Shown: in pieces, positions 1-64,000 of the stretch | How positions within the stretch are numbered: position 1 is the stretch's first letter | Layout of the letters: every line of letters starts with the position of its first letter | Origin: Tenericutes bacterium MO-XQ | GTDB lineage: Bacteria; Bacillota_I; Bacilli_A; Acholeplasmatales; Acholeplasmataceae | Assembly (NCBI GenBank): GCA_002838185.1 | Contig: CP017948.1 | Span: 1 to 64,000 of the forward strand | Direction: 5' to 3' | DNA length: 64,000 nt | Translations under genes and position numbers: made by a program | Notes under the pieces: generated by a model | What the model was told of the DNA's origin: nothing | Seen by the model: the letters and a program-made list of their open reading frames with translations, nothing else | The model's database searches: none

Positions 1-24
1 ACAGTGATGAAAGGGTAATTAAAT

Positions 25-1389
25 ATGAATGAATATGATCAATTATGGCAGAAAATATTAAATGACTTAGAGAATATTTTTTCAGAGGAACTATTTGTAG
101 ATGTCTTTGAACCTATTAAAAAGACACACAAGTTTTCTAATGGTCAAATTTATGTCGTAGTCCCCAATGAATTTATCAAAAATAGAATCAATCGTTTTTA
201 TATCAACAAGATCAATGAGCTTGCTGAAAAATATCATAAAGATAAGATTCATTTTAAATTCGTGACTGAGGCTGAATTAATCCCAGAAGAAACACTTATT
301 AGTCCTGAAAGAAACCTTAATTTAAAATACAGACCAGGCAACCTTAATCGAAGTTATACATTCGATAATTTTGTCGTTGGTAAAAGTAACAATTTTGCAT
401 TTAGAATGGCTATGAAAGTAGCTGATCAACCTGGTATGGTTGCAAATCCATTATACATCTTTGGTGATGTAGGACTTGGTAAAACCCACTTAATGCAGGC
501 TATCGGTAATTATATCTTAGATAATGATATTCATAAGAAGATCATGTATGTAAAAGCTGATGGATTTATCGAGGATTTTGCTAATCTATTAAGAAAAGAA
601 AAAATGGATGATTTTAATCAAAAATATAGAGATATTGACGTTTTATTAGTTGATGATATCCAAATTATGGGTGGAGCGACTAAAACCCAAATGGAATTCT
701 TTAAACTTTTTGATTTCTTATATCATCAAAACAAACAAATTGTAATTACAAGTGATAAACCAGCATCAGAATTAAAGAATATTATGTCTCGTTTGACCTC
801 TAGATTTGAAGTTGGTTTAACAGTAGATATTCAAGTTCCTGATTTAGAACATCGTATTGAAATTTTAAAGAGAAAACTTGCTACAGAATCATCAGATATT
901 CATGATATTCCAAACAATGTTTTAGAGTTTATTGCATCGTCTTTTGTGACTAATATTAGAGAACTTGAGGGTGCTTTAAAACGTGTATTATTTTATTGTC
1001 TAGCAAACAACTTAGATTTATCATTAGAATCTGTTAATGAAGCGCTAGAACCACTCTTAAAAACAAAGAGAAAGAGTGATTCATTAAACGAAAATAACTA
1101 TGATAAAATCCAAAGTATTGTCAGTGATTTTTATGGAATTACAATTGATGATTTAATAGGTAAAAAACGACATTTAAAATATATCCTTCCAAGACATATA
1201 TCAATGTACTTAATTAAATCAAAATATAATATACCTTATAAGACAATTGGATCACTTTTTGGTGGTAGAGATCACTCAACTGTATTAGCCGCTTGTGAGA
1301 AAATTGAAAACGAAATAAAACAAGATAGTAGTCTTAAATTAGCTATTGAAACTATCAATAAAAAAATCGATCATTTTACACAAAAATAA
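25..1389 (+). CDS. dnaA: Chromosomal replication initiator protein DnaA
   Basis: DnaA binds DnaA boxes at the origin and opens the duplex for helicase loading. The 454 residues match the usual length. The AAA+ ATPase domain carries a Walker A motif (GDVGLGKTH, about residues 149-157) and a Walker B-type LLVDDIQ. The C-terminal DNA-binding domain ends in the family signature GGRDHSTV (about residue 413). The N-terminal DnaB-interacting domain is short. The ATG at 25 follows an AAAGGG ribosome binding site. The gene is first on the window and followed by dnaN, the conserved origin-proximal order. Confidence 0.98.
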   Translation: MNEYDQLWQKILNDLENIFSEELFVDVFEPIKKTHKFSNGQIYVVVPNEFIKNRINRFYINKINELAEKYHKDKIHFKFVTEAELIPEETLISPERNLNLKYRPGNLNRSYTFDNFVVGKSNNFAFRMAMKVADQPGMVANPLYIFGDVGLGKTHLMQAIGNYILDNDIHKKIMYVKADGFIEDFANLLRKEKMDDFNQKYRDIDVLLVDDIQIMGGATKTQMEFFKLFDFLYHQNKQIVITSDKPASELKNIMSRLTSRFEVGLTVDIQVPDLEHRIEILKRKLATESSDIHDIPNNVLEFIASSFVTNIRELEGALKRVLFYCLANNLDLSLESVNEALEPLLKTKRKSDSLNENNYDKIQSIVSDFYGITIDDLIGKKRHLKYILPRHISMYLIKSKYNIPYKTIGSLFGGRDHSTVLAACEKIENEIKQDSSLKLAIETINKKIDHFTQK

Positions 1390-1519
1390 TGTTTATAAAA
1401 TGTTGGAAATATGGTATAATAATAGCAGTGTTAAGCCTTTAATTATACTTTCCCACTTATCCACCATGACTAACAACAATAATTAAAGATTAAATAAATA
1501 AAATAAAGGAGCTTCCGCT
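1390..1519. other. Possible oriC segment between dnaA and dnaN
   Basis: This 130-bp AT-rich gap lies where many Firmicutes and Mollicutes carry origin sequence. It holds one near-perfect DnaA box, TTATCCACC at 1457-1465 (consensus TTATCCACA). A single box is thin support. The main box cluster could lie upstream of dnaA, outside the window. Confidence 0.4.
1392..1420 (+). promoter_or_regulatory. Promoter for dnaN (extended -10)
   Basis: The -10 is TATAAT at 1415-1420, preceded by TGG (extended -10). A weak -35, TTTATA at 1392-1397, sits 17 bases upstream. It would drive dnaN separately from dnaA. Confidence 0.6.
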
Positions 1520-2650
1520 ATGATATTTAATATCGATAGAGATGTATTATTAAATCATTTACTAACTGTTCAAAAAGGGTTACCTTCTAAAACACCACTT
1601 CCAATTTTATATGCTGTTAAATTTGAAGTGAATGAAGATCATGTTATTTTAACAACAAGTAACACTGATGTTGCAATCCAAGTTTTAATTGATGAGCAAT
1701 CAATTTCAATCAAAGAAACTGGAAAGGTAGCTATTCCAGGACGTTACTTAATTGAAATTATGAGAAAAATAACATCACAACGTGTTGAATTCGCATTAAT
1801 CGAAGATCGTTTAATTGTAATTAAAGCAGATCGTTCAGAATTTAAATTACGTTTAATGGATGTGGAAGATTATCCAGAAGTTGATTTTCTAGATTTAGAT
1901 GATCCAATTACATTAGATGCTCAGTTATTTAAAAACATTATTAAAGAAACAAACTTTGCGACAGCACAAAGTGAAAAACGCCCAATTTTAACAGGTGTAA
2001 ATTTTAAATATCGTGATAATCATTTATATTGTGTTGCAACAGATAGTTATCGTTTAAGTCAAAAAAATGTTAAATTAAGAACACATTCTAAAGAATTTGA
2101 TATTGTTATCCCAAATAAAAGTTTAGATGAACTTAATAAAATTTTAGATACTTCAAACGATGATGTTGAGTTATATATCAATCCAAATAAAGTTTTATTT
2201 AAAATGAATAACACTTTATTTCAAACAAGATTACTAGAAGGTACATATCCAGATACAATGAGAATCATCCCTACAGAATTTCCTGTAAGTATTCCATTTA
2301 ACAAAGAGGAATTATTACAAGCTGTAGAACGTGTATCATTACTTTCTCCAAGAGATAGAGAAACAAATTACAATATCATTAAAATGACACTTAGAGAAGA
2401 TCACATCGTTGAAATGAGTTCAACCAATACAGAAGTAGGGGATGCTTTAGAAGAAATTATTCCATCATCTGATGTGATTGGACCTATGATAAAAATTGCA
2501 TTTAGTTCTAGATATTTAGTAGATGCACTTAAAGCTTTTACATCAAATGAAGTTATTATTCAATTTGCTGGAGAAGTAAAACCATTTGTGATCAAAGGTA
2601 ATTTAGATCAAGATTTATTACATTTAATTTTACCTGTTCGTATCGATTAA
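1520..2650 (+). CDS. dnaN: DNA polymerase III beta subunit (sliding clamp)
   Basis: The clamp encircles DNA and tethers the replicative polymerase. The 376-residue product matches the family length and its three-fold repeated architecture. Family segments include VAIPGRYLIEIMRK in domain 1, the domain 2 segment EKRPILTGVNF (about residues 153-163), and the C-terminal LILPVR that forms part of the ligand pocket. The ATG at 1520 follows AAAGGAG with good spacing. The gene lies downstream of dnaA and ends before a clear terminator. Confidence 0.97.
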   Translation: MIFNIDRDVLLNHLLTVQKGLPSKTPLPILYAVKFEVNEDHVILTTSNTDVAIQVLIDEQSISIKETGKVAIPGRYLIEIMRKITSQRVEFALIEDRLIVIKADRSEFKLRLMDVEDYPEVDFLDLDDPITLDAQLFKNIIKETNFATAQSEKRPILTGVNFKYRDNHLYCVATDSYRLSQKNVKLRTHSKEFDIVIPNKSLDELNKILDTSNDDVELYINPNKVLFKMNNTLFQTRLLEGTYPDTMRIIPTEFPVSIPFNKEELLQAVERVSLLSPRDRETNYNIIKMTLREDHIVEMSSTNTEVGDALEEIIPSSDVIGPMIKIAFSSRYLVDALKAFTSNEVIIQFAGEVKPFVIKGNLDQDLLHLILPVRID

Positions 2651-2680
2651 TCCATAAAATTATAAAAAATATAAAAAATA

Positions 2681-2717
2681 AAAAAAGCCGAAATTTCCAT
2701 TTTAAGGCTTTTTTTTA
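2681..2717 (+). terminator. Terminator after dnaN
   Basis: AAAAAAGCC (2681-2689) pairs with GGCTTTTTT (2706-2714), with a further AAAT/ATTT pairing inside the loop and a T-run at the end. Confidence 0.85.
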
Positions 2718-2776
2718 TATCACCATGATATGGACATTTATGTGTCTTTAAATTGTTGAAAATAGATGTTTTTTTC

Positions 2777-2799
2777 TTTATATTATGATATAATATAAA
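2777..2799 (+). promoter_or_regulatory. Promoter of the yaaA-recF-gyrB-gyrA operon inside an inverted repeat
   Basis: An extended -10 (TGA then TATAAT at 2789-2794) lies inside a perfect inverted repeat: TTTATATTAT (2777-2786), spacer GAT, then ATAATATAAA (2790-2799). No good -35 is visible. The repeat could be an operator or simply AT-rich coincidence. Confidence 0.5.
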
Positions 2800-2820
2800 A
2801 GAATACAGAGGGATTAATAA

Positions 2821-3025
2821 ATGAAAAAATTTAAAATGCACACAGAAATTATAACTTTAGGTCAATTTTTAAAAGCAACAGATTACATCGGTTCAGGTGG
2901 AGAAGCGAAGTTTTTTTTATTGCAACATGAGATTTTTGTGAATCACGAAAGAAGAACTGAACGCGGAAAAAAATTATTTCACGGAGATCAAATTATGATA
3001 TTTGATACTGTGTATTATTTAGTTT

Positions 3026-3048
<23 letters not shown>
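2821..3048 (+). CDS. yaaA: S4-domain RNA-binding protein, YaaA type
   Basis: This 75-residue protein is nearly all S4 RNA-binding domain. It has the pattern ITLGQFLKATDYIGSGGEAK followed by VNHERRTERGKKLFHGD. The small YaaA proteins sit between dnaN and recF in Bacillus-type genomes and are thought to act in ribosome assembly; that role is inferred from family and position. An AGAGGG ribosome binding site precedes the ATG. The end overlaps recF by 23 bases, so the two are probably translationally coupled. Confidence 0.9.
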
Positions 3049-5954
<2,906 letters not shown>

Positions 5955-5967
5955 GAGGATATGACAG

Positions 5968-8568
5968 ATGGAAGAAACTACAAAAACAACCGAAGGTTTT
6001 GTTAAAGAGATCAACATCTCAACTGAGATGAAATCTTCATTTTTAAACTATGCGATGAGTGTTATTGTATCACGTGCATTACCAGATATTAGAGATGGAC
6101 TTAAACCAGTTCAAAGACGTATATTATATGCAATGAATGATTTAAATATGACTGCTTCAAGCGCTCATAAAAAATCAGCTAGAATCGTCGGTGAAGTTAT
6201 TGGTAAGTATCACCCACATGGTGATTCAAGTGTGTATGATGCGATGGTTCGTATGGCTCAACCATTCAACTATAGAATGCCATTAATCGACGGACACGGT
6301 AACTTTGGTTCAGTCGATGGTGATGGTGCAGCAGCGATGCGTTACACCGAAGCTAGAATGAGCAAAATCGCTGGAGAACTTGTTCAAGATTTAGACAAAA
6401 ATACAGTAGATTTTGTTGATAATTACGATGGATCAGAAAAAGAACCAAGTGTACTTCCTGCAAGATATCCAAACCTTTTGGTGAATGGATCTACAGGGAT
6501 TGCAGTAGGGATGGCAACAAATATTCCACCACATAATTTAACAGAAGTCATTGACGGTATCTTAGCTTATATAGAAAATGAAGATATCACGATTGCTGAG
6601 TTAATGGAATATGTTAAAGGTCCGGATTTTCCTACAGGAGGCCAAATTCTAGGACTCACAGGTTTAAGACAAGCTTATGAAACAGGTAAAGGGATTATCG
6701 CTGTTAGAGCAACTACAGAGATTGTTCAACATAAGAACAAAAATAGTATCATCGTGACAGAAATTCCTTATCAAGTGAACAAAACAACATTAATCGAACG
6801 TATTGCGGAAATCGCAAAAAATAAGATTGTTGATGGTATTACAGATTTAAGAGATGAATCAAATCGTAAAGGGATGCGTATTGTTATAGAACTTAGACGT
6901 GATGTGAACCCTCATGTGATGATTAATAACTTATATAAATACACACAACTACAATCTTCATTTGGTATCAACATGATTGCACTTGTTAAAGGGCAACCAA
7001 TGATGGTTACTTTAAAAGATGTATTAACAAATTATGTAGAACATCAAATTGAAGTTGTTCAAAGAAGAACGATTTATGATCTAGATAAAGCGGAAGCTAG
7101 AGCTCATATTTTAGAAGGTCTACTTAAAGCTTTACATGATATCGATCATGCGATCGAAATCATCAAAAAAGCAAACACTGGTGATGAAGCAAAAGAAGCT
7201 TTAATGTCAACTTATGACTTATCTGATATACAAGCAAAAGCAATCTTAGATATGAGACTTCAAAGACTTACAGGTTTAGAAATCAATAAGATTGAAGCTG
7301 AAGCAGCTGATCTAGTTGTTAAAATTGATGATTTCAAAGATATTATTCGTTCACATGAAAGAAAAGTAGAAATTATCAAATCAGAACTTATGGTTATTAA
7401 AGAAAAATATCATGAAGATAGAATGTCAGAAATTAACCTTCACGAAGATTTAAGTATTGAAAACGAAGATTTAATACCAGTTGAAGATGTAATTATCACA
7501 GTTACAAATAATGGATATATCAAACGCATGAAAGTCGATCAATATAAGACTCAAAATCGTGGTGGTGTTGGTATGTCAGGTATTAAAGTTCATGAAGATG
7601 ATTATGTAGAACATATCTTAATGACATCTACTCATGATTATCATTTATTCTTTACAAACAAAGGTAGAGTCTATAAACTTAAAGGATATCAAATTCCTGA
7701 AGGATCTAGAACTGCTAAAGGAATGCCAATTGTTAACTTCCTAGATTTTGATAAAGATGAAACACTCGCAAACTTTACCAATGTTAAAGACTTTGAAGAT
7801 GAAAACTCATTTTTAACATTTGTTACAAAACGTGGTGTTGTCAAACGTACACATATTTCTGAATATCAACATATTAGAAATAATGGTATCATTGCTTTAA
7901 CATTAAGAGAAAATGATGAATTACTTTCTGTTAAGTTAACTGATGGACAACAAGATATCGTCTTAGGTGCATCAAATGGTAAAGCCATTAGATTTGCAGA
8001 ATCAGATGCAAGAACCATGGGACGTACTGCTTCAGGTGTTCGCGGAATGATGATTGCTGATCAAGATGAAATTGTTGGTGCAGCAATTGTTCAGTCTGAT
8101 GAACAAGAAATTCTTGTCATTACAGAAAACGGTTATGGTAAACGTACAAACGTTGATGAATACAGAATACAACTTAGAGGTGGTAAAGGTGTTAAAACAT
8201 TAAATATCACAGCTAAAAACGGTAAGTTATCTACACTTAAAGCAGTAACTGATGAAGATGATTTAATTGTTGTATCAGATAAAGGTGTCGTTATTAGAAC
8301 ACACGTTGATCAAATTTCTAAAACAAAACGTGCAACACAAGGTGTTAGAGTCATTAAACTTAGACCAGATCATCATGTTGCAACCGTTGCGCTTGTTCCA
8401 AGACAAGAAGATGAAGAAGAAATTGAAGTCGAACAAGAACAATTTGTTCAAGAAACTATTCCAGTAGAAGAACAAAAGAAAACAGTTGAAGCGATTAATT
8501 TAGCTCCTGAAGAAGCTGAAGAAGATAAAGAAGAAACTGTAGTTACAGATAGTTTATTTGATGAATAG
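5968..8568 (+). CDS. gyrA: DNA gyrase subunit A
   Basis: This is the DNA-breaking subunit of gyrase, 866 residues. The quinolone-determining region reads [13 protein letters not shown], with Ser and Asp at the usual positions. The catalytic tyrosine is in [11 protein letters not shown]. The C-terminal beta-pinwheel includes the GyrA-box-like [10 protein letters not shown], followed by a glutamate-rich acidic tail of about 55 residues ending in SLFDE. An AGGAGG site precedes the ATG. A terminator follows. Confidence 0.97.
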
Positions 8569-8572
8569 TATT

Positions 8573-8605
8573 AAGGATTGTGTCAATTGATACAATCCTT
8601 TTTTT
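8573..8605 (+). terminator. Terminator after gyrA
   Basis: AAGGATTGT (8573-8581) pairs perfectly with ACAATCCTT (8592-8600), followed by a run of T. Confidence 0.92.
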
Positions 8606-8633
8606 ATATAAAACGATTTCATAAAAAAAACTG

Positions 8634-8662
8634 TTGTATATCAAATTAATCTATGTTACAAT
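8634..8662 (+). promoter_or_regulatory. Promoter for the SAM riboswitch-metNIQ operon
   Basis: TTGTAT (8634-8639), a 17-base spacer, then TACAAT (8657-8662) with an upstream TGT (extended -10). The predicted start is just ahead of the riboswitch. Confidence 0.7.
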
Positions 8663-8683
8663 TTAAATAATTTAATAAAACGA

Positions 8684-8820
8684 ACTATCAAGAAGACGGG
8701 AGAGATATAGCTCTATGAACGTCTACCAACCGGTTTAATTACAAGGTGGTAATGCTATAAACGATGGAAATATAAATCATAAAAAGGTTTCTGTCGAAAG
8801 ATAGAGACTTTTATGTTTAT
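8684..8820 (+). ncRNA. SAM-I (S-box) riboswitch leader upstream of metN
   Basis: The leader carries the S-box core in order: CTATCAAGA, a GACG/CGTC stem enclosing GGAGAGATATAGCTCTATGAA, then CAACCGGTT and AAGGTGGTAATGC. A downstream hairpin (AAAGGTTTCTGTC, loop GAAA, GATAGAGACTTT, about 8784-8812) ends in TTTTAT and could be the regulatory terminator. S-box RNAs bind S-adenosylmethionine and turn off methionine genes when it is abundant. The downstream operon is a methionine importer, which fits. The exact P1 pairing was not resolved by eye. Confidence 0.85.
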
Positions 8821-8834
8821 AAGGAGTTATTACA

Positions 8835-9818
8835 ATGATTGAATTTATAAATATTGAAAAAACATACACATCGAAACAAGAATCTTTTCATGCACTTAAA
8901 AATATTAATTTAACCATAAATGATCATGAAATTTTAGGTGTCGTTGGATATAGTGGTGCAGGTAAATCTACACTCATTGGACTTATCAATAAACTCATTG
9001 AATCAACCAAAGGTGATGTACTCATAGATGGTGTATCTATCCATGATTTAAAACAAGAGGATTTAAACCGAATGCGTTATGATCTATCTATGATATTTCA
9101 ACACTTTAATCTTGTTGGTAATCTAACAGTTTATGACAATATTAAACTTGCTTTATCTATTAAAAAATATCCTAAAGAAAAAATAGAAAAAAGGATAGAT
9201 GAAGTTTTAGACCTCGTAGGTCTTTTAGATAAAAAACATAGATATCCAAAAGCTTTATCTGGTGGAGAAAAACAAAGAGTTGGTATTGCAAGAGCAATCG
9301 CAAATCATCCTAAATATTTGTTATGTGATGAAGCAACATCTGCACTCGATCAAAAGACAGCTTACGAGATTGTTTCACTACTTAAAGATATCCACGAAAA
9401 AACAAATCTAACGATCATTTTTATTTCTCATCAAATTGAAATTGTCAAAGATTTATGTGATAGAGTTGTTGTTATGGACAAAGGTAGTATCATAGAAGAT
9501 CAACCTACAAAATCATTGTTTATCGATCCAAAAGAAGATACAACAAAAAAGTTAATTAAACAAGTGATCGATGAACCAGTTCATTTAAAAGATAAACATT
9601 ATTATGAATTAATTTATGCACATGATAATGTTGATGATAAGATATTAAGCTCCATGGTAAAAACATTTGACGTAGATGTGAATATTGTCTATGCAAAGAC
9701 ATTATCCATACATAAAGAACTGATTGGATATTTATATATTGAACTATTTGGTAGTCAAATTGATGATGCTTTAACTTATCTAAAATCAAAAGAAATCAAG
9801 GTGAGATTATATGTTTAA
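8835..9818 (+). CDS. metN: Methionine ABC transporter ATP-binding protein
   Basis: MetN powers uptake of methionine. The 327 residues contain Walker A GYSGAGKST (about 38-46), the Q-loop region MIFQHFNLV, the signature LSGGEKQRV, and Walker B LLCDEATSALD. The last 75 or so residues form a regulatory NIL-type domain, as in classic MetN, where methionine binding inhibits transport. AAGGAG precedes the ATG. It overlaps metI by 8 bases. It lies directly under the SAM-I riboswitch. Confidence 0.95.
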   Translation: MIEFINIEKTYTSKQESFHALKNINLTINDHEILGVVGYSGAGKSTLIGLINKLIESTKGDVLIDGVSIHDLKQEDLNRMRYDLSMIFQHFNLVGNLTVYDNIKLALSIKKYPKEKIEKRIDEVLDLVGLLDKKHRYPKALSGGEKQRVGIARAIANHPKYLLCDEATSALDQKTAYEIVSLLKDIHEKTNLTIIFISHQIEIVKDLCDRVVVMDKGSIIEDQPTKSLFIDPKEDTTKKLIKQVIDEPVHLKDKHYYELIYAHDNVDDKILSSMVKTFDVDVNIVYAKTLSIHKELIGYLYIELFGSQIDDALTYLKSKEIKVRLYV

Positions 9819-10476
9819 TTCATATGAAATCAAACAATATCTAGACGCATTATACGAAACGATCTATATCGTAGGTATTACTGGAATCTTTGTGTTGGTA
9901 TTTGGCTTAATGACAGGGTTTCTATTATATATCACACAGAATCCTTATATGATCAAACAAACAAAATCGATCAAAGTGCTTCACAGAGTGATTGCAAGCA
10001 TTAATGATGTCGCAAGATCTATCCCATTTATTATTTTACTCATTATGCTAATTCCAGTAACTCGATTTATTGTTGGAACTATGTTAGGACCAAAAGCTGC
10101 ACTTCCAGCACTCATTATTAGTGCTACACCTTTTTTTGCAAGAGTCGTTCATATGGCACTATTTGAAGTATCTAATGATACAATAGAAGCAGCAAGGTCT
10201 ATGGGTGCATCATTTAAACATTTAATGTATGTAATCTTTAAAGAAGCTTTACCCTCACTTGTTTCAGGGTATACATTAACACTTGTTACACTGATAGGCT
10301 TTATGTCTGCAGCAGCTGTTATAGGTGCAGGTGGACTCGCATTTTTAGCATATGAATATGGTAAATTTGGAAACAATTATGCACTGATGTATCTATCCAT
10401 ATTTACGATACTCGCACTCGTTTTTATTATACAAATATTAGGAGATAAACTCTCAAGAAAATTAGACCATAAATAG
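9811..10476 (+). CDS. metI: Methionine ABC transporter permease
   Basis: This 221-residue membrane protein is the permease half of the importer. It has about five hydrophobic segments and the EAA-loop motif TIEAARSMGAS (about residues 126-136) that contacts MetN. SARS-like transport signature residues in SIPFIILLIML match MetI. The start overlaps metN and metQ follows after 11 bases. Confidence 0.95.
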   Translation: MFNSYEIKQYLDALYETIYIVGITGIFVLVFGLMTGFLLYITQNPYMIKQTKSIKVLHRVIASINDVARSIPFIILLIMLIPVTRFIVGTMLGPKAALPALIISATPFFARVVHMALFEVSNDTIEAARSMGASFKHLMYVIFKEALPSLVSGYTLTLVTLIGFMSAAAVIGAGGLAFLAYEYGKFGNNYALMYLSIFTILALVFIIQILGDKLSRKLDHK

Positions 10477-10487
10477 GAGACAAAAAC

Positions 10488-11303
10488 ATGAAAAAATTAT
10501 TTACTTTATTAACACTAATCATTACTATAATTACACTTACTGGATGCTCATCAACTGATGATACAGAAATTGAAGTGATTGCAACTCAATTGCCACATGC
10601 AGAAATTTTGGAATTTGCAAGACCGCTTTTGGAAGAAAAAGGATATACATTAAAGATAACAACAACATCAGATTATTATTTTCCAAACCCAGCGATTGCT
10701 GCTAAAGATGCTGATGCTAATTATTTCCAACACATTCCATTCTTAGATTTATATAACGAAAATAATCCAGATTTTGAATTAGTTGTAGCTGCCAGAGTTC
10801 ATATTGAACCTATTGGACTTTACGCAAACGCATATGATTCATTATCTGAAATTCCAAATGGAGCTGAAGTTTTATTATCTAATTCTATTTCAGATCACGG
10901 TCGTGCAATAAAATTATTAGAATCAGCAGGATTAATCACACTTAAAGATGACGTTGATATCACTGCTTCAGATTTTGATATTAGTGAAGCGATTGAATTA
11001 AATCCTAAAGCCTTAGTCTTTAGAACAGATGTAGCACCAGACTTTATGATTTCAGCTTATCAAAATGAAGAAGCTGATTTGTATATCATCAACTCTAACT
11101 ATGTTTTAGAAGGTGGACTAGACCCACTTACAGATTCTATTTATATCGAAGAAGCTGAAAACAATCCATATGTTAATGTGGTTGCAGTTAGAGAAGATCG
11201 ATTAGAGGATCCAAAGATTATTGCATTAGTTGAAGTATTAGAGTCTGAAGCAGTAAAAGCATTCATCTTAGAAACATATGGTGGAGCGGTTATTCCTTCA
11301 TAA
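10488..11303 (+). CDS. metQ: Methionine-binding lipoprotein
   Basis: MetQ captures methionine outside the membrane and delivers it to MetI. The 271-residue precursor has a lipoprotein signal with lipobox LTGC (Cys20). The mature part matches the NLPA family: ATQLPHAEILEFARP, DANYFQHIPFLDLYN, and VHIEPIGLYAN. TAGGAGA precedes the ATG. The stop codon overlaps the first arm of a terminator. Substrate assignment rests on the family plus the SAM riboswitch. Confidence 0.95.
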   Translation: MKKLFTLLTLIITIITLTGCSSTDDTEIEVIATQLPHAEILEFARPLLEEKGYTLKITTTSDYYFPNPAIAAKDADANYFQHIPFLDLYNENNPDFELVVAARVHIEPIGLYANAYDSLSEIPNGAEVLLSNSISDHGRAIKLLESAGLITLKDDVDITASDFDISEAIELNPKALVFRTDVAPDFMISAYQNEEADLYIINSNYVLEGGLDPLTDSIYIEEAENNPYVNVVAVREDRLEDPKIIALVEVLESEAVKAFILETYGGAVIPS

Positions 11304-11323
11304 GCCCTTTCGGGCTTTTTTTC
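11302..11323 (+). terminator. Terminator of the metNIQ operon
   Basis: AAGCCC (11302-11307), loop TTTC, GGGCTT (11312-11317), then T-rich sequence. The first arm begins within the metQ stop codon. Confidence 0.9.
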
Positions 11324-11356
11324 TTTTATACATTAGTTTAATAAGTATTTGAAATA

Positions 11357-11365
11357 GTGTATAAT
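11357..11365 (+). promoter_or_regulatory. -10 box for the LtaS-like gene
   Basis: TATAAT at 11360-11365 preceded by GTG. No convincing -35. It lies 31 bases before the ATG at 11397. Confidence 0.5.
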
Positions 11366-11396
11366 AGTAACTAGCAAATTAGAATTAGGTGACTAT

Positions 11397-13520
11397 ATGA
11401 AAACACTAAATATTAAAATTCAATATTTGATGTTTATCTTGGTATTCATTTTTTTGAATATCATGAATACATATTTTTTAACAGTTAGAGAACTCAATAG
11501 ATATATTGAGCCTTTTACACATACTTTTGTTGGTGAAATTAACCAATTTTTTGGTAATTTTGTAATTTTGTTTTTGCTTTTTATTATCACAACGCTTCTA
11601 TTTAAAAAAGCTAAAACGAGAGTTAAAGCACTCATATATATATCGTTAGTCCTTAATTTTTTGATCTATACGTTTGGTGTATTTAACTAATTTTATGGGA
11701 CATCTTTTTCAAGAGATGCGATTGTTATGCTTAAAAACCCAGCAGACGGGTTTGCTTTTGGCATTGTTTTAGAAACTTTATTAGAGTTAATTACTTATTA
11801 TAGAATTGTAGTCTTTTTACCAACAATTGTCTTATTTGTTTTATTTTTAATATCATCTAGAAAAGCTTTAGCAGAACTTACATTTACTAACAATATCAAA
11901 AAGGTTTTAATTACATTGATTGCATTGATTTCTATTTTCTTTGTTTCTCTTAATAATTATTTTAATATGAAAGCAATAGATGCACCAGTGGAATCGATGA
12001 CATCCACTTATGCGATTCAAAATTTAGGAGTTTATCCCTATTATTTAGGACAGTTATTAGGCGTTGAGTTTGATACAGATTATGAAGAAATACTAGAGAT
12101 TGAAGATAATGAAGACTTATATGAAGCATTTAATGAGTACAACAAAAATAAAGCTAGTTATGTGAATTTCTTTGATGGAAATACTTATAGCAACCATCTG
12201 ATGATTGAAGATGCGGTTGACAATCTTTATGTAGATCCAGAATTATCAACAAATTCTGATCTTACAGGTATATTCAAAGATAAAAATCTTGTGTTAATCC
12301 ATCTAGAATCATTTAACCAATTTTTATTAGATCATCCAGAGATTAGGTCTTTTATGCCTTTTATGGATGCAATCTTTGCGGAAAGCTTTGTATTTAACAA
12401 CTTTTATAACAATGTTGGTATGGGTGTAAGCTCAGATGGTGAGTTAGCAGTGCTTACAGGACTAAACCCTTCTGGAGATGAAACACTTTATTGGGAATAC
12501 GACAAAACGCCTTATGAGTTGACATCTTTAGTTCAGTATTTTAATCTAGAAAATTACTATACAAAAGCAATCCACGGAGATAAAGAAGTGTTTTATAATA
12601 GAGATGTGATTTATCCTGAGCTTTATGGGTTTGATGATTTTTATGCTATAGAAGATTTTATAGAAGATGGATATGTCATTGAAGATGGATATGTATTTGA
12701 TCAAGAGAATAATCTTGTTCACCATTCTCCATGGATTAGTGATTTCCATTTGGCTGATTATACTTATGACGTAGGTAAAAATTTAGAGACATCTTCAAAC
12801 CCTTACTTCTTATTTCCAATCACTATGATGGGACACACACCTTATGATTTTGATCCTTATGGTGGGCTTAGAGAAGACCAGTTTCCTGAATATGTAGATC
12901 TTATTCAAAACATTACTTTAAGATACATTAATTATAGTAAATATTATAATGATATCATCCAAAGATTTTTTATGGATGAATACGGTAATGATCAAACGTT
13001 AGATGATGCAGTTTATGTATTTTACAGCGATCATGGTTCAGGCATAAAAAACGGGGATTTATCTATTTTATTTGATAAAGAGTTAACAGCTATGGAAGAA
13101 AGAAGAATGCTACAACAAGTAACAGCTTTCATCTACGCACCAAGTAATGATACTTATGTGACACATGGAAATTATACGATAAGAAAAGGGTTAATCACTG
13201 GAGAACAAGATATGGTGCGTTCTCAAATTGATTTATATAGAACAATTATTGAATTATTTGATCTACCAGCTCATGATGATATGTATTTTGGTGTACATGG
13301 CATGAGTGTTGAACCAACATATGCATTAGACAACCGCTTAACAGATGTTGCATTAGATCCATATTTCTTTTCACTTAGAAATAGAAATCGCATTTATCCT
13401 GATGATGAACAAGTATCAGATGAAGTTTATAACTATATCATGAGATATAAATTATTAAGTGATTATTTACTATCTAAAAGTGATCTGCAAAAAACTTTAA
13501 ACGAGATTAACCATGAATAA
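11397..13520 (+). pseudogene. LTA-synthase-like phosphoglycerol transferase split by an in-frame TAA
   Basis: Two reading frames, 11397-11690 (97 residues, about three membrane segments) and 11727-13520 (597 residues), lie in the same frame, separated only by TAA at 11688-11690. Read through, they form one protein of the LtaS/alkaline-phosphatase family: membrane helices, then an extracellular sulfatase-fold domain. Active-site motifs are present: HLESFNQF (metal-binding Glu), GMGVSSDGE (nucleophile region), HGDKEVFYNRD and YSDHGSG. The nucleophile position, Thr in LtaS, appears to be Ser. The ATG at 11727 has no visible ribosome binding site. The family transfers glycerol phosphate from phosphatidylglycerol. 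Alternatives are a sequencing error, recent inactivation, or two separate polypeptides. Confidence 0.7.
12663..12694 (+). repeat. Short direct repeat within the LtaS-like frame
   Basis: GAAGATGGATATGT occurs at 12663-12676 and again at 12681-12694, encoding EDGYVIEDGYV. It keeps the frame and looks like a small slippage duplication. Confidence 0.7.
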
Positions 13521-14169
13521 GGATCATATACTTAAAAAGATTCATCCTGCATTTTATGTATCTGTTATATTTTCGATTTTCACATTTATATTTGGAGTTA
13601 TTTTATCAAATGGTCTAGTGATTTTCTTATCATGGAACATTGCTTTAGCCATTTTTGTCTATTGGTTAAGTTTTATCGTTTATTTATATCACAAAAAACA
13701 AACCTATAAATTCATACCTTGGATTGGAAGTATTTTGTGGGTCTTGTTTTTCCCTAATAGTTTTTATCTTTTAACTGATACCATACATTTTCAAAATTAT
13801 GATTTTTTCCAAATGTATCCGAATATCTATCAACTAGAAATTTATGATTGGTATGTGTTCTTTATTGTTACAGTTGCAATGATGTTAGGTGTTAAGCTTG
13901 GGTTATTATCCATAGCAAACATAAAAAAAATGATACCTGCAAAGTATCAAAAGTATGAGTATTTAGGGCTAGGTATTCTATTCTTATTATCAAGCATCGC
14001 TATTTATCTCGGTAGATTTATTAGACTCAACTCATGGAATATATTGGATGTTAGATCAATCATGTCAGGCATTTTTGATCATTTCGGATTTTTTATGATG
14101 TTTATCATCTTATTTACGATCATTCATGCGTTGATCTATATGTTATTTAAAGAAAAGGAGATTGAATAA
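13513..14169 (+). CDS. DUF1361 membrane protein
   Basis: This 218-residue protein has about six hydrophobic helices. It shows the DUF1361 pattern: LSWNIALAIFVYWLSF, then WVLFFPNSFYLLTDTIHF, and near the C-terminus SIAIYLGRFIRLNSWN. The function of the family is unknown. The start overlaps the LtaS-like frame by 8 bases, so they are one transcription unit and may act together on the envelope. The stop codon lies in the loop region of a terminator hairpin. Confidence 0.8.
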   Translation: MNKDHILKKIHPAFYVSVIFSIFTFIFGVILSNGLVIFLSWNIALAIFVYWLSFIVYLYHKKQTYKFIPWIGSILWVLFFPNSFYLLTDTIHFQNYDFFQMYPNIYQLEIYDWYVFFIVTVAMMLGVKLGLLSIANIKKMIPAKYQKYEYLGLGILFLLSSIAIYLGRFIRLNSWNILDVRSIMSGIFDHFGFFMMFIILFTIIHALIYMLFKEKEIE

Positions 14170-14189
14170 AATCAATCTCCTATATTTTT
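14156..14189. terminator. Bidirectional terminator between DUF1361 gene and uppP
   Basis: AGGAGATTGA (14156-14165) pairs perfectly with TCAATCTCCT (14172-14181), with loop ATAAAA. T-rich sequence follows on the + side and the opposite strand reads into A/T-rich sequence too. It can serve both convergent genes. Confidence 0.85.
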
Positions 14190-14988
14190 ATATAAAATGT
14201 AGTACTAAAGATACACCACCAACAATTAAACAATAAATCGCAAAGTATATGAGGTTTTGAACTTTAACATATTTGTATAAAATACGAACAGATATAAAAC
14301 TAAATACAAAACTCATGACAAATGCCAGACTATAACCAATGACATGGATGGATTCACTAGCATTTAAAGCTTCGTAAAAGCCTAATAACATCACAGGCAC
14401 TGAAACCATAATATAACTAAGAAATGAGAATTTTAAGACTTTCTTGAGTTCGATTTTTTGAATCAAACCACCACTCATCGTAATCCCACTTCTTGATATT
14501 CCAGGGAACACCGCAAACATTTGAAATGATCCGATGATCAATGCATTTTTCCAAGAAATGTCTTTTTTCCATTCAATATCTCTAACCATATAGACATAAA
14601 ATAATAATACTGATGTCACGATCAGCGCAAACCCTACAGATAATAAATCCTCAGGAAGCATGTCTTTAAACAATAATCCAAATACACCTATAGGAATAAC
14701 TGCAATAATGAGTTTAACGACATATTCAAAATCTGGTTTATAGTTTTCTTCTTTTTTAAATAAAAACTTAAAAGTTCCAACAATCAATTCTTTAATGTCG
14801 TTTCTAAAAAATAGAAGTAACGCAAGAAAAGAACCTGTATTCGTAATCATTAAAAAAATCGTTAAATTTGTAAGATCTATATCAAGCAAATAACTAAACA
14901 ATGTCAAATGTCCGCTTGAGGATACCGGGAAAATTTCCGTAATCCCTTGGATAATACCTAATATAATGTATTTTATAATCTCTAACAT
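14188..14988 (-). CDS. uppP: Undecaprenyl-diphosphate phosphatase
   Basis: UppP removes a phosphate from undecaprenyl diphosphate on the outer membrane face to regenerate the lipid carrier. The 266-residue protein has the two BacA signature motifs, EIFPVSSSGHLTL (about residues 18-30) and PGISRSGITMSGG, plus about eight helices. The GGTGAT site lies just before the ATG. It is divergent from a DUF368 gene, a family implicated in flipping the same lipid back. Its presence in a wall-less lineage suggests other polyprenyl-linked glycans. Confidence 0.95.
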   Translation of the reverse strand: MLEIIKYIILGIIQGITEIFPVSSSGHLTLFSYLLDIDLTNLTIFLMITNTGSFLALLLFFRNDIKELIVGTFKFLFKKEENYKPDFEYVVKLIIAVIPIGVFGLLFKDMLPEDLLSVGFALIVTSVLLFYVYMVRDIEWKKDISWKNALIIGSFQMFAVFPGISRSGITMSGGLIQKIELKKVLKFSFLSYIMVSVPVMLLGFYEALNASESIHVIGYSLAFVMSFVFSFISVRILYKYVKVQNLIYFAIYCLIVGGVSLVLHFI

Positions 14989-15003
14989 GTTATCACCAAA
15001 CTT

Positions 15004-15012
15004 ATTATAGCA
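15004..15012 (-). promoter_or_regulatory. Extended -10 for uppP
   Basis: On the minus strand TGC precedes TATAAT (complement of 15004-15012), about 15 bases ahead of the uppP start. On the plus strand TGTTAAAAT at 15033-15041 is the matching -10 for the DUF368 gene. Confidence 0.6.
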
Positions 15013-15071
15013 TAGATGAAAGTTAAAAAATATGTTAAAATAATATCAATCATTAGACACAAGGAGTGCGT

Positions 15072-15965
15072 ATGAAACATCTAGTTAAAATCATCAAAGG
15101 TAGCCTTGTCGGCATGGGTAGTATTCTTCCAGGTATTTCTGGGTCCATGGTCGCAGCCATCTTAAAAATATATCAATATTTAATTGACGCTTTAAATGAT
15201 TTTTTAAGAAAACCAATTAAATCTATTTTATCTGTATGGCAATATATTGTAGGTGTTATCATAGGGTTTATCATCGGATTTGTGTTTATTGATTTATTTT
15301 ATGATATTGCCCCGATTCCAATTACATTCTTATTCATCGGATTTATATTAGGAGCGATTCCTTCACTCATCAAAGAAGTGAAATCAAAGAAATATAAGTG
15401 GCATCACTACTTAACATTTATATTAGCGATTTTAGCAATGATCGGATTTATATTTATTAAAGAATCAGAAAACAACCCTGATAGTTTATTTTATTATATA
15501 TCTGTATTTTTCGTAGGTGTAATTTATGCGGTTGCGTTAATCATTCCAGGGCTTAGCGGATCGACAATGCTCATGGCATTTGGCTATTTCCAATTACTGA
15601 TACGATTAGTTGATGATATCGCAAAAGCTTTCGTCACTCTAAATTTCACCGAAATCGCATCACAATTACCAATGTTGTTACTACTTATATTAGGTGCACT
15701 TATTGGTTTAATTTTAGTAGGTAAGCTCATGCATTACTTACTACATAACTTTAAAACGCATTTCTATTTAGCGGTGTTAGGCATCGTCGTTATATCACCA
15801 TTCAATATCTTATTTACACTTCAAGAAAATACAACAGATAATGTATTTCAAGCAAATATCTGGATTTATTTACTTGGTGCAGTATTATTTATTATAGGGA
15901 TTATGATTACATTTAGTTTATCAAATAAAAAAGAAGAGCCAAAAGGAGAGATCATTTATGATTAG
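15072..15965 (+). CDS. DUF368 membrane protein, PopT-type polyprenyl-phosphate transporter
   Basis: This 297-residue polytopic protein has the duplicated DUF368 signature: GMGSILPGISGSMVAAIL near the N-terminus and ALIIPGLSGSTMLMAFG in the second half. Members of DUF368 (PopT) have been proposed to return undecaprenyl phosphate to the cytoplasmic leaflet. The frame is also open from a GTG at 15066, but AAGGAG at 15061-15066 fits the ATG at 15072. It overlaps galU by 8 bases and diverges from uppP, both consistent with a role in lipid-linked sugar chemistry. Confidence 0.85.
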   Translation: MKHLVKIIKGSLVGMGSILPGISGSMVAAILKIYQYLIDALNDFLRKPIKSILSVWQYIVGVIIGFIIGFVFIDLFYDIAPIPITFLFIGFILGAIPSLIKEVKSKKYKWHHYLTFILAILAMIGFIFIKESENNPDSLFYYISVFFVGVIYAVALIIPGLSGSTMLMAFGYFQLLIRLVDDIAKAFVTLNFTEIASQLPMLLLLILGALIGLILVGKLMHYLLHNFKTHFYLAVLGIVVISPFNILFTLQENTTDNVFQANIWIYLLGAVLFIIGIMITFSLSNKKEEPKGEIIYD

Positions 15966-16830
15966 AAAAGCAGTAATTCCAGCAGCGGGGTATGGCACAA
16001 GATTTTTACCGATTACTAAAGCATTACCGAAAGAACTATTACCAATTATTGACAGACCAACTATTGAATACATCGTTGATGAAGCAATAAAGGCAGGCAT
16101 CACAGATATTTTACTGATTGTGAGCAGCAATAAAAATGCCATCATTGATTATTTCGATTACAATATAGAACTAGAATCCATTCTTCTAGCAAAACAAAAA
16201 GAAGAAGAATATCATTTAGTAAGAAATATCGCTAAAGGTGCCAACCTTCATTTCATTAGACAAAAAGAACAACTTGGTTTAGGGCATGCAGTCTTACAAG
16301 CTGAAGCATTTATCGGAAATGAACCATTCGCAGTTCTTTTAGGTGACGATATGTATGTCACAGAAGGCACTCCAGCGATCAAACAAATGATGGATGCATT
16401 TGATAAAACCAAGCAATCAATTTTAGGGACAATGGAAGTCGCTTATGAAGATACGTATAAATACGGTATTTGTACACCTAAAGAAGAAAAGAAAGGTCCA
16501 CTTGTGGAACTTAAAGATGTTGTCGAAAAACCAGATATTGAGGTTGCACCATCTAGATCCGCAATCGGCGGTAGATATATCTTAACACCAACGATTTTTG
16601 AATACTTAAAAAATCAACAAAAAGGCAAAGGTAATGAAATTCAATTAACCGATGCAATCTTAAGACTTATGAAAAAAGAAAAAGTTTATTCATATGATAT
16701 TGATGCAAAACGTTATGATGTTGGTAATAAACTTGATTATGTAGAAGCAATCTTAGATTTTGGTCTACAAAAAGATGATTTAAAAGAAGGTTTGAAGGCA
16801 TTAATCAAAGAAAAAGCAAAAGACTTATAA
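15958..16830 (+). CDS. galU: UTP-glucose-1-phosphate uridylyltransferase
   Basis: GalU makes UDP-glucose, the donor for glycolipids and glycans. The 290 residues match the family. The N-terminus carries the nucleotide-binding signature AAGYGTRFLPITKALPKELL, followed by DRPTIEYIVDEAI, and the metal-binding region LLGDDMY. VEKPDIEVAPS is also typical. AAAGGAGA precedes the ATG inside the upstream gene. In this organism UDP-glucose probably feeds membrane glucolipids; that is inference. Confidence 0.96.
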   Translation: MIRKAVIPAAGYGTRFLPITKALPKELLPIIDRPTIEYIVDEAIKAGITDILLIVSSNKNAIIDYFDYNIELESILLAKQKEEEYHLVRNIAKGANLHFIRQKEQLGLGHAVLQAEAFIGNEPFAVLLGDDMYVTEGTPAIKQMMDAFDKTKQSILGTMEVAYEDTYKYGICTPKEEKKGPLVELKDVVEKPDIEVAPSRSAIGGRYILTPTIFEYLKNQQKGKGNEIQLTDAILRLMKKEKVYSYDIDAKRYDVGNKLDYVEAILDFGLQKDDLKEGLKALIKEKAKDL

Positions 16831-16835
16831 TTGAC

Positions 16836-16864
16836 TTTACATTTTAAAGCTTAAACTCTATAAT
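16836..16864 (+). promoter_or_regulatory. Promoter for serS and its T-box
   Basis: TTTACA (16836-16841), a 17-base spacer and TATAAT (16859-16864), just before the T-box leader. Confidence 0.75.
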
Positions 16865-16874
16865 ATAAGTAACA

Positions 16875-17085
16875 CGTAAGAAAGATAAGTAATATATCAT
16901 TTGTTTGATAGAGAGAACACGGTTGGTGAAAGTGTTTAAACAAAAGTATATGAATCTACTTTCCTAGTGATGCTAATCACATCCGTAAATCTGCGTTAAA
17001 GATTAAATTAAAGTGCTAGGGGTAACCTAGAACTAAGGTGGTACCGCGAACTTTCGTCCTTAGACATCATGTCTAGGGACTTTTT
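16875..17085 (+). ncRNA. T-box leader of serS (serine specifier)
   Basis: The leader has the conserved T-box sequence AACTAAGGTGGTACCGCG at 17031-17048. A terminator follows: GTCCTTAGAC (17056-17065) with GTCTAGGGAC (17071-17080) and TTTTT. In Stem I, GAA-TCT-AC at 16952-16959 fits the usual specifier-loop pattern, which makes the specifier UCU (serine). Uncharged tRNA-Ser would stabilise the antiterminator and allow serS transcription. The specifier is read by pattern, not by folding. Confidence 0.93.
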
Positions 17086-17105
17086 ATTTTAAAGGAGGAT
17101 ATAAT

Positions 17106-18383
17106 ATGTTAGATCTTAAATTTGTAACAGAGAACATGGATAAGGTTATCGAGAACTTATCAAAAAGACAAGGGGATTTTAGTTATTTAAAAGAACTGGA
17201 AATCTTGCAAGAAGAAAGAAAAAATATCATCGTTGATGTGGAATCTAAAAAGGCACTTAGAAATGAATCTTCTAAAAAAATTGGGGAGCTTAAAAGAAAC
17301 AAGCAAGATGCAACCCATATTTTAGAACAAGTCAAAGATTTAGGTGATGAAATCAAAACTATGGATGATAAACTTAAGGTGATTGAAGAGAAGATCTTTG
17401 ATATACTTGCAATCACACCAAATATGTTACATGAGTCAGTGCCTTATGGTGAAGACGAATCAAAAAATTTTGAAATTAGAAAAGTAGGTACACCTAAAAC
17501 ATTTAATTTCAAGGTCAAAGATCATGTTGAACTTGGTGAACAATTAGGTATCCTAGATTTTGAAAGAGCTGCGAAAATCACAGGGACTAGATTTGTTGTT
17601 GATAAAGGATTAGGTGCGAGACTTGAAAGATCACTCATTCAGTTTATGATGGATATGCATGCGTTAAATCACGGATACGAAGAAGTGATTCCACCATTCA
17701 TTGTTAATGATAAGAGTATGTTCGCTACAGGACAATTTCCTAAATTTAGAGAAGATAGTTTTAAACTTGAACTTAAAGACCAAAATTACTATTTAAATCC
17801 AACCGCTGAAGTACCAACAATCAACCTTTATCGTGATGAGATTATTGATGGTGATTTACTCCCTCTTAAATACTGTAGTTATACGACTGCATTTAGATCT
17901 GAAGCAGGTTCTGCTGGTAGAGATACTAAAGGTATTTTAAGACAGCATCAATTTAATAAAGTAGAACTCATTAAATTTACTACACCTGAGTCATCTTATG
18001 ATGAGTTAGAACGTATGTTGTTAAATTCAGAAGAAGTTTTAAAACAACTTGAACTACCATACAGAGTGGTTGCTTTATGTAGTGGAGATATGGGCTTTGG
18101 TATGGCAAAAACTTATGATTTAGAAGTATGGTTACCAGGGCAAGATAAGTATCGTGAGATTGGATCTATATCAAATGCTGAAGATTTTCAAGCAAGACGT
18201 GCAAACATTAGGTTTAAACGCACAAAAGAAAGTAAAACTGAATACGTACACACGCTCAATGGATCAGGTCTAGCTGTTGGTAGAACGATGATTGCGATTA
18301 TCGAGAATTATCAAAATGAAGATGGAACAATTACTGTTCCAAAAGCATTGGTACCTTATATGAAAGTTGATGTAATTAAATAA
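17106..18383 (+). CDS. serS: Seryl-tRNA synthetase
   Basis: SerRS charges tRNA-Ser. The 425 residues begin with the long N-terminal helical arm (about 1-105), then the class II catalytic core. Motif 2 is [20 protein letters not shown] and motif 3 is [28 protein letters not shown] precedes the ATG at 17106. It is regulated by the upstream T-box. Confidence 0.98.
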
Positions 18384-18471
18384 CATAATTTCACATTAAA
18401 AAAACATAGACTTCACATAGTGTTTTGTTATACTATAGGTACTTCATTTTTCTCTTTATTTATAGACTCTA

Positions 18472-18500
18472 TGTTATAATAAGTGTGCGCAAGCACACTT
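18472..18500 (+). promoter_or_regulatory. Extended -10 and abutting perfect inverted repeat before the two-component genes
   Basis: TGT-TATAAT lies at 18472-18480. Immediately after it is AAGTGTGC (18481-18488), GCAA, GCACACTT (18493-18500). The repeat covers the expected transcription start. It could be an operator or a 5'-end hairpin with a GNRA tetraloop. Confidence 0.6.
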
Positions 18501-18526
18501 ATTTTACTATATAGGAGGGTGCTCAT

Positions 18527-19183
18527 ATGAAAATATATTATGTAGAAGACGAACAAGATTTAGCAGGAATAATAAAAAAATATCTCATGAGAGAGGGCTT
18601 TGATGTCACTGTTTTTTTCGATGGAGAATCCGCAATGGAACATATCGAAGATGAAGTTGACTTATGGATTTTAGATATCATGCTTACTGGAGATGTAAGT
18701 GGATATGATATTATCAAAGCTTTGAAAGCAAATGAATCTGATGCAGCAGTAATATTTACTTCCGCAAGAGATCAAGACTTAGATAAGATTATGGGATTAG
18801 AACTTGGTAGTGATGACTATCTAGCAAAACCTTATTCTCCAAGAGAACTTATCTTAAGAGTTAAAGCTGTCTTAAAAAGACAAAGTCATTTTCAAGTATC
18901 GGAAATTGTTCATTATGATCAATATGAAATCAATATTACGAAACGTGAAATTAAAGCAAATGATGGTATGATAGACTTAACAAATAAGGAGTTTGAATTG
19001 TTATCTTTTTTCATTAAAAATCCGAATAAAGCTTTTTCAAGAGAGGATATCTTAAAGCATGTTTGGGGAGATAACTATTATGGTAGCGACAGAGTTGTCG
19101 ATGACCTTCTTAGACGATTAAGACATAAAATGCCTGAATTAAAAATTGAAACCATCTATGGATATGGATATCGATTATTATGA
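18527..19183 (+). CDS. OmpR-family response regulator
   Basis: This 218-residue DNA-binding regulator has a receiver domain (about 1-118) with the phosphoacceptor Asp50 in LWILDIML, acidic residues YVEDEQ near the start, and the conserved Lys in YLAKPYSP. The C-terminal winged-helix domain has DLTNKEFELLSF and VDDLLRRLRHKM. TAGGAGGGTG precedes the ATG. The TGA stop overlaps the start of the kinase by 4 bases, so the two form a cognate pair. The signal is unknown. Confidence 0.95.
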   Translation: MKIYYVEDEQDLAGIIKKYLMREGFDVTVFFDGESAMEHIEDEVDLWILDIMLTGDVSGYDIIKALKANESDAAVIFTSARDQDLDKIMGLELGSDDYLAKPYSPRELILRVKAVLKRQSHFQVSEIVHYDQYEINITKREIKANDGMIDLTNKEFELLSFFIKNPNKAFSREDILKHVWGDNYYGSDRVVDDLLRRLRHKMPELKIETIYGYGYRLL

Positions 19184-20460
19184 GACGACTTAAAAAACTG
19201 AAATTATCGACACAAATAAATCTTATTTTTACGATTGTAACTGTGCTCACTAGTTTCGTTTTTTTGTTTGCTGTAACTCAAGTTATTAGAGAAACAAGAA
19301 TACAACAAAATAAAGACCAATTAAATGCTTATTTTAATGAAGTCATTCAAATGCCAGCATTATCTAGACCAACTAATCATAGATATAACGGTTATGTAGT
19401 TTATCAAAACGGAAGATTATTATATGCATCAAGTAATTTTAGCGAAGTTTTAGATAATCAGTACACAACTAGTAGACTTTATCAAATGTTTAGTGTAAGA
19501 CCAGGATTTGAAGCTGAAGATATTGAAGATGGAAATACATACTATTTTAGATTCCAAAGAAGATCTGATTCTGATTTTGTCATCGTATTTACTGGAGATG
19601 ATTATTTATCTGTAACAAATACACGGTTTTCAGCAGTAGTTTTAGTCAGTTTGGTCGCCATTATTCTTTTAGGAAATATTACGATTTTATTATGGTCTAG
19701 AATCACAGTTGATCGTGTAAAACATCTAGAAGGTGAAGTTGCACTCCTTACAAAAAATAATTACAAGGTACCTATTAAAATGGGTGGAGATGATGAAATC
19801 ACCGATTTAGCAAGAACTATTGAAAAGATGAGACGAGAAATCGAGTTAAATGAAAACATTAAACAAGAAATGTTGCAAAATATTTCCCACGATTTTAAAA
19901 CACCAATTGCGGTGATAAGATCATATGCTGAAGCAATCACAGACGGTATATCAGACCCTAAAGAAGCTAAGATTGTGATTAAACAAGCTGATATTTTAAA
20001 TCAAAAAGTTAAGCAGTTTCTAGAACTTAATAAGTTAGAGTATTTAAAAGACCCATCAACATTTGAAGTGATTAGGATTAGAGATTTAATCAAAAATATT
20101 ATTCATCAACAAAAATATAGAACAAACATCAAGATTAAAACAGAACTTGATGATTCAACGTATTTTGCAACAAAAGAAAACTTATTAACCGTATTTAGCA
20201 ATATTCTTGATAATGCGCTTAGATACGCAAAAAAAGAGATTAAGATAACATTAGAAAATAAAAAACTCACCTTCTATAACGATGGTGAGCCAATTAGTGA
20301 TAAATTTATTGAACAACTCTTTAAGCCATACGAAAAAGGCAGCAAAGGCCAATTTGGTTTAGGGATGAGTATTGTTCAAAAAACGTGTGAACATTTTAAC
20401 TTACAGTTATCAGTTAGAAATGTAAATCCAGGTGTAGAATTTATTATAGAGCCTCTTTAA
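19180..20460 (+). CDS. Membrane sensor histidine kinase
   Basis: The 426-residue kinase has transmembrane helices at about 13-35 and 150-172 that flank an extracellular sensor of about 115 residues. It then has a HAMP linker, the HisKA box NISHDFKTPIAVIRS with His237, and a HATPase domain with the N box NILDNALRYA and G box FGLGMSIVQ. It is the partner of the preceding regulator. Its last 17 bases overlap the end of the convergent HIT gene, and a terminator begins inside its coding end. Confidence 0.95.
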   Translation: MRRLKKLKLSTQINLIFTIVTVLTSFVFLFAVTQVIRETRIQQNKDQLNAYFNEVIQMPALSRPTNHRYNGYVVYQNGRLLYASSNFSEVLDNQYTTSRLYQMFSVRPGFEAEDIEDGNTYYFRFQRRSDSDFVIVFTGDDYLSVTNTRFSAVVLVSLVAIILLGNITILLWSRITVDRVKHLEGEVALLTKNNYKVPIKMGGDDEITDLARTIEKMRREIELNENIKQEMLQNISHDFKTPIAVIRSYAEAITDGISDPKEAKIVIKQADILNQKVKQFLELNKLEYLKDPSTFEVIRIRDLIKNIIHQQKYRTNIKIKTELDDSTYFATKENLLTVFSNILDNALRYAKKEIKITLENKKLTFYNDGEPISDKFIEQLFKPYEKGSKGQFGLGMSIVQKTCEHFNLQLSVRNVNPGVEFIIEPL

Positions 20461-20857
20461 TTTGGAGTGCTCTTTTTTTATAATCCTCTTTTGACGTTTC
20501 ATTCATATGATTTGTAAATTTAAATGATACATCAGATGTTTCATATCTAGGGATAACATGGAAATGGAAGTGGAAAACAGTTTGTCCAGCAACTTCTCCA
20601 TTATTACTCAAGATATTTAAACCCTGAAGTGGAAAGGCTTTTTTGCATGCATCTGCAATTTTCTTTGTAATTTTAATGCTGTGAGCTAATAAATCATCAG
20701 GCATTTCAAAAATATTGGCATATGCTTTTTTAGGCACAACAAGCGTATGTCCTGAAGTTGCTTGTGAGATATCTAAAAACGATATCACTGATTCATCCTC
20801 ATATACGATATGAGCTGGGATTTCTCTGGAAATAATTTTCTCAAATATTGTCGACAT
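20444..20857 (-). CDS. HIT family nucleotide-binding protein
   Basis: HIT proteins hydrolyse or transfer nucleotide phosphates. This 137-residue protein has the histidine triad HFHFHVIPRY and the N-terminal IFEKIISREIPAHIVYEDE, typical of the bacterial Hit/HinT branch that often hydrolyses aminoacyl or phosphoramidate adenylates. An AAAGAGGTG site lies upstream of the ATG on the minus strand. It converges with the kinase gene and overlaps it by 17 bases. Confidence 0.93.
   Translation of the reverse strand: MSTIFEKIISREIPAHIVYEDESVISFLDISQATSGHTLVVPKKAYANIFEMPDDLLAHSIKITKKIADACKKAFPLQGLNILSNNGEVAGQTVFHFHFHVIPRYETSDVSFKFTNHMNETSKEDYKKRALQIKEAL
20448..20479 (+). terminator. Terminator overlapping the kinase stop codon
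   Basis: AGAGC (20448-20452) pairs with GCTCT (20469-20473), with CTC/GAG inside, then a run of seven T. It starts within the kinase coding sequence and lies inside the convergent HIT gene end. Confidence 0.7.
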
Positions 20858-20897
20858 AAATACACCTCTTTCTTGGCTTTATTCTATCATAATTTCA

Positions 20898-20926
20898 TTG
20901 AAAAACATATCAAAAAATGATATAAT
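20898..20926 (+). promoter_or_regulatory. Promoter for pduL
   Basis: TTGAAA (20898-20903), 17-base spacer, TATAAT (20921-20926) with TGA upstream (extended -10). Confidence 0.75.
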
Positions 20927-20952
20927 CATTTCGTATGTAGGAGGAATAGAAT

Positions 20953-21543
20953 ATGAAAAAAATACCAGTAGGAATATCTGGTCGTCATCTCCATGTAACA
21001 CAAGAACATTTAGAAATACTATTTGGTAAAGGTTACGAGTTGACACAGATGAAAGATTTAAGTCAGCCAGGACAATACGCTGCTAACGAGAAAGTAGACG
21101 TAATGAGTCCACAAGGTAAACTTTTATCAGGCGTACGTATCTTAGGTCCAGTGCGTCCAGCATCTCAAGTAGAGATTTCAAGAAGCGATGCTTTAAGATT
21201 TAAATTTGAAGCTCCAGTAAGATCATCAGGAGATGTTAAAGGATCAGGTCCATGTACTTTGATTGGTCCAAAAGGACAAGTGGAATTAACAGAAGGTGTC
21301 ATTATCGCCGATCGTCACATTCATTTTTCAGATGAAGAAGCGAAAACATTTGGTGTAGAAAACGGACAAGTTGTTAGCTTAAAAGTGAGCGGAGTTAAAG
21401 CGGGTATCTTAGATAACGTTTTATGCCGTGTCAGTCCAAAATATGCACTTGATTGCCATTTAGATACAGATGATGGTAGTGCGTTTATGCTTGTGACTGG
21501 TGATGAAGTCGAACTTGTTAAATCATATACAATCAATGAATAA
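20953..21543 (+). CDS. pduL: PduL-type phosphate acyltransferase
   Basis: PduL exchanges acyl-CoA and acyl phosphate. The 196-residue protein has the duplicated family domain with zinc-binding histidines in GISGRHLHVT (about 8-17), IIADRHIHFS and ALDCHLDTDDG. There is no sign here of microcompartment genes, so it probably serves as the phosphotransacetylase in acetyl-CoA to acetate energy metabolism. That role is inferred. AGGAGGAAT precedes the ATG. The stop overlaps a terminator. Confidence 0.93.
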   Translation: MKKIPVGISGRHLHVTQEHLEILFGKGYELTQMKDLSQPGQYAANEKVDVMSPQGKLLSGVRILGPVRPASQVEISRSDALRFKFEAPVRSSGDVKGSGPCTLIGPKGQVELTEGVIIADRHIHFSDEEAKTFGVENGQVVSLKVSGVKAGILDNVLCRVSPKYALDCHLDTDDGSAFMLVTGDEVELVKSYTINE

Positions 21544-21563
21544 GCACCTGTAGGTGCTTTTTT
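21542..21563 (+). terminator. Terminator after pduL
   Basis: AAGCACC (21542-21548), loop TGTA, GGTGCTT (21553-21559), then T's. The first arm starts in the stop codon. Confidence 0.9.
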
Positions 21564-21578
21564 ACCATAAGGAGGGTT

Positions 21579-22784
21579 ATGGTGAATAAATTAAAAAAAC
21601 AACTTGTATTAAAAGATCCAATCTATGGATATATTCATGTCGATTATGAGGTCATTAAAAAATTGATTGATTCAAATCTTTTTCAAAGACTAAGAAGAAT
21701 CAGACAATTAAGTGGTGTTCAAATGGTTTTCCATGGTGCAGAACACTCAAGATTTTCCCATAGTTTAGGTGTTTATGAACTGGCAAATAGATTTTCTTCA
21801 GTCAAAGCCCTAAAAGATATTTTAGATGAAAGAACGAAACTCATCTTTTTAACTGCAGCATTACTTCATGATATCGGTCATGGCGCATATTCTCATGCAT
21901 TTGAGGATGTTTTTGGTGTTGACCATGAAAAAATAGGTGCACGTATGATCACCAATCGTTATGAAATCAGAGATATTTTAAAAACGATTGATGATGATTT
22001 TGCTAAAGATGTAGCAAGCGTCATTTTAAAAGATGGGAAATTTCCTTTAATTGAGCAACTCATTTCAAGCCAACTTGATGTTGACCGTTTAGATTACTTA
22101 GAAAGAGATGCTTATTTTACAGGAACTGCTTATGGTCATGTGGATTTAGACCGTATCATGAGAGTATTAGATGTTGATAACGGTAAAATTGTTTTTCATA
22201 TATCAGGTATTCATGCAATCGAAAATTACTTAATTAGCAGATATCATATGTACTGGCAAGTTTATTATCATCCAGTCTCAAGATCTTATGAAACCATTTT
22301 GGAAAAAATATATCTACGCGTCAAAGATTTATGTCTAGCTGGATTTCAATTTAACGCAGACGTCGATGCGTTAAAGAAAATCATCGAAAACCCAGATGAT
22401 TTAGAAAGTTATATTAGAATTGATGATTTTTATATGAATGGACTTATTTCTAGTTTTACAAGATCTAAAGATGACATATTAAAAACATTAGCCGATGACT
22501 TTTTAAATAGACATATATGGAAATATTTGGATGATGATATTACCACTGAAAAGCAAATTAAAGCAATCGAAGAAAAATACGGGACAGATAAAAAGTATTT
22601 TACTGCATATCGTACGGTCTCTAATTTTGCTTATCAAGATGATTCAATGCATTTTGGTGAAGAGATTAAAATTTTACTTAAAGACGGCACTTTATCAACT
22701 TTGAAAGAACAATCTAAATTAATTAAAGGATTAGTTTTAACAGGAGTTAAGGAAGATCCAAAGTTCTTCTATAGAAATATATGA
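21579..22784 (+). CDS. HD-domain phosphohydrolase (dGTPase-like, YwfO family)
   Basis: The 401-residue protein has an HD metal-dependent phosphohydrolase domain: HSRFSHSLGVYELANRF and LLHDIGHGAYSHAFE, with downstream QLDVDRLDYLERDA. Close relatives are annotated as dGTPase-like or YwfO triphosphohydrolases; the substrate cannot be told from sequence. The ATG at 21579 is only 3 bases after AGGAGG, so the GTG at 21582 may be the real start. It overlaps rnmV by 4 bases and begins an operon running to ispE. Confidence 0.9.
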   Translation: MVNKLKKQLVLKDPIYGYIHVDYEVIKKLIDSNLFQRLRRIRQLSGVQMVFHGAEHSRFSHSLGVYELANRFSSVKALKDILDERTKLIFLTAALLHDIGHGAYSHAFEDVFGVDHEKIGARMITNRYEIRDILKTIDDDFAKDVASVILKDGKFPLIEQLISSQLDVDRLDYLERDAYFTGTAYGHVDLDRIMRVLDVDNGKIVFHISGIHAIENYLISRYHMYWQVYYHPVSRSYETILEKIYLRVKDLCLAGFQFNADVDALKKIIENPDDLESYIRIDDFYMNGLISSFTRSKDDILKTLADDFLNRHIWKYLDDDITTEKQIKAIEEKYGTDKKYFTAYRTVSNFAYQDDSMHFGEEIKILLKDGTLSTLKEQSKLIKGLVLTGVKEDPKFFYRNI

Positions 22785-23353
22785 GACCCAAAGTATATGT
22801 TGTAGAAGGAAAAAACGATTATGCTAAGCTAAAACAACTCTATCCAAATATGTTTATTTTAACGACTAATGGATCTGAAATATTAGAGAGTACTTTAGAT
22901 GCACTCATCAAACTAGATGAAACACACGATATTATTTTATTCTTAGATCCGGATTATCCAGGTAAACGCATTAGAGATCATCTATCTTCAAAACTAAAGC
23001 ATGTTTATCATGCGTTTATTGAAAAAGAAAAGGCACATAGTAAAAATTTCAAAAAATTAGGTGTAGAACACGCAAGTCAAGAAGATATTGAAGATGCACT
23101 TAAAAAAATATATCAACCAAATGATGTTTTAAAAACAGATATAGATCCATTTTTCTTATATGACATTAAACTTGTTGGTCATAAAGATAGCAAATCTTTA
23201 AGAGACAAACTATCAAAAGAACTACACATAGGCCATGTCAACGGAAAAACTCTGTATCAAAGACTTAAAGCTTTTGGTATATTAAAAAAAGATGTTTGTG
23301 AGGTTATATCATGCAACACCAAGCCAAAAAAAGATACGGACAAAACTTTTTAA
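22781..23353 (+). CDS. rnmV: Ribonuclease M5
   Basis: RNase M5 finishes 5S rRNA maturation. The 190-residue protein has the TOPRIM motifs VVEGKNDYAKL and LDPDYPGKRIR and the conserved HAFIEKEKA region. The order rnmV-rsmA is conserved in Firmicutes. It overlaps the HD gene by 4 bases (ATGA). Its final 43 bases are shared with rsmA in another frame, a large overlap that forces its C-terminal tail. Confidence 0.95.
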   Translation: MRPKVYVVEGKNDYAKLKQLYPNMFILTTNGSEILESTLDALIKLDETHDIILFLDPDYPGKRIRDHLSSKLKHVYHAFIEKEKAHSKNFKKLGVEHASQEDIEDALKKIYQPNDVLKTDIDPFFLYDIKLVGHKDSKSLRDKLSKELHIGHVNGKTLYQRLKAFGILKKDVCEVISCNTKPKKDTDKTF

Positions 23354-24099
23354 GAGATAAAAATTTACTTAAAAAAATTGTTAACGAATCACATATTAAA
23401 GATAAAAATGTTATTGAAGTTGGGCCTGGTCAAGGTGCCTTAACTTCTTTTTTGGCTGAACAAGCAAAGCATGTAACTTGTTTCGAAATTGATCAATCTT
23501 TAAAACCTATTTTAGATCCTATAGAAGAAGCATATGATCATTTAGATATTGTTTACGCTGACTTTATGGAACAAGACCTAAAAGCCTATGGGAATGAACT
23601 TCATGTGGTTGCGAATGTACCATATTACATTACAACACCGATTATTTTTAAACTCATTGAAACCAAAGAAATCAAAACAGCATCGCTCATGATTCAAAAA
23701 GAGGTTTGTGATCGTTTAATTGCTGTTCCAGGAACTAAAGCATACAATAATTTATCAGTTGTAATGAGTTATTTCGCAAAGGTTTATAAAATGATGGATG
23801 TTAAAAGACATATGTTTGTCCCAAAACCAAATGTAGATAGTGCTGTTATTAGAATTGAAAAAAGAGAAAAACCATTATTAAATGATGCACAAGAAAAGAT
23901 TTTTTTAGATATCGTTAAAACAGCGTTTAAACAAAAGAGAAAGACACTTGTTAATAATTGGTTTGAAGCTTATCAAATTCCCAAAAATGATTTACAAAAC
24001 TTTTTAACTGAACATCAATTAGATGTAAATATTAGAGCTGAAAAAGTAACACTTGCTGAATTTTTAGCAATTGCAAAGGTGTGGCCATATGATTTATGA
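23311..24099 (+). CDS. rsmA: 16S rRNA dimethyladenosine transferase
   Basis: RsmA (KsgA) dimethylates two adjacent adenosines near the 3' end of 16S rRNA. The 262 residues have KKRYGQNFLRD at the N-terminus, the SAM-binding VIEVGPGQGALTSFLAE (about residues 34-50), and catalytic NVPYYITTPI. The ATG at 23311 follows a GAGGT site inside rnmV. The end overlaps ispE by 11 bases. Confidence 0.97.
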   Translation: MQHQAKKRYGQNFLRDKNLLKKIVNESHIKDKNVIEVGPGQGALTSFLAEQAKHVTCFEIDQSLKPILDPIEEAYDHLDIVYADFMEQDLKAYGNELHVVANVPYYITTPIIFKLIETKEIKTASLMIQKEVCDRLIAVPGTKAYNNLSVVMSYFAKVYKMMDVKRHMFVPKPNVDSAVIRIEKREKPLLNDAQEKIFLDIVKTAFKQKRKTLVNNWFEAYQIPKNDLQNFLTEHQLDVNIRAEKVTLAEFLAIAKVWPYDL

Positions 24100-24910
24100 A
24101 AATGCGCATGCAAAAATTAATCTTATTTTAGATGTTGATCGTAAAAGAAATGATGGATATCATGACTTAAATATGATTATGATACCTATAGATCTTCATG
24201 ATCGTCTTTCTTTTGAGATTGCAGATGATATTAATTTAACAAGCGATGTAGATATTGAAGACAATGCGATTATTAAAACTGCAAAACTCATGCAAAAAAG
24301 ATATGATGTTAAAAGAGGTGTTCATATCATTTTAAAAAAACGCATACCTATTGGTGCTGGTCTTGCTGGGGGATCTGCAGATATAGCAGCAACCATTAGA
24401 GGATTAAATAAGTTATGGGATTTAAATTTGCCAAATGAATCATTAGAAAATATAGCACTTGAGCTTGGATCTGATACATTATTTTGTCTATATGAAAAAC
24501 CTGCTTATGTTTCTGGAAGAGGAGAATATATTAAATTTTTAGAAACGCCTCACATTCAAAACATATATTTATTTTGTCCAGATGTGCATGTATCCACACA
24601 ACATATTTTCAAAAATCATCACATCACTGAGAAAAATCAAGATTTTCAAAAAGTATTATCTTTATACGAAAACAAAGACTGGAGCTTATTTTATGAGTCA
24701 CTATATAACGACTTATTACCAACAACATTAAAGTGCTATCCAGATCTAAATAGTGTTTATCAAAGCCTAAAAGAGTTAGACGAACACTTGATGATGAGTG
24801 GAAGCGGTTCTACCTTCTTCTTAATCAATTCCAATCTAAATATACATAAAATCATTAAGAAAGCTAAAAAAATGGGTGTAAAAAGCATCAAAACAAGCAT
24901 AAAAATGTAA
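24089..24910 (+). CDS. ispE: 4-diphosphocytidyl-2-C-methyl-D-erythritol kinase
   Basis: IspE is the MEP-pathway kinase making isoprenoid precursors. The product (273 residues from ATG 24089) starts with the GHMP-kinase motif AHAKINLILDV, has the ATP site PIGAGLAGGSADIAATI, and ends with MMSGSGSTFFLI. The frame is open from TTG 24071, but AAAGGTG at 24075-24081 places the start at 24089. With ispDF at 39.7 kb this shows the MEP route is used. Confidence 0.95.
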   Translation: MIYENAHAKINLILDVDRKRNDGYHDLNMIMIPIDLHDRLSFEIADDINLTSDVDIEDNAIIKTAKLMQKRYDVKRGVHIILKKRIPIGAGLAGGSADIAATIRGLNKLWDLNLPNESLENIALELGSDTLFCLYEKPAYVSGRGEYIKFLETPHIQNIYLFCPDVHVSTQHIFKNHHITEKNQDFQKVLSLYENKDWSLFYESLYNDLLPTTLKCYPDLNSVYQSLKELDEHLMMSGSGSTFFLINSNLNIHKIIKKAKKMGVKSIKTSIKM

Positions 24911-24916
24911 AAAAAC

Positions 24917-24945
24917 TTTATATCAATGGTTGATTGTGCTATAAT
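24917..24945 (+). promoter_or_regulatory. Promoter for spoVG
   Basis: TTTATA (24917-24922), 17-base spacer, TATAAT (24940-24945) with TGC upstream (extended -10). Confidence 0.75.
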
Positions 24946-24978
24946 TTAGATATAAAATATAGCGTCTTGGAGGGCACA

Positions 24979-25251
24979 ATGAAGATAACAGATGTTAGAG
25001 TTAAAGCAGTTCAAAGCGAAAGTAGATTAAGAGGAGTAGCAACAATTACTTTTGATGAAAGTTTTGTTGTGCATGACATTAGAATCATCGAAGGTGAGAA
25101 TGGTTTGTTTGTCGCAATGCCAAGTAAAAAGACTCCAAATGGAACTTTTAGAGACATCGCACACCCAATCCATGGTGAAATGAGAAAACTCATCGAAGAT
25201 GCAATTGTCCAAGCTTATAACGAGTTATTAGAAAACGGACAAGAAGAATAG
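24979..25251 (+). CDS. spoVG: SpoVG family regulator
   Basis: SpoVG is a small nucleic-acid-binding regulator. The 90-residue product from ATG 24979 is typical: KITDVRVKAVQSESRLRGVA, FVVHDIRIIEGENGLFVAMP, and DIAHPIHGEMR. A longer frame opens at 24934, but TTGGAGGG sits just ahead of 24979 and the upstream part overlaps the promoter. This lineage neither sporulates nor has a wall, so a post-transcriptional role is likely. Two terminators follow. Confidence 0.95.
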   Translation: MKITDVRVKAVQSESRLRGVATITFDESFVVHDIRIIEGENGLFVAMPSKKTPNGTFRDIAHPIHGEMRKLIEDAIVQAYNELLENGQEE

Positions 25252-25265
25252 TATGTTTAAATTAC

Positions 25266-25299
25266 AAATACACTTTAGTTAATAAGGTGTATTTTTTTG
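25266..25299 (+). terminator. First terminator after spoVG
   Basis: AAATACACTT pairs with AAGGTGTATTT around loop TAGTTAAT, then a T-run. Confidence 0.85.
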
Positions 25300-25319
25300 T
25301 ATGCACAGTTATGTGATAT

Positions 25320-25363
25320 AAAAACCTAAAACATCTTTTACAAAGATAGTATAGGTTTTTTTA
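25320..25363 (+). terminator. Second terminator after spoVG
   Basis: AAAAACCTA (25320-25328) pairs with TAGGTTTTT (25352-25360). An inner hairpin ATCTTT-TAC-AAAGAT lies inside, and T's follow. Confidence 0.8.
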
Positions 25364-25376
25364 TTATCAAAAAAAC

Positions 25377-25404
25377 TTGCATTAATTTTAAAAAGTGGTA
25401 AAAT
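25377..25404 (+). promoter_or_regulatory. Promoter for the binding-protein-like lipoprotein gene
   Basis: TTGCAT (25377-25382), 16-base spacer, TAAAAT (25399-25404) with TGG upstream. Confidence 0.65.
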
Positions 25405-25456
25405 TATGTAAATTATAAATAAGATGCATGAATCTTATGTGATTGGGGGTCTTTAC

Positions 25457-27760
25457 ATGAAAAAGGTTATATTATTCATTCAAATAGGTATTATTTTATA
25501 CTTACTACAGGGATGTGGGTTATTTTCTAATAATATCAGTAACGCACCGATCATTGTCGGTGATGAAATCATAACTCTTGAAGAGAATCAAACTTACCCA
25601 GATTGGAAATCATTTATTACAATTTCAGATGAAGAAGACGGAACTATCTTAGTCACTGATGAAATGATTGACGCAACGGATGTAAATCTTTCACAAGCAG
25701 GCACTTATTATGTGATTTATACTGTTGAAGACTCTGATGGCAATGCATCTATGTTTACTTTACAAGTAGATGTCATCATGCCTGAATATCAATATGCACA
25801 AGGTTCATATGATTTATCACATTTAGATGGTTCATCAAAAGCTATCATATATAATGCTATGGAAAATTATCTACTTGAACATATGATTGGTGGAGTTCCT
25901 CTTTATAGACTGACGGAGTTTTATATGTATTCAGATAGAGTAGATTTATTTAGCGATACATATAATGCAGTTTATGGATTTGGACATGATTTTTCAAGAT
26001 TACTTGAAGATGACTCTCATGTACTTATGGATGCTCTAAACAACGGAGAGCAAAACGAGTTCACTTTCAGATCAACTTATGTATATGATATGGAAAGTGA
26101 CATGTGGAATCCATATGAATCAGAAATGTATCACGGTATATCTGATTATATTCATGGATCATTATATACTTATGAAATTGATGAATCATTATCAGGTTTT
26201 AATTACAAAGAAGAACTTGCTAAAACATTACCGATTGCAGTTAATAGTCTAACAATCGATGGTGAAACATACGCTAACACTTGGCAAATCCCTGTCAAAG
26301 ATGATTTGGTTTGGTCATTTCATCCAGATACAAACACATCGCTTTTACCAAATCAATATCAAGAGCTTGATGCTAGTGATTTCTTATGGACATGGCAAAT
26401 AGCTATCAAAAATGATTGGTTTAGAGCTATCTCTGGAGGAAATGATTTTATTTCTAGTGGTATCTTGAATGCACAAGATTATGATATGGGACTCTTGACT
26501 GATATAAATCAAGTTGGCTTACGCTTAGCTTTAGATAAAGATAACACATTAGAAATTGAGTTTGAAGAAGCTAAAACTTATGATGAAGTTATCTATATGT
26601 TTGCACAAAAAGATAAAAGTCCATTAAATAAAGAACTTTATGATTATGTAATTGATCATACATCATCACCTTTTGGAACAACTCCTCAAACAATCGCTAG
26701 TTCAGGACCGTATATTCTTGATGAGATTGACTCAAATCAAACAGTAAAATTAATTAAAAACGAAAATTATGTATATGAAGCTTCATATCATTACACAGGA
26801 CTTCAACTGAGATTAATGGATGAAGATGAAGCGTTTCTAGCATTTTTAAATGATGAGCTAGATATGGCCCATGTACCTAGGACATTAGCTAGTGATTATT
26901 TAGATGATCACAGGATGAAAGGTGTAGAAACTTATACAACTTTTAGATTATTGATTAATGGCTTCTCTTCAAACGAAGAAAGAGATGATTACTTTAATTT
27001 TGATGAACTCCCACAAAATTATAGAAACTGGGAGTTAGAACCTATATTACAATACAAAGAAATGAAACAAGCGCTCTATTATAGTATTGATCGACTTCAG
27101 TTTAGTAATATTTATTCACCAGCATATACTTATTTCCCAAATCACTATATCTTAGATGTTGATGGTACATCAATATACGAAGGATCAACAGGAGAGGATT
27201 TACTTAACCTATATAACCAGAATAGTTTTGATGTAGAAAAAGCTCAACAATTTTTCCATGAAGCAATTGAAAAATCGATTTTAGATGGTTATTATGCAGA
27301 AGGCATACAAAACGCTTCAGAAGAAAATCCGTTTTATATAAACATTGAACTCACATACAGTGAAGTAGAGATTTTGCACTACAACGAATTGATTGCATCT
27401 TTAGCATCACAACTCGAAACAAACTTGTTTGATGATCAGTTACATGTTGGTGTGGATATTATATTAAATCCGGTATCATTCCCTTCAGTCTATTATGATT
27501 ATATAAATATTGCGCAAACTGATTTGGCTATTGGTGGCTTATCAGGGATGAGTATACCTCAAGATTTAAATCAATTTAGAGATGATTATAAGATGTATCC
27601 TCTTAATTTTGGTATTGACACTTCATCAGCAAATATTGAGATCAAATATATGAATTTAGAAGGTAATTATGTTTATGAAATATGGTCTTTTAATGCAATG
27701 TGTGAAGCATTAATGGGGGAAGTCGAAGTGACAGAAGGTTTATTAGGTGATAATAATTAA
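25457..27760 (+). CDS. Lipoprotein with Ig-like N-domain and oligopeptide-binding (family 5) domain
   Basis: This 767-residue protein has a lipoprotein signal with lipobox LQGC (Cys20). Residues of about 28-110 look like a DUF5011-type Ig-like domain (VGDEIITLEENQTYPDW ... GTYYVIYTVEDSDGN). The rest resembles family-5 solute-binding proteins, with TIASSGPYILDEIDSNQTVK, then MKQALYYSIDRLQFSN and later DVEKAQQFFHEAIE. These capture oligopeptides or similar ligands. No permease or ATPase genes are adjacent, so its transporter partner is elsewhere or absent. The start is ATG 25457 after GGGGGT, not ATG 25424. Confidence 0.8.
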   Translation: MKKVILFIQIGIILYLLQGCGLFSNNISNAPIIVGDEIITLEENQTYPDWKSFITISDEEDGTILVTDEMIDATDVNLSQAGTYYVIYTVEDSDGNASMFTLQVDVIMPEYQYAQGSYDLSHLDGSSKAIIYNAMENYLLEHMIGGVPLYRLTEFYMYSDRVDLFSDTYNAVYGFGHDFSRLLEDDSHVLMDALNNGEQNEFTFRSTYVYDMESDMWNPYESEMYHGISDYIHGSLYTYEIDESLSGFNYKEELAKTLPIAVNSLTIDGETYANTWQIPVKDDLVWSFHPDTNTSLLPNQYQELDASDFLWTWQIAIKNDWFRAISGGNDFISSGILNAQDYDMGLLTDINQVGLRLALDKDNTLEIEFEEAKTYDEVIYMFAQKDKSPLNKELYDYVIDHTSSPFGTTPQTIASSGPYILDEIDSNQTVKLIKNENYVYEASYHYTGLQLRLMDEDEAFLAFLNDELDMAHVPRTLASDYLDDHRMKGVETYTTFRLLINGFSSNEERDDYFNFDELPQNYRNWELEPILQYKEMKQALYYSIDRLQFSNIYSPAYTYFPNHYILDVDGTSIYEGSTGEDLLNLYNQNSFDVEKAQQFFHEAIEKSILDGYYAEGIQNASEENPFYINIELTYSEVEILHYNELIASLASQLETNLFDDQLHVGVDIILNPVSFPSVYYDYINIAQTDLAIGGLSGMSIPQDLNQFRDDYKMYPLNFGIDTSSANIEIKYMNLEGNYVYEIWSFNAMCEALMGEVEVTEGLLGDNN

Positions 27761-27795
27761 TATATGATCACATGAACGATTTTAAAATATAGATT

Positions 27796-27838
27796 AAAAA
27801 AACTCAATTCGATATTTTCGAACTGAGTTTTTATTTTT
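27796..27838. terminator. Bidirectional terminator between the lipoprotein gene and heliorhodopsin
   Basis: AAAAACTCAATTCGA pairs with TTCGAACTGAGTTTTT with one mismatch. T-rich on the + side and, because the left arm starts with A's, also on the minus side. Confidence 0.85.
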
Positions 27839-27857
27839 ATGAGTTAAGTTTCTTTTA

Positions 27858-28685
27858 TCAAGGTTGGAAAGCACCGAATAATACTAACCAAGTTAAGATT
27901 GTTTTAGCAACTAATGATAAAACGATATATCCACGTTCACCATATAAGTAATTCTTAAACTTACCAATACCTTTATATTGTAGATACATATTGACAGGGA
28001 ATGTATTAAATGCTAAGAAGTAAGTCACTAAAATAGCCCATACAAATCCAGGAACAGCATCTAAGTTTGGATTTACACCAATATAGAACACGATAGCTAA
28101 CCATGGTGCAATTCCGATTACTGAACCAAAGATGAATGGTAACCAGTTTGTTTTCTTTTCGGTTTTATTTTTACCACTATTTAATAGTTCCATATCTAAA
28201 CCGAAAAGGTTCATAGCAGCATTAGCTAATGCAATTAAAACAAATACTGCAATATCTCTAACGCCAAATAAAGAAGAAATTAAAACGATCATTAAAGAAG
28301 AACTTAATGCATATTCATACCATCTTAGTTTGTTGATACCTTTTTTAAGGTCTGAAACATATTTTTCTTTATAAGGGAAAGCGATAATGAAATGGAAAAT
28401 ACCTGATATGAGTAAGAAACTAGCTGTAAGAGGTAAGAAAGGTAGTTCGAATAGTGTATCAGTTGGTGTAAGAACTAAACCTTGACCTGTGACAAACTCT
28501 AAATAATTTCCAATCACTGGAATGGTAAATGTTTGCGTACCAGTACCATCTAAATTAGGATAAATCAAGAAAGCAAATAACATCATGAGAACACCTTGTG
28601 CTAGATGCACAGAACCCATGATCTTGTTAAAACGAATTAAACTTGGAAATGATAACTTATCATTAACTGTTTTTGCAGAATCCAT
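27858..28685 (-). CDS. Heliorhodopsin
   Basis: This is a seven-helix retinal protein of the heliorhodopsin family, 275 residues. The retinal lysine is Lys261 in YIVLSLVAKTILTW (helix 7). The helix-3 counterion Glu124 lies in LRWYEYALSSSLMIVLI. The two histidines of the Schiff-base pocket are His27 (GSVHLAQG) and His98 (GIFHFIIAF). The family segments YLQYKGIGKF and YLYGERGYIVL are also present. These match the prototype 48C12 from memory. The start at 28685 follows AAAGGAG; a longer frame from 28727 has no ribosome binding site and crosses the -10. The function is unknown in general: no ion pumping is known for most members. It diverges from a MATE gene. Confidence 0.95.
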   Translation of the reverse strand: MDSAKTVNDKLSFPSLIRFNKIMGSVHLAQGVLMMLFAFLIYPNLDGTGTQTFTIPVIGNYLEFVTGQGLVLTPTDTLFELPFLPLTASFLLISGIFHFIIAFPYKEKYVSDLKKGINKLRWYEYALSSSLMIVLISSLFGVRDIAVFVLIALANAAMNLFGLDMELLNSGKNKTEKKTNWLPFIFGSVIGIAPWLAIVFYIGVNPNLDAVPGFVWAILVTYFLAFNTFPVNMYLQYKGIGKFKNYLYGERGYIVLSLVAKTILTWLVLFGAFQP

Positions 28686-28717
28686 AATCAAACTCCTTTG
28701 TTTATAAAATTTCTTTA

Positions 28718-28746
28718 ATTTTATCATAGTTTACTATATCTATCAA
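28718..28746 (-). promoter_or_regulatory. Heliorhodopsin promoter
   Basis: On the minus strand: TTGATA (28746-28741), a 17-base spacer, TAAAAT (28723-28718) with TGA upstream (extended -10). A strong vegetative-type promoter that suggests the gene is expressed. Confidence 0.75.
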
Positions 28747-28838
28747 GAAATTAGAATTTCAAAACAATTCAACTAATTTTATAAATTAACACATGAAATC
28801 GTTTTACAATTTTTCATGAAGATTTTTAGTAAAAATAG

Positions 28839-28847
28839 TGATATAAT
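28839..28847 (+). promoter_or_regulatory. Extended -10 for the MATE gene
   Basis: TGA-TATAAT at 28839-28847, about 25 bases before the ATG at 28872. No clear -35. Confidence 0.6.
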
Positions 28848-28871
28848 ACATTGGAAATCAGGTGTTTGTTT

Positions 28872-30200
28872 ATGAAAAAATTAGAAAAAAATATATATAA
28901 ATTATCATGGCCAATTTTTATAGAACTATTGTTTTTTACTTTACTAGGTACAGTAGATACAATTATGCTATCAAACTATTCAGATACAGCAGTTGGAAGC
29001 GTTGGGATAGCCAATAGAATTTTATTCTTGTTTGCAATTGTTGTTAATGTGTTAGCGTTAGGTATTGGTGTTGTAGCAGCACAATATTTAGGAGCTAATC
29101 AAGAACAAAAAGCTAAAGATACTGTTGTAACAGGAGTGTTAGGTAACTTCGTATTAGGTATTATACTTTCTCTTATCGTGATGTTTTTTGGTAGAAGTTT
29201 TATACATTTAATTGGAACAGATGATGTGTTTATAGAAGATGCAACAACATATATTAAAATTGTTGGATTTTCACTTTTATTCGTATCCATTCGCGTTGGA
29301 TTATCTAACGCATTTAGAAGTTTTAGTCATCCAAAAGTCGTCATGATGATTATGGGTGTTGGTAATTTAGTTAATGTTGTTGTTAATGCAGTACTTATCT
29401 ATGGCTTATTTGGAGCACCTTCATTAGGTGTTCAAGGAGCAGCAATTGGTACCTTAGTAGCAAGAATTGTCATGGTTTTATTATTAATATATTACTCGTA
29501 TAAATTATTAAAGATTAAGTTACATAAACTAAGATTTCACGTGATTCAACTTAGAAAGATATTATACGTAGGCATACCAGGAGCAACTGAAAATGTTATG
29601 TACAATATTGCTCAAGTGCTCATCTTATTTTTCATTAATCAAATAAGTCCTGAAGCAGTTATCGCTCAGTCATATATTATGCTTATATTATCTTATGTAT
29701 TTATCTTTAGTTTTGCCTTAGCAAGCGGGAACTCTATCATTGTAGGGTATTATATTGGAGAAAAAGACTATGAAGTAGCGTTTAAGCATACATTTAAAAC
29801 AACAAAAATTGCATTTATCTTAATTATAATCATTACAGGTCTGTTAAATGTTTTAGCATATCCGATGATTGGATTATTTACTGATAACCAAGTCATCACT
29901 GAAATGGTAAGAAAAGTTTTATTCATTGCGATATTTATCGAAATCGGACGCGCTATGAATATGATCTTTATTGCAGCATTAAGATCAGCAGGAGATACAA
30001 TATTCCCTGTTATTATGGCTGTTATATCAATGTTTGGTGTTGCCGTTTTATTTACATATATTTTAGCAATTAGATTAGAATTAGGTATTATTGGTGTATT
30101 TATAGCTTTATCTATGGATGAAGTTTTTAGAGGATTATCTATGGTGTTTAGATGGTATCATAGAAAATGGATGAGAATTGAACTTATTGAAGCTAAGTAA
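28872..30200 (+). CDS. MATE family multidrug or toxin efflux transporter
   Basis: This 442-residue polytopic protein has two MatE repeats: NIYKLSWPIFIELLFFTLLG, then DTIMLSNYSD in the first half, and VGIPGATENVMYNIAQVL in the second. MATE proteins export cationic drugs or metabolites using Na+ or H+ gradients. The substrate is not evident. The frame opens at TTG 28851, but AGGTG at 28860-28864 points to ATG 28872. It is divergent from heliorhodopsin across a 186-bp gap holding both promoters. Confidence 0.93.
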   Translation: MKKLEKNIYKLSWPIFIELLFFTLLGTVDTIMLSNYSDTAVGSVGIANRILFLFAIVVNVLALGIGVVAAQYLGANQEQKAKDTVVTGVLGNFVLGIILSLIVMFFGRSFIHLIGTDDVFIEDATTYIKIVGFSLLFVSIRVGLSNAFRSFSHPKVVMMIMGVGNLVNVVVNAVLIYGLFGAPSLGVQGAAIGTLVARIVMVLLLIYYSYKLLKIKLHKLRFHVIQLRKILYVGIPGATENVMYNIAQVLILFFINQISPEAVIAQSYIMLILSYVFIFSFALASGNSIIVGYYIGEKDYEVAFKHTFKTTKIAFILIIIITGLLNVLAYPMIGLFTDNQVITEMVRKVLFIAIFIEIGRAMNMIFIAALRSAGDTIFPVIMAVISMFGVAVLFTYILAIRLELGIIGVFIALSMDEVFRGLSMVFRWYHRKWMRIELIEAK

Positions 30201-30211
30201 AAACATATAGG

Positions 30212-30236
30212 AAGTCACTCTTTAGGGTGACTTTTG
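30212..30236 (+). terminator. Terminator after the MATE gene
   Basis: AAGTCAC (30212-30218) pairs with GTGACTT (30227-30233), followed by TT. The T-run is short. Confidence 0.7.
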
Positions 30237-30319
30237 ATTTGTCTATTTAAATTTTAAATAAACTAAAAAAATAATTAATTTTATTAATGAAATCACTAAA
30301 AATATAACTCTAAATCATG

Positions 30320-30325
30320 TATAAT
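30320..30325 (+). promoter_or_regulatory. -10 box for prs
   Basis: TATAAT at 30320-30325, 32 bases before the prs ATG, preceded directly by TG. No clear -35. Confidence 0.5.
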
Positions 30326-30357
30326 AGAGATGAGAATAATGAAGAGGTGCGAATCAG

Positions 30358-31338
30358 ATGTCTATCGTTTATGGAAAAAAGATTAAATTATTTGCGTTGA
30401 GCTCTAATAGAAAGCTTGCAGAAGAGATTTCAAGAACTTCTGGAATTGAAATTTCTAATGTGGATGTTGTGAAATTTGCTGATGGTGAAATATCAGTCAA
30501 CATCGAAGAAAGCGTTAGAGGTCATCATGTTTTTGTTGTACAATCAACATCAGCTCCAGCTAACGAACATTTAATGGAGCTGCTCATATTTACAGATGCA
30601 TTAAAAAGAGCATCTGCAAAATCAGTAACAGTGATTATGCCTTATTATGGGTATTCAAGACAAGATAGAAAGTCAAAATCAAGACAACCAATCACTGCAA
30701 AATTGGTTGCAGATATGCTTCAAACAGCTGGTATTGATAGAGTTATTGCAATTGATTTACATGCAGCTCAAATCCAAGGCTTCTTTGACAAACCAATTGA
30801 TAATTTCCCTGCTACACCACTTTTAGCTGATTATTTTCTACATGAAAAAAAGTTAGAAAATGTTATTGTTGTATCACCTGATCATGGCGGTGTGACAAGA
30901 GCTAGAATTTTTGCTAATATATTCCAAGCACCTTTGGCAATCATTGATAAAAGACGCCCTGAACCTAATAAAGCGGAAGTTCAAAACATTATTGGTAAGG
31001 TTAAAGGAAAAACAGCAATCATGGTTGATGATATCATTGATACAGCAGGTACATTAGTTGCTGGTGCTCAAGCATTAATTGATGCTGGTGCAAGAGAAGT
31101 ATATGCTTGTGCTACACATGCTGTATTTTCTGCAGATGCAAATGATAAAATCGATAAATCAGTATTAAAAGAAGTTGTTGTAACAGATACAATTCAGCTT
31201 GGAGATGAATGTTGTTCAAGAAAAATTAAACAATTATCTATTGGACCACTACTAGGTCAAGCTATTTTATATATTGTTAACGATGAACCAATTAGTCAAA
31301 TTTTTGATCGTATAACACATAAGGATGATAATGAGTGA
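30358..31338 (+). CDS. prs: Ribose-phosphate pyrophosphokinase
   Basis: PRPP synthetase makes the activated ribose for nucleotide synthesis. The 326 residues have the family signature in IDLHAAQIQGFFDKPIDN, the flexible-loop SRQDRKSKSRQPITAKL, SPDHGGVTRA, and the PRPP-binding VDDIIDTAGT. The GAGGTG site lies 7 bases before the ATG at 30358. It ends in TGA overlapping the GTG start of pth. Confidence 0.97.
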   Translation: MSIVYGKKIKLFALSSNRKLAEEISRTSGIEISNVDVVKFADGEISVNIEESVRGHHVFVVQSTSAPANEHLMELLIFTDALKRASAKSVTVIMPYYGYSRQDRKSKSRQPITAKLVADMLQTAGIDRVIAIDLHAAQIQGFFDKPIDNFPATPLLADYFLHEKKLENVIVVSPDHGGVTRARIFANIFQAPLAIIDKRRPEPNKAEVQNIIGKVKGKTAIMVDDIIDTAGTLVAGAQALIDAGAREVYACATHAVFSADANDKIDKSVLKEVVVTDTIQLGDECCSRKIKQLSIGPLLGQAILYIVNDEPISQIFDRITHKDDNE

Positions 31339-31904
31339 AATTAATTGTAGGTTTAGGTAATCCAGGTAGCAAATATCATCAGACAAGGCACAATGTTGGA
31401 TATATGGTCTTAGATGAGTTTGCCCATAAATATCATGCATCATTTAAATTAGATACTAAATTCAATGGTGAAACCGCAATGTTTAATAAAGGTTCTGAAA
31501 AATATATGTTGTTAAAACCAACAACTTATATGAATCTTTCTGGTGAATCCATTACCAAAGTCATGAAATACTATGATATCGATCTAGATGAAATCATCGT
31601 TTTTGTAGATGATATCAATCTAGAGGTTGGTCGTCTTAGACTTAGAGCATTAGGTGGGCATGGCGGACACAATGGATTAAGAAACATTATTGGTTTATGC
31701 CATTCGGATGCATTTAAGCGTGTAAGAATTGGTGTTGGACTCAATACTAAATTGCCACTAGACCATTATGTTTTAAGTCAATTTTCTAAAGATGATATGA
31801 TTACAATATCTATAGCTATAGATAAGTCCATACAAATTATCGAGCAATTTATTGATGGTGTATCATTTACAGATATCATGACAGCATTTAACACCCAAAC
31901 ATAA
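31335..31904 (+). CDS. pth: Peptidyl-tRNA hydrolase
   Basis: Pth recycles peptidyl-tRNAs. The 189 residues match the family. Motifs are GLGNPGSKYHQTRHNVGYMV with the catalytic His, PTTYMNLSG, and FVDDINLEVGRLRLR with GGHGGHNGLRN. The start is GTG 31335, overlapping the prs stop (GTGA). The order prs-pth-mfd is common in Firmicutes. The stop sits in the loop of a terminator. Confidence 0.97.
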   Translation: MKLIVGLGNPGSKYHQTRHNVGYMVLDEFAHKYHASFKLDTKFNGETAMFNKGSEKYMLLKPTTYMNLSGESITKVMKYYDIDLDEIIVFVDDINLEVGRLRLRALGGHGGHNGLRNIIGLCHSDAFKRVRIGVGLNTKLPLDHYVLSQFSKDDMITISIAIDKSIQIIEQFIDGVSFTDIMTAFNTQT

Positions 31905-31919
31905 GTTTGGGTTTTTTTC
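31893..31919 (+). terminator. Terminator overlapping the pth stop codon
   Basis: ACCCAAAC (31893-31900) pairs with GTTTGGGT (31905-31912), with the stop in the loop and a T-run after. Confidence 0.85.
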
Positions 31920-31931
31920 TCAGGAGGGCAC

Positions 31932-34900
31932 ATGATTGATTTATTAAAACTTGATGCAAAACTACTAAAAGAACTAAATCAAAAGAAAAAAACGGTTTAT
32001 TTAAAATCTTCAACGGATGTCTATAATTGCTATTTAATATCAAAGAGATATCAAGAAGAAAAAGAAACCATTTTTGTTGTTACCGCAAATCTATATGAAG
32101 CACAAAAATATTATGATACTTTATCAAATATTAATGATCCTGATGATGTGCTTTTTTATCCTGCAGATGAAACATTAACATCAATGATGGCTTTAGGATC
32201 TCCAGAGTTTAAAAGCGAAAGATTATATACGTTAAAGCAATTAATGACAGAAGAAGCATTTATAGTTGTAACTACCATGCAAGGTGTAAGTCAAAGACAG
32301 TTAAAGCCTCAAGATTACAAAAACTCTGCTAAACATATCTATAAAGAGCAGACGTACAACTTATCAGATCTTACTCAGTTTTTAGTATATAGTGGTTATC
32401 AAAATACATTTACAGTTGAAAAACCAGGAGAGTTTTCTGTAAGAGGAAACATCTTGGATGTTTTTCCGCTGAATACAGAACATCCATATCGGTTAGATTT
32501 TTTTGATGATTTGCTTGAACAAATTAAAATATTTAAAGTAGAGGATCAAAGAAGTTTTGCGGAAATCGAACATATAGAAATTGCACCGATCCATGAGTTG
32601 TTTTATACAGATCAAATGAAAGATCAGGCAATTAAAAAAATAGTAAAACATTTTGATGCTTTTGACTTATCAGAAAGAGAACAAGAAAAATTAAATAGTG
32701 ATATGGAACATATTGACCTTAGACAAAAATTAGATGGTTTAAGTTTATACATACCATTTTTTAATCAAGAAGAAACAACCCTTCTTGATTTTTCAAAGAG
32801 TTATGAAATGTACATGATTGATGTTGCAAAAATGGAAGTCAATCAAGATCACATCAAAGATGATTTAGATACATATGCCACAACTATGAATGGACAAGCT
32901 TTCTTATCTATAAAGTATCGATTAGATTTAAAAGAAATTCTTAAACATAGACATATAGAGATTGATAATTATGGTTTCAATCAAGAAAAAGGTTTTGATC
33001 TTAATGTGTCTGAAGTGAATAATTATCAATCTAATCTTCAATTGTTTTATTCAGATATGATTGATTTAGTAGGTAAGTATTCTATCTATTTATGTGTAAA
33101 AACAACACACTACTTAGAAGAACTCAAAACTTTCTTGAATCAAAAACAAATACCATTTGATAGAAAAATAGGATCTGATAAAAAAGTCTATGTGTTAGAT
33201 ATTTCTAGTTATGGATCATTTATATCACACGATGAAAAGATTATGGTGATTGATGAATCAGAACTATTTACTTATAAAATTAGAAAAGCAATTAGATATC
33301 GAAGTGTCTTATCACAATCAACAAAAATCAGACATGTTGACGACTTATCAGTTGGTGATTATGTCGTCCATTATGATTATGGTATTGGTCAATATGTTGG
33401 ACTAAAAACCATGGAATTAAGTACCGAGAAAAGAGATTATTTACATATTATCTATGCTAATGATGAAGCTTTATATGTCCCTATGGATCAAATAGATATG
33501 GTCCTAAAATATAGCAGCTACGAAGGACACAAACCTAAATTATCTAAACTAGGTGGAAAGACTTGGAGCAAGACAAAAGCTAACGTAAGAATGAGAATTA
33601 AGGATTTAAGTGATCGTTTAATTAAACTTTATGCAACCAGAGATCATGCTGTTGGACATCAATTTCCAAAAGACAATGAAATGATGGAAGCCTTTGAACG
33701 AGACTTTAAGTACGAAACAACAAAAGACCAGTATAAGGCGATTATCGAGACAAAGCATGACATGGAACAACCACGACCTATGGACAGATTAATCTGTGGG
33801 GATGTAGGGTTTGGTAAAACCGAAGTTGCACTAAGAGCAGCCTTCAAAGCAGTCTTAAATCAAAAGCAAGTTTTATACCTTGTGCCTACTACAGTTTTAG
33901 CTAGACAGCATTACTATACATTCAAAGAGAGATTTGATAAGTATGGCGGGAATGTCGCATTACTAAGTCGTTTTGTTACTCAAAAGCAACAATCACAAAT
34001 CATTGAGAAGCTTGCGAAAGGATATGTTGATGTCGTCATTGGTACACACCGATTATTATCTGGTGATGTTGAATATAAAGACTTAGGACTACTCATTATT
34101 GATGAAGAACAAAGATTTGGTGTTGAGCACAAAGAAAAGATTAGAGAAATCAAAAATAACGTTGATACACTCACTTTATCAGCCACTCCAATTCCAAGAA
34201 CTTTACAGATGTCACTGATGGGATTAAAAGATCTTTCTATGATAGAAACCCCTCCACTTAACCGTTATCCGGTACAAACATATGTCGTTGAAAGACAAGA
34301 TGCACTGATCAAAGAAGCAATCACAAGAGAGATTGCAAGGGGAGGACAAGTCTTCTATTTATTCAATCAAGTTAAAGGCATAGAGGGTATGGTTAAAAGA
34401 TTACAAAAACTCATTCCTAATGCGAAAATCAACTATGCTCATGGTAAAATGAATAGAGAAGGATTAGAAAGTGTTATCTCGGATTTTATTGATCACCAGT
34501 TTGATATACTTGTATCAACAACTATTATTGAAACAGGTGTAGATATTCCAAACACAAATACACTGATTATTCATGACGCAGATAAACTAGGGTTATCACA
34601 ACTATATCAAATCAGAGGAAGAGTCGGAAGATCAGACCGAATCGCTTATGCTTATCTTTTATATGAACCACATAAAAATATCAATGATGAAGCTAAAAAA
34701 AGATTATCAGCCATTGAAGATTTTACAGAGTTAGGCAGTGGCTATAAAATCGCACTTAGAGATTTATCGATCAGAGGTGCTGGCGATATTTTAGGTGCTG
34801 AACAATCTGGGTTTATTGATAGTGTTGGTATTGAGCTTTATATGAAATTACTAGAAGAAGCAGTCACTGGTGAATCTATTGAAAAACCTAAATCAACACA

Positions 34901-35348
34901 AATTGATGAAGTCTATGCGCCACGACATGTTGATCCTGAATATATTTCACAAGACAGTGCACGTATTGAAATTCACAAACGCATTAGTGAACTAAATTCC
35001 ATTTCAGATGTTGAAGATTTGAAATTAGAATTGGTAGATCGATTTGGTGATTTGGATGCAGACTTACTTTTATACATGTATGAAAAACTATATAAAAAAT
35101 TATCATCAAAAATCGGTGCTCATAAAACCATTGTTGATTTATATCAAACGACACTAGTTCTTACTATGGAAGCATCTCAAAAAATTGATGGAAAGAAATT
35201 ATTTGAAAAAGCAGAAAGTTTTAAACAAGGTAAGGTTAGATTAAGTTATCTAAAAGGACATGTACATATACAACTTGTAACAAAGAATTTAAAACAACAT
35301 TGGCTTTATGTATTTGATCAATTTTTAGAAACGTACATATATCAATAA
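31932..35348 (+). CDS. mfd: Transcription-repair coupling factor
   Basis: Mfd removes stalled RNA polymerase and recruits UvrA. The 1138-residue length is normal. It has the UvrB-homology region at the N-terminus, the RNA-polymerase-interacting domain (LSVGDYVVHYDYGIGQYVG, about residues 472-490), and SF2 translocase motifs: Walker A CGDVGFGKTEVALRA, LIIDEEQRFG, LSATPIPRTL and QIRGRVGRSDR. CAGGAGG precedes the ATG. It lies 12 bases after a terminator, so some read-through or an unseen promoter must feed it. Confidence 0.97.
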   Translation: MIDLLKLDAKLLKELNQKKKTVYLKSSTDVYNCYLISKRYQEEKETIFVVTANLYEAQKYYDTLSNINDPDDVLFYPADETLTSMMALGSPEFKSERLYTLKQLMTEEAFIVVTTMQGVSQRQLKPQDYKNSAKHIYKEQTYNLSDLTQFLVYSGYQNTFTVEKPGEFSVRGNILDVFPLNTEHPYRLDFFDDLLEQIKIFKVEDQRSFAEIEHIEIAPIHELFYTDQMKDQAIKKIVKHFDAFDLSEREQEKLNSDMEHIDLRQKLDGLSLYIPFFNQEETTLLDFSKSYEMYMIDVAKMEVNQDHIKDDLDTYATTMNGQAFLSIKYRLDLKEILKHRHIEIDNYGFNQEKGFDLNVSEVNNYQSNLQLFYSDMIDLVGKYSIYLCVKTTHYLEELKTFLNQKQIPFDRKIGSDKKVYVLDISSYGSFISHDEKIMVIDESELFTYKIRKAIRYRSVLSQSTKIRHVDDLSVGDYVVHYDYGIGQYVGLKTMELSTEKRDYLHIIYANDEALYVPMDQIDMVLKYSSYEGHKPKLSKLGGKTWSKTKANVRMRIKDLSDRLIKLYATRDHAVGHQFPKDNEMMEAFERDFKYETTKDQYKAIIETKHDMEQPRPMDRLICGDVGFGKTEVALRAAFKAVLNQKQVLYLVPTTVLARQHYYTFKERFDKYGGNVALLSRFVTQKQQSQIIEKLAKGYVDVVIGTHRLLSGDVEYKDLGLLIIDEEQRFGVEHKEKIREIKNNVDTLTLSATPIPRTLQMSLMGLKDLSMIETPPLNRYPVQTYVVERQDALIKEAITREIARGGQVFYLFNQVKGIEGMVKRLQKLIPNAKINYAHGKMNREGLESVISDFIDHQFDILVSTTIIETGVDIPNTNTLIIHDADKLGLSQLYQIRGRVGRSDRIAYAYLLYEPHKNINDEAKKRLSAIEDFTELGSGYKIALRDLSIRGAGDILGAEQSGFIDSVGIELYMKLLEEAVTGESIEKPKSTQIDEVYAPRHVDPEYISQDSARIEIHKRISELNSISDVEDLKLELVDRFGDLDADLLLYMYEKLYKKLSSKIGAHKTIVDLYQTTLVLTMEASQKIDGKKLFEKAESFKQGKVRLSYLKGHVHIQLVTKNLKQHWLYVFDQFLETYIYQ

Positions 35349-35372
35349 ATAAAATAGTAGAGGTGATTTAGG

Positions 35373-36548
35373 ATGGCAATTGATATTTTACAAATATCTA
35401 GAAACGCTTTAGAACATCAGAAAAAAGATCCAAGTGTGATTAATGCATCTATCGGTATGTTTTTTGATGAGGATAGAAAAATCAGTGGTATGCCTGCTGT
35501 ATCTAAAGCATTAAGAGAACTACCGGATATGAGTGTAATGCCTTATCCAGCAGTTGATGGGGGAAAAGCATTTAAGGACAACGTAATTTCATGGACTTTT
35601 GGAGAGTATGAACAACGTATCCGAGAAGAAATGTATGTTGATGCTTGTGCAACACCGGGAGGCAGTGGAGCAATCGCATCGACATTCTCAGTTTATTCAA
35701 AACCAAATGATTATATCTTTGTTTCAAACATTAGATGGCAATATGATCGATTTGCGGATAGAGCGCATGTGAGACTTTATGAGCATAACATGTTTAAAGA
35801 TGAAGGATTTGATTTAGAAAGCTTTGATGAGTCTCTTAGAGAACTATGCAAGATTCAAAAACAAGTCATTGTAATTGTAAATGATCCATGTCATAATCCA
35901 ACAGGATACACACTCAGTCATTATGAGTTTAAAAGAATCGTTGATATCTTAAACAAATATGATCAAAACGATATTGTATTTTTATATGATGTTGCCTACT
36001 TGGAATATACAAGTGAAACAGACAATCGAATAAAAGTGTTAGAGTTATTAACACTTAAAGAACATGTCATGACTGTTTTAGCATTTAGCGGTTCAAAAAC
36101 ATTTGGTGTTTATGGCCTTAGATTAGGTGCAGCAATCGGACTCAGCAAAAATAAAAAACATATTGAAAACTTTAGACCAAGATTTGTTAATGAAGCTAGA
36201 GGGTCATGGTCAGCAACTCCAACGATATCTATAGAACTTCTCAATCACTTTTCTAAAAAAGAAAATTTTGAAGCATTTGCTAAAGATCTTATAAAAATCA
36301 AAGAGATAGTTCAAAAACGAAGTGAGTCATTTATCAAACAAGCCAAAGAGATTGGATTACAGACTCATCCTTTCAAATCAGGATTTTATGTGATCGTATT
36401 GACGGATCATCCGATGGAAGTTTATGAAAAACTTGCTCAAGATGGTGTTTACGTTGTCCCTATGGAAAAAGGAATAAGAATTGCGCTATGCAGCATCTCG
36501 TTAAAAGAAATCGATGGTCTACCAAAGCGCATCATGAAATTTTTATAA
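35373..36548 (+). CDS. Class I/II aminotransferase (aspartate aminotransferase-like fold)
   Basis: The 391-residue PLP enzyme has the cofactor lysine Lys242 in LAFSGSKTFGVYGLRLG, the substrate-binding arginine in GSWSATPTIS... and C-terminal GIRIALCSIS, and the Asn/Asp residues in NDPCHNPTGYT and FLYDVAYLEY. These fit the aspartate/aromatic aminotransferase family, but the substrate cannot be decided. TAGAGGTGA precedes the ATG. It is transcribed after mfd and closes with a terminator. Confidence 0.88.
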   Translation: MAIDILQISRNALEHQKKDPSVINASIGMFFDEDRKISGMPAVSKALRELPDMSVMPYPAVDGGKAFKDNVISWTFGEYEQRIREEMYVDACATPGGSGAIASTFSVYSKPNDYIFVSNIRWQYDRFADRAHVRLYEHNMFKDEGFDLESFDESLRELCKIQKQVIVIVNDPCHNPTGYTLSHYEFKRIVDILNKYDQNDIVFLYDVAYLEYTSETDNRIKVLELLTLKEHVMTVLAFSGSKTFGVYGLRLGAAIGLSKNKKHIENFRPRFVNEARGSWSATPTISIELLNHFSKKENFEAFAKDLIKIKEIVQKRSESFIKQAKEIGLQTHPFKSGFYVIVLTDHPMEVYEKLAQDGVYVVPMEKGIRIALCSISLKEIDGLPKRIMKFL

Positions 36549-36557
36549 ATATTTGAT

Positions 36558-36602
36558 AAAGCTAATGATGTGATTTAATCTTGAATATCATTAGCTTTTT
36601 TT
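36558..36602 (+). terminator. Terminator after the aminotransferase gene
   Basis: AAAGCTAATGAT (36558-36569) pairs perfectly with ATCATTAGCTTT (36587-36598), followed by T's. Confidence 0.9.
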
Positions 36603-36630
36603 ATCAATACATTCAGCATTTCAAGATGTC

Positions 36631-36655
36631 AACACAATAATAATTGTGTTATAAT
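36631..36655 (+). promoter_or_regulatory. cdaA promoter with an inverted repeat abutting the -10
   Basis: TGT-TATAAT at 36647-36655. AACACAAT (36631-36638), AATA, ATTGTGTT (36643-36650) forms a perfect repeat in the spacer up to the first base of the -10. Confidence 0.6.
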
Positions 36656-36682
36656 GAAGTTAACAAAAAAGGAGCTGATACG

Positions 36683-37429
36683 ATGATTTTAGGTCAACCC
36701 ATATGGAAATTTGTCATCGACGTTTATATTGTATGGATTTTGGTATATTTCCTATTAAAATTTTTAATCAATAATAAGAAAATATTTAGTATTTCTTTAT
36801 CGGTTCTTTTTGTGTATATCATCTATTACTTAACTAACTTAGGAGATATCTTAGCAAGTTCAACACTATTACTTTATGTTGTTGAATGGGTTCCTGTGAT
36901 TATCATTATTGTCATGGCACCTGATATTAGAAGAGCACTTGAGATTGTTTGGAAAAATGAACAAGTGAGAGAAGATTTTGAAATGGGATCTGAACGCACT
37001 AAACAACACATCATTGATGCTGTTATGGTTTTAGCATCTCAAAAAATAGGTGCTTTAATTACAATTGAAAAACATAACACATTAGATCAATATGCAGAAC
37101 GTGCAATCATGATGAACAGTGATGTTTCTAAAGAAGTTTTAGTAAATATATTTACACCAAATACACCTTTACATGATGGTGCAGTCATTATTAGAGGTGA
37201 TCAAATTTTATGTGCTGGCGCATACTTTGTTTTATCAGATAATCAAAATTATGATAAAACCATGGGTTCAAGACATCGCGCTGGTTTAGGTATCAGTGAG
37301 ATCACAGATAGTATGACTATATTAGTTTCAGAAGAAACAGGAAATATATCAGTAGCTATTGAAGGTATTCTTCTTAAGATGAATGATCGTGAAAAATTAT
37401 TAGAATATCTCAATATGTTCATGAAATAG
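36683..37429 (+). CDS. cdaA: Diadenylate cyclase CdaA
   Basis: CdaA makes cyclic di-AMP from two ATP. From ATG 36683 the product has 248 residues: three N-terminal helices (about 9-85) and the DAC domain with the catalytic DGA motif (PLHDGAVIIRGD) and the RHR motif (GSRHRAGLGISE). AAAGGAG lies at the right distance before 36683; the longer frame from 36644 crosses the promoter. The usual partner cdaR is not next to it; a small membrane-peptide gene follows. Confidence 0.96.
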   Translation: MILGQPIWKFVIDVYIVWILVYFLLKFLINNKKIFSISLSVLFVYIIYYLTNLGDILASSTLLLYVVEWVPVIIIIVMAPDIRRALEIVWKNEQVREDFEMGSERTKQHIIDAVMVLASQKIGALITIEKHNTLDQYAERAIMMNSDVSKEVLVNIFTPNTPLHDGAVIIRGDQILCAGAYFVLSDNQNYDKTMGSRHRAGLGISEITDSMTILVSEETGNISVAIEGILLKMNDREKLLEYLNMFMK

Positions 37430-37438
37430 GAGGTTCAC

Positions 37439-37606
37439 ATGAAGAAAATATTAGAATTTTTTATTGAACCATTTAAAGTGATATCTAGAAGAAACATATC
37501 AGATAATATTAGTAAATTCTTTAATAGACATAAAGTGCTTTATGCAATCGTATCATTAGTGATTGCGGTTCTTATTGTCTTATTTATGTACGCAGGTGGT
37601 TTATAA
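37439..37606 (+). CDS. Small single-helix membrane protein, 55 residues
   Basis: The frame reads MKKILEFFIEPFKVIS at its start, then a basic stretch (NRHK) and one hydrophobic helix of about 20 residues (LYAIVSLVIAVLIVLFMYAG). A strong TAGGAGGTTCAC site precedes the ATG, so it is likely translated. It sits between cdaA and the PAS/GGDEF-like gene, whose ATG follows its TAA by one base. In Firmicutes cdaR normally follows cdaA and starts with a single helix; this may be a reduced counterpart or an unrelated small protein. Function unknown. Confidence 0.7.
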   Translation: MKKILEFFIEPFKVISRRNISDNISKFFNRHKVLYAIVSLVIAVLIVLFMYAGGL

Positions 37607-37607
37607 T

Positions 37608-39188
37608 ATGTTGTTGCAACATCCGATTTACCCTTTGATCATATCTTTGTTTACATTAATATTAGTGATTATGCAAAGTATTCAAAGTGAAAAAGTATTA
37701 AAGAACAGATTAATCCTTGCATTTTTTAACATCACCATCTCAGTGATGGTTTTTGTTGTGTATAACTCTATTGTCCTAGGTAATCAACTTTATGAAGAAA
37801 TCTATATTGCTTTTAATTTTTATATTTACTTAATGTTTATCTTGATCTTGTATATAGCATTCAAAACTTCAACACTTAAAGCAAACCATTATCAATTGTT
37901 TGTTAAGTCTATCAAGAATAGTAGATGGAATGCGTATTATGTTGTAGATAAAAAAGAAAGAATTAAAGATATTTCACAAAGTTTACTACAAGAACTTGGT
38001 ATGGATAAAGAAGATTTAATCGGTAAAAAACTATTCTCTATTTTTAATAAAACCATTAGATTTACAAAATTAAATGGACTAGATATTAATAACAGACAAT
38101 TAGAAAACTTTTACTTAAACTATAAAGAAACTGCAAAACATAATGATCAAGAAATTCAAGAATTACAATTTTTAAATGAATCAGGACAACCAGTCTTACT
38201 TCATTTAGTGATGCAGCCCGTGTTTTCACTTGGGAAGTACAAAGGCAGAATATGCGTTGGCGAAAAGAAGACTGATTTTGATTTATTAGCAGTTGAAAAA
38301 GAACTCAATGAAAGAAATACGGAATTAGAAAGTATTCGTCATAAGTTTATTGCAACACTTGAGTTAAGTGAAGAAGGTTTATTTTATATTGACTTAGATG
38401 AACGTACAATTTGGGCTTCAGACAGTTTGGTTAAATCTTTAAATCTTCCAAGCAATCTTTTAGATTTAACAGATTTTAGAAGACTTATTGAAGCAGAAGA
38501 TTTAAAGAAATATTTGGCTATTTTAGGTGATTTAACCATCAATAAGACTCAATATCAAACATCATATAGAATTAAAGTAAATGGTAGATATGTTTGGTTT
38601 AGAGAAAAAGGGAAACGTTTATTTGAAGACACGCATAGCGCAATTATTATGGGAACACTTAATCAGATGCAAACCAAACATTTCCAATCAAGCCATATCG
38701 ATGTCTTAGATTTATTAAAAGATAGAAATGAATTTATGGCACATATGCATCAATTGTTTAACGATAATCGTTATTTTCAACTTGTCGTTTTTAGACTTCA
38801 AAACATACCTAAAATCAATGAAAATCATGGTAGAGAAGTAGGTAATATGCTCATGGCTGAGTATATTAAGAAAATGAAGTCATCATTCATTTCAGAATCA
38901 GGTGATTTATTTAGAATCACAGGTATTGAATTTGCGATGACCATTACTGATCCAAGAAAAATGGAAGTTTTATCAAATGGCATAAAATCTAATCCAACAT
39001 TCTTAAACCTTAATATGCAATATGGTTCAATTTCAGAGACATTAGAAGTGTTTGCTGGTATTGCGATTGGTGGTAGCGATGCTCATGATGAACATCAGCT
39101 TTATCAAGCAGCATATCAAGCATTAAAGATATCTTTAAATCCTCAGTTTTCATCTCATGGATGTTATTATAAGGACATCGTGTCATGA
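37608..39188 (+). CDS. Membrane PAS-GGDEF-like protein with a degenerate GGDEF motif
   Basis: From ATG 37608 the product has 526 residues. Three N-terminal hydrophobic helices (about 7-90) precede a PAS-like region (WNAYYVVDKKERIKDISQSL, about 107-126), a second PAS-like region (EGLFYIDLDERTIWASDSLV) and a GGDEF-like fold. Where active enzymes read GGDEF, this reads TGIEF (GDLFRITGIEFAMTI), so cyclase activity is unlikely. GdpP, the c-di-AMP phosphodiesterase, has helices, PAS and a degenerate GGDEF before DHH/DHHA1; this gene lacks DHH/DHHA1. It follows cdaA and the small protein, and overlaps the next gene by 4 bases. Confidence 0.75.
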   Translation: MLLQHPIYPLIISLFTLILVIMQSIQSEKVLKNRLILAFFNITISVMVFVVYNSIVLGNQLYEEIYIAFNFYIYLMFILILYIAFKTSTLKANHYQLFVKSIKNSRWNAYYVVDKKERIKDISQSLLQELGMDKEDLIGKKLFSIFNKTIRFTKLNGLDINNRQLENFYLNYKETAKHNDQEIQELQFLNESGQPVLLHLVMQPVFSLGKYKGRICVGEKKTDFDLLAVEKELNERNTELESIRHKFIATLELSEEGLFYIDLDERTIWASDSLVKSLNLPSNLLDLTDFRRLIEAEDLKKYLAILGDLTINKTQYQTSYRIKVNGRYVWFREKGKRLFEDTHSAIIMGTLNQMQTKHFQSSHIDVLDLLKDRNEFMAHMHQLFNDNRYFQLVVFRLQNIPKINENHGREVGNMLMAEYIKKMKSSFISESGDLFRITGIEFAMTITDPRKMEVLSNGIKSNPTFLNLNMQYGSISETLEVFAGIAIGGSDAHDEHQLYQAAYQALKISLNPQFSSHGCYYKDIVS

Positions 39189-39712
39189 CAAAAACTGAGA
39201 TTAGAAAACTCATGATGGATTTAAGACTTAAACAAACACCTAAAGAAAAAAAACAAAGAGATCAAGACTTAATTGAAAAAATTAAAAACCATCCATATTA
39301 TAAGCAAGCTCAAACAGTTACATTGTTTTATCCTATGAATGGCGAAATTGACCTATTAAAACTACTCAAAGATCATAAGACATTTCTTTTTCCTAGAGTT
39401 CAAGGTGATCACTTAGACTTTTATAAATATCGACCATTTATGGCTTTTCATAAAAGTACTTTTGGTGTGATGGAACCAAATGAAAAAGAAGTTAAATATC
39501 AAGGATCTTATGACTTAGTCATCGTGCCAGCACTTGCAATTTCAAAAGAAAAAGATAGAATAGGTTATGGCAAAGGATTTTACGATAGATTTATTTCTAA
39601 CCACAATATTAAATTTACACTTGGAGTTATCTATGATTTTCAAGAACTAGATCAGATTGTAACATCATCATTTGATCAAAAACTAGATGACTACATAAAG
39701 GGGTCTTTATGA
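39185..39712 (+). CDS. 5-formyltetrahydrofolate cyclo-ligase
   Basis: This enzyme converts 5-formyl-THF to 5,10-methenyl-THF. The 175-residue protein has the family motifs FYPMNGEIDLLKLL, FPRVQGDHLDFY and the ATP-binding RIGYGKGFYDRFIS. It begins inside the stop of the preceding gene (ATGA) and ends in a 4-base overlap with ispDF, so it is translated as part of the cluster. Confidence 0.93.
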   Translation: MTKTEIRKLMMDLRLKQTPKEKKQRDQDLIEKIKNHPYYKQAQTVTLFYPMNGEIDLLKLLKDHKTFLFPRVQGDHLDFYKYRPFMAFHKSTFGVMEPNEKEVKYQGSYDLVIVPALAISKEKDRIGYGKGFYDRFISNHNIKFTLGVIYDFQELDQIVTSSFDQKLDDYIKGSL

Positions 39713-40830
39713 ACACAGCATTAATTGTTGCTGCAGGCACAGGCAGCAGATCACAACTCAAAGAATCAAAGATTCTATATAAAATCAATAAGAAACCTAT
39801 TTTTATGTATAGTGTAGAGGCGTTTTTAGCCTTAGGATATGATGTTTGTTTAGTTGTATCAAAAGGTGATTTGAGTGAAATCATGGATTATGTTGATCCA
39901 AAAGTGAAAGTCGTCATCGGTGGTAAAACAAGAAGCGAAAGCGTTCAAAAAGGATTAAAAGAAGTAACTACACCATATGTATTTATTCATGATGCAGCAA
40001 GACCACTCATCACAACTAAAGCTATTTTAGATGTAGAAAAAGCTTTGCAAATGCACGATGCCGTGGTTTTATGTGAACCAGTTGTATCAGCATTAAAGTA
40101 TCATGAAAAAAATCAATTAAAAACTGTAGATCGTCATAAACATATCATGGCACAAACACCACAAGCGTTTTTGACTGAAAAAATCAGATATGCATATATC
40201 AGAAATGAAGAAACTTTTGATGACGACATCAGTTTATATCAAACATTTTACCCAGATGAATATATTCATGTGATTATGAACGAAGATCCAAATCCTAAAT
40301 TAACATATCCAATAGATTTTGAACAAACTAAGATTCTAATAGAAGGGAAAACTGACATGCGTATTGGGCACAGTTTTGACCTCCACCAATTAAAGGTGGG
40401 TAGAAAATTGATCCTTGGCGGGATTGAAATTGAACATGATAAAGGCTTAGATGGTCACAGTGATGCAGATGTTTTATTGCACGCTATTTCAGAAGCAATT
40501 TTAGGTGCACTTGCACTCGGAGATTTAGGAAAGCATTTCCCAGATACTGATGAAAATTATAAAGATATGTCCTCAGTAGAGATTTTGAAACAAGTCAATG
40601 AAAAAATGAAAACAATGTCTTATAAAATTGGAAATATAGATGCAACTATTTATGCTCAATTACCTAAACTAGCTCCATATATTGATCAAATGAGAACGCA
40701 CATATCAAAAACAATTGATATAGATATTAAAGATATAAGCATTAAAGCAACTACTTATGAAAAAATGGACGCAATCGGTCAAGAAAAAGCGATGGCAGCT
40801 GAAGCAGTTGTACTTTTAAAGAAGGAGTAA
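39709..40830 (+). CDS. ispDF: Bifunctional IspD-IspF MEP-pathway enzyme
   Basis: Residues 1-216 are IspD (MEP cytidylyltransferase): AALIVAAGTG-type nucleotide motif with Lys in ESKILYKINKK, and VFIHDAARPLI. Residues 217-373 are IspF (MECDP synthase): MRIGHSFDLHQL (metal Asp/His), GLDGHSDADVLLHAI, and GLGDLGKHFPDTD-like ALGDLGKHFPDTDE. The second domain starts at an internal Met (40357) that could also act as a start, but the frame is continuous. Known IspDF fusions occur in several phyla. Together with ispE it supports the MEP pathway. Confidence 0.95.
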   Translation: MNTALIVAAGTGSRSQLKESKILYKINKKPIFMYSVEAFLALGYDVCLVVSKGDLSEIMDYVDPKVKVVIGGKTRSESVQKGLKEVTTPYVFIHDAARPLITTKAILDVEKALQMHDAVVLCEPVVSALKYHEKNQLKTVDRHKHIMAQTPQAFLTEKIRYAYIRNEETFDDDISLYQTFYPDEYIHVIMNEDPNPKLTYPIDFEQTKILIEGKTDMRIGHSFDLHQLKVGRKLILGGIEIEHDKGLDGHSDADVLLHAISEAILGALALGDLGKHFPDTDENYKDMSSVEILKQVNEKMKTMSYKIGNIDATIYAQLPKLAPYIDQMRTHISKTIDIDIKDISIKATTYEKMDAIGQEKAMAAEAVVLLKKE

Positions 40831-40831
40831 A

Positions 40832-41110
40832 ATGATGATTATAGAAACAGATTTCGGGAATTTCGAATTAATTAAAGATTATAAAGAAGCTTTTGATCTA
40901 CAATTATTTATCGATAAGTATGTCGATGTTGCTTTCGATAGATACACATATTTAGTAGGTGATATGTCATCTGAAAAACTAAGAATTAAAGGTTTCAATT
41001 CTGATCCTAAAAGTCCAAATGGCTTCAAAAGAATTCCGGATTATTTAAGTGAATCATGTAATTTTAATTGTGGATATTACATTTTAAAACGCATTAAAAA
41101 TAATGATTAA
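40832..41110 (+). CDS. YutD-like protein (DUF1027)
   Basis: This 92-residue protein has the YutD pattern: FELIKDYKEAFDLQLF, VDVAFDRYTYLVGDMSSEKLRIKGF and the C-terminal CNFNCGYYILKRI. The function is unknown; family members are small Firmicutes proteins near genes for cell-envelope or metabolism. Two tandem ATGs (40832 and 40835) follow AAGGAG; the second has the better spacing. Confidence 0.8.
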   Translation: MMIIETDFGNFELIKDYKEAFDLQLFIDKYVDVAFDRYTYLVGDMSSEKLRIKGFNSDPKSPNGFKRIPDYLSESCNFNCGYYILKRIKNND

Positions 41111-41172
41111 TATATCATTTGAAAGTTATAGCATATTGTTATATACTTATTATGTAAAAAGAGGTGAAATAT

Positions 41173-41403
41173 ATGGATGAAACAACAAAACAAGTTCACG
41201 AGTTAATTCATAAAGTTAGACCATACTTACAACGCGATGGTGGTGATATTGAAATCCTAAACGTTGAAGATGGCATTGTATATGTAAAAATGATGGGTGC
41301 ATGCGATGGTTGTGTCGCACTTGATGTCACATTAAAACAAGGAATTGAAACCATGTTATTAGAAAATGTGCCTGACATTATTGCAGTTGTTACTGTTGAT
41401 TAA
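41173..41403 (+). CDS. NifU-like iron-sulfur scaffold protein
   Basis: This 76-residue protein is a NifU C-terminal-type domain with the Cys pair in GACDGCVALDVTL and the family start VRPYLQRDGGDIEIL. Such proteins carry Fe-S clusters to target enzymes. A frame from GTG 41164 lies within the GAGGTG site, so ATG 41173 is the likely start. Confidence 0.93.
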   Translation: MDETTKQVHELIHKVRPYLQRDGGDIEILNVEDGIVYVKMMGACDGCVALDVTLKQGIETMLLENVPDIIAVVTVD

Positions 41404-41407
41404 TATA

Positions 41408-41434
41408 TAGGCGGTCTTTTGACCGTCTATTTTC
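41408..41434 (+). terminator. Terminator after the NifU-like gene
   Basis: TAGGCGGTC (41408-41416), loop TTTT, GACCGTCTA (41421-41429), then TTTT. One G-U pair. Confidence 0.85.
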
Positions 41435-41464
41435 ATTAAATATTATAAAAACGGAGATGATGTA

Positions 41465-42313
41465 GTGAAAAAAACAGTTGGGTTAGTCGTAGATTCTACA
41501 TTTGGATTAAAAGACAAGTTTGTAAAAGAAGAAGATATCATAGTCGTTCCTTTGAAGGTTATGATTGATGATCAAGAGTATGTTGATGGCACATTAGATC
41601 CTAATGCTGTTGTTAAAGCTCTTCAAGAAAAAAAGCAAGTGAAAACATCACAGCCTTCACCAGATCTATTTAAGGCAGCATATGAAAAGCATCTAGAAAA
41701 ATATGATGAAGTATTATGCTTAACACTTTCAAAGACACTGAGTGGTACAATTAATAGTGCTGGTTTAGCAAAGACAATTTTAGATCATCCAAAGGTAGTT
41801 GTTGTTGATACAGAATCAACCATTAATGGATCGGGTTATTTAGCTGAAAAAGTTGTTGAGTATATCAACGAAGGTCACACAGCAAGCGAAGCAGTGAGCT
41901 ATTTAGATGATTTGAAAGAAAAAGGATCTTTAATTTTTACCGTAGATAATCTGCAAACACTACATTTAAATGGTAGACTCGGTAAAATGTCAGCTTTCAT
42001 AGGTAATATTTTAAAAATCAAACCGATTTTAAGGTTTAGACGTGGTGTATTAGATGTTGAGCATAAAGTAAGAAGCTTCCATAATGTGATTTTATACCTA
42101 AAAAAACAAGTTGAAATGATGCTTGAATATGGTAAAGATGTGGTTGTAAGAATTGCATATGTCGATCGAGCAACTGAAGCCAAAGAATTAGAACATGAAC
42201 TTTTTCAATTGGGTGATAAAGTCCATGTTAAACTTACAGGTATTATTTCACCAGTGATATCAGCACACGTTGGACTTGGCGGATTAGGTATATATTTAGC
42301 TTATGAAGAGTAG
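41465..42313 (+). CDS. DegV family fatty-acid-binding protein
   Basis: DegV (FakB-type) proteins bind fatty acids for phosphorylation by FakA. The 282-residue protein has the lipid-pocket motifs VDSTFGLKDKFV, TSQPSPDLFKAAYEKH, LTLSKTLSGTINSA and VVDTESTINGSGYL, plus HVGLGGLGIYL at the end. The start is GTG 41465 after CGGAGATG. The kinase FakA is not in this window. A terminator begins at its stop codon. Confidence 0.9.
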   Translation: MKKTVGLVVDSTFGLKDKFVKEEDIIVVPLKVMIDDQEYVDGTLDPNAVVKALQEKKQVKTSQPSPDLFKAAYEKHLEKYDEVLCLTLSKTLSGTINSAGLAKTILDHPKVVVVDTESTINGSGYLAEKVVEYINEGHTASEAVSYLDDLKEKGSLIFTVDNLQTLHLNGRLGKMSAFIGNILKIKPILRFRRGVLDVEHKVRSFHNVILYLKKQVEMMLEYGKDVVVRIAYVDRATEAKELEHELFQLGDKVHVKLTGIISPVISAHVGLGGLGIYLAYEE

Positions 42314-42336
42314 ACTCAGCATGAGTCTATTTCTTT
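42311..42336 (+). terminator. Terminator at the degV stop codon
   Basis: TAGACTC (42311-42317) pairs with GAGTCTA (42323-42329), then T-rich sequence. The stop codon is the first arm start. Confidence 0.7.
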
Positions 42337-42347
42337 AGGTGATGACT

Positions 42348-43067
42348 ATGAAAAAAATAATAAGTATTTTTAAAAAAATAGGTTTAATTATTGCTGCACT
42401 TTTTGTTGTGATGTTTGTTGGACTTTGGATTTATTCGATGGATTCATATGAACCGCTGACAGAAATGCAAGAAGCGATTGACCAAATAGACCAATCATAT
42501 GTAAGAACTGAAGATTTTGATGAAATTTCATTTACAGTGGATCAACCAAAAATGCATATTTTATTTTTACCTGGAGGAAAAGTTGAGCCTGAAAGCTATG
42601 AATATTTAGCTATTTCACTTGCAATCAACGGCTATAACGTTACGATTGCAAAACCATTATTTAATCTTGCAATATTGACACCAAATTATTTTGGTAGATT
42701 TTTATCAGAAACACTAGATAATGTTGTTATCGGTCATTCATTAGGCGGTACTGTTGGATCAATGATTAGTAACTCAAATGATCTAGTTTCTCATGTTATT
42801 TTTCTTGCAAGTTACCCAATTCAAGATGTTAGTGATAAAAAGACATTAATCATCACAGCGAATAACGATCTGATCCTAGATACATCAAAAATCGAAGAAA
42901 ATGTCGATTTTCTTGATGAAAACTATCAAAATCTAGAAATATCTGGTGGAAATCATGCTCGGTTTGGTTGGTATGGCGATCAAAAAGGCGATGGCCAAGC
43001 GACAATTGATACGATAACACAACAGGATTTAATCATTACAGAAATCATATCGTTTATAAGTGACTAA
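42348..43067 (+). CDS. Membrane-anchored alpha/beta hydrolase
   Basis: The 239-residue product from ATG 42348 has one N-terminal helix (about 10-29) then an alpha/beta-hydrolase fold with the nucleophile elbow VIGHSLGG, a strand-loop LFLPGGKVEPESY near the oxyanion region, and the catalytic-His region ISGGNHARFG. Substrate unknown; family members are often esterases or lipases. AGGTG at 42337-42341 precedes it; the frame also opens at GTG 42339, which lies within that site. Confidence 0.8.
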   Translation: MKKIISIFKKIGLIIAALFVVMFVGLWIYSMDSYEPLTEMQEAIDQIDQSYVRTEDFDEISFTVDQPKMHILFLPGGKVEPESYEYLAISLAINGYNVTIAKPLFNLAILTPNYFGRFLSETLDNVVIGHSLGGTVGSMISNSNDLVSHVIFLASYPIQDVSDKKTLIITANNDLILDTSKIEENVDFLDENYQNLEISGGNHARFGWYGDQKGDGQATIDTITQQDLIITEIISFISD

Positions 43068-43126
43068 TATAAAAACACTTACATCATGAAATATATTGCT
43101 TAATGATTTAAAAAATATTGAAATAT

Positions 43127-43135
43127 GATATAATG
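43127..43135 (+). promoter_or_regulatory. Extended -10 for the S1-pgi-tsa operon
   Basis: TGA-TATAAT at 43127-43135, 18 bases before the ATG at 43153. No convincing -35. Confidence 0.6.
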
Positions 43136-43152
43136 ACAACGAGGTTTTTGAT

Positions 43153-43476
43153 ATGAAAATAAATGATATTATCGTCTGTAAAATCACAGGCATACAGCCT
43201 TATGGCGTATTTGTTTCATACGATGATTATGTTGGTTTAATCCATATCTCTGAAATGTCTGATCAATATGTCCAATCCATTGAGAATATGTTGTGTGTTG
43301 GAGATGAAGTTGAAGCATCAGTTTTAGAAATCGATGATGAACAAAAACGTTTAAAACTTAGTTATAAAAAGGCTAATCCTATTCACCCAAGAATACAAAA
43401 AATGGTAAAAATTACAATTGGATTCCAATCCCTATACAAAGCGTTACCGTTTTGGATAGAAAAAACAAAGAAATAG
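43153..43476 (+). CDS. Small S1-domain RNA-binding protein (YugI/CvfD-like)
   Basis: The 107-residue protein is an S1 domain: [25 protein letters not shown] and [20 protein letters not shown]. Firmicutes homologues (YugI, CvfD) act as stress or ribosome-associated proteins. The C-terminal 30 residues are basic. Its stop overlaps the pgi ribosome binding site, giving coupled expression. Confidence 0.85.
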
Positions 43477-43487
43477 AGGTGTTTGAT

Positions 43488-44792
43488 ATGGCACATGTAG
43501 ATATCGTGCTTAATGACGCACGCTCATTTTTGAGCGAGCAACCAGAAAAATTACAAGAAAAAGTAAATCAAATTCATGAAATGATTCATAATAAGACAGG
43601 TTTAGGCAATGATTTTTTAGGTTGGCTAGACTTACCTTCAAACTATGATAAAGATGAGTTTAACCGTGTATTACAAGCAGCTGAACGCATTAGAGAAACA
43701 AGTGAAGTTTTAGTTGTGATCGGTATTGGAGGATCTTATTTAGGTGCAAAAGCTGGTCTTGAATTTTTAAAAGTTCCTTTTGAAGAAAAAACATTAGAAA
43801 TCGTTTTTGCTGGACATCATATGTCAGGCAGTTATTTGAAACATTTAACAAGTTATCTTAAAGATAAATCTTTTAGTATTAATGTGATTTCTAAATCAGG
43901 CACAACCACTGAACCAGCTATCGCATTTAGAGTTTTAAAAGATTTATTAATCGCTAAAGTTGGAGAAAAAGAAGCGAAGACTAGAATTTACGCAACTACT
44001 GATAAACAAAGAGGTGCATTATATACCTTAAGCAAAGCTGAAGGCTATGAAATGTTTGTTATTCCTGATGATGTAGGTGGAAGATTTAGTGTCTTAACAC
44101 CTGTAGGATTATTGCCACTCGCTGCAGATGGACTTGATGTAAAAGCTATGCTTAAAGGCGCGAAAGACGCAGAAGATAGATTTTCTAATCCTAATTTAGA
44201 AGAAAATGAAGCATATTTATATGCTGCTACTCGTTATTTGTTATACAAACAAGGTTATAAAATTGAAATGCTTGTAGGATATGAACCAAATCTACTTTTC
44301 TTAAATGAATGGTGGAAACAATTATATGGTGAATCAGAAGGTAAAGATCATAAGGGTTTATTTGTTGCTAGCGCTGGTTTTTCAACTGACCTTCACTCTT
44401 TAGGTCAATATATCCAAGATGGCGAACGTCATTTATTTGAAACAGTCATCCAAGTAGAAAGCACAGATCAAGATACGATTATTCCAGAAACAAAAGATGA
44501 TTTAGATCAACTTAATTATCTTGCTGGAAAAACATTATCATATGTCAATAAACAAGCTTTAAAAGGAACTATGATGGCTCATAAAGATGGATTAGTACCT
44601 AATATGTTATTATCTATTCCATCATTTGATAGTTATACGTTTGGTTATCTTGTTTATTTCTTCGAAAAAGCATGTGCAATGAGCGCATACTTAATCGATG
44701 TCAATCCTTTTAATCAACCAGGTGTAGAAGCGTATAAGAAAAACATGTTTGCATTACTAGGTAAAAAAGGATACGAAAACATATTAAAATAG
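43488..44792 (+). CDS. pgi: Glucose-6-phosphate isomerase
   Basis: PGI interconverts glucose-6-phosphate and fructose-6-phosphate in glycolysis. From ATG 43488 the product has 434 residues, the length of the short bacterial form. Motifs: [34 protein letters not shown], and the C-terminal [23 protein letters not shown] site sits 6 bases ahead; the longer frame from 43452 overlaps the preceding gene. Confidence 0.97.
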
Positions 44793-44799
44793 GAGTTAT

Positions 44800-45258
44800 A
44801 TGAAGAAAAAATATTCAAATTCAGCACAAGAAACACAAAATTTAGGATATGAAATAGGTCTTCTCTTAAAAGATGAACCACATGTAGTGATTTTACTAGA
44901 TGGTGATTTAGGTTCAGGTAAGACCACATTAACTCAAGGGATTGCTAAGGGCTTAGGTATTGACCAGGTCGTTAACAGTCCTACTTTTACCATTTTAAAG
45001 AAATATATCTCAAAAGATAAAAAACATACACTTTATCATCTAGATTTATATAGATTATCTGATGTTGGTTCAGATTTTGATTTAGAAGAGTATATCGATG
45101 GACAAGGATTAGTTGTTGTCGAATGGCCTTTTCAAGTCGAAGATTTGTTGCCAAATGATTATTTAATGATCAGAATTAGAAAAACAGGAGACAATCAAAG
45201 AGAGTTTATACTCGAGTGTGTTGGTTATCCATGTAAAAGAGCGGTGGAATACGTATGA
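44800..45258 (+). CDS. tsaE: tRNA t6A biosynthesis ATPase TsaE
   Basis: TsaE is the ATPase that activates the TsaB-TsaD complex for t6A37 on tRNA. The 152-residue protein has Walker A LLDGDLGSGKTTLTQGIA (about 33-50), PTFTILKKY and LYHLDLYRL. AGGAG precedes the ATG. It overlaps tsaB by 4 bases. Confidence 0.96.
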   Translation: MKKKYSNSAQETQNLGYEIGLLLKDEPHVVILLDGDLGSGKTTLTQGIAKGLGIDQVVNSPTFTILKKYISKDKKHTLYHLDLYRLSDVGSDFDLEEYIDGQGLVVVEWPFQVEDLLPNDYLMIRIRKTGDNQREFILECVGYPCKRAVEYV

Positions 45259-45857
45259 AAAGAAGATTAATGTTTGACGTTTCAACAAATGTGATGTTTG
45301 TTGGATTTACAAAGGATTATATGTTAACTGATTTTTCTATTCGTATCGCTAAAAGAGATCATGCTAAATATTTAGTGGATCGTATAGAACAAGTACTTAG
45401 AAGAAATCGTGTAAAATTAGATGATCTTGATGAAATCATCATCGGTATTGGACCAGGTAGTTATACTGGTTTAAGGATTGCTGTGATGGTTGGTAAGATG
45501 TTAGCTTGGACTAAAAATATACCGTTAAGAACTGTAAGTAGCTTATTTTTCATGACATCTGGTTATGAAGAAAGAGTTGCAGCTTTAATTGACGCTAGAA
45601 GAGGATTTGTATTCTCCATGGTTCATGATCAAAATAATATTTTACTTGAAGATGGATATAGAGATTTAAAAGATTTACAAACAAACAGCATTTATAGAAG
45701 CGCAAAAACTATTTTCATTGATGATAGAAGTTTCTTGGTATCACCAAAATATGTCATTGAAAAAAGTGTATTAGTAGAAAACATTCATGATCTAGTACCT
45801 AATTATTTAAGAAAAACTGAAGCAGAGAGTAAACATGATCAGAAAAGCGACTCCTAA
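45255..45857 (+). CDS. tsaB: tRNA t6A biosynthesis protein TsaB
   Basis: TsaB is the noncatalytic partner of TsaD. The 200 residues have the ASKHA-fold N-terminus (MLFDVSTN-like) and the signature GIGPGSYTGLRIAVMVGKML near residue 65. It lacks the full ATP site, as is normal. It overlaps tsaE by 4 and rimI by 23 bases. Confidence 0.93.
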   Translation: MKRRLMFDVSTNVMFVGFTKDYMLTDFSIRIAKRDHAKYLVDRIEQVLRRNRVKLDDLDEIIIGIGPGSYTGLRIAVMVGKMLAWTKNIPLRTVSSLFFMTSGYEERVAALIDARRGFVFSMVHDQNNILLEDGYRDLKDLQTNSIYRSAKTIFIDDRSFLVSPKYVIEKSVLVENIHDLVPNYLRKTEAESKHDQKSDS

Positions 45858-46269
45858 CGACATATTTCATATGGTTAGGTTAGAAAAAAGTGCATTTAAA
45901 ACAACACTTGGAGAAAAATTTTTACTTCAAGAGTTAAATGATAATCCTTTTAGTTTTTATTATGTCTATGAACTGAATAAAACAGTGATTGGATATATCG
46001 GATTTAGAGTTTATGATGATCAAGCAGAAATGATGAACTTTGTTGTTAGTCTCGATCATCAAGACGAAGGATATGGTAGTCAGTTATTATCGTATTGTTT
46101 AGATGAATTAGAAAAAAAAGATGTTAAAACCATCAGTTTAGAAGTTAGAAAAAGCAATAAAAAAGCCCAACATGTCTATGAGAAAATGGGGTTTAAACTA
46201 TCTCATATCAGAAAGAAATATTATGAGAATGAAGATGGTTATGTTTTAGTAAAAGAGGTGAAAATGTGA
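45835..46269 (+). CDS. rimI: Ribosomal-protein-S18-alanine N-acetyltransferase-like GNAT
   Basis: The 144-residue GNAT protein has [19 protein letters not shown] (acetyl-CoA binding) and [18 protein letters not shown], typical of RimI. RimI acetylates ribosomal protein S18. In Firmicutes rimI lies between tsaB and tsaD, as here. It overlaps tsaB by 23 bases and tsaD by 4. Confidence 0.92.
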
Positions 46270-47276
46270 ACATTTTAGCAGTTGAAAGTAGTTGTGATGA
46301 AACCAGTGTTGCCGTTGTAAAAGATGGTAAAGAAGTTTTAAGTCACGTTGTTTTATCACAAATCGATATTCATCAAGTGTTTGGTGGTGTCGTTCCAGAA
46401 ATCGCATCAAGAAATCATGTTGTTCACATGACAAGAGTTTTTGAACAAGCCATTAAAGACTCGAAACTATCCATTGATGATATTGATTTAGTTGCGGTTA
46501 CAGAAGGACCAGGACTTATAGGTAGTTTACTTGTGGGCATTAATGCAGCAACCGCATTTGCATTTGCACATGGTAAGAAAATCATTGGTGTCAATCATTT
46601 GATTGGTCATATATATGCATCAAATATTGAACATGAGTTAAAGTTTCCAGCAATTGCATTACTTGTGAGTGGTGGACATACAGAACTTTTATATATAAAC
46701 GACCATATGGATATAAAAATGTTAGGTACAACTTTAGATGATGCAGTAGGTGAAGCATATGATAAAGTTGGAAGAACATTAGGACTTCCTTATCCCGGAG
46801 GACCAGTCATTGATAAGTTATCCACACTTGGTAAAGATACATATGACCTACCTAGACCTTATATGGAACAACATGGATTTAATTTCAGTTTTTCTGGATT
46901 GAAAAGTGCAGTAATTAATGTAGTACATAACGAGACTCAAAGAGGTAACGACATTAGAGTTAATGATATGTGTGCATCTTTTCAAGCATCTGTAGTTGAC
47001 GTTTTAGTGGCTAAAACTAAAAAAGCTATAGAAACTTATGATGTGAAGCAACTTATTGTTGCTGGTGGAGTTGCCGCAAATAAAGGACTAAGAAAAGCTT
47101 TAAATGAAAACATAAAAGACTTAGAAATATTAGTCCCTAGTATAGAATATTGTACAGATAACGCTGCGATGATTGGTGTTGCTGCATACTTTAAATTTAA
47201 AAAAGAAGGAGCACACCCGGATTATTTATTAGGTGGCGTTTCAACCATTCCTTTTGAAATAATGGAAGAAGAATAA
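46266..47276 (+). CDS. tsaD: tRNA t6A transferase TsaD
   Basis: TsaD transfers threonylcarbamoyl to A37 of ANN-decoding tRNAs. The 336 residues have the signature [13 protein letters not shown], the metal histidines in [19 protein letters not shown] and the catalytic-core [15 protein letters not shown]. The start is GTG 46266, after AAGAGGTG, and it overlaps the rimI stop. A terminator overlaps its stop codon. Confidence 0.97.
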
Positions 47277-47305
47277 AGTTCACGTTTATGCGTGAACTTT
47301 TTTTA
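47275..47305 (+). terminator. Terminator overlapping the tsaD stop codon
   Basis: AAAGTTCACG (47275-47284), loop TTTATG, CGTGAACTTT (47291-47300), then T's. Confidence 0.92.
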
Positions 47306-47361
47306 TAAAATTGAGCATAGAGTTTATTATCATGGTAATATATTTATGAAGCGAGGTATTT

Positions 47362-49215
47362 ATGAAGAAAATAATGATAATTCTAGTCCTTTTTTTATTT
47401 TTAATAGGATGTGAACAAATAAATCCAAATCCAGAACCAACTGATCCATGTATAATCAATCCTGATGACGAAACATGTGATCAATTACCTTATGATGAAG
47501 ATATAGATCAACAAATTCAAGAATTTTTGTTTGAAATGAGTTTAGAAGAAAAAGTAGGACAAATGGTTCAAGCTGAACGTTCAAGTGTGACACCAACAGA
47601 TGTAAGTACTTATTATATTGGTTCAATATTAAGTGGTGGAGGTAGTCATCCAACTGCGTTTAATGATTCTGCAGACGTTTGGTATCAAATGGTTTATGAT
47701 TACCAATATGCAGCTATGAATAGTGGAGCAAACATACCATTGATTTATGGAACAGATGCTGTCCATGGACATAACAACCTGTATGGGGCTACTATTTTCC
47801 CTCATAATATTGGTTTAGGCGCTGCAAATGATCCTGAACTTGTCTATGAAATTTCTAAAGCAACTGCTAAAGAAATGTTAACCACTGGAATCACTTGGAA
47901 TTTTGCACCTGCTTTAAGCATCGTTCAAAATATTGGTTGGGGTAGAAGTTATGAAGGTTATAGTGAAAACCCTGAAATTTTTGAATCACTTACACAAAGT
48001 GCAATCAAAGGTTATGAAGAAAATGGTGTAAGTGCAACAGCTAAACACTATCTTGCTGATGGTGCAACCACAAATGGTATCGATCAAGGTGATGTAAATT
48101 TAAGTGAGCAAACATTAAGAGATATTTATTTATTACCGTATATAGAAGCAATTGAAGCAGGTGTTGATACTGTGATGATCTCGTATAGTAGTATCAATGG
48201 TGTTAAAATGCATGAGCAAGCATACTGGATTCAAGATGTATTAAAAGATGAACTTGGATTCGAAGGTTTTGTTGTAAGTGATTGGAATGCTATTCAACAA
48301 TTAAGCGGTTCATATCAAGAGCAAGTCGCTAAAAGCATTAATGCTGGTGTTGATATGCTTATGGAACCTTATACTTGGAGAGATGCTATCGAAGCTATTA
48401 AAACTAATGTAGAAGCAAATATCATTTCTATGGATCGAATTAATGATGCAGTATCTAGAATTATTAGAGTGAAACTTGAATCTGGACTTTTTGATAATCC
48501 TTATGCAAGAGAAGACACAGCTGTTTTATACAGTGACGAGCATCAAGCTTTAGCAAGAGAAGCTGTAAGAAGAGGCCTTGTATTACTTAAAAATGATAAT
48601 CAATCTTTACCTTTAGAAAAGAATGAGAGTATATACTTAACAGGAACTGCAAGTGATCATGTAGGATACATGTCTGGTGGATGGACAACATATTGGCAAG
48701 GAAACACAAGTGCAGATATAGGTGTTGGAACATCAATTAAAAATGCGATAACTAATGTTTTAAATGAAAATAGTGGACAAATTGTAAACAATATAAATGA
48801 TGCACAAACGGTAGTGGTTGTTTTATCTGAGCTTCCTTATTCAGAAGGTGTTGGGGATAACCAAATCTTAACATTAACTGGTGGAAATGCTGATCCGAAC
48901 AATTTAAACGCATTAAATATAGCTCAACAAGCTCATCAAAATGGAAAAAATGTTGTTGGTATATTAATAAGTGGAAGACCGTTATTACTTGGAGATTACT
49001 TACAGTATTTTGATAGTTTTGTTGCTGCTTGGTTACCTGGTAGTGAAGGTGGTTTAGGTATTGCTGATGTGATTTTTGGTGATTATGATTTCACTGGGAA
49101 ATTATCATATACATGGCCAAAATCTATAGCATATGTAGGATATAATAGTAATCGTGAAGATTATGATGAAAATTTAGTTCAATTTCCATATGGATATGGA
49201 CTAACATACGCATAA
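47362..49215 (+). CDS. Lipoprotein glycoside hydrolase family 3
   Basis: The 617-residue precursor has a lipoprotein signal with lipobox LIGC (Cys17). The GH3 catalytic domain has YGTDAVHGHNNLYGATIFPH, WNFAPALSIV, KHYLADGATTNGIDQG, and the nucleophile Asp307 in FVVSDWNAIQQLS. A second GH3 C-terminal domain follows (LLKNDNQSLPLEKNESIYL, then the acid-base region). GH3 beta-glucosidases and glucan hydrolases have this layout. It is anchored outside the cell, so it probably scavenges sugars from the medium or host. AGCGAGG precedes the ATG. A terminator hairpin follows. Confidence 0.93.
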   Translation: MKKIMIILVLFLFLIGCEQINPNPEPTDPCIINPDDETCDQLPYDEDIDQQIQEFLFEMSLEEKVGQMVQAERSSVTPTDVSTYYIGSILSGGGSHPTAFNDSADVWYQMVYDYQYAAMNSGANIPLIYGTDAVHGHNNLYGATIFPHNIGLGAANDPELVYEISKATAKEMLTTGITWNFAPALSIVQNIGWGRSYEGYSENPEIFESLTQSAIKGYEENGVSATAKHYLADGATTNGIDQGDVNLSEQTLRDIYLLPYIEAIEAGVDTVMISYSSINGVKMHEQAYWIQDVLKDELGFEGFVVSDWNAIQQLSGSYQEQVAKSINAGVDMLMEPYTWRDAIEAIKTNVEANIISMDRINDAVSRIIRVKLESGLFDNPYAREDTAVLYSDEHQALAREAVRRGLVLLKNDNQSLPLEKNESIYLTGTASDHVGYMSGGWTTYWQGNTSADIGVGTSIKNAITNVLNENSGQIVNNINDAQTVVVVLSELPYSEGVGDNQILTLTGGNADPNNLNALNIAQQAHQNGKNVVGILISGRPLLLGDYLQYFDSFVAAWLPGSEGGLGIADVIFGDYDFTGKLSYTWPKSIAYVGYNSNREDYDENLVQFPYGYGLTYA

Positions 49216-49264
49216 AAAAAAGGGTTTTGCAACTCCACTGGAGATATTGCAAAACCTTTTTTTA
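49214..49264. terminator. Bidirectional terminator between GH3 and flavodoxin genes
   Basis: AGGGTTTTGCAA (49221-49232) pairs with TTGCAAAACCTTTT (49247-49260), T-rich on the + side and A-rich before it, so usable by both convergent genes. Confidence 0.9.
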
Positions 49265-49696
49265 TTCGTGATATAGTTTAATCATCTCATCAATCGTAGC
49301 TTCTCGATTTCTTCTTGACCAATTAATCGAAGTTTTATATCTAACTTCACCGCCTCGAGATTTTATTAGTTTTTTCATTTGTTTAAGAGTTTGATCGCCG
49401 CCCATCCAAGCAAAAGGAAAGAAATGGGTAATAAAAATGTCAATGAGTTTTCCTTCAAGGTGTTGAACTTGGTTTAAATAACTGCGCATGACTCTACTCA
49501 ACTGAAATCCATGCACTGGTGATGCAAAAACAATATAATCGTATGAATCGATTTTCGGTATATTGGTTAGTTTTGGATCTTTGATATTTGGATCATCGGA
49601 TTCCGCAGTAATCCTTAATAGATCAAAATCTTTAAATTTATTAGCAACCATGTCAGTATTGCCAGTTTTTGAATAATAGACGATAGCTTTATTCAT
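49262..49696 (-). CDS. Flavodoxin-like protein
   Basis: This 144-residue protein has the FMN-binding start IVYYSKTGNTDMVANKF and ASPVHGFQLSRVM and FAWMGGDQTLKQMK segments of the flavodoxin family. It may shuttle electrons or reduce quinones. A GGATGTG site precedes the ATG on the minus strand. Confidence 0.85.
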   Translation of the reverse strand: MNKAIVYYSKTGNTDMVANKFKDFDLLRITAESDDPNIKDPKLTNIPKIDSYDYIVFASPVHGFQLSRVMRSYLNQVQHLEGKLIDIFITHFFPFAWMGGDQTLKQMKKLIKSRGGEVRYKTSINWSRRNREATIDEMIKLYHE

Positions 49697-49757
49697 ATTT
49701 AATTCACATCCTTTATTTTCAATGTAACTTTATCATATTTTTTATAAAAATAAAAGA

Positions 49758-49766
49758 TGATATAAT
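49758..49766 (+). promoter_or_regulatory. Extended -10 for the gene at 49797
   Basis: TGA-TATAAT at 49758-49766, 31 bases before the ATG. Confidence 0.6.
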
Positions 49767-49796
49767 AAAGTATCACTAGAATAGAAGGTATAACTT

Positions 49797-50603
49797 ATGA
49801 ATATTGGATTTTATTTAGAAAATATAGATGATGTTGAGAAAGCAAAGATACTCATTAAATCTATAAAAGAAAATATCAAACAATCATGCATTTATATCGT
49901 CACAAAGCATGATGTAAACTTAAGTGATTGTACAATTATCAACGATCAAATTACGGCTCACAATGACTTATACTTTGTAGATAAAGTTCATGCTGCATCT
50001 ATTTTCGAAAAAACTATATCAACGCCTTATCTTTGGATTGATATAGATACTATCTTTTTAAAACCAGCAGATCAATTTTTTAACTTTTCTAAAGACATAG
50101 CAGTAAATCCAGTTGATATAAGAAACATAGGTGTTTTAAAAGATCATCTAATCTCTGATGTATGGGAAACAACCATGAAGCATTTGAAAATGACTTCTTT
50201 TGATCATTATGTCACGACTCGGGTTTCTAATGAAGTAATACATCTATATTACAACATAGGTATGGTATATGTGAGAGAACATCGGGGATTGTTTGAAAAA
50301 ACCTATCAAACCTTAACTAATCTTTTTCATGATCAAAGCATCTATCAAATGATCATGTCAAACCCGTTATATCGTATTTTTTATCATCAACTTGTATTTT
50401 CTTTGTATGTAGAAAAACTCTATGATCAACATATCGATAAACTTGGTGAGTACATCAACTATCCATTACACTTAATGGACAAAGATGCAAAAAAGCCACA
50501 CATAGAGGACTTAATCTCTATTAGATATGATACATACCTCAATAACCATGAAATACCTGAATTTCTTAAAAAAACAATAAATATAAACAAATCTTATCTA
50601 TAA
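49797..50603 (+). CDS. Putative GT-A-fold glycosyltransferase-like protein
   Basis: The 268-residue protein has no confident family match by eye. The segment TPYLWIDIDTIFLKPADQF (about residues 77-95) holds a DxD motif and resembles the metal-binding loop of nucleotide-sugar glycosyltransferases. ITAHNDLYFVDKVHAASIF before it fits the donor-site strand. There is no signal or transmembrane helix. It stands alone between a flavodoxin gene and an anchored protein gene. A GAAGGT site precedes the ATG. Confidence 0.5.
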   Translation: MNIGFYLENIDDVEKAKILIKSIKENIKQSCIYIVTKHDVNLSDCTIINDQITAHNDLYFVDKVHAASIFEKTISTPYLWIDIDTIFLKPADQFFNFSKDIAVNPVDIRNIGVLKDHLISDVWETTMKHLKMTSFDHYVTTRVSNEVIHLYYNIGMVYVREHRGLFEKTYQTLTNLFHDQSIYQMIMSNPLYRIFYHQLVFSLYVEKLYDQHIDKLGEYINYPLHLMDKDAKKPHIEDLISIRYDTYLNNHEIPEFLKKTININKSYL

Positions 50604-50679
50604 TTTAGTATATCAAAGCAACCATATTGTGTTTTTAAGATAAATGTAATAATATATAGACAAATAAAGAGGTGAGAAA

Positions 50680-52350
50680 ATGAAATTTTTATTCAAAGTG
50701 ATTGTAATACCTATCTTATCGATTGTTGCTATACCTTTAATTACATTAGCAGTACTTTATAAGAGCGTTGAAATACCTGTAGAAGATTTCACTTCAGATG
50801 GAAATACAGTTGTATTAACTGATATGATTACTGAAGAAATGGATGCATTTTTAGCAAACAACGATAGTGATTCTGTAATATCACTAGGTGTTGCTCAAAA
50901 AGAAGCAAACTTATTATTAAAAGAAACGTTTTTATCAATTAATGATCAATACTTAGATGAAAATGCCGCTAGTGATGATAAAAATTATGTTTTAAAAGAA
51001 GACATGTATGGGTATCAAGGCACCTGGGTAGACTTTAATGAGGATATGGTAGAAATTGAGTCTGGTATTCATATTTTTGTTGCAAATTTCACTTATAAGA
51101 CAAGATTACTTATTGCGTTTAAATTAGAAGCGGATACTGAAGAGATTGTTTTAACCTTAGATAAATTAACCATTGGTAATTTACCACTTGCTTGGGCATT
51201 TGGTGCAGCAGACTGGGCAGTTACTCAAATAACTGGTAATGACCTAGAAGCAACCATTAATGATCAATTAAATGGAGTTGCAACCTTTGATCCTACAACT
51301 AGAGAAATCAGAGTAGATGTTCAAACACTTGTTGATTCACAATTAAGTGATGATCCACAACAAGCGGCATTAGTTAATTCTTTAATGGCATTTGTTGATG
51401 AAAATGAATTATTTGATATTGGATTTACAGATGGCAGTTTTGATGCAAATTTAGCACTTGGTAAAACTAAAGATGATACACCACCATTTGAGTTAGATGC
51501 AACAGATAGAATTATGACAGAAGCTGATTTAACAGCGATGCTTGAATCAAAAGCAACTTCACTTATTTTATCAACTTTATCTACAACAACCAATCCATAT
51601 ATTGAGTTTGGTGAGTTAACTTTAAATAAAGTGTTAGATTATATGTTAAGAGACCAACAAGTCGCTCCTGGTGTTTTACAAGAAGTCGTCTTGTTTGAAA
51701 ATTATGTCATGAGAGCATATGTGCCATATGTAACAATGACAGATACAGTGTTTGTTGTTAATATCCCATTAAAAATATCATCTATTGCTGAACCAACAAA
51801 TACTTTCCAAACCATCATTAAGATAGATGCAACACCTTCTATGTCAGGCAGTGATTTAGTGATTACATTAAATCAGCTTACAGCAGGTGAAGTATCAGTA
51901 ACAAATGAGCATCTTGCGAATATTTTAACTTTATTAGGGGATACTGATTTAATCGTTGATGGAAATATTGTCATCCAAGATTTTGATCAACAAATGAATC
52001 AAGCTGGTATGTCTATTGATACTGTCGAAGTGGTTAATAGTAAACTTAGAATGTATGTTGAATTGAGTGATCAAATTCCTTTAGGAGATATTCAAGATGC
52101 TATAGAAGATGTTTTAACAGGTATTAGTGATAATCCTGATATACCTGCAGAAATTGATACAGCTGTTGATGATGTTTTAAATAGTTTAACAGATCCATCA
52201 GGTGATCCAGAACAAGCTGTTGAAGATTTCATGGAAACATTTGAAGGTTTAGATGAAGAAGAACAACAAGTTGTCTATGACGCTTTACAAGATGAATTTG
52301 AAAATAGTGAGTATTCACTAGATGAAATTTTAGGATTAATTCCTGAATGA
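50680..52350 (+). CDS. Large anchored extracytoplasmic protein, unrecognised
   Basis: The 556-residue protein starts with one hydrophobic helix (about residues 4-28) then a long acidic outer part. Two regions look alike: residues of about 134-205 (LLIAFKLEADTEEIVLTLDKLTIGNL with following IR VDVQTL-like strands) and about 366-440 (VFVVNIPLKISSI ... LVITLNQLTAGEV), suggesting an internal duplication. The C-terminal 85 residues are rich in Asp and Glu. There are no cysteine pairs or catalytic motifs. The YpmS (DUF2140) family is a possible distant relative, unconfirmed. A GAGGTGAG site precedes the ATG. Confidence 0.6.
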   Translation: MKFLFKVIVIPILSIVAIPLITLAVLYKSVEIPVEDFTSDGNTVVLTDMITEEMDAFLANNDSDSVISLGVAQKEANLLLKETFLSINDQYLDENAASDDKNYVLKEDMYGYQGTWVDFNEDMVEIESGIHIFVANFTYKTRLLIAFKLEADTEEIVLTLDKLTIGNLPLAWAFGAADWAVTQITGNDLEATINDQLNGVATFDPTTREIRVDVQTLVDSQLSDDPQQAALVNSLMAFVDENELFDIGFTDGSFDANLALGKTKDDTPPFELDATDRIMTEADLTAMLESKATSLILSTLSTTTNPYIEFGELTLNKVLDYMLRDQQVAPGVLQEVVLFENYVMRAYVPYVTMTDTVFVVNIPLKISSIAEPTNTFQTIIKIDATPSMSGSDLVITLNQLTAGEVSVTNEHLANILTLLGDTDLIVDGNIVIQDFDQQMNQAGMSIDTVEVVNSKLRMYVELSDQIPLGDIQDAIEDVLTGISDNPDIPAEIDTAVDDVLNSLTDPSGDPEQAVEDFMETFEGLDEEEQQVVYDALQDEFENSEYSLDEILGLIPE

Positions 52351-52365
52351 TAAATAAATAACAAG

Positions 52366-52399
52366 AAAGTCTAATCATTTGATGATTAGGCTTTTTTTT
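52366..52399 (+). terminator. Terminator after the anchored protein gene
   Basis: AAAGTCTAATCAT (52366-52378) pairs with ATGATTAGGCTTT (52382-52394), followed by T's. Confidence 0.9.
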
Positions 52400-52438
52400 A
52401 TCTTCAAATGAGTGATAAAATAGTATCAGGTGATAAAT

Positions 52439-53197
52439 ATGAAAAAAGAGTTTGTAAAAATTAATGAAAAAACGATAGATTCATGGGTCAAAGAAGGATG
52501 GATATGGGGAAAACCCATAGATCATGAAACATATCTCAAAGCAACCCAAGGAGATTGGGATGTTGTTTTAACACCAACAAAGCCTGTTCCAAAAAATTGG
52601 TTCTTACCATTTAAAGGTTTAAAAATATTAGGTCTTGCGAGTGGTGGTGGTCAGCAAATGCCGATATTTGCGGCACTAGGTGCTGATTGCACTGTATTTG
52701 ATTTATCAGATGAGCAATTAAAAGGTGAACGTTTAGTTTCAAATAGAGAGGGTTATCAGATCAACATCATTAAAGGAGATATGACAGAAAAACTACCTTT
52801 TGAAGATGAAGCGTTTGACCTAATTTTTCATCCAGTTTCAAATGTTTATGTTAAAGATGTTTACCACGTTTTTAAAGAATGTGCTAGAGTTTTGAGAAAA
52901 GATGGATTATTATTAGCTGGATTAGATAATGGCATAAACTTTATTGTAGACGATCCAGACGAAACTAAAATTGTAAATCATTTGCCGTTTGATCCAACGA
53001 CCAATAAAGACCAGTATGATAAACTTATCCAAACAGATAGCGGTATGCAGTTTTCTCATACATTAGAAGACCAAATAAAAGGACAACTTGTAGCTGGTTT
53101 TGAGATCTTAGATTTGTACGAAGATACGAATGGAGAAGGATATTTACATGAATTAAATATTCCTAGTTTTTTCGCAACAAAAGCAAGAAAAAAATAA
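52439..53197 (+). CDS. SAM-dependent methyltransferase
   Basis: The 252-residue protein has the class I methyltransferase pattern: ILGLASGGGQQMPIFAALGADCTVFDLSD (SAM motif I and acidic residue), DMTEKLPFEDEAFDLIFHP, and ECARVLRKDGLLLAG. It resembles methyltransferase domain-11 proteins; the substrate is unknown. The start is ATG 52439 after AGGTG; GTG 52430 lies inside that site. Confidence 0.88.
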   Translation: MKKEFVKINEKTIDSWVKEGWIWGKPIDHETYLKATQGDWDVVLTPTKPVPKNWFLPFKGLKILGLASGGGQQMPIFAALGADCTVFDLSDEQLKGERLVSNREGYQINIIKGDMTEKLPFEDEAFDLIFHPVSNVYVKDVYHVFKECARVLRKDGLLLAGLDNGINFIVDDPDETKIVNHLPFDPTTNKDQYDKLIQTDSGMQFSHTLEDQIKGQLVAGFEILDLYEDTNGEGYLHELNIPSFFATKARKK

Positions 53198-53208
53198 ATG
53201 ATTATAAC

Positions 53209-53237
53209 TTGAGATTTATATGATATTATCATATAAT
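53209..53237 (+). promoter_or_regulatory. glnS promoter with a perfect inverted repeat over the spacer and -10
   Basis: TTGAGA (53209-53214), 17-base spacer and TATAAT (53232-53237). TATATGATA (53217-53225), T, TATCATATA (53227-53235) overlaps the spacer and -10. Confidence 0.65.
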
Positions 53238-53261
53238 AAAGAGGACTTGAGGTGAGTTAAA

Positions 53262-54893
53262 ATGGAAAATCATTCAAATTTTATAAAAACCATTATTGAA
53301 ACAGATTTAGCAACTAAAAAACATGACGAAATCGTCACAAGATTTCCACCCGAACCAAATGGACACTTACATATCGGACATGCAAGAGCTATTGTAACTG
53401 ACTTTGAAAGTGCAATCGCATATGGTGGGTACACAAATCTACGTTTTGACGATACAAATCCTGTTAAAGAAGATGATAGTTATGTACAAGCAATCATCAA
53501 AGATATTAGATGGCTCGGATATGAACCAAAAAATATCCTTTTTGCATCTGATTATTTTGATGAAATGTATGAAAGAGCTGTTCTTTTGATTAAAAAAGGA
53601 TTAGCGTATGTTGATCATCAAACACCGGAAGAAATTCAAAAAACAAGAGGAGACGTTAATACTCCAGGTATAGAGTCACCTTATAGAAATCGTTCTGTCG
53701 AAGAAAACTTAAAATTATTTAACGACATGAAAGAAGGAAAATTCAAGGAAGGTGAATGTGTTTTAAGAGCGAAAATAGATATGGCAAGTCCTAACATGAA
53801 TATGAGAGACCCTGTCATTTATCGTATCGTTTATGCACATCATCACAACACTAAAGATAAATGGTGTATTTATCCGATGTATGATTATGCACACCCACTT
53901 GAAGATGCGATTGAGGGTATCACGCATTCTTTATGTTCATTAGAATTTGAAGATCATCGTCCACTTTATGATTGGTTTGTTAAGGAAACAGAAATGCCTA
54001 AAGTACCTAGACAAATCGAGTTTGGTCGCTTAAATATTGAAAATGCTGTATTAAGTAAAAGATTTTTAAGAGCGATCGTTGAAGATGGAAAAGTGATTGG
54101 TTGGGATGATCCAAGAATGCCAACAATTGCTGGTATGCGCCGTCGCGGCTATACACCTGATGCAATCAAAAACTTTATCTTATCAACAGGATTATCAAAA
54201 GTGAACTCTACAGTATCAACAGATATGTTAGAAGCAGCAGTTAGAGATGACCTACAAGACAAAGCCTATCGTGCAATGGGTGTTATCAATCCACTTAAAG
54301 TAACCATTACTAATTATCCTGAAAATGAAGTTGAATATTTAGATGTTGAATATCATCCTGATCATGAAAAGATGGGCAGAAGAAATATTCCATTTTCAAG
54401 ACATATTTATATTGAACAAGATGATTTTGTTTTAGAAAAACCAAATAAAAAATATAAACGTTTAGCACTTAATGTTGAAGTTAGATTGTTCCATGCATAT
54501 TTCATTAAAGCTTATGATGTGAAGTATAATGAGCAAGGCGAAATCATAGAAGTTTTAGCAACTTATGACAAAGAAACAAAATCAGGATCTGGATTTAATG
54601 AAAGAAAACCAAATGGTACCATTCATTTCGTAGAAGCAACACACGCAGTTCCTGCAACATTTAACTTCTTTGAACCACTCATTAACAATGATACATCACT
54701 TCCACTTTTAGATCGTTTTAATGATGATTCATGGCATGTTAAAAAAGGATTTGTAGAAGAAGCATTAAAAGATACTAAACCACAAGATCGATATCAATTT
54801 GTAAGAAACGGATATTTCAATGTTGATGATGATTCAACTCAAGAAAATCTTATTTTTAATGAAGTTGTTCCACTAAAGAGCAGTTATAAATAG
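53262..54893 (+). CDS. glnS: Glutaminyl-tRNA synthetase
   Basis: GlnRS charges tRNA-Gln directly. The 543 residues show clear GlnRS rather than GluRS sequence: [18 protein letters not shown] (HIGH motif), [51 protein letters not shown] and the KMSKS-like [27 protein letters not shown] is also diagnostic. Many Firmicutes and Mollicutes instead use GluRS with GatCAB, so its presence hints at lateral gain. A GGTGAG site and a good promoter precede it. Confidence 0.96.
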
Positions 54894-54907
54894 AAAGTTG
54901 GTGAGCC

Positions 54908-56986
54908 ATGAATTGGCTAGCAACCTTAAATGAATCTCAATTAAAAGCGGTGATCCACCCTAGTGGTCCGCTTTTTGTTGTAGCCGGTGCAGGTACTGGA
55001 AAGACAAGGACCTTAACCGCAAGAATCGCATATTTAATCATGGAAGGGGTTAACCCTAAAAGAATTTTAGCAGTAACTTTCACCAATAAAGCTGCACGTG
55101 AAATGAAACAAAGAGTAATTGATATGACAGGTCCACATGCAATGGATGTATGGCTATATACATTTCATGCGTTTGGATTACAAATATTAAGAAGACATAT
55201 TCAAGAACTTCCATATGGTTATAAACCATCATTTACAGTCATTGATGAAGAAGATGGAAGAAAGATTGTTAGTGATGTCGTCAAATCATTAGGGTTTGAT
55301 ATAAAGATGTTTTCAGTAAAAGCATTAAAAGGATTAATCTCTCTTTTTAAATGTGAACGTATGGAAGAATTTGAACGTTCTGATGAAGAAAAAATATATA
55401 AAGGATATCAACAATATTTAAGAGAAAATCAACTTGTTGATTTCGATGATCTATTGATTTATACACATGAGTTATTAGATAGTTATCCGCACATTAAAGC
55501 GAAATACCAAACTGCATTTGATCACGTTTTAGTAGATGAGTTTCAAGATACTGATCTTATTCAATATAAGATATTAAAAATCTTAGGAGACCTTCATAAA
55601 AACGTATTTGTCGTTGGAGATCCTGATCAATCTATCTATGGATTTAGAGGTGCAAACTACAATAACAGCAGATATTTTATAAGAGATTTTAAAGCTGAGG
55701 AAGTCATATTAGATAAGAACTATCGTTCAACAAATTACATTCTTCAAGCTGCAAACAAACTAATCGCAAACAATTTAAATCGACCTTCTCAAAAGAATCT
55801 TGAAAGTGATTTAGGACTTGGAAACCCAATTACCTATCACACTGCACAATCAGATTATCAAGAAACTTTTTATGTCATTAATGAAATCAATAAACTGATA
55901 CAACAAGGATATAACTATGATGATATAGCAATCCTATATCGTAATAATGCGCTCTCAAGATTGTTTGAAGATGCGATGATTAAAGAAGGTATACCATATA
56001 TCATTTATGGTGGTATATCATTTTACGAAAGAAAAGAAATCAAAGATGCTCTTGCATATATTAGATTGATCAACGATCACAATCAAGATTTCTATTTCAA
56101 ACGAATTGTTAATGTACCAAAAAGATCTATCGGTTTAAAAAGTATTCAAGTCTTAGAAGAAAAAGCTCAAACCTTAGGTATCTCTATGTTTGATGCTATT
56201 GATTATGTCGATCTTAGATCACAAGCAAAATCATCTCTCTTAGAGTTTAAAAAAATGATTATTGAAACTAAAGAAGCATTTGATGGTATGGAAGATTTAT
56301 ATCAAATTATGCCTGTACTCATGCAAAAAACAGGATACATGGCAATGCTAAAGACAGAAGATACAGAAATAGCTGAAGATAGAATCGATAACTTAAAAGA
56401 ACTTCAATCTGTATTCACTAGAGGCGATATCTATTATGAAGGTACGTTTTATGAGAAACTAAATCAGCAACTTGACCAAATTGCATTATATTCAGATTTA
56501 GATCAAGATGTTACTGAAGAAAATCATGTAAAACTTGCGACTTATCATCAAGTCAAAGGCTTAGAGTTTAGAGCTGTCTTTATGGTTGTCTTAGAAGAAG
56601 GGATATTCCCTTCTGATCGCGCTTTAATGAGTACATATGAACTTGAAGAAGAACGTCGAGTGGCATATGTTGGTATCACTAGAGCTCAAGAAAAACTATA
56701 CATGACACACTCAGAAAGACGGATGGTATACGGTCAAATTAGACTAGGATATCCTTCAAGATTTATCAAAGAATCAAGATTATCTACTCCTCAAAAACAA
56801 CCAGATGTTGTCTATGACCAAACATCGCATATTCTAAAAACTGGAGACCATGTTGAACATCAAGTCTTTGGTAGAGGTGTTGTCGTTTCAGTTGATGGAG
56901 AGATTGCTAAAATTGCATTTGCGATGCCACATGGCATTAAACAAATTTTAGAAAGTCATCCATCTATAAAAAAAGTTAAAAAGTAA
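54908..56986 (+). CDS. pcrA: ATP-dependent DNA helicase PcrA (UvrD family)
   Basis: PcrA is an SF1A 3'-5' helicase for repair and replication restart. The 692 residues are close to the usual 720. Motifs: LFVVAGAGTGKTRTLTARI, AVTFTNKAAREMKQR, VLVDEFQDTDLIQYK, GDPDQSIYGFRGAN, ATYHQVKGLEFRAVF and AYVGITRAQEKLY. A GTTGGTGAGCC context supplies a weak site before ATG 54908. A shorter relative follows. Confidence 0.95.
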   Translation: MNWLATLNESQLKAVIHPSGPLFVVAGAGTGKTRTLTARIAYLIMEGVNPKRILAVTFTNKAAREMKQRVIDMTGPHAMDVWLYTFHAFGLQILRRHIQELPYGYKPSFTVIDEEDGRKIVSDVVKSLGFDIKMFSVKALKGLISLFKCERMEEFERSDEEKIYKGYQQYLRENQLVDFDDLLIYTHELLDSYPHIKAKYQTAFDHVLVDEFQDTDLIQYKILKILGDLHKNVFVVGDPDQSIYGFRGANYNNSRYFIRDFKAEEVILDKNYRSTNYILQAANKLIANNLNRPSQKNLESDLGLGNPITYHTAQSDYQETFYVINEINKLIQQGYNYDDIAILYRNNALSRLFEDAMIKEGIPYIIYGGISFYERKEIKDALAYIRLINDHNQDFYFKRIVNVPKRSIGLKSIQVLEEKAQTLGISMFDAIDYVDLRSQAKSSLLEFKKMIIETKEAFDGMEDLYQIMPVLMQKTGYMAMLKTEDTEIAEDRIDNLKELQSVFTRGDIYYEGTFYEKLNQQLDQIALYSDLDQDVTEENHVKLATYHQVKGLEFRAVFMVVLEEGIFPSDRALMSTYELEEERRVAYVGITRAQEKLYMTHSERRMVYGQIRLGYPSRFIKESRLSTPQKQPDVVYDQTSHILKTGDHVEHQVFGRGVVVSVDGEIAKIAFAMPHGIKQILESHPSIKKVKK

Positions 56987-57025
56987 TTTCATCCCCGTAC
57001 TCATAAAATGAGTTGAGGTGATCAA

Positions 57026-58291
57026 ATGATATTAAATGACATGCAAAAAGAAGTCGTCTACTCAAATGAGCGATTTCTTTTTTTACTAGCCGGTGCAGGT
57101 AGTGGCAAGACAAGAGTAATTATTGAAAGAATAAAGCATTTAATTCATAGTGGTGTTCCAGTTGATAAAATTCTTGGATTAACTTTCACACATAAGGCAG
57201 CTAAAGAGATGCAAGAAAGAATCAATCAACAAGAAGTACAACTTTATACATTTCATCAGTTTGCATTAAAGTCGCTTAAAAATATGAGTAACTATCCTTA
57301 TCAAATATACAATGAAGAAGACCAATTGTTTAGTAAAGATCAACACTTAGCAATTACCAAATATAAAAATAGTTATTTTAAAACCAAAAAGCCGAAGTGT
57401 TACGACGAATATCAATTGAAACTATCGACCTATCATAAAAAAGACTTTGATGATATACTTATAGACTTTTATCATTTACTTGATCAACATTCGAGGAAAC
57501 TTAATTATCAATATATCTTTGTTGATGAGTTTCAAGATACGAACTATCTTCAATACATGATATTAAAAAAACTCATCGGAAAAGAGACACATGTGCTTTG
57601 TGTCGGAGACCCAGATCAAAGTATTTATCAGTTTCGTGGTGCACAAGCAAAAATCATTAGTCAATACATTAAAGACTATCAAGCGAAAGTCATGAAACTA
57701 ACGATCAACTATCGTTCTAACGCAACCATTGTAGAACACGCAAATCGCCTAATTAAGAGAAATTACAGAACTTTAAAAAAAGATCTCATTCCTTATGATG
57801 TATCGACACAACAAATAAAAAGTTATATGTTTATGTACATTGAGGAAGAAGCATTTGCGATATTTAAGTGGATTAAAACATATATCAATCAAGGCATAAA
57901 ACCACAAGAAATTGCGATTTTGTTTAGGCAGCATCATAGATGTTTTTATCTTATCCAAACATTAAAACAACAAGGCTTTACCTATTTTAAAGAAAAATCT
58001 TTTGAATATGACCAAACCTATATAAATTTGTTAACCATACATCAAGCAAAAGGTTTAGAGTTTGAGGTAGTTATCATTCTAGGATTAGAAGCATATACAT
58101 TTCCTTCATCACACACGTATCAAAAAGAGCTATTAGAAGAGGAAAGAAGACTTATGTTTGTTGCAATGACCAGAGCTAAAAAACATTTAATCTTTACTCA
58201 CGTTCGATATAATAGTTATATGCAAAGACAAAAACCAAGTTTGTTCATCAAAGAAGCAGGGATCAAATCTAAAATCTACAATGATGAATGA
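57026..58291 (+). CDS. Short UvrD/PcrA-like helicase
   Basis: This 421-residue protein keeps the SF1A core motifs: LFLLAGAGSGKTRVIIERI, LGLTFTHKAAKEMQERI, FVDEFQDTNYLQYM, GDPDQSIYQFRGAQ, LTIHQAKGLEFEVV and MFVAMTRAKKHLI. It is about 270 residues shorter than the neighbour, mostly missing the 1B and 2B accessory regions. It begins with a good TTGAGGTG site. It is probably an ancient duplicate in tandem, or a DNA-bound ATPase of another role. Whether it unwinds DNA is unclear. Confidence 0.85.
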   Translation: MILNDMQKEVVYSNERFLFLLAGAGSGKTRVIIERIKHLIHSGVPVDKILGLTFTHKAAKEMQERINQQEVQLYTFHQFALKSLKNMSNYPYQIYNEEDQLFSKDQHLAITKYKNSYFKTKKPKCYDEYQLKLSTYHKKDFDDILIDFYHLLDQHSRKLNYQYIFVDEFQDTNYLQYMILKKLIGKETHVLCVGDPDQSIYQFRGAQAKIISQYIKDYQAKVMKLTINYRSNATIVEHANRLIKRNYRTLKKDLIPYDVSTQQIKSYMFMYIEEEAFAIFKWIKTYINQGIKPQEIAILFRQHHRCFYLIQTLKQQGFTYFKEKSFEYDQTYINLLTIHQAKGLEFEVVIILGLEAYTFPSSHTYQKELLEEERRLMFVAMTRAKKHLIFTHVRYNSYMQRQKPSLFIKEAGIKSKIYNDE

Positions 58292-58354
58292 TGACTTTAC
58301 TATTCTTTTAGAAGGTATATCTTCTAGGATAAAAATTCACAAGGTTTAACACAT

Positions 58355-58381
58355 TTGAAATCACCTAAATAATGTTATAAT
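58355..58381 (+). promoter_or_regulatory. Promoter for ligA
   Basis: TTGAAA (58355-58360), 15-base spacer, TATAAT (58376-58381) with TGT upstream (extended -10). The spacing is short; the extended -10 carries it. Confidence 0.6.
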
Positions 58382-58400
58382 ATGATTGGGTGATGACTAG

Positions 58401-63186
<4,786 letters not shown>

Positions 63187-63204
63187 TAAAAACTAAACTA
63201 TTTT

Positions 63205-63213
63205 TGTTATAAT
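63205..63213 (+). promoter_or_regulatory. Extended -10 before the membrane-hprK genes
   Basis: TGT-TATAAT at 63205-63213, 24 bases before ATG 63237. No clear -35. Confidence 0.6.
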
Positions 63214-63236
63214 ATTAAATGTGCGTGGGGGTACGT

Positions 63237-63758
63237 ATGAACGATAAAGATCCAAAAAAACCAAGCGACGAAGAAATTAAGAAGTTAATTGAACAATTAA
63301 ATAAGAAGAAAAGTAGTAAAAATACAGCTGTTAGCTTTGGATTTTTACTCCATAAGAATTATGTAGTTCATATGACTTTTTCTCTAATCATTAATTTTTT
63401 AATTAGTGCTGTTGTCATTGGACTTGCAAGTGGTATTAATCAACCATTAGTAGAGTTACATGTCATTGGTTATGTTTTAGCAATTATATTACTTGCATTA
63501 ATTGAGAATTTTGTTAAAATACTCATGTTTAAGTTCTTTATGAGGGCTATGATTTTATCTTTGGGTCTTTTATCGATATTAGTACAAATTATGATTTTGG
63601 CTTTTATTGATATGATACTGATCGAAGGTTTTCATTTTATTGATGTAGAGCATTTGATCATCTTTGCATTTATATTTACGATATTAAGATTTGTATTATC
63701 AACCTATTTAAGACGATGGTTGTTTATGAAGAAAATAAGATTTTTGGAGGGCAAGTAA
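63237..63758 (+). CDS. Small four-helix membrane protein
   Basis: The 173-residue product has a charged N-terminus of about 35 residues (DPKKPSDEEIKKLIEQLNKK) and four hydrophobic helices. A GGGGGT site precedes ATG 63237; the frame also opens at ATG 63219 without one. I do not recognise the family. In Firmicutes small membrane proteins of the phage-holin group IV or lgt-linked type sit near hprK, but no motif here decides it. Confidence 0.6.
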   Translation: MNDKDPKKPSDEEIKKLIEQLNKKKSSKNTAVSFGFLLHKNYVVHMTFSLIINFLISAVVIGLASGINQPLVELHVIGYVLAIILLALIENFVKILMFKFFMRAMILSLGLLSILVQIMILAFIDMILIEGFHFIDVEHLIIFAFIFTILRFVLSTYLRRWLFMKKIRFLEGK

Positions 63759-63761
63759 GTC

Positions 63762-64000
63762 ATGAAATTAAAAGTTAAACATTTAATTAAAGATTTAGAT
63801 TTAAAACTTGTATCTGGAAAAGAAGGATTGGAAAATTCAGTTACAGTAGAAATGTTATCTAGACCGGGTGTAGAGCTCGCAGGGTTTTTAGAGTTTTTTG
63901 ACAAAGAACGACTGATTTTAATTGGCTCAAAAGAACACCATTTCATGAATCTTCTTCCACCAGATGTTAAAAGAAAACGCATTGAAGATATCATGCTACA
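63762..64000 (+). CDS. hprK: HPr kinase/phosphorylase, 5' part (cut by the window end)
   Basis: The frame opens at ATG 63762 after TTGGAGGGC and runs off the window. The 79 visible residues match the N-terminal domain of HprK: VKHLIKDLDLKLVSGKEGLE, LSRPGVELAGFLEFFDKERL, LIGSKEHHFM. HprK phosphorylates Ser46 of HPr and so links sugar uptake to carbon regulation. The catalytic P-loop would lie downstream, outside the window. Confidence 0.9.
   Translation, partial: MKLKVKHLIKDLDLKLVSGKEGLENSVTVEMLSRPGVELAGFLEFFDKERLILIGSKEHHFMNLLPPDVKRKRIEDIML

Follow-up and report, generated by a model that had tools for sequence, protein, structure and literature searches.

What does a heliorhodopsin (HeR) do in a wall-less, Acholeplasma-like bacterium, and where does it obtain its retinal? 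The question is raised by a minus-strand gene in the 64,000-nucleotide stretch that was analysed here (the window), which comprises positions 1 to 64,000 of contig CP017948.1 of Tenericutes bacterium MO-XQ, a genome referred to below as G000. An earlier note, made from the sequence alone, had read this gene as an intact, expressed heliorhodopsin and had called it unexpected in a streamlined, host-associated genome. The gene and its surroundings are as follows.

24934..25251, plus strand: spoVG, the left edge of the HeR insertion site
25424..27760, plus strand: gene for a lipoprotein with SBP_bac_5 and Ig-like domains, convergent with HeR
27790..27835, minus strand: hairpin with a T-run behind it (-17.1 kcal/mol, z = -6.9), in the gap where the HeR gene and the solute-binding-protein gene converge; a probable (bidirectional) terminator
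27858..28685, minus strand: HeR gene ("type A"), 275 aa, with retinal lysine K261, counterion E124 and pocket histidines H27 and H98
28686..28700, minus strand: ribosome binding site AAAGGAG, 7 nt 5' of the HeR ATG at 28685
28718..28746, minus strand: candidate promoter-like site, TTGATA-17-TAAAAT, its -10 preceded by TG
28851..30200, plus strand: MATE efflux gene, divergent from HeR

The window protein is a genuine heliorhodopsin (type-3 rhodopsin). It matched the Pfam family PF18761 with E=1.2e-84 and 283.9 bits (cut-off 26.7) and the NCBIfam equivalog NF038020, 'heliorhodopsin HeR', with 263.7 bits (cut-off 100), and its sequence matches in the PDB were HeRs only, with about 38-40% identity to the solved structures. 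Residues H27, H98, E124, S257 and K261 are invariant, both in an alignment of 13 HeRs and in one of 75. Set against TaHeR, a Thermoplasmatales HeR (6is6; the PDB entry 7clj is its E108D mutant), E124 in helix 3 falls on the counterion Glu and K261 on the Schiff-base lysine, and S257 and K261 form the SxxxK motif of helix 7. The AlphaFold (AF2) model (pLDDT 88) had its best matches in TaHeR 7u55/6is6, with TM-scores of 0.84 by query and 0.92-0.94 by target, and also superposed on HeR 48C12, while type-1 and other rhodopsins reached about 0.5-0.6. Family profiles, PDB matches and fold thus bear out the identity given in the earlier note, the alignments do the same for its Lys261, Glu124, His27 and His98, and a tree placed the protein within a clade with 100/100 support (type A). 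The window protein shares with TaHeR and 48C12 the seven helices, the beta-strands in the A-B loop, the retinal lysine, the Glu counterion, the pocket His, the SxxxK motif and a monoderm host; it differs from them in belonging to this separate, well-supported clade. Sequence and model imply the inverted topology of HeRs, with the N-terminus predicted to be cytoplasmic. A viral origin was rejected, as viral contigs yielded no relative.

The host, in turn, is less peculiar than the earlier note had supposed. Its wall-less state was upheld: the PBP transpeptidase domain PF00905 was absent from G000 and from the rest of its genus, although the search did match in three relatives from the order and in 10 of the 14 control genomes. 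As an Acholeplasma-like genome without PBP transpeptidase, G000 is of the monoderm kind expected for HeRs. A streamlined, host-associated life, by contrast, found no support, given a genome of 2.16 Mb, closest HeR homologues (84-89% identical) in metagenome-assembled Izimaplasma and Acholeplasma-like bacteria of environmental type, and reports of free-living Acholeplasmataceae, with cultured isolates of brackish-lake and mud-volcano origin (PMC11122141). Nor can the gene be called unexpected, as PF18761 matched in 33 of the 101 relatives' genomes. Within the bacterial family of G000 the matches number about 28 among some 60 genomes, or about half of those searched. The window gene is a further member of a known HeR family that is common in this bacterial family and no oddity, and automatic annotation would already name it heliorhodopsin. 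No paper pairing heliorhodopsin with Acholeplasma, Tenericutes or tocopherol cyclase was found in the incomplete literature collection that was searched.

With regard to the limits of the gene, an alternative, longer frame would start at 28727. The ATG at 28685 is the better start, because AAAGGAG stands 7 nt ahead of it and the more distal ATG shares bases with the -10 proposed in the note; the start and good ribosome binding site proposed before are therefore retained. Of the strong promoter claimed for the gene, the TTGATA-17-TAAAAT site with its TG does exist, but sites of this kind are as frequent in shuffled sequence (9 counted versus 7.6 +/- 2.8 in shuffles) and are no evidence by themselves, so promoter strength was discarded as a sign of HeR expression. 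Two RNA elements were also seen elsewhere in the window, a T-box leader at 16874-17064 (111 bits) and a SAM riboswitch at 8682-8770 (49 bits).

That the gene is maintained was evident from the sister genome G003. Between the HeRs of G000 and G003, dS was 0.72 and dN/dS 0.028, equal to the dN/dS of the nearby essential prs (0.027), while ksgA, pth and ispE had higher values than HeR. With this divergence and a ratio like that of an essential gene, the window HeR is under strong purifying selection and has been maintained since the G000/G003 split, which also confirms that the gene is intact. Elsewhere, HeR pseudogenes with in-frame stops occur in complete or near-complete relatives (G037:C36, G051:C8 and G074:C1:1280732-1281283), and HeR is split over two frames in G030. 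Such broken copies indicate that decay is possible within the family, though it is absent in G000.

Comparison within the genus revealed that the HeR of G000 and G003 is a replacement, a point missed by the earlier reading, as was its horizontal transfer. In G001, G002 and G004 a type B HeR (HeR-B) lies between a photolyase gene on the opposite strand and a tocopherol-cyclase-like (TC) gene on its own strand, followed by pta and buk on the photolyase strand. G000 and G003 have the same gene order with HeR-B missing: photolyase and TC are separated by a gap of 220 bp, and tblastn detected no HeR remnant. The vacated slot between the photolyase and TC genes is found at about 1.970-1.9725 Mb of G000:C1, and the TC gene itself is the following feature.

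G000:C1:1971553-1972503 (L037:9554-10504): TC gene, PF14249, unnamed by NCBIfam, AttH-like fold

The type A HeR of G000 and G003 is solitary and located between spoVG and the MATE/prs genes, near dnaA in G000. At this site spoVG directly adjoins HeR in G003, directly adjoins prs in G002 and G004, where there is no HeR, and adjoins MATE in G001, again with no HeR between. The lipoprotein gene at 25424-27760, between spoVG and HeR, is missing in G003, which marks a further recent insertion here. Both the SBP_bac_5 lipoprotein and MATE were rejected as conserved HeR partners because their adjacency to HeR is not kept.

Relative to the type B HeRs of G001, G002 and G004, which belong to the same family, are about 55% identical and apparently have the same role, the window HeR is a xenologue at another site. 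In the tree, the type A clade mixes Acholeplasmatales, Izimaplasma and MAGs of other Bacillota. The window protein is 89% identical to the HeR of G101 and 86% identical to those of G103 and G067, while Mfd of G000 is only 44, 49 and 51% identical to that of G101, G103 and G067, respectively; for comparison, the HeR-Bs of G002 and G041 are 68% identical and the Mfd proteins of G000 and G041 58%. Given this discrepancy and the mixed clade, horizontal transfer of type A HeR between distant lineages is the simplest account. The loss of the original type B HeR and its replacement by a distant type A is thus one strong case in G000/G003. G055, from another genus, is probably a second: it has crtB and TC on opposite strands without crtI and HeR, and HeR-A elsewhere, in a genome that is 85% complete. 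A tally of three independent replacements was cut to these two, as the slot had seemingly been empty already in the family to which G067 belongs (G072, G082, G090). Types A and B occurred together in none of the family genomes examined, type C coexists with either, and type A occupies the conserved block itself in genus g10; types A and B therefore look interchangeable. Type C is divergent, about 45% identical to the window HeR and on a long branch (L047 in G001, L046 in G055, L054 in G049 and L158 in G044).

The earlier note had also asked for a genome-wide search for carotenoid genes, and this yielded no route of retinal synthesis. Phytoene synthase had no match anywhere in G000, while the same search matched in 24 relatives and 7 controls. 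It is absent from all five genomes of the genus, all five of which have HeR, and from 16 of the 32 HeR genomes. RPE65 and Lycopene_cyc were absent from G000 and from all 101 genomes, with matches in controls, and Blh/BCD gave no match above cut-off in 101 relatives, 344 genomes of the phylum or the controls, so that this last search had no positive control and carries no weight; the argument stands on phytoene synthase. The lone Amino_oxidase protein of G000 was ruled out as CrtI by its score (59.5 bits versus a cut-off of 238). G000 is unable to make carotenoids, and from this we infer that the retinal of the window HeR is taken up from outside. Retinal auxotrophy in a rhodopsin-bearing bacterium has been documented or proposed for Luna-1 Actinomycetota (PMC12422013), which resemble G000 in having a rhodopsin without the means of making retinal. 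Those bacteria, however, lack blh and usually still have crtB, while in G000 there is not even a phytoene synthase.

To see which genes accompany HeR, we clustered all genes near 94 heliorhodopsins. Many family genomes have a conserved block in which class II photolyase, DUF92, an unnamed membrane protein, crtB and crtI lie on one strand and HeR followed by Tocopherol_cycl (PF14249) on the other. Around the 94 HeRs, photolyase was the commonest neighbour (21 loci), while the TC gene shared the HeR strand at every one of its 19 loci (19/19) and lay no more than 400 bp away at 17 of them. A TC gene was present in 27 of 32 HeR genomes as opposed to 8 of 69 without HeR (101 genomes; the statistic ignores relatedness), and within the family, taken as G000-G060, in 24 of 29 HeR genomes as opposed to 1 of 32 others. 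The TC and HeR genes are also next to each other in a MAG of the Clostridia (L112). The close type A homologues L057 and L060 have neighbours of quite another kind, Na+/H+ antiporters among them. In Tenericutes MAGs, two HeR genes of different types were seen with only a few kb between them (L065:4195-8828 and L108:4200-8828), and L072 contains a row of HeR gene fragments.

A second kind of rhodopsin was noted in a sister genus, g10, of the same family. This is a type-1 rhodopsin with an NDQ motif in helix 3 (RYLNWLIDVPMLLIQ), found at loci L144 and L146 (G040:C9 and G035:C1) and also in G013, G026 and G044, whose best PDB matches are sodium-pumping rhodopsins (3x3b, 8e-63; 8jh0, deposited as a xanthorhodopsin, 3e-69). 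Its gene is convergent with those for V/A-type ATPase subunits D and B. Should it prove to be a light-driven sodium pump, its position next to a rotary ATPase would be a notable find for an Acholeplasma-like lineage.

The reading that we prefer, although we give it no better than an even chance, is that the window HeR serves as a light-dependent regulator whose likeliest partner would be a class II photolyase and whose effect would be to enhance the repair of photodamage. Retinal scavenged from outside would bind K261, light would isomerise it, and the slow photocycle would alter the cytoplasmic face of HeR, which in turn would modulate a soluble partner. Among candidates for this partner, the class II CPD photolyase kept by G000 at the old slot is the likeliest, with the TC protein (AttH/CrtC-type fold) as a possible second component; the output would be a light-dependent boost of photodamage repair rather than energy capture. 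A precedent exists in Trichococcus flocculiformis: a class II photolyase bound by its HeR (TfHeR) becomes about three times as active, and its activity extends to green light (PMC9769723). As in that system, the host is of the Gram-positive type, and in relatives HeR recurrently neighbours a class II (phr2-like) photolyase. G000 retains such a photolyase, which matched TIGR00591 (phr2) over its full length with 1.2e-140 and 470 bits, below the NCBI curated cut-off of 550. Unlike for TfHeR, the window HeR and photolyase genes, which are together in sister genomes, are far apart. HeR-A is solitary and about 126 kb from photolyase and TC if the 2.07-Mb contig is circular, so there is no operon link in G000, and this speaks against the photolyase as partner.

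A tentative alternative, appreciably less probable, makes TC itself the partner, with HeR as a photosensor and TC as a soluble, lipocalin-related protein for the capture, processing or delivery of retinal, or for signal output. No gene is tied to HeR as tightly, to judge from the strand, distance and family counts and from the Clostridia MAG. TC is moreover kept in 5 of 5 genomes of the genus though none has phytoene synthase, so that it cannot rely on home-made carotenoid, and its AF2 model (pLDDT 87) matches AttH and the related enzymes Fsa2 and kievitone hydratase. These matches are weak, however (TM 0.5-0.6), in a fold that hosts many chemistries; TC also occurs without HeR in G072, G048, G090 and others, and it evolves fast, with 76% identity between G000 and G003 versus 97% for HeR. 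That HeR regulates a different neighbour or an unrelated target through direct protein contact, for example the MATE pump next to it or some membrane enzyme, seems improbable. This reading could draw on the divergent MATE gene, which has the intergenic region in common with HeR in both G000 and G003, and on reports that OcHeR regulates an ABC exporter and AbHeR a glutamine synthetase (PMC11109279, PMC9529153), but MATE holds this position in G001 with no HeR next to it and does not adjoin HeR in G055, G067 and L057. Given such reported partners, glutamine synthetase and an ABC transporter, HeR function may differ between lineages.

Two further accounts are very unlikely. Light-driven ion transport has been reported for V2HeR3 (PMC9448325), yet this is a viral HeR, ion pumping is undemonstrated for HeRs in general (PMC8612252), and the window protein has the usual residues of bacterial HeRs. 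That the gene is a recently transferred passenger without function, for example for want of retinal, would suit a solitary, horizontally moved HeR in a host without retinal synthesis and with broken HeR genes in the relatives G037, G051 and G074; we nonetheless consider it highly improbable, since selection has kept HeR as strictly as the essential prs since G000 and G003 separated.

The HeR was exchanged while photolyase and TC were kept, which points to a conserved function that outlasted the exchange and to two named candidate partners. A bolder proposal, on which we would place little weight at present, is that TC might be a dedicated and so far unrecognised HeR partner in Bacillota, for signal output or the handling of retinal, and might enable wall-less retinal auxotrophs to work with borrowed retinal, with the two HeR types interchangeable. 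The genus amounts to a natural experiment, with HeR in 5 of 5 genomes, the ability to make carotenoids in 0 of 5 and a swapped copy in 2 of 5. What is new is the natural swap together with the strongly linked TC gene, and with these the function of HeR becomes testable in a small, wall-less cell.
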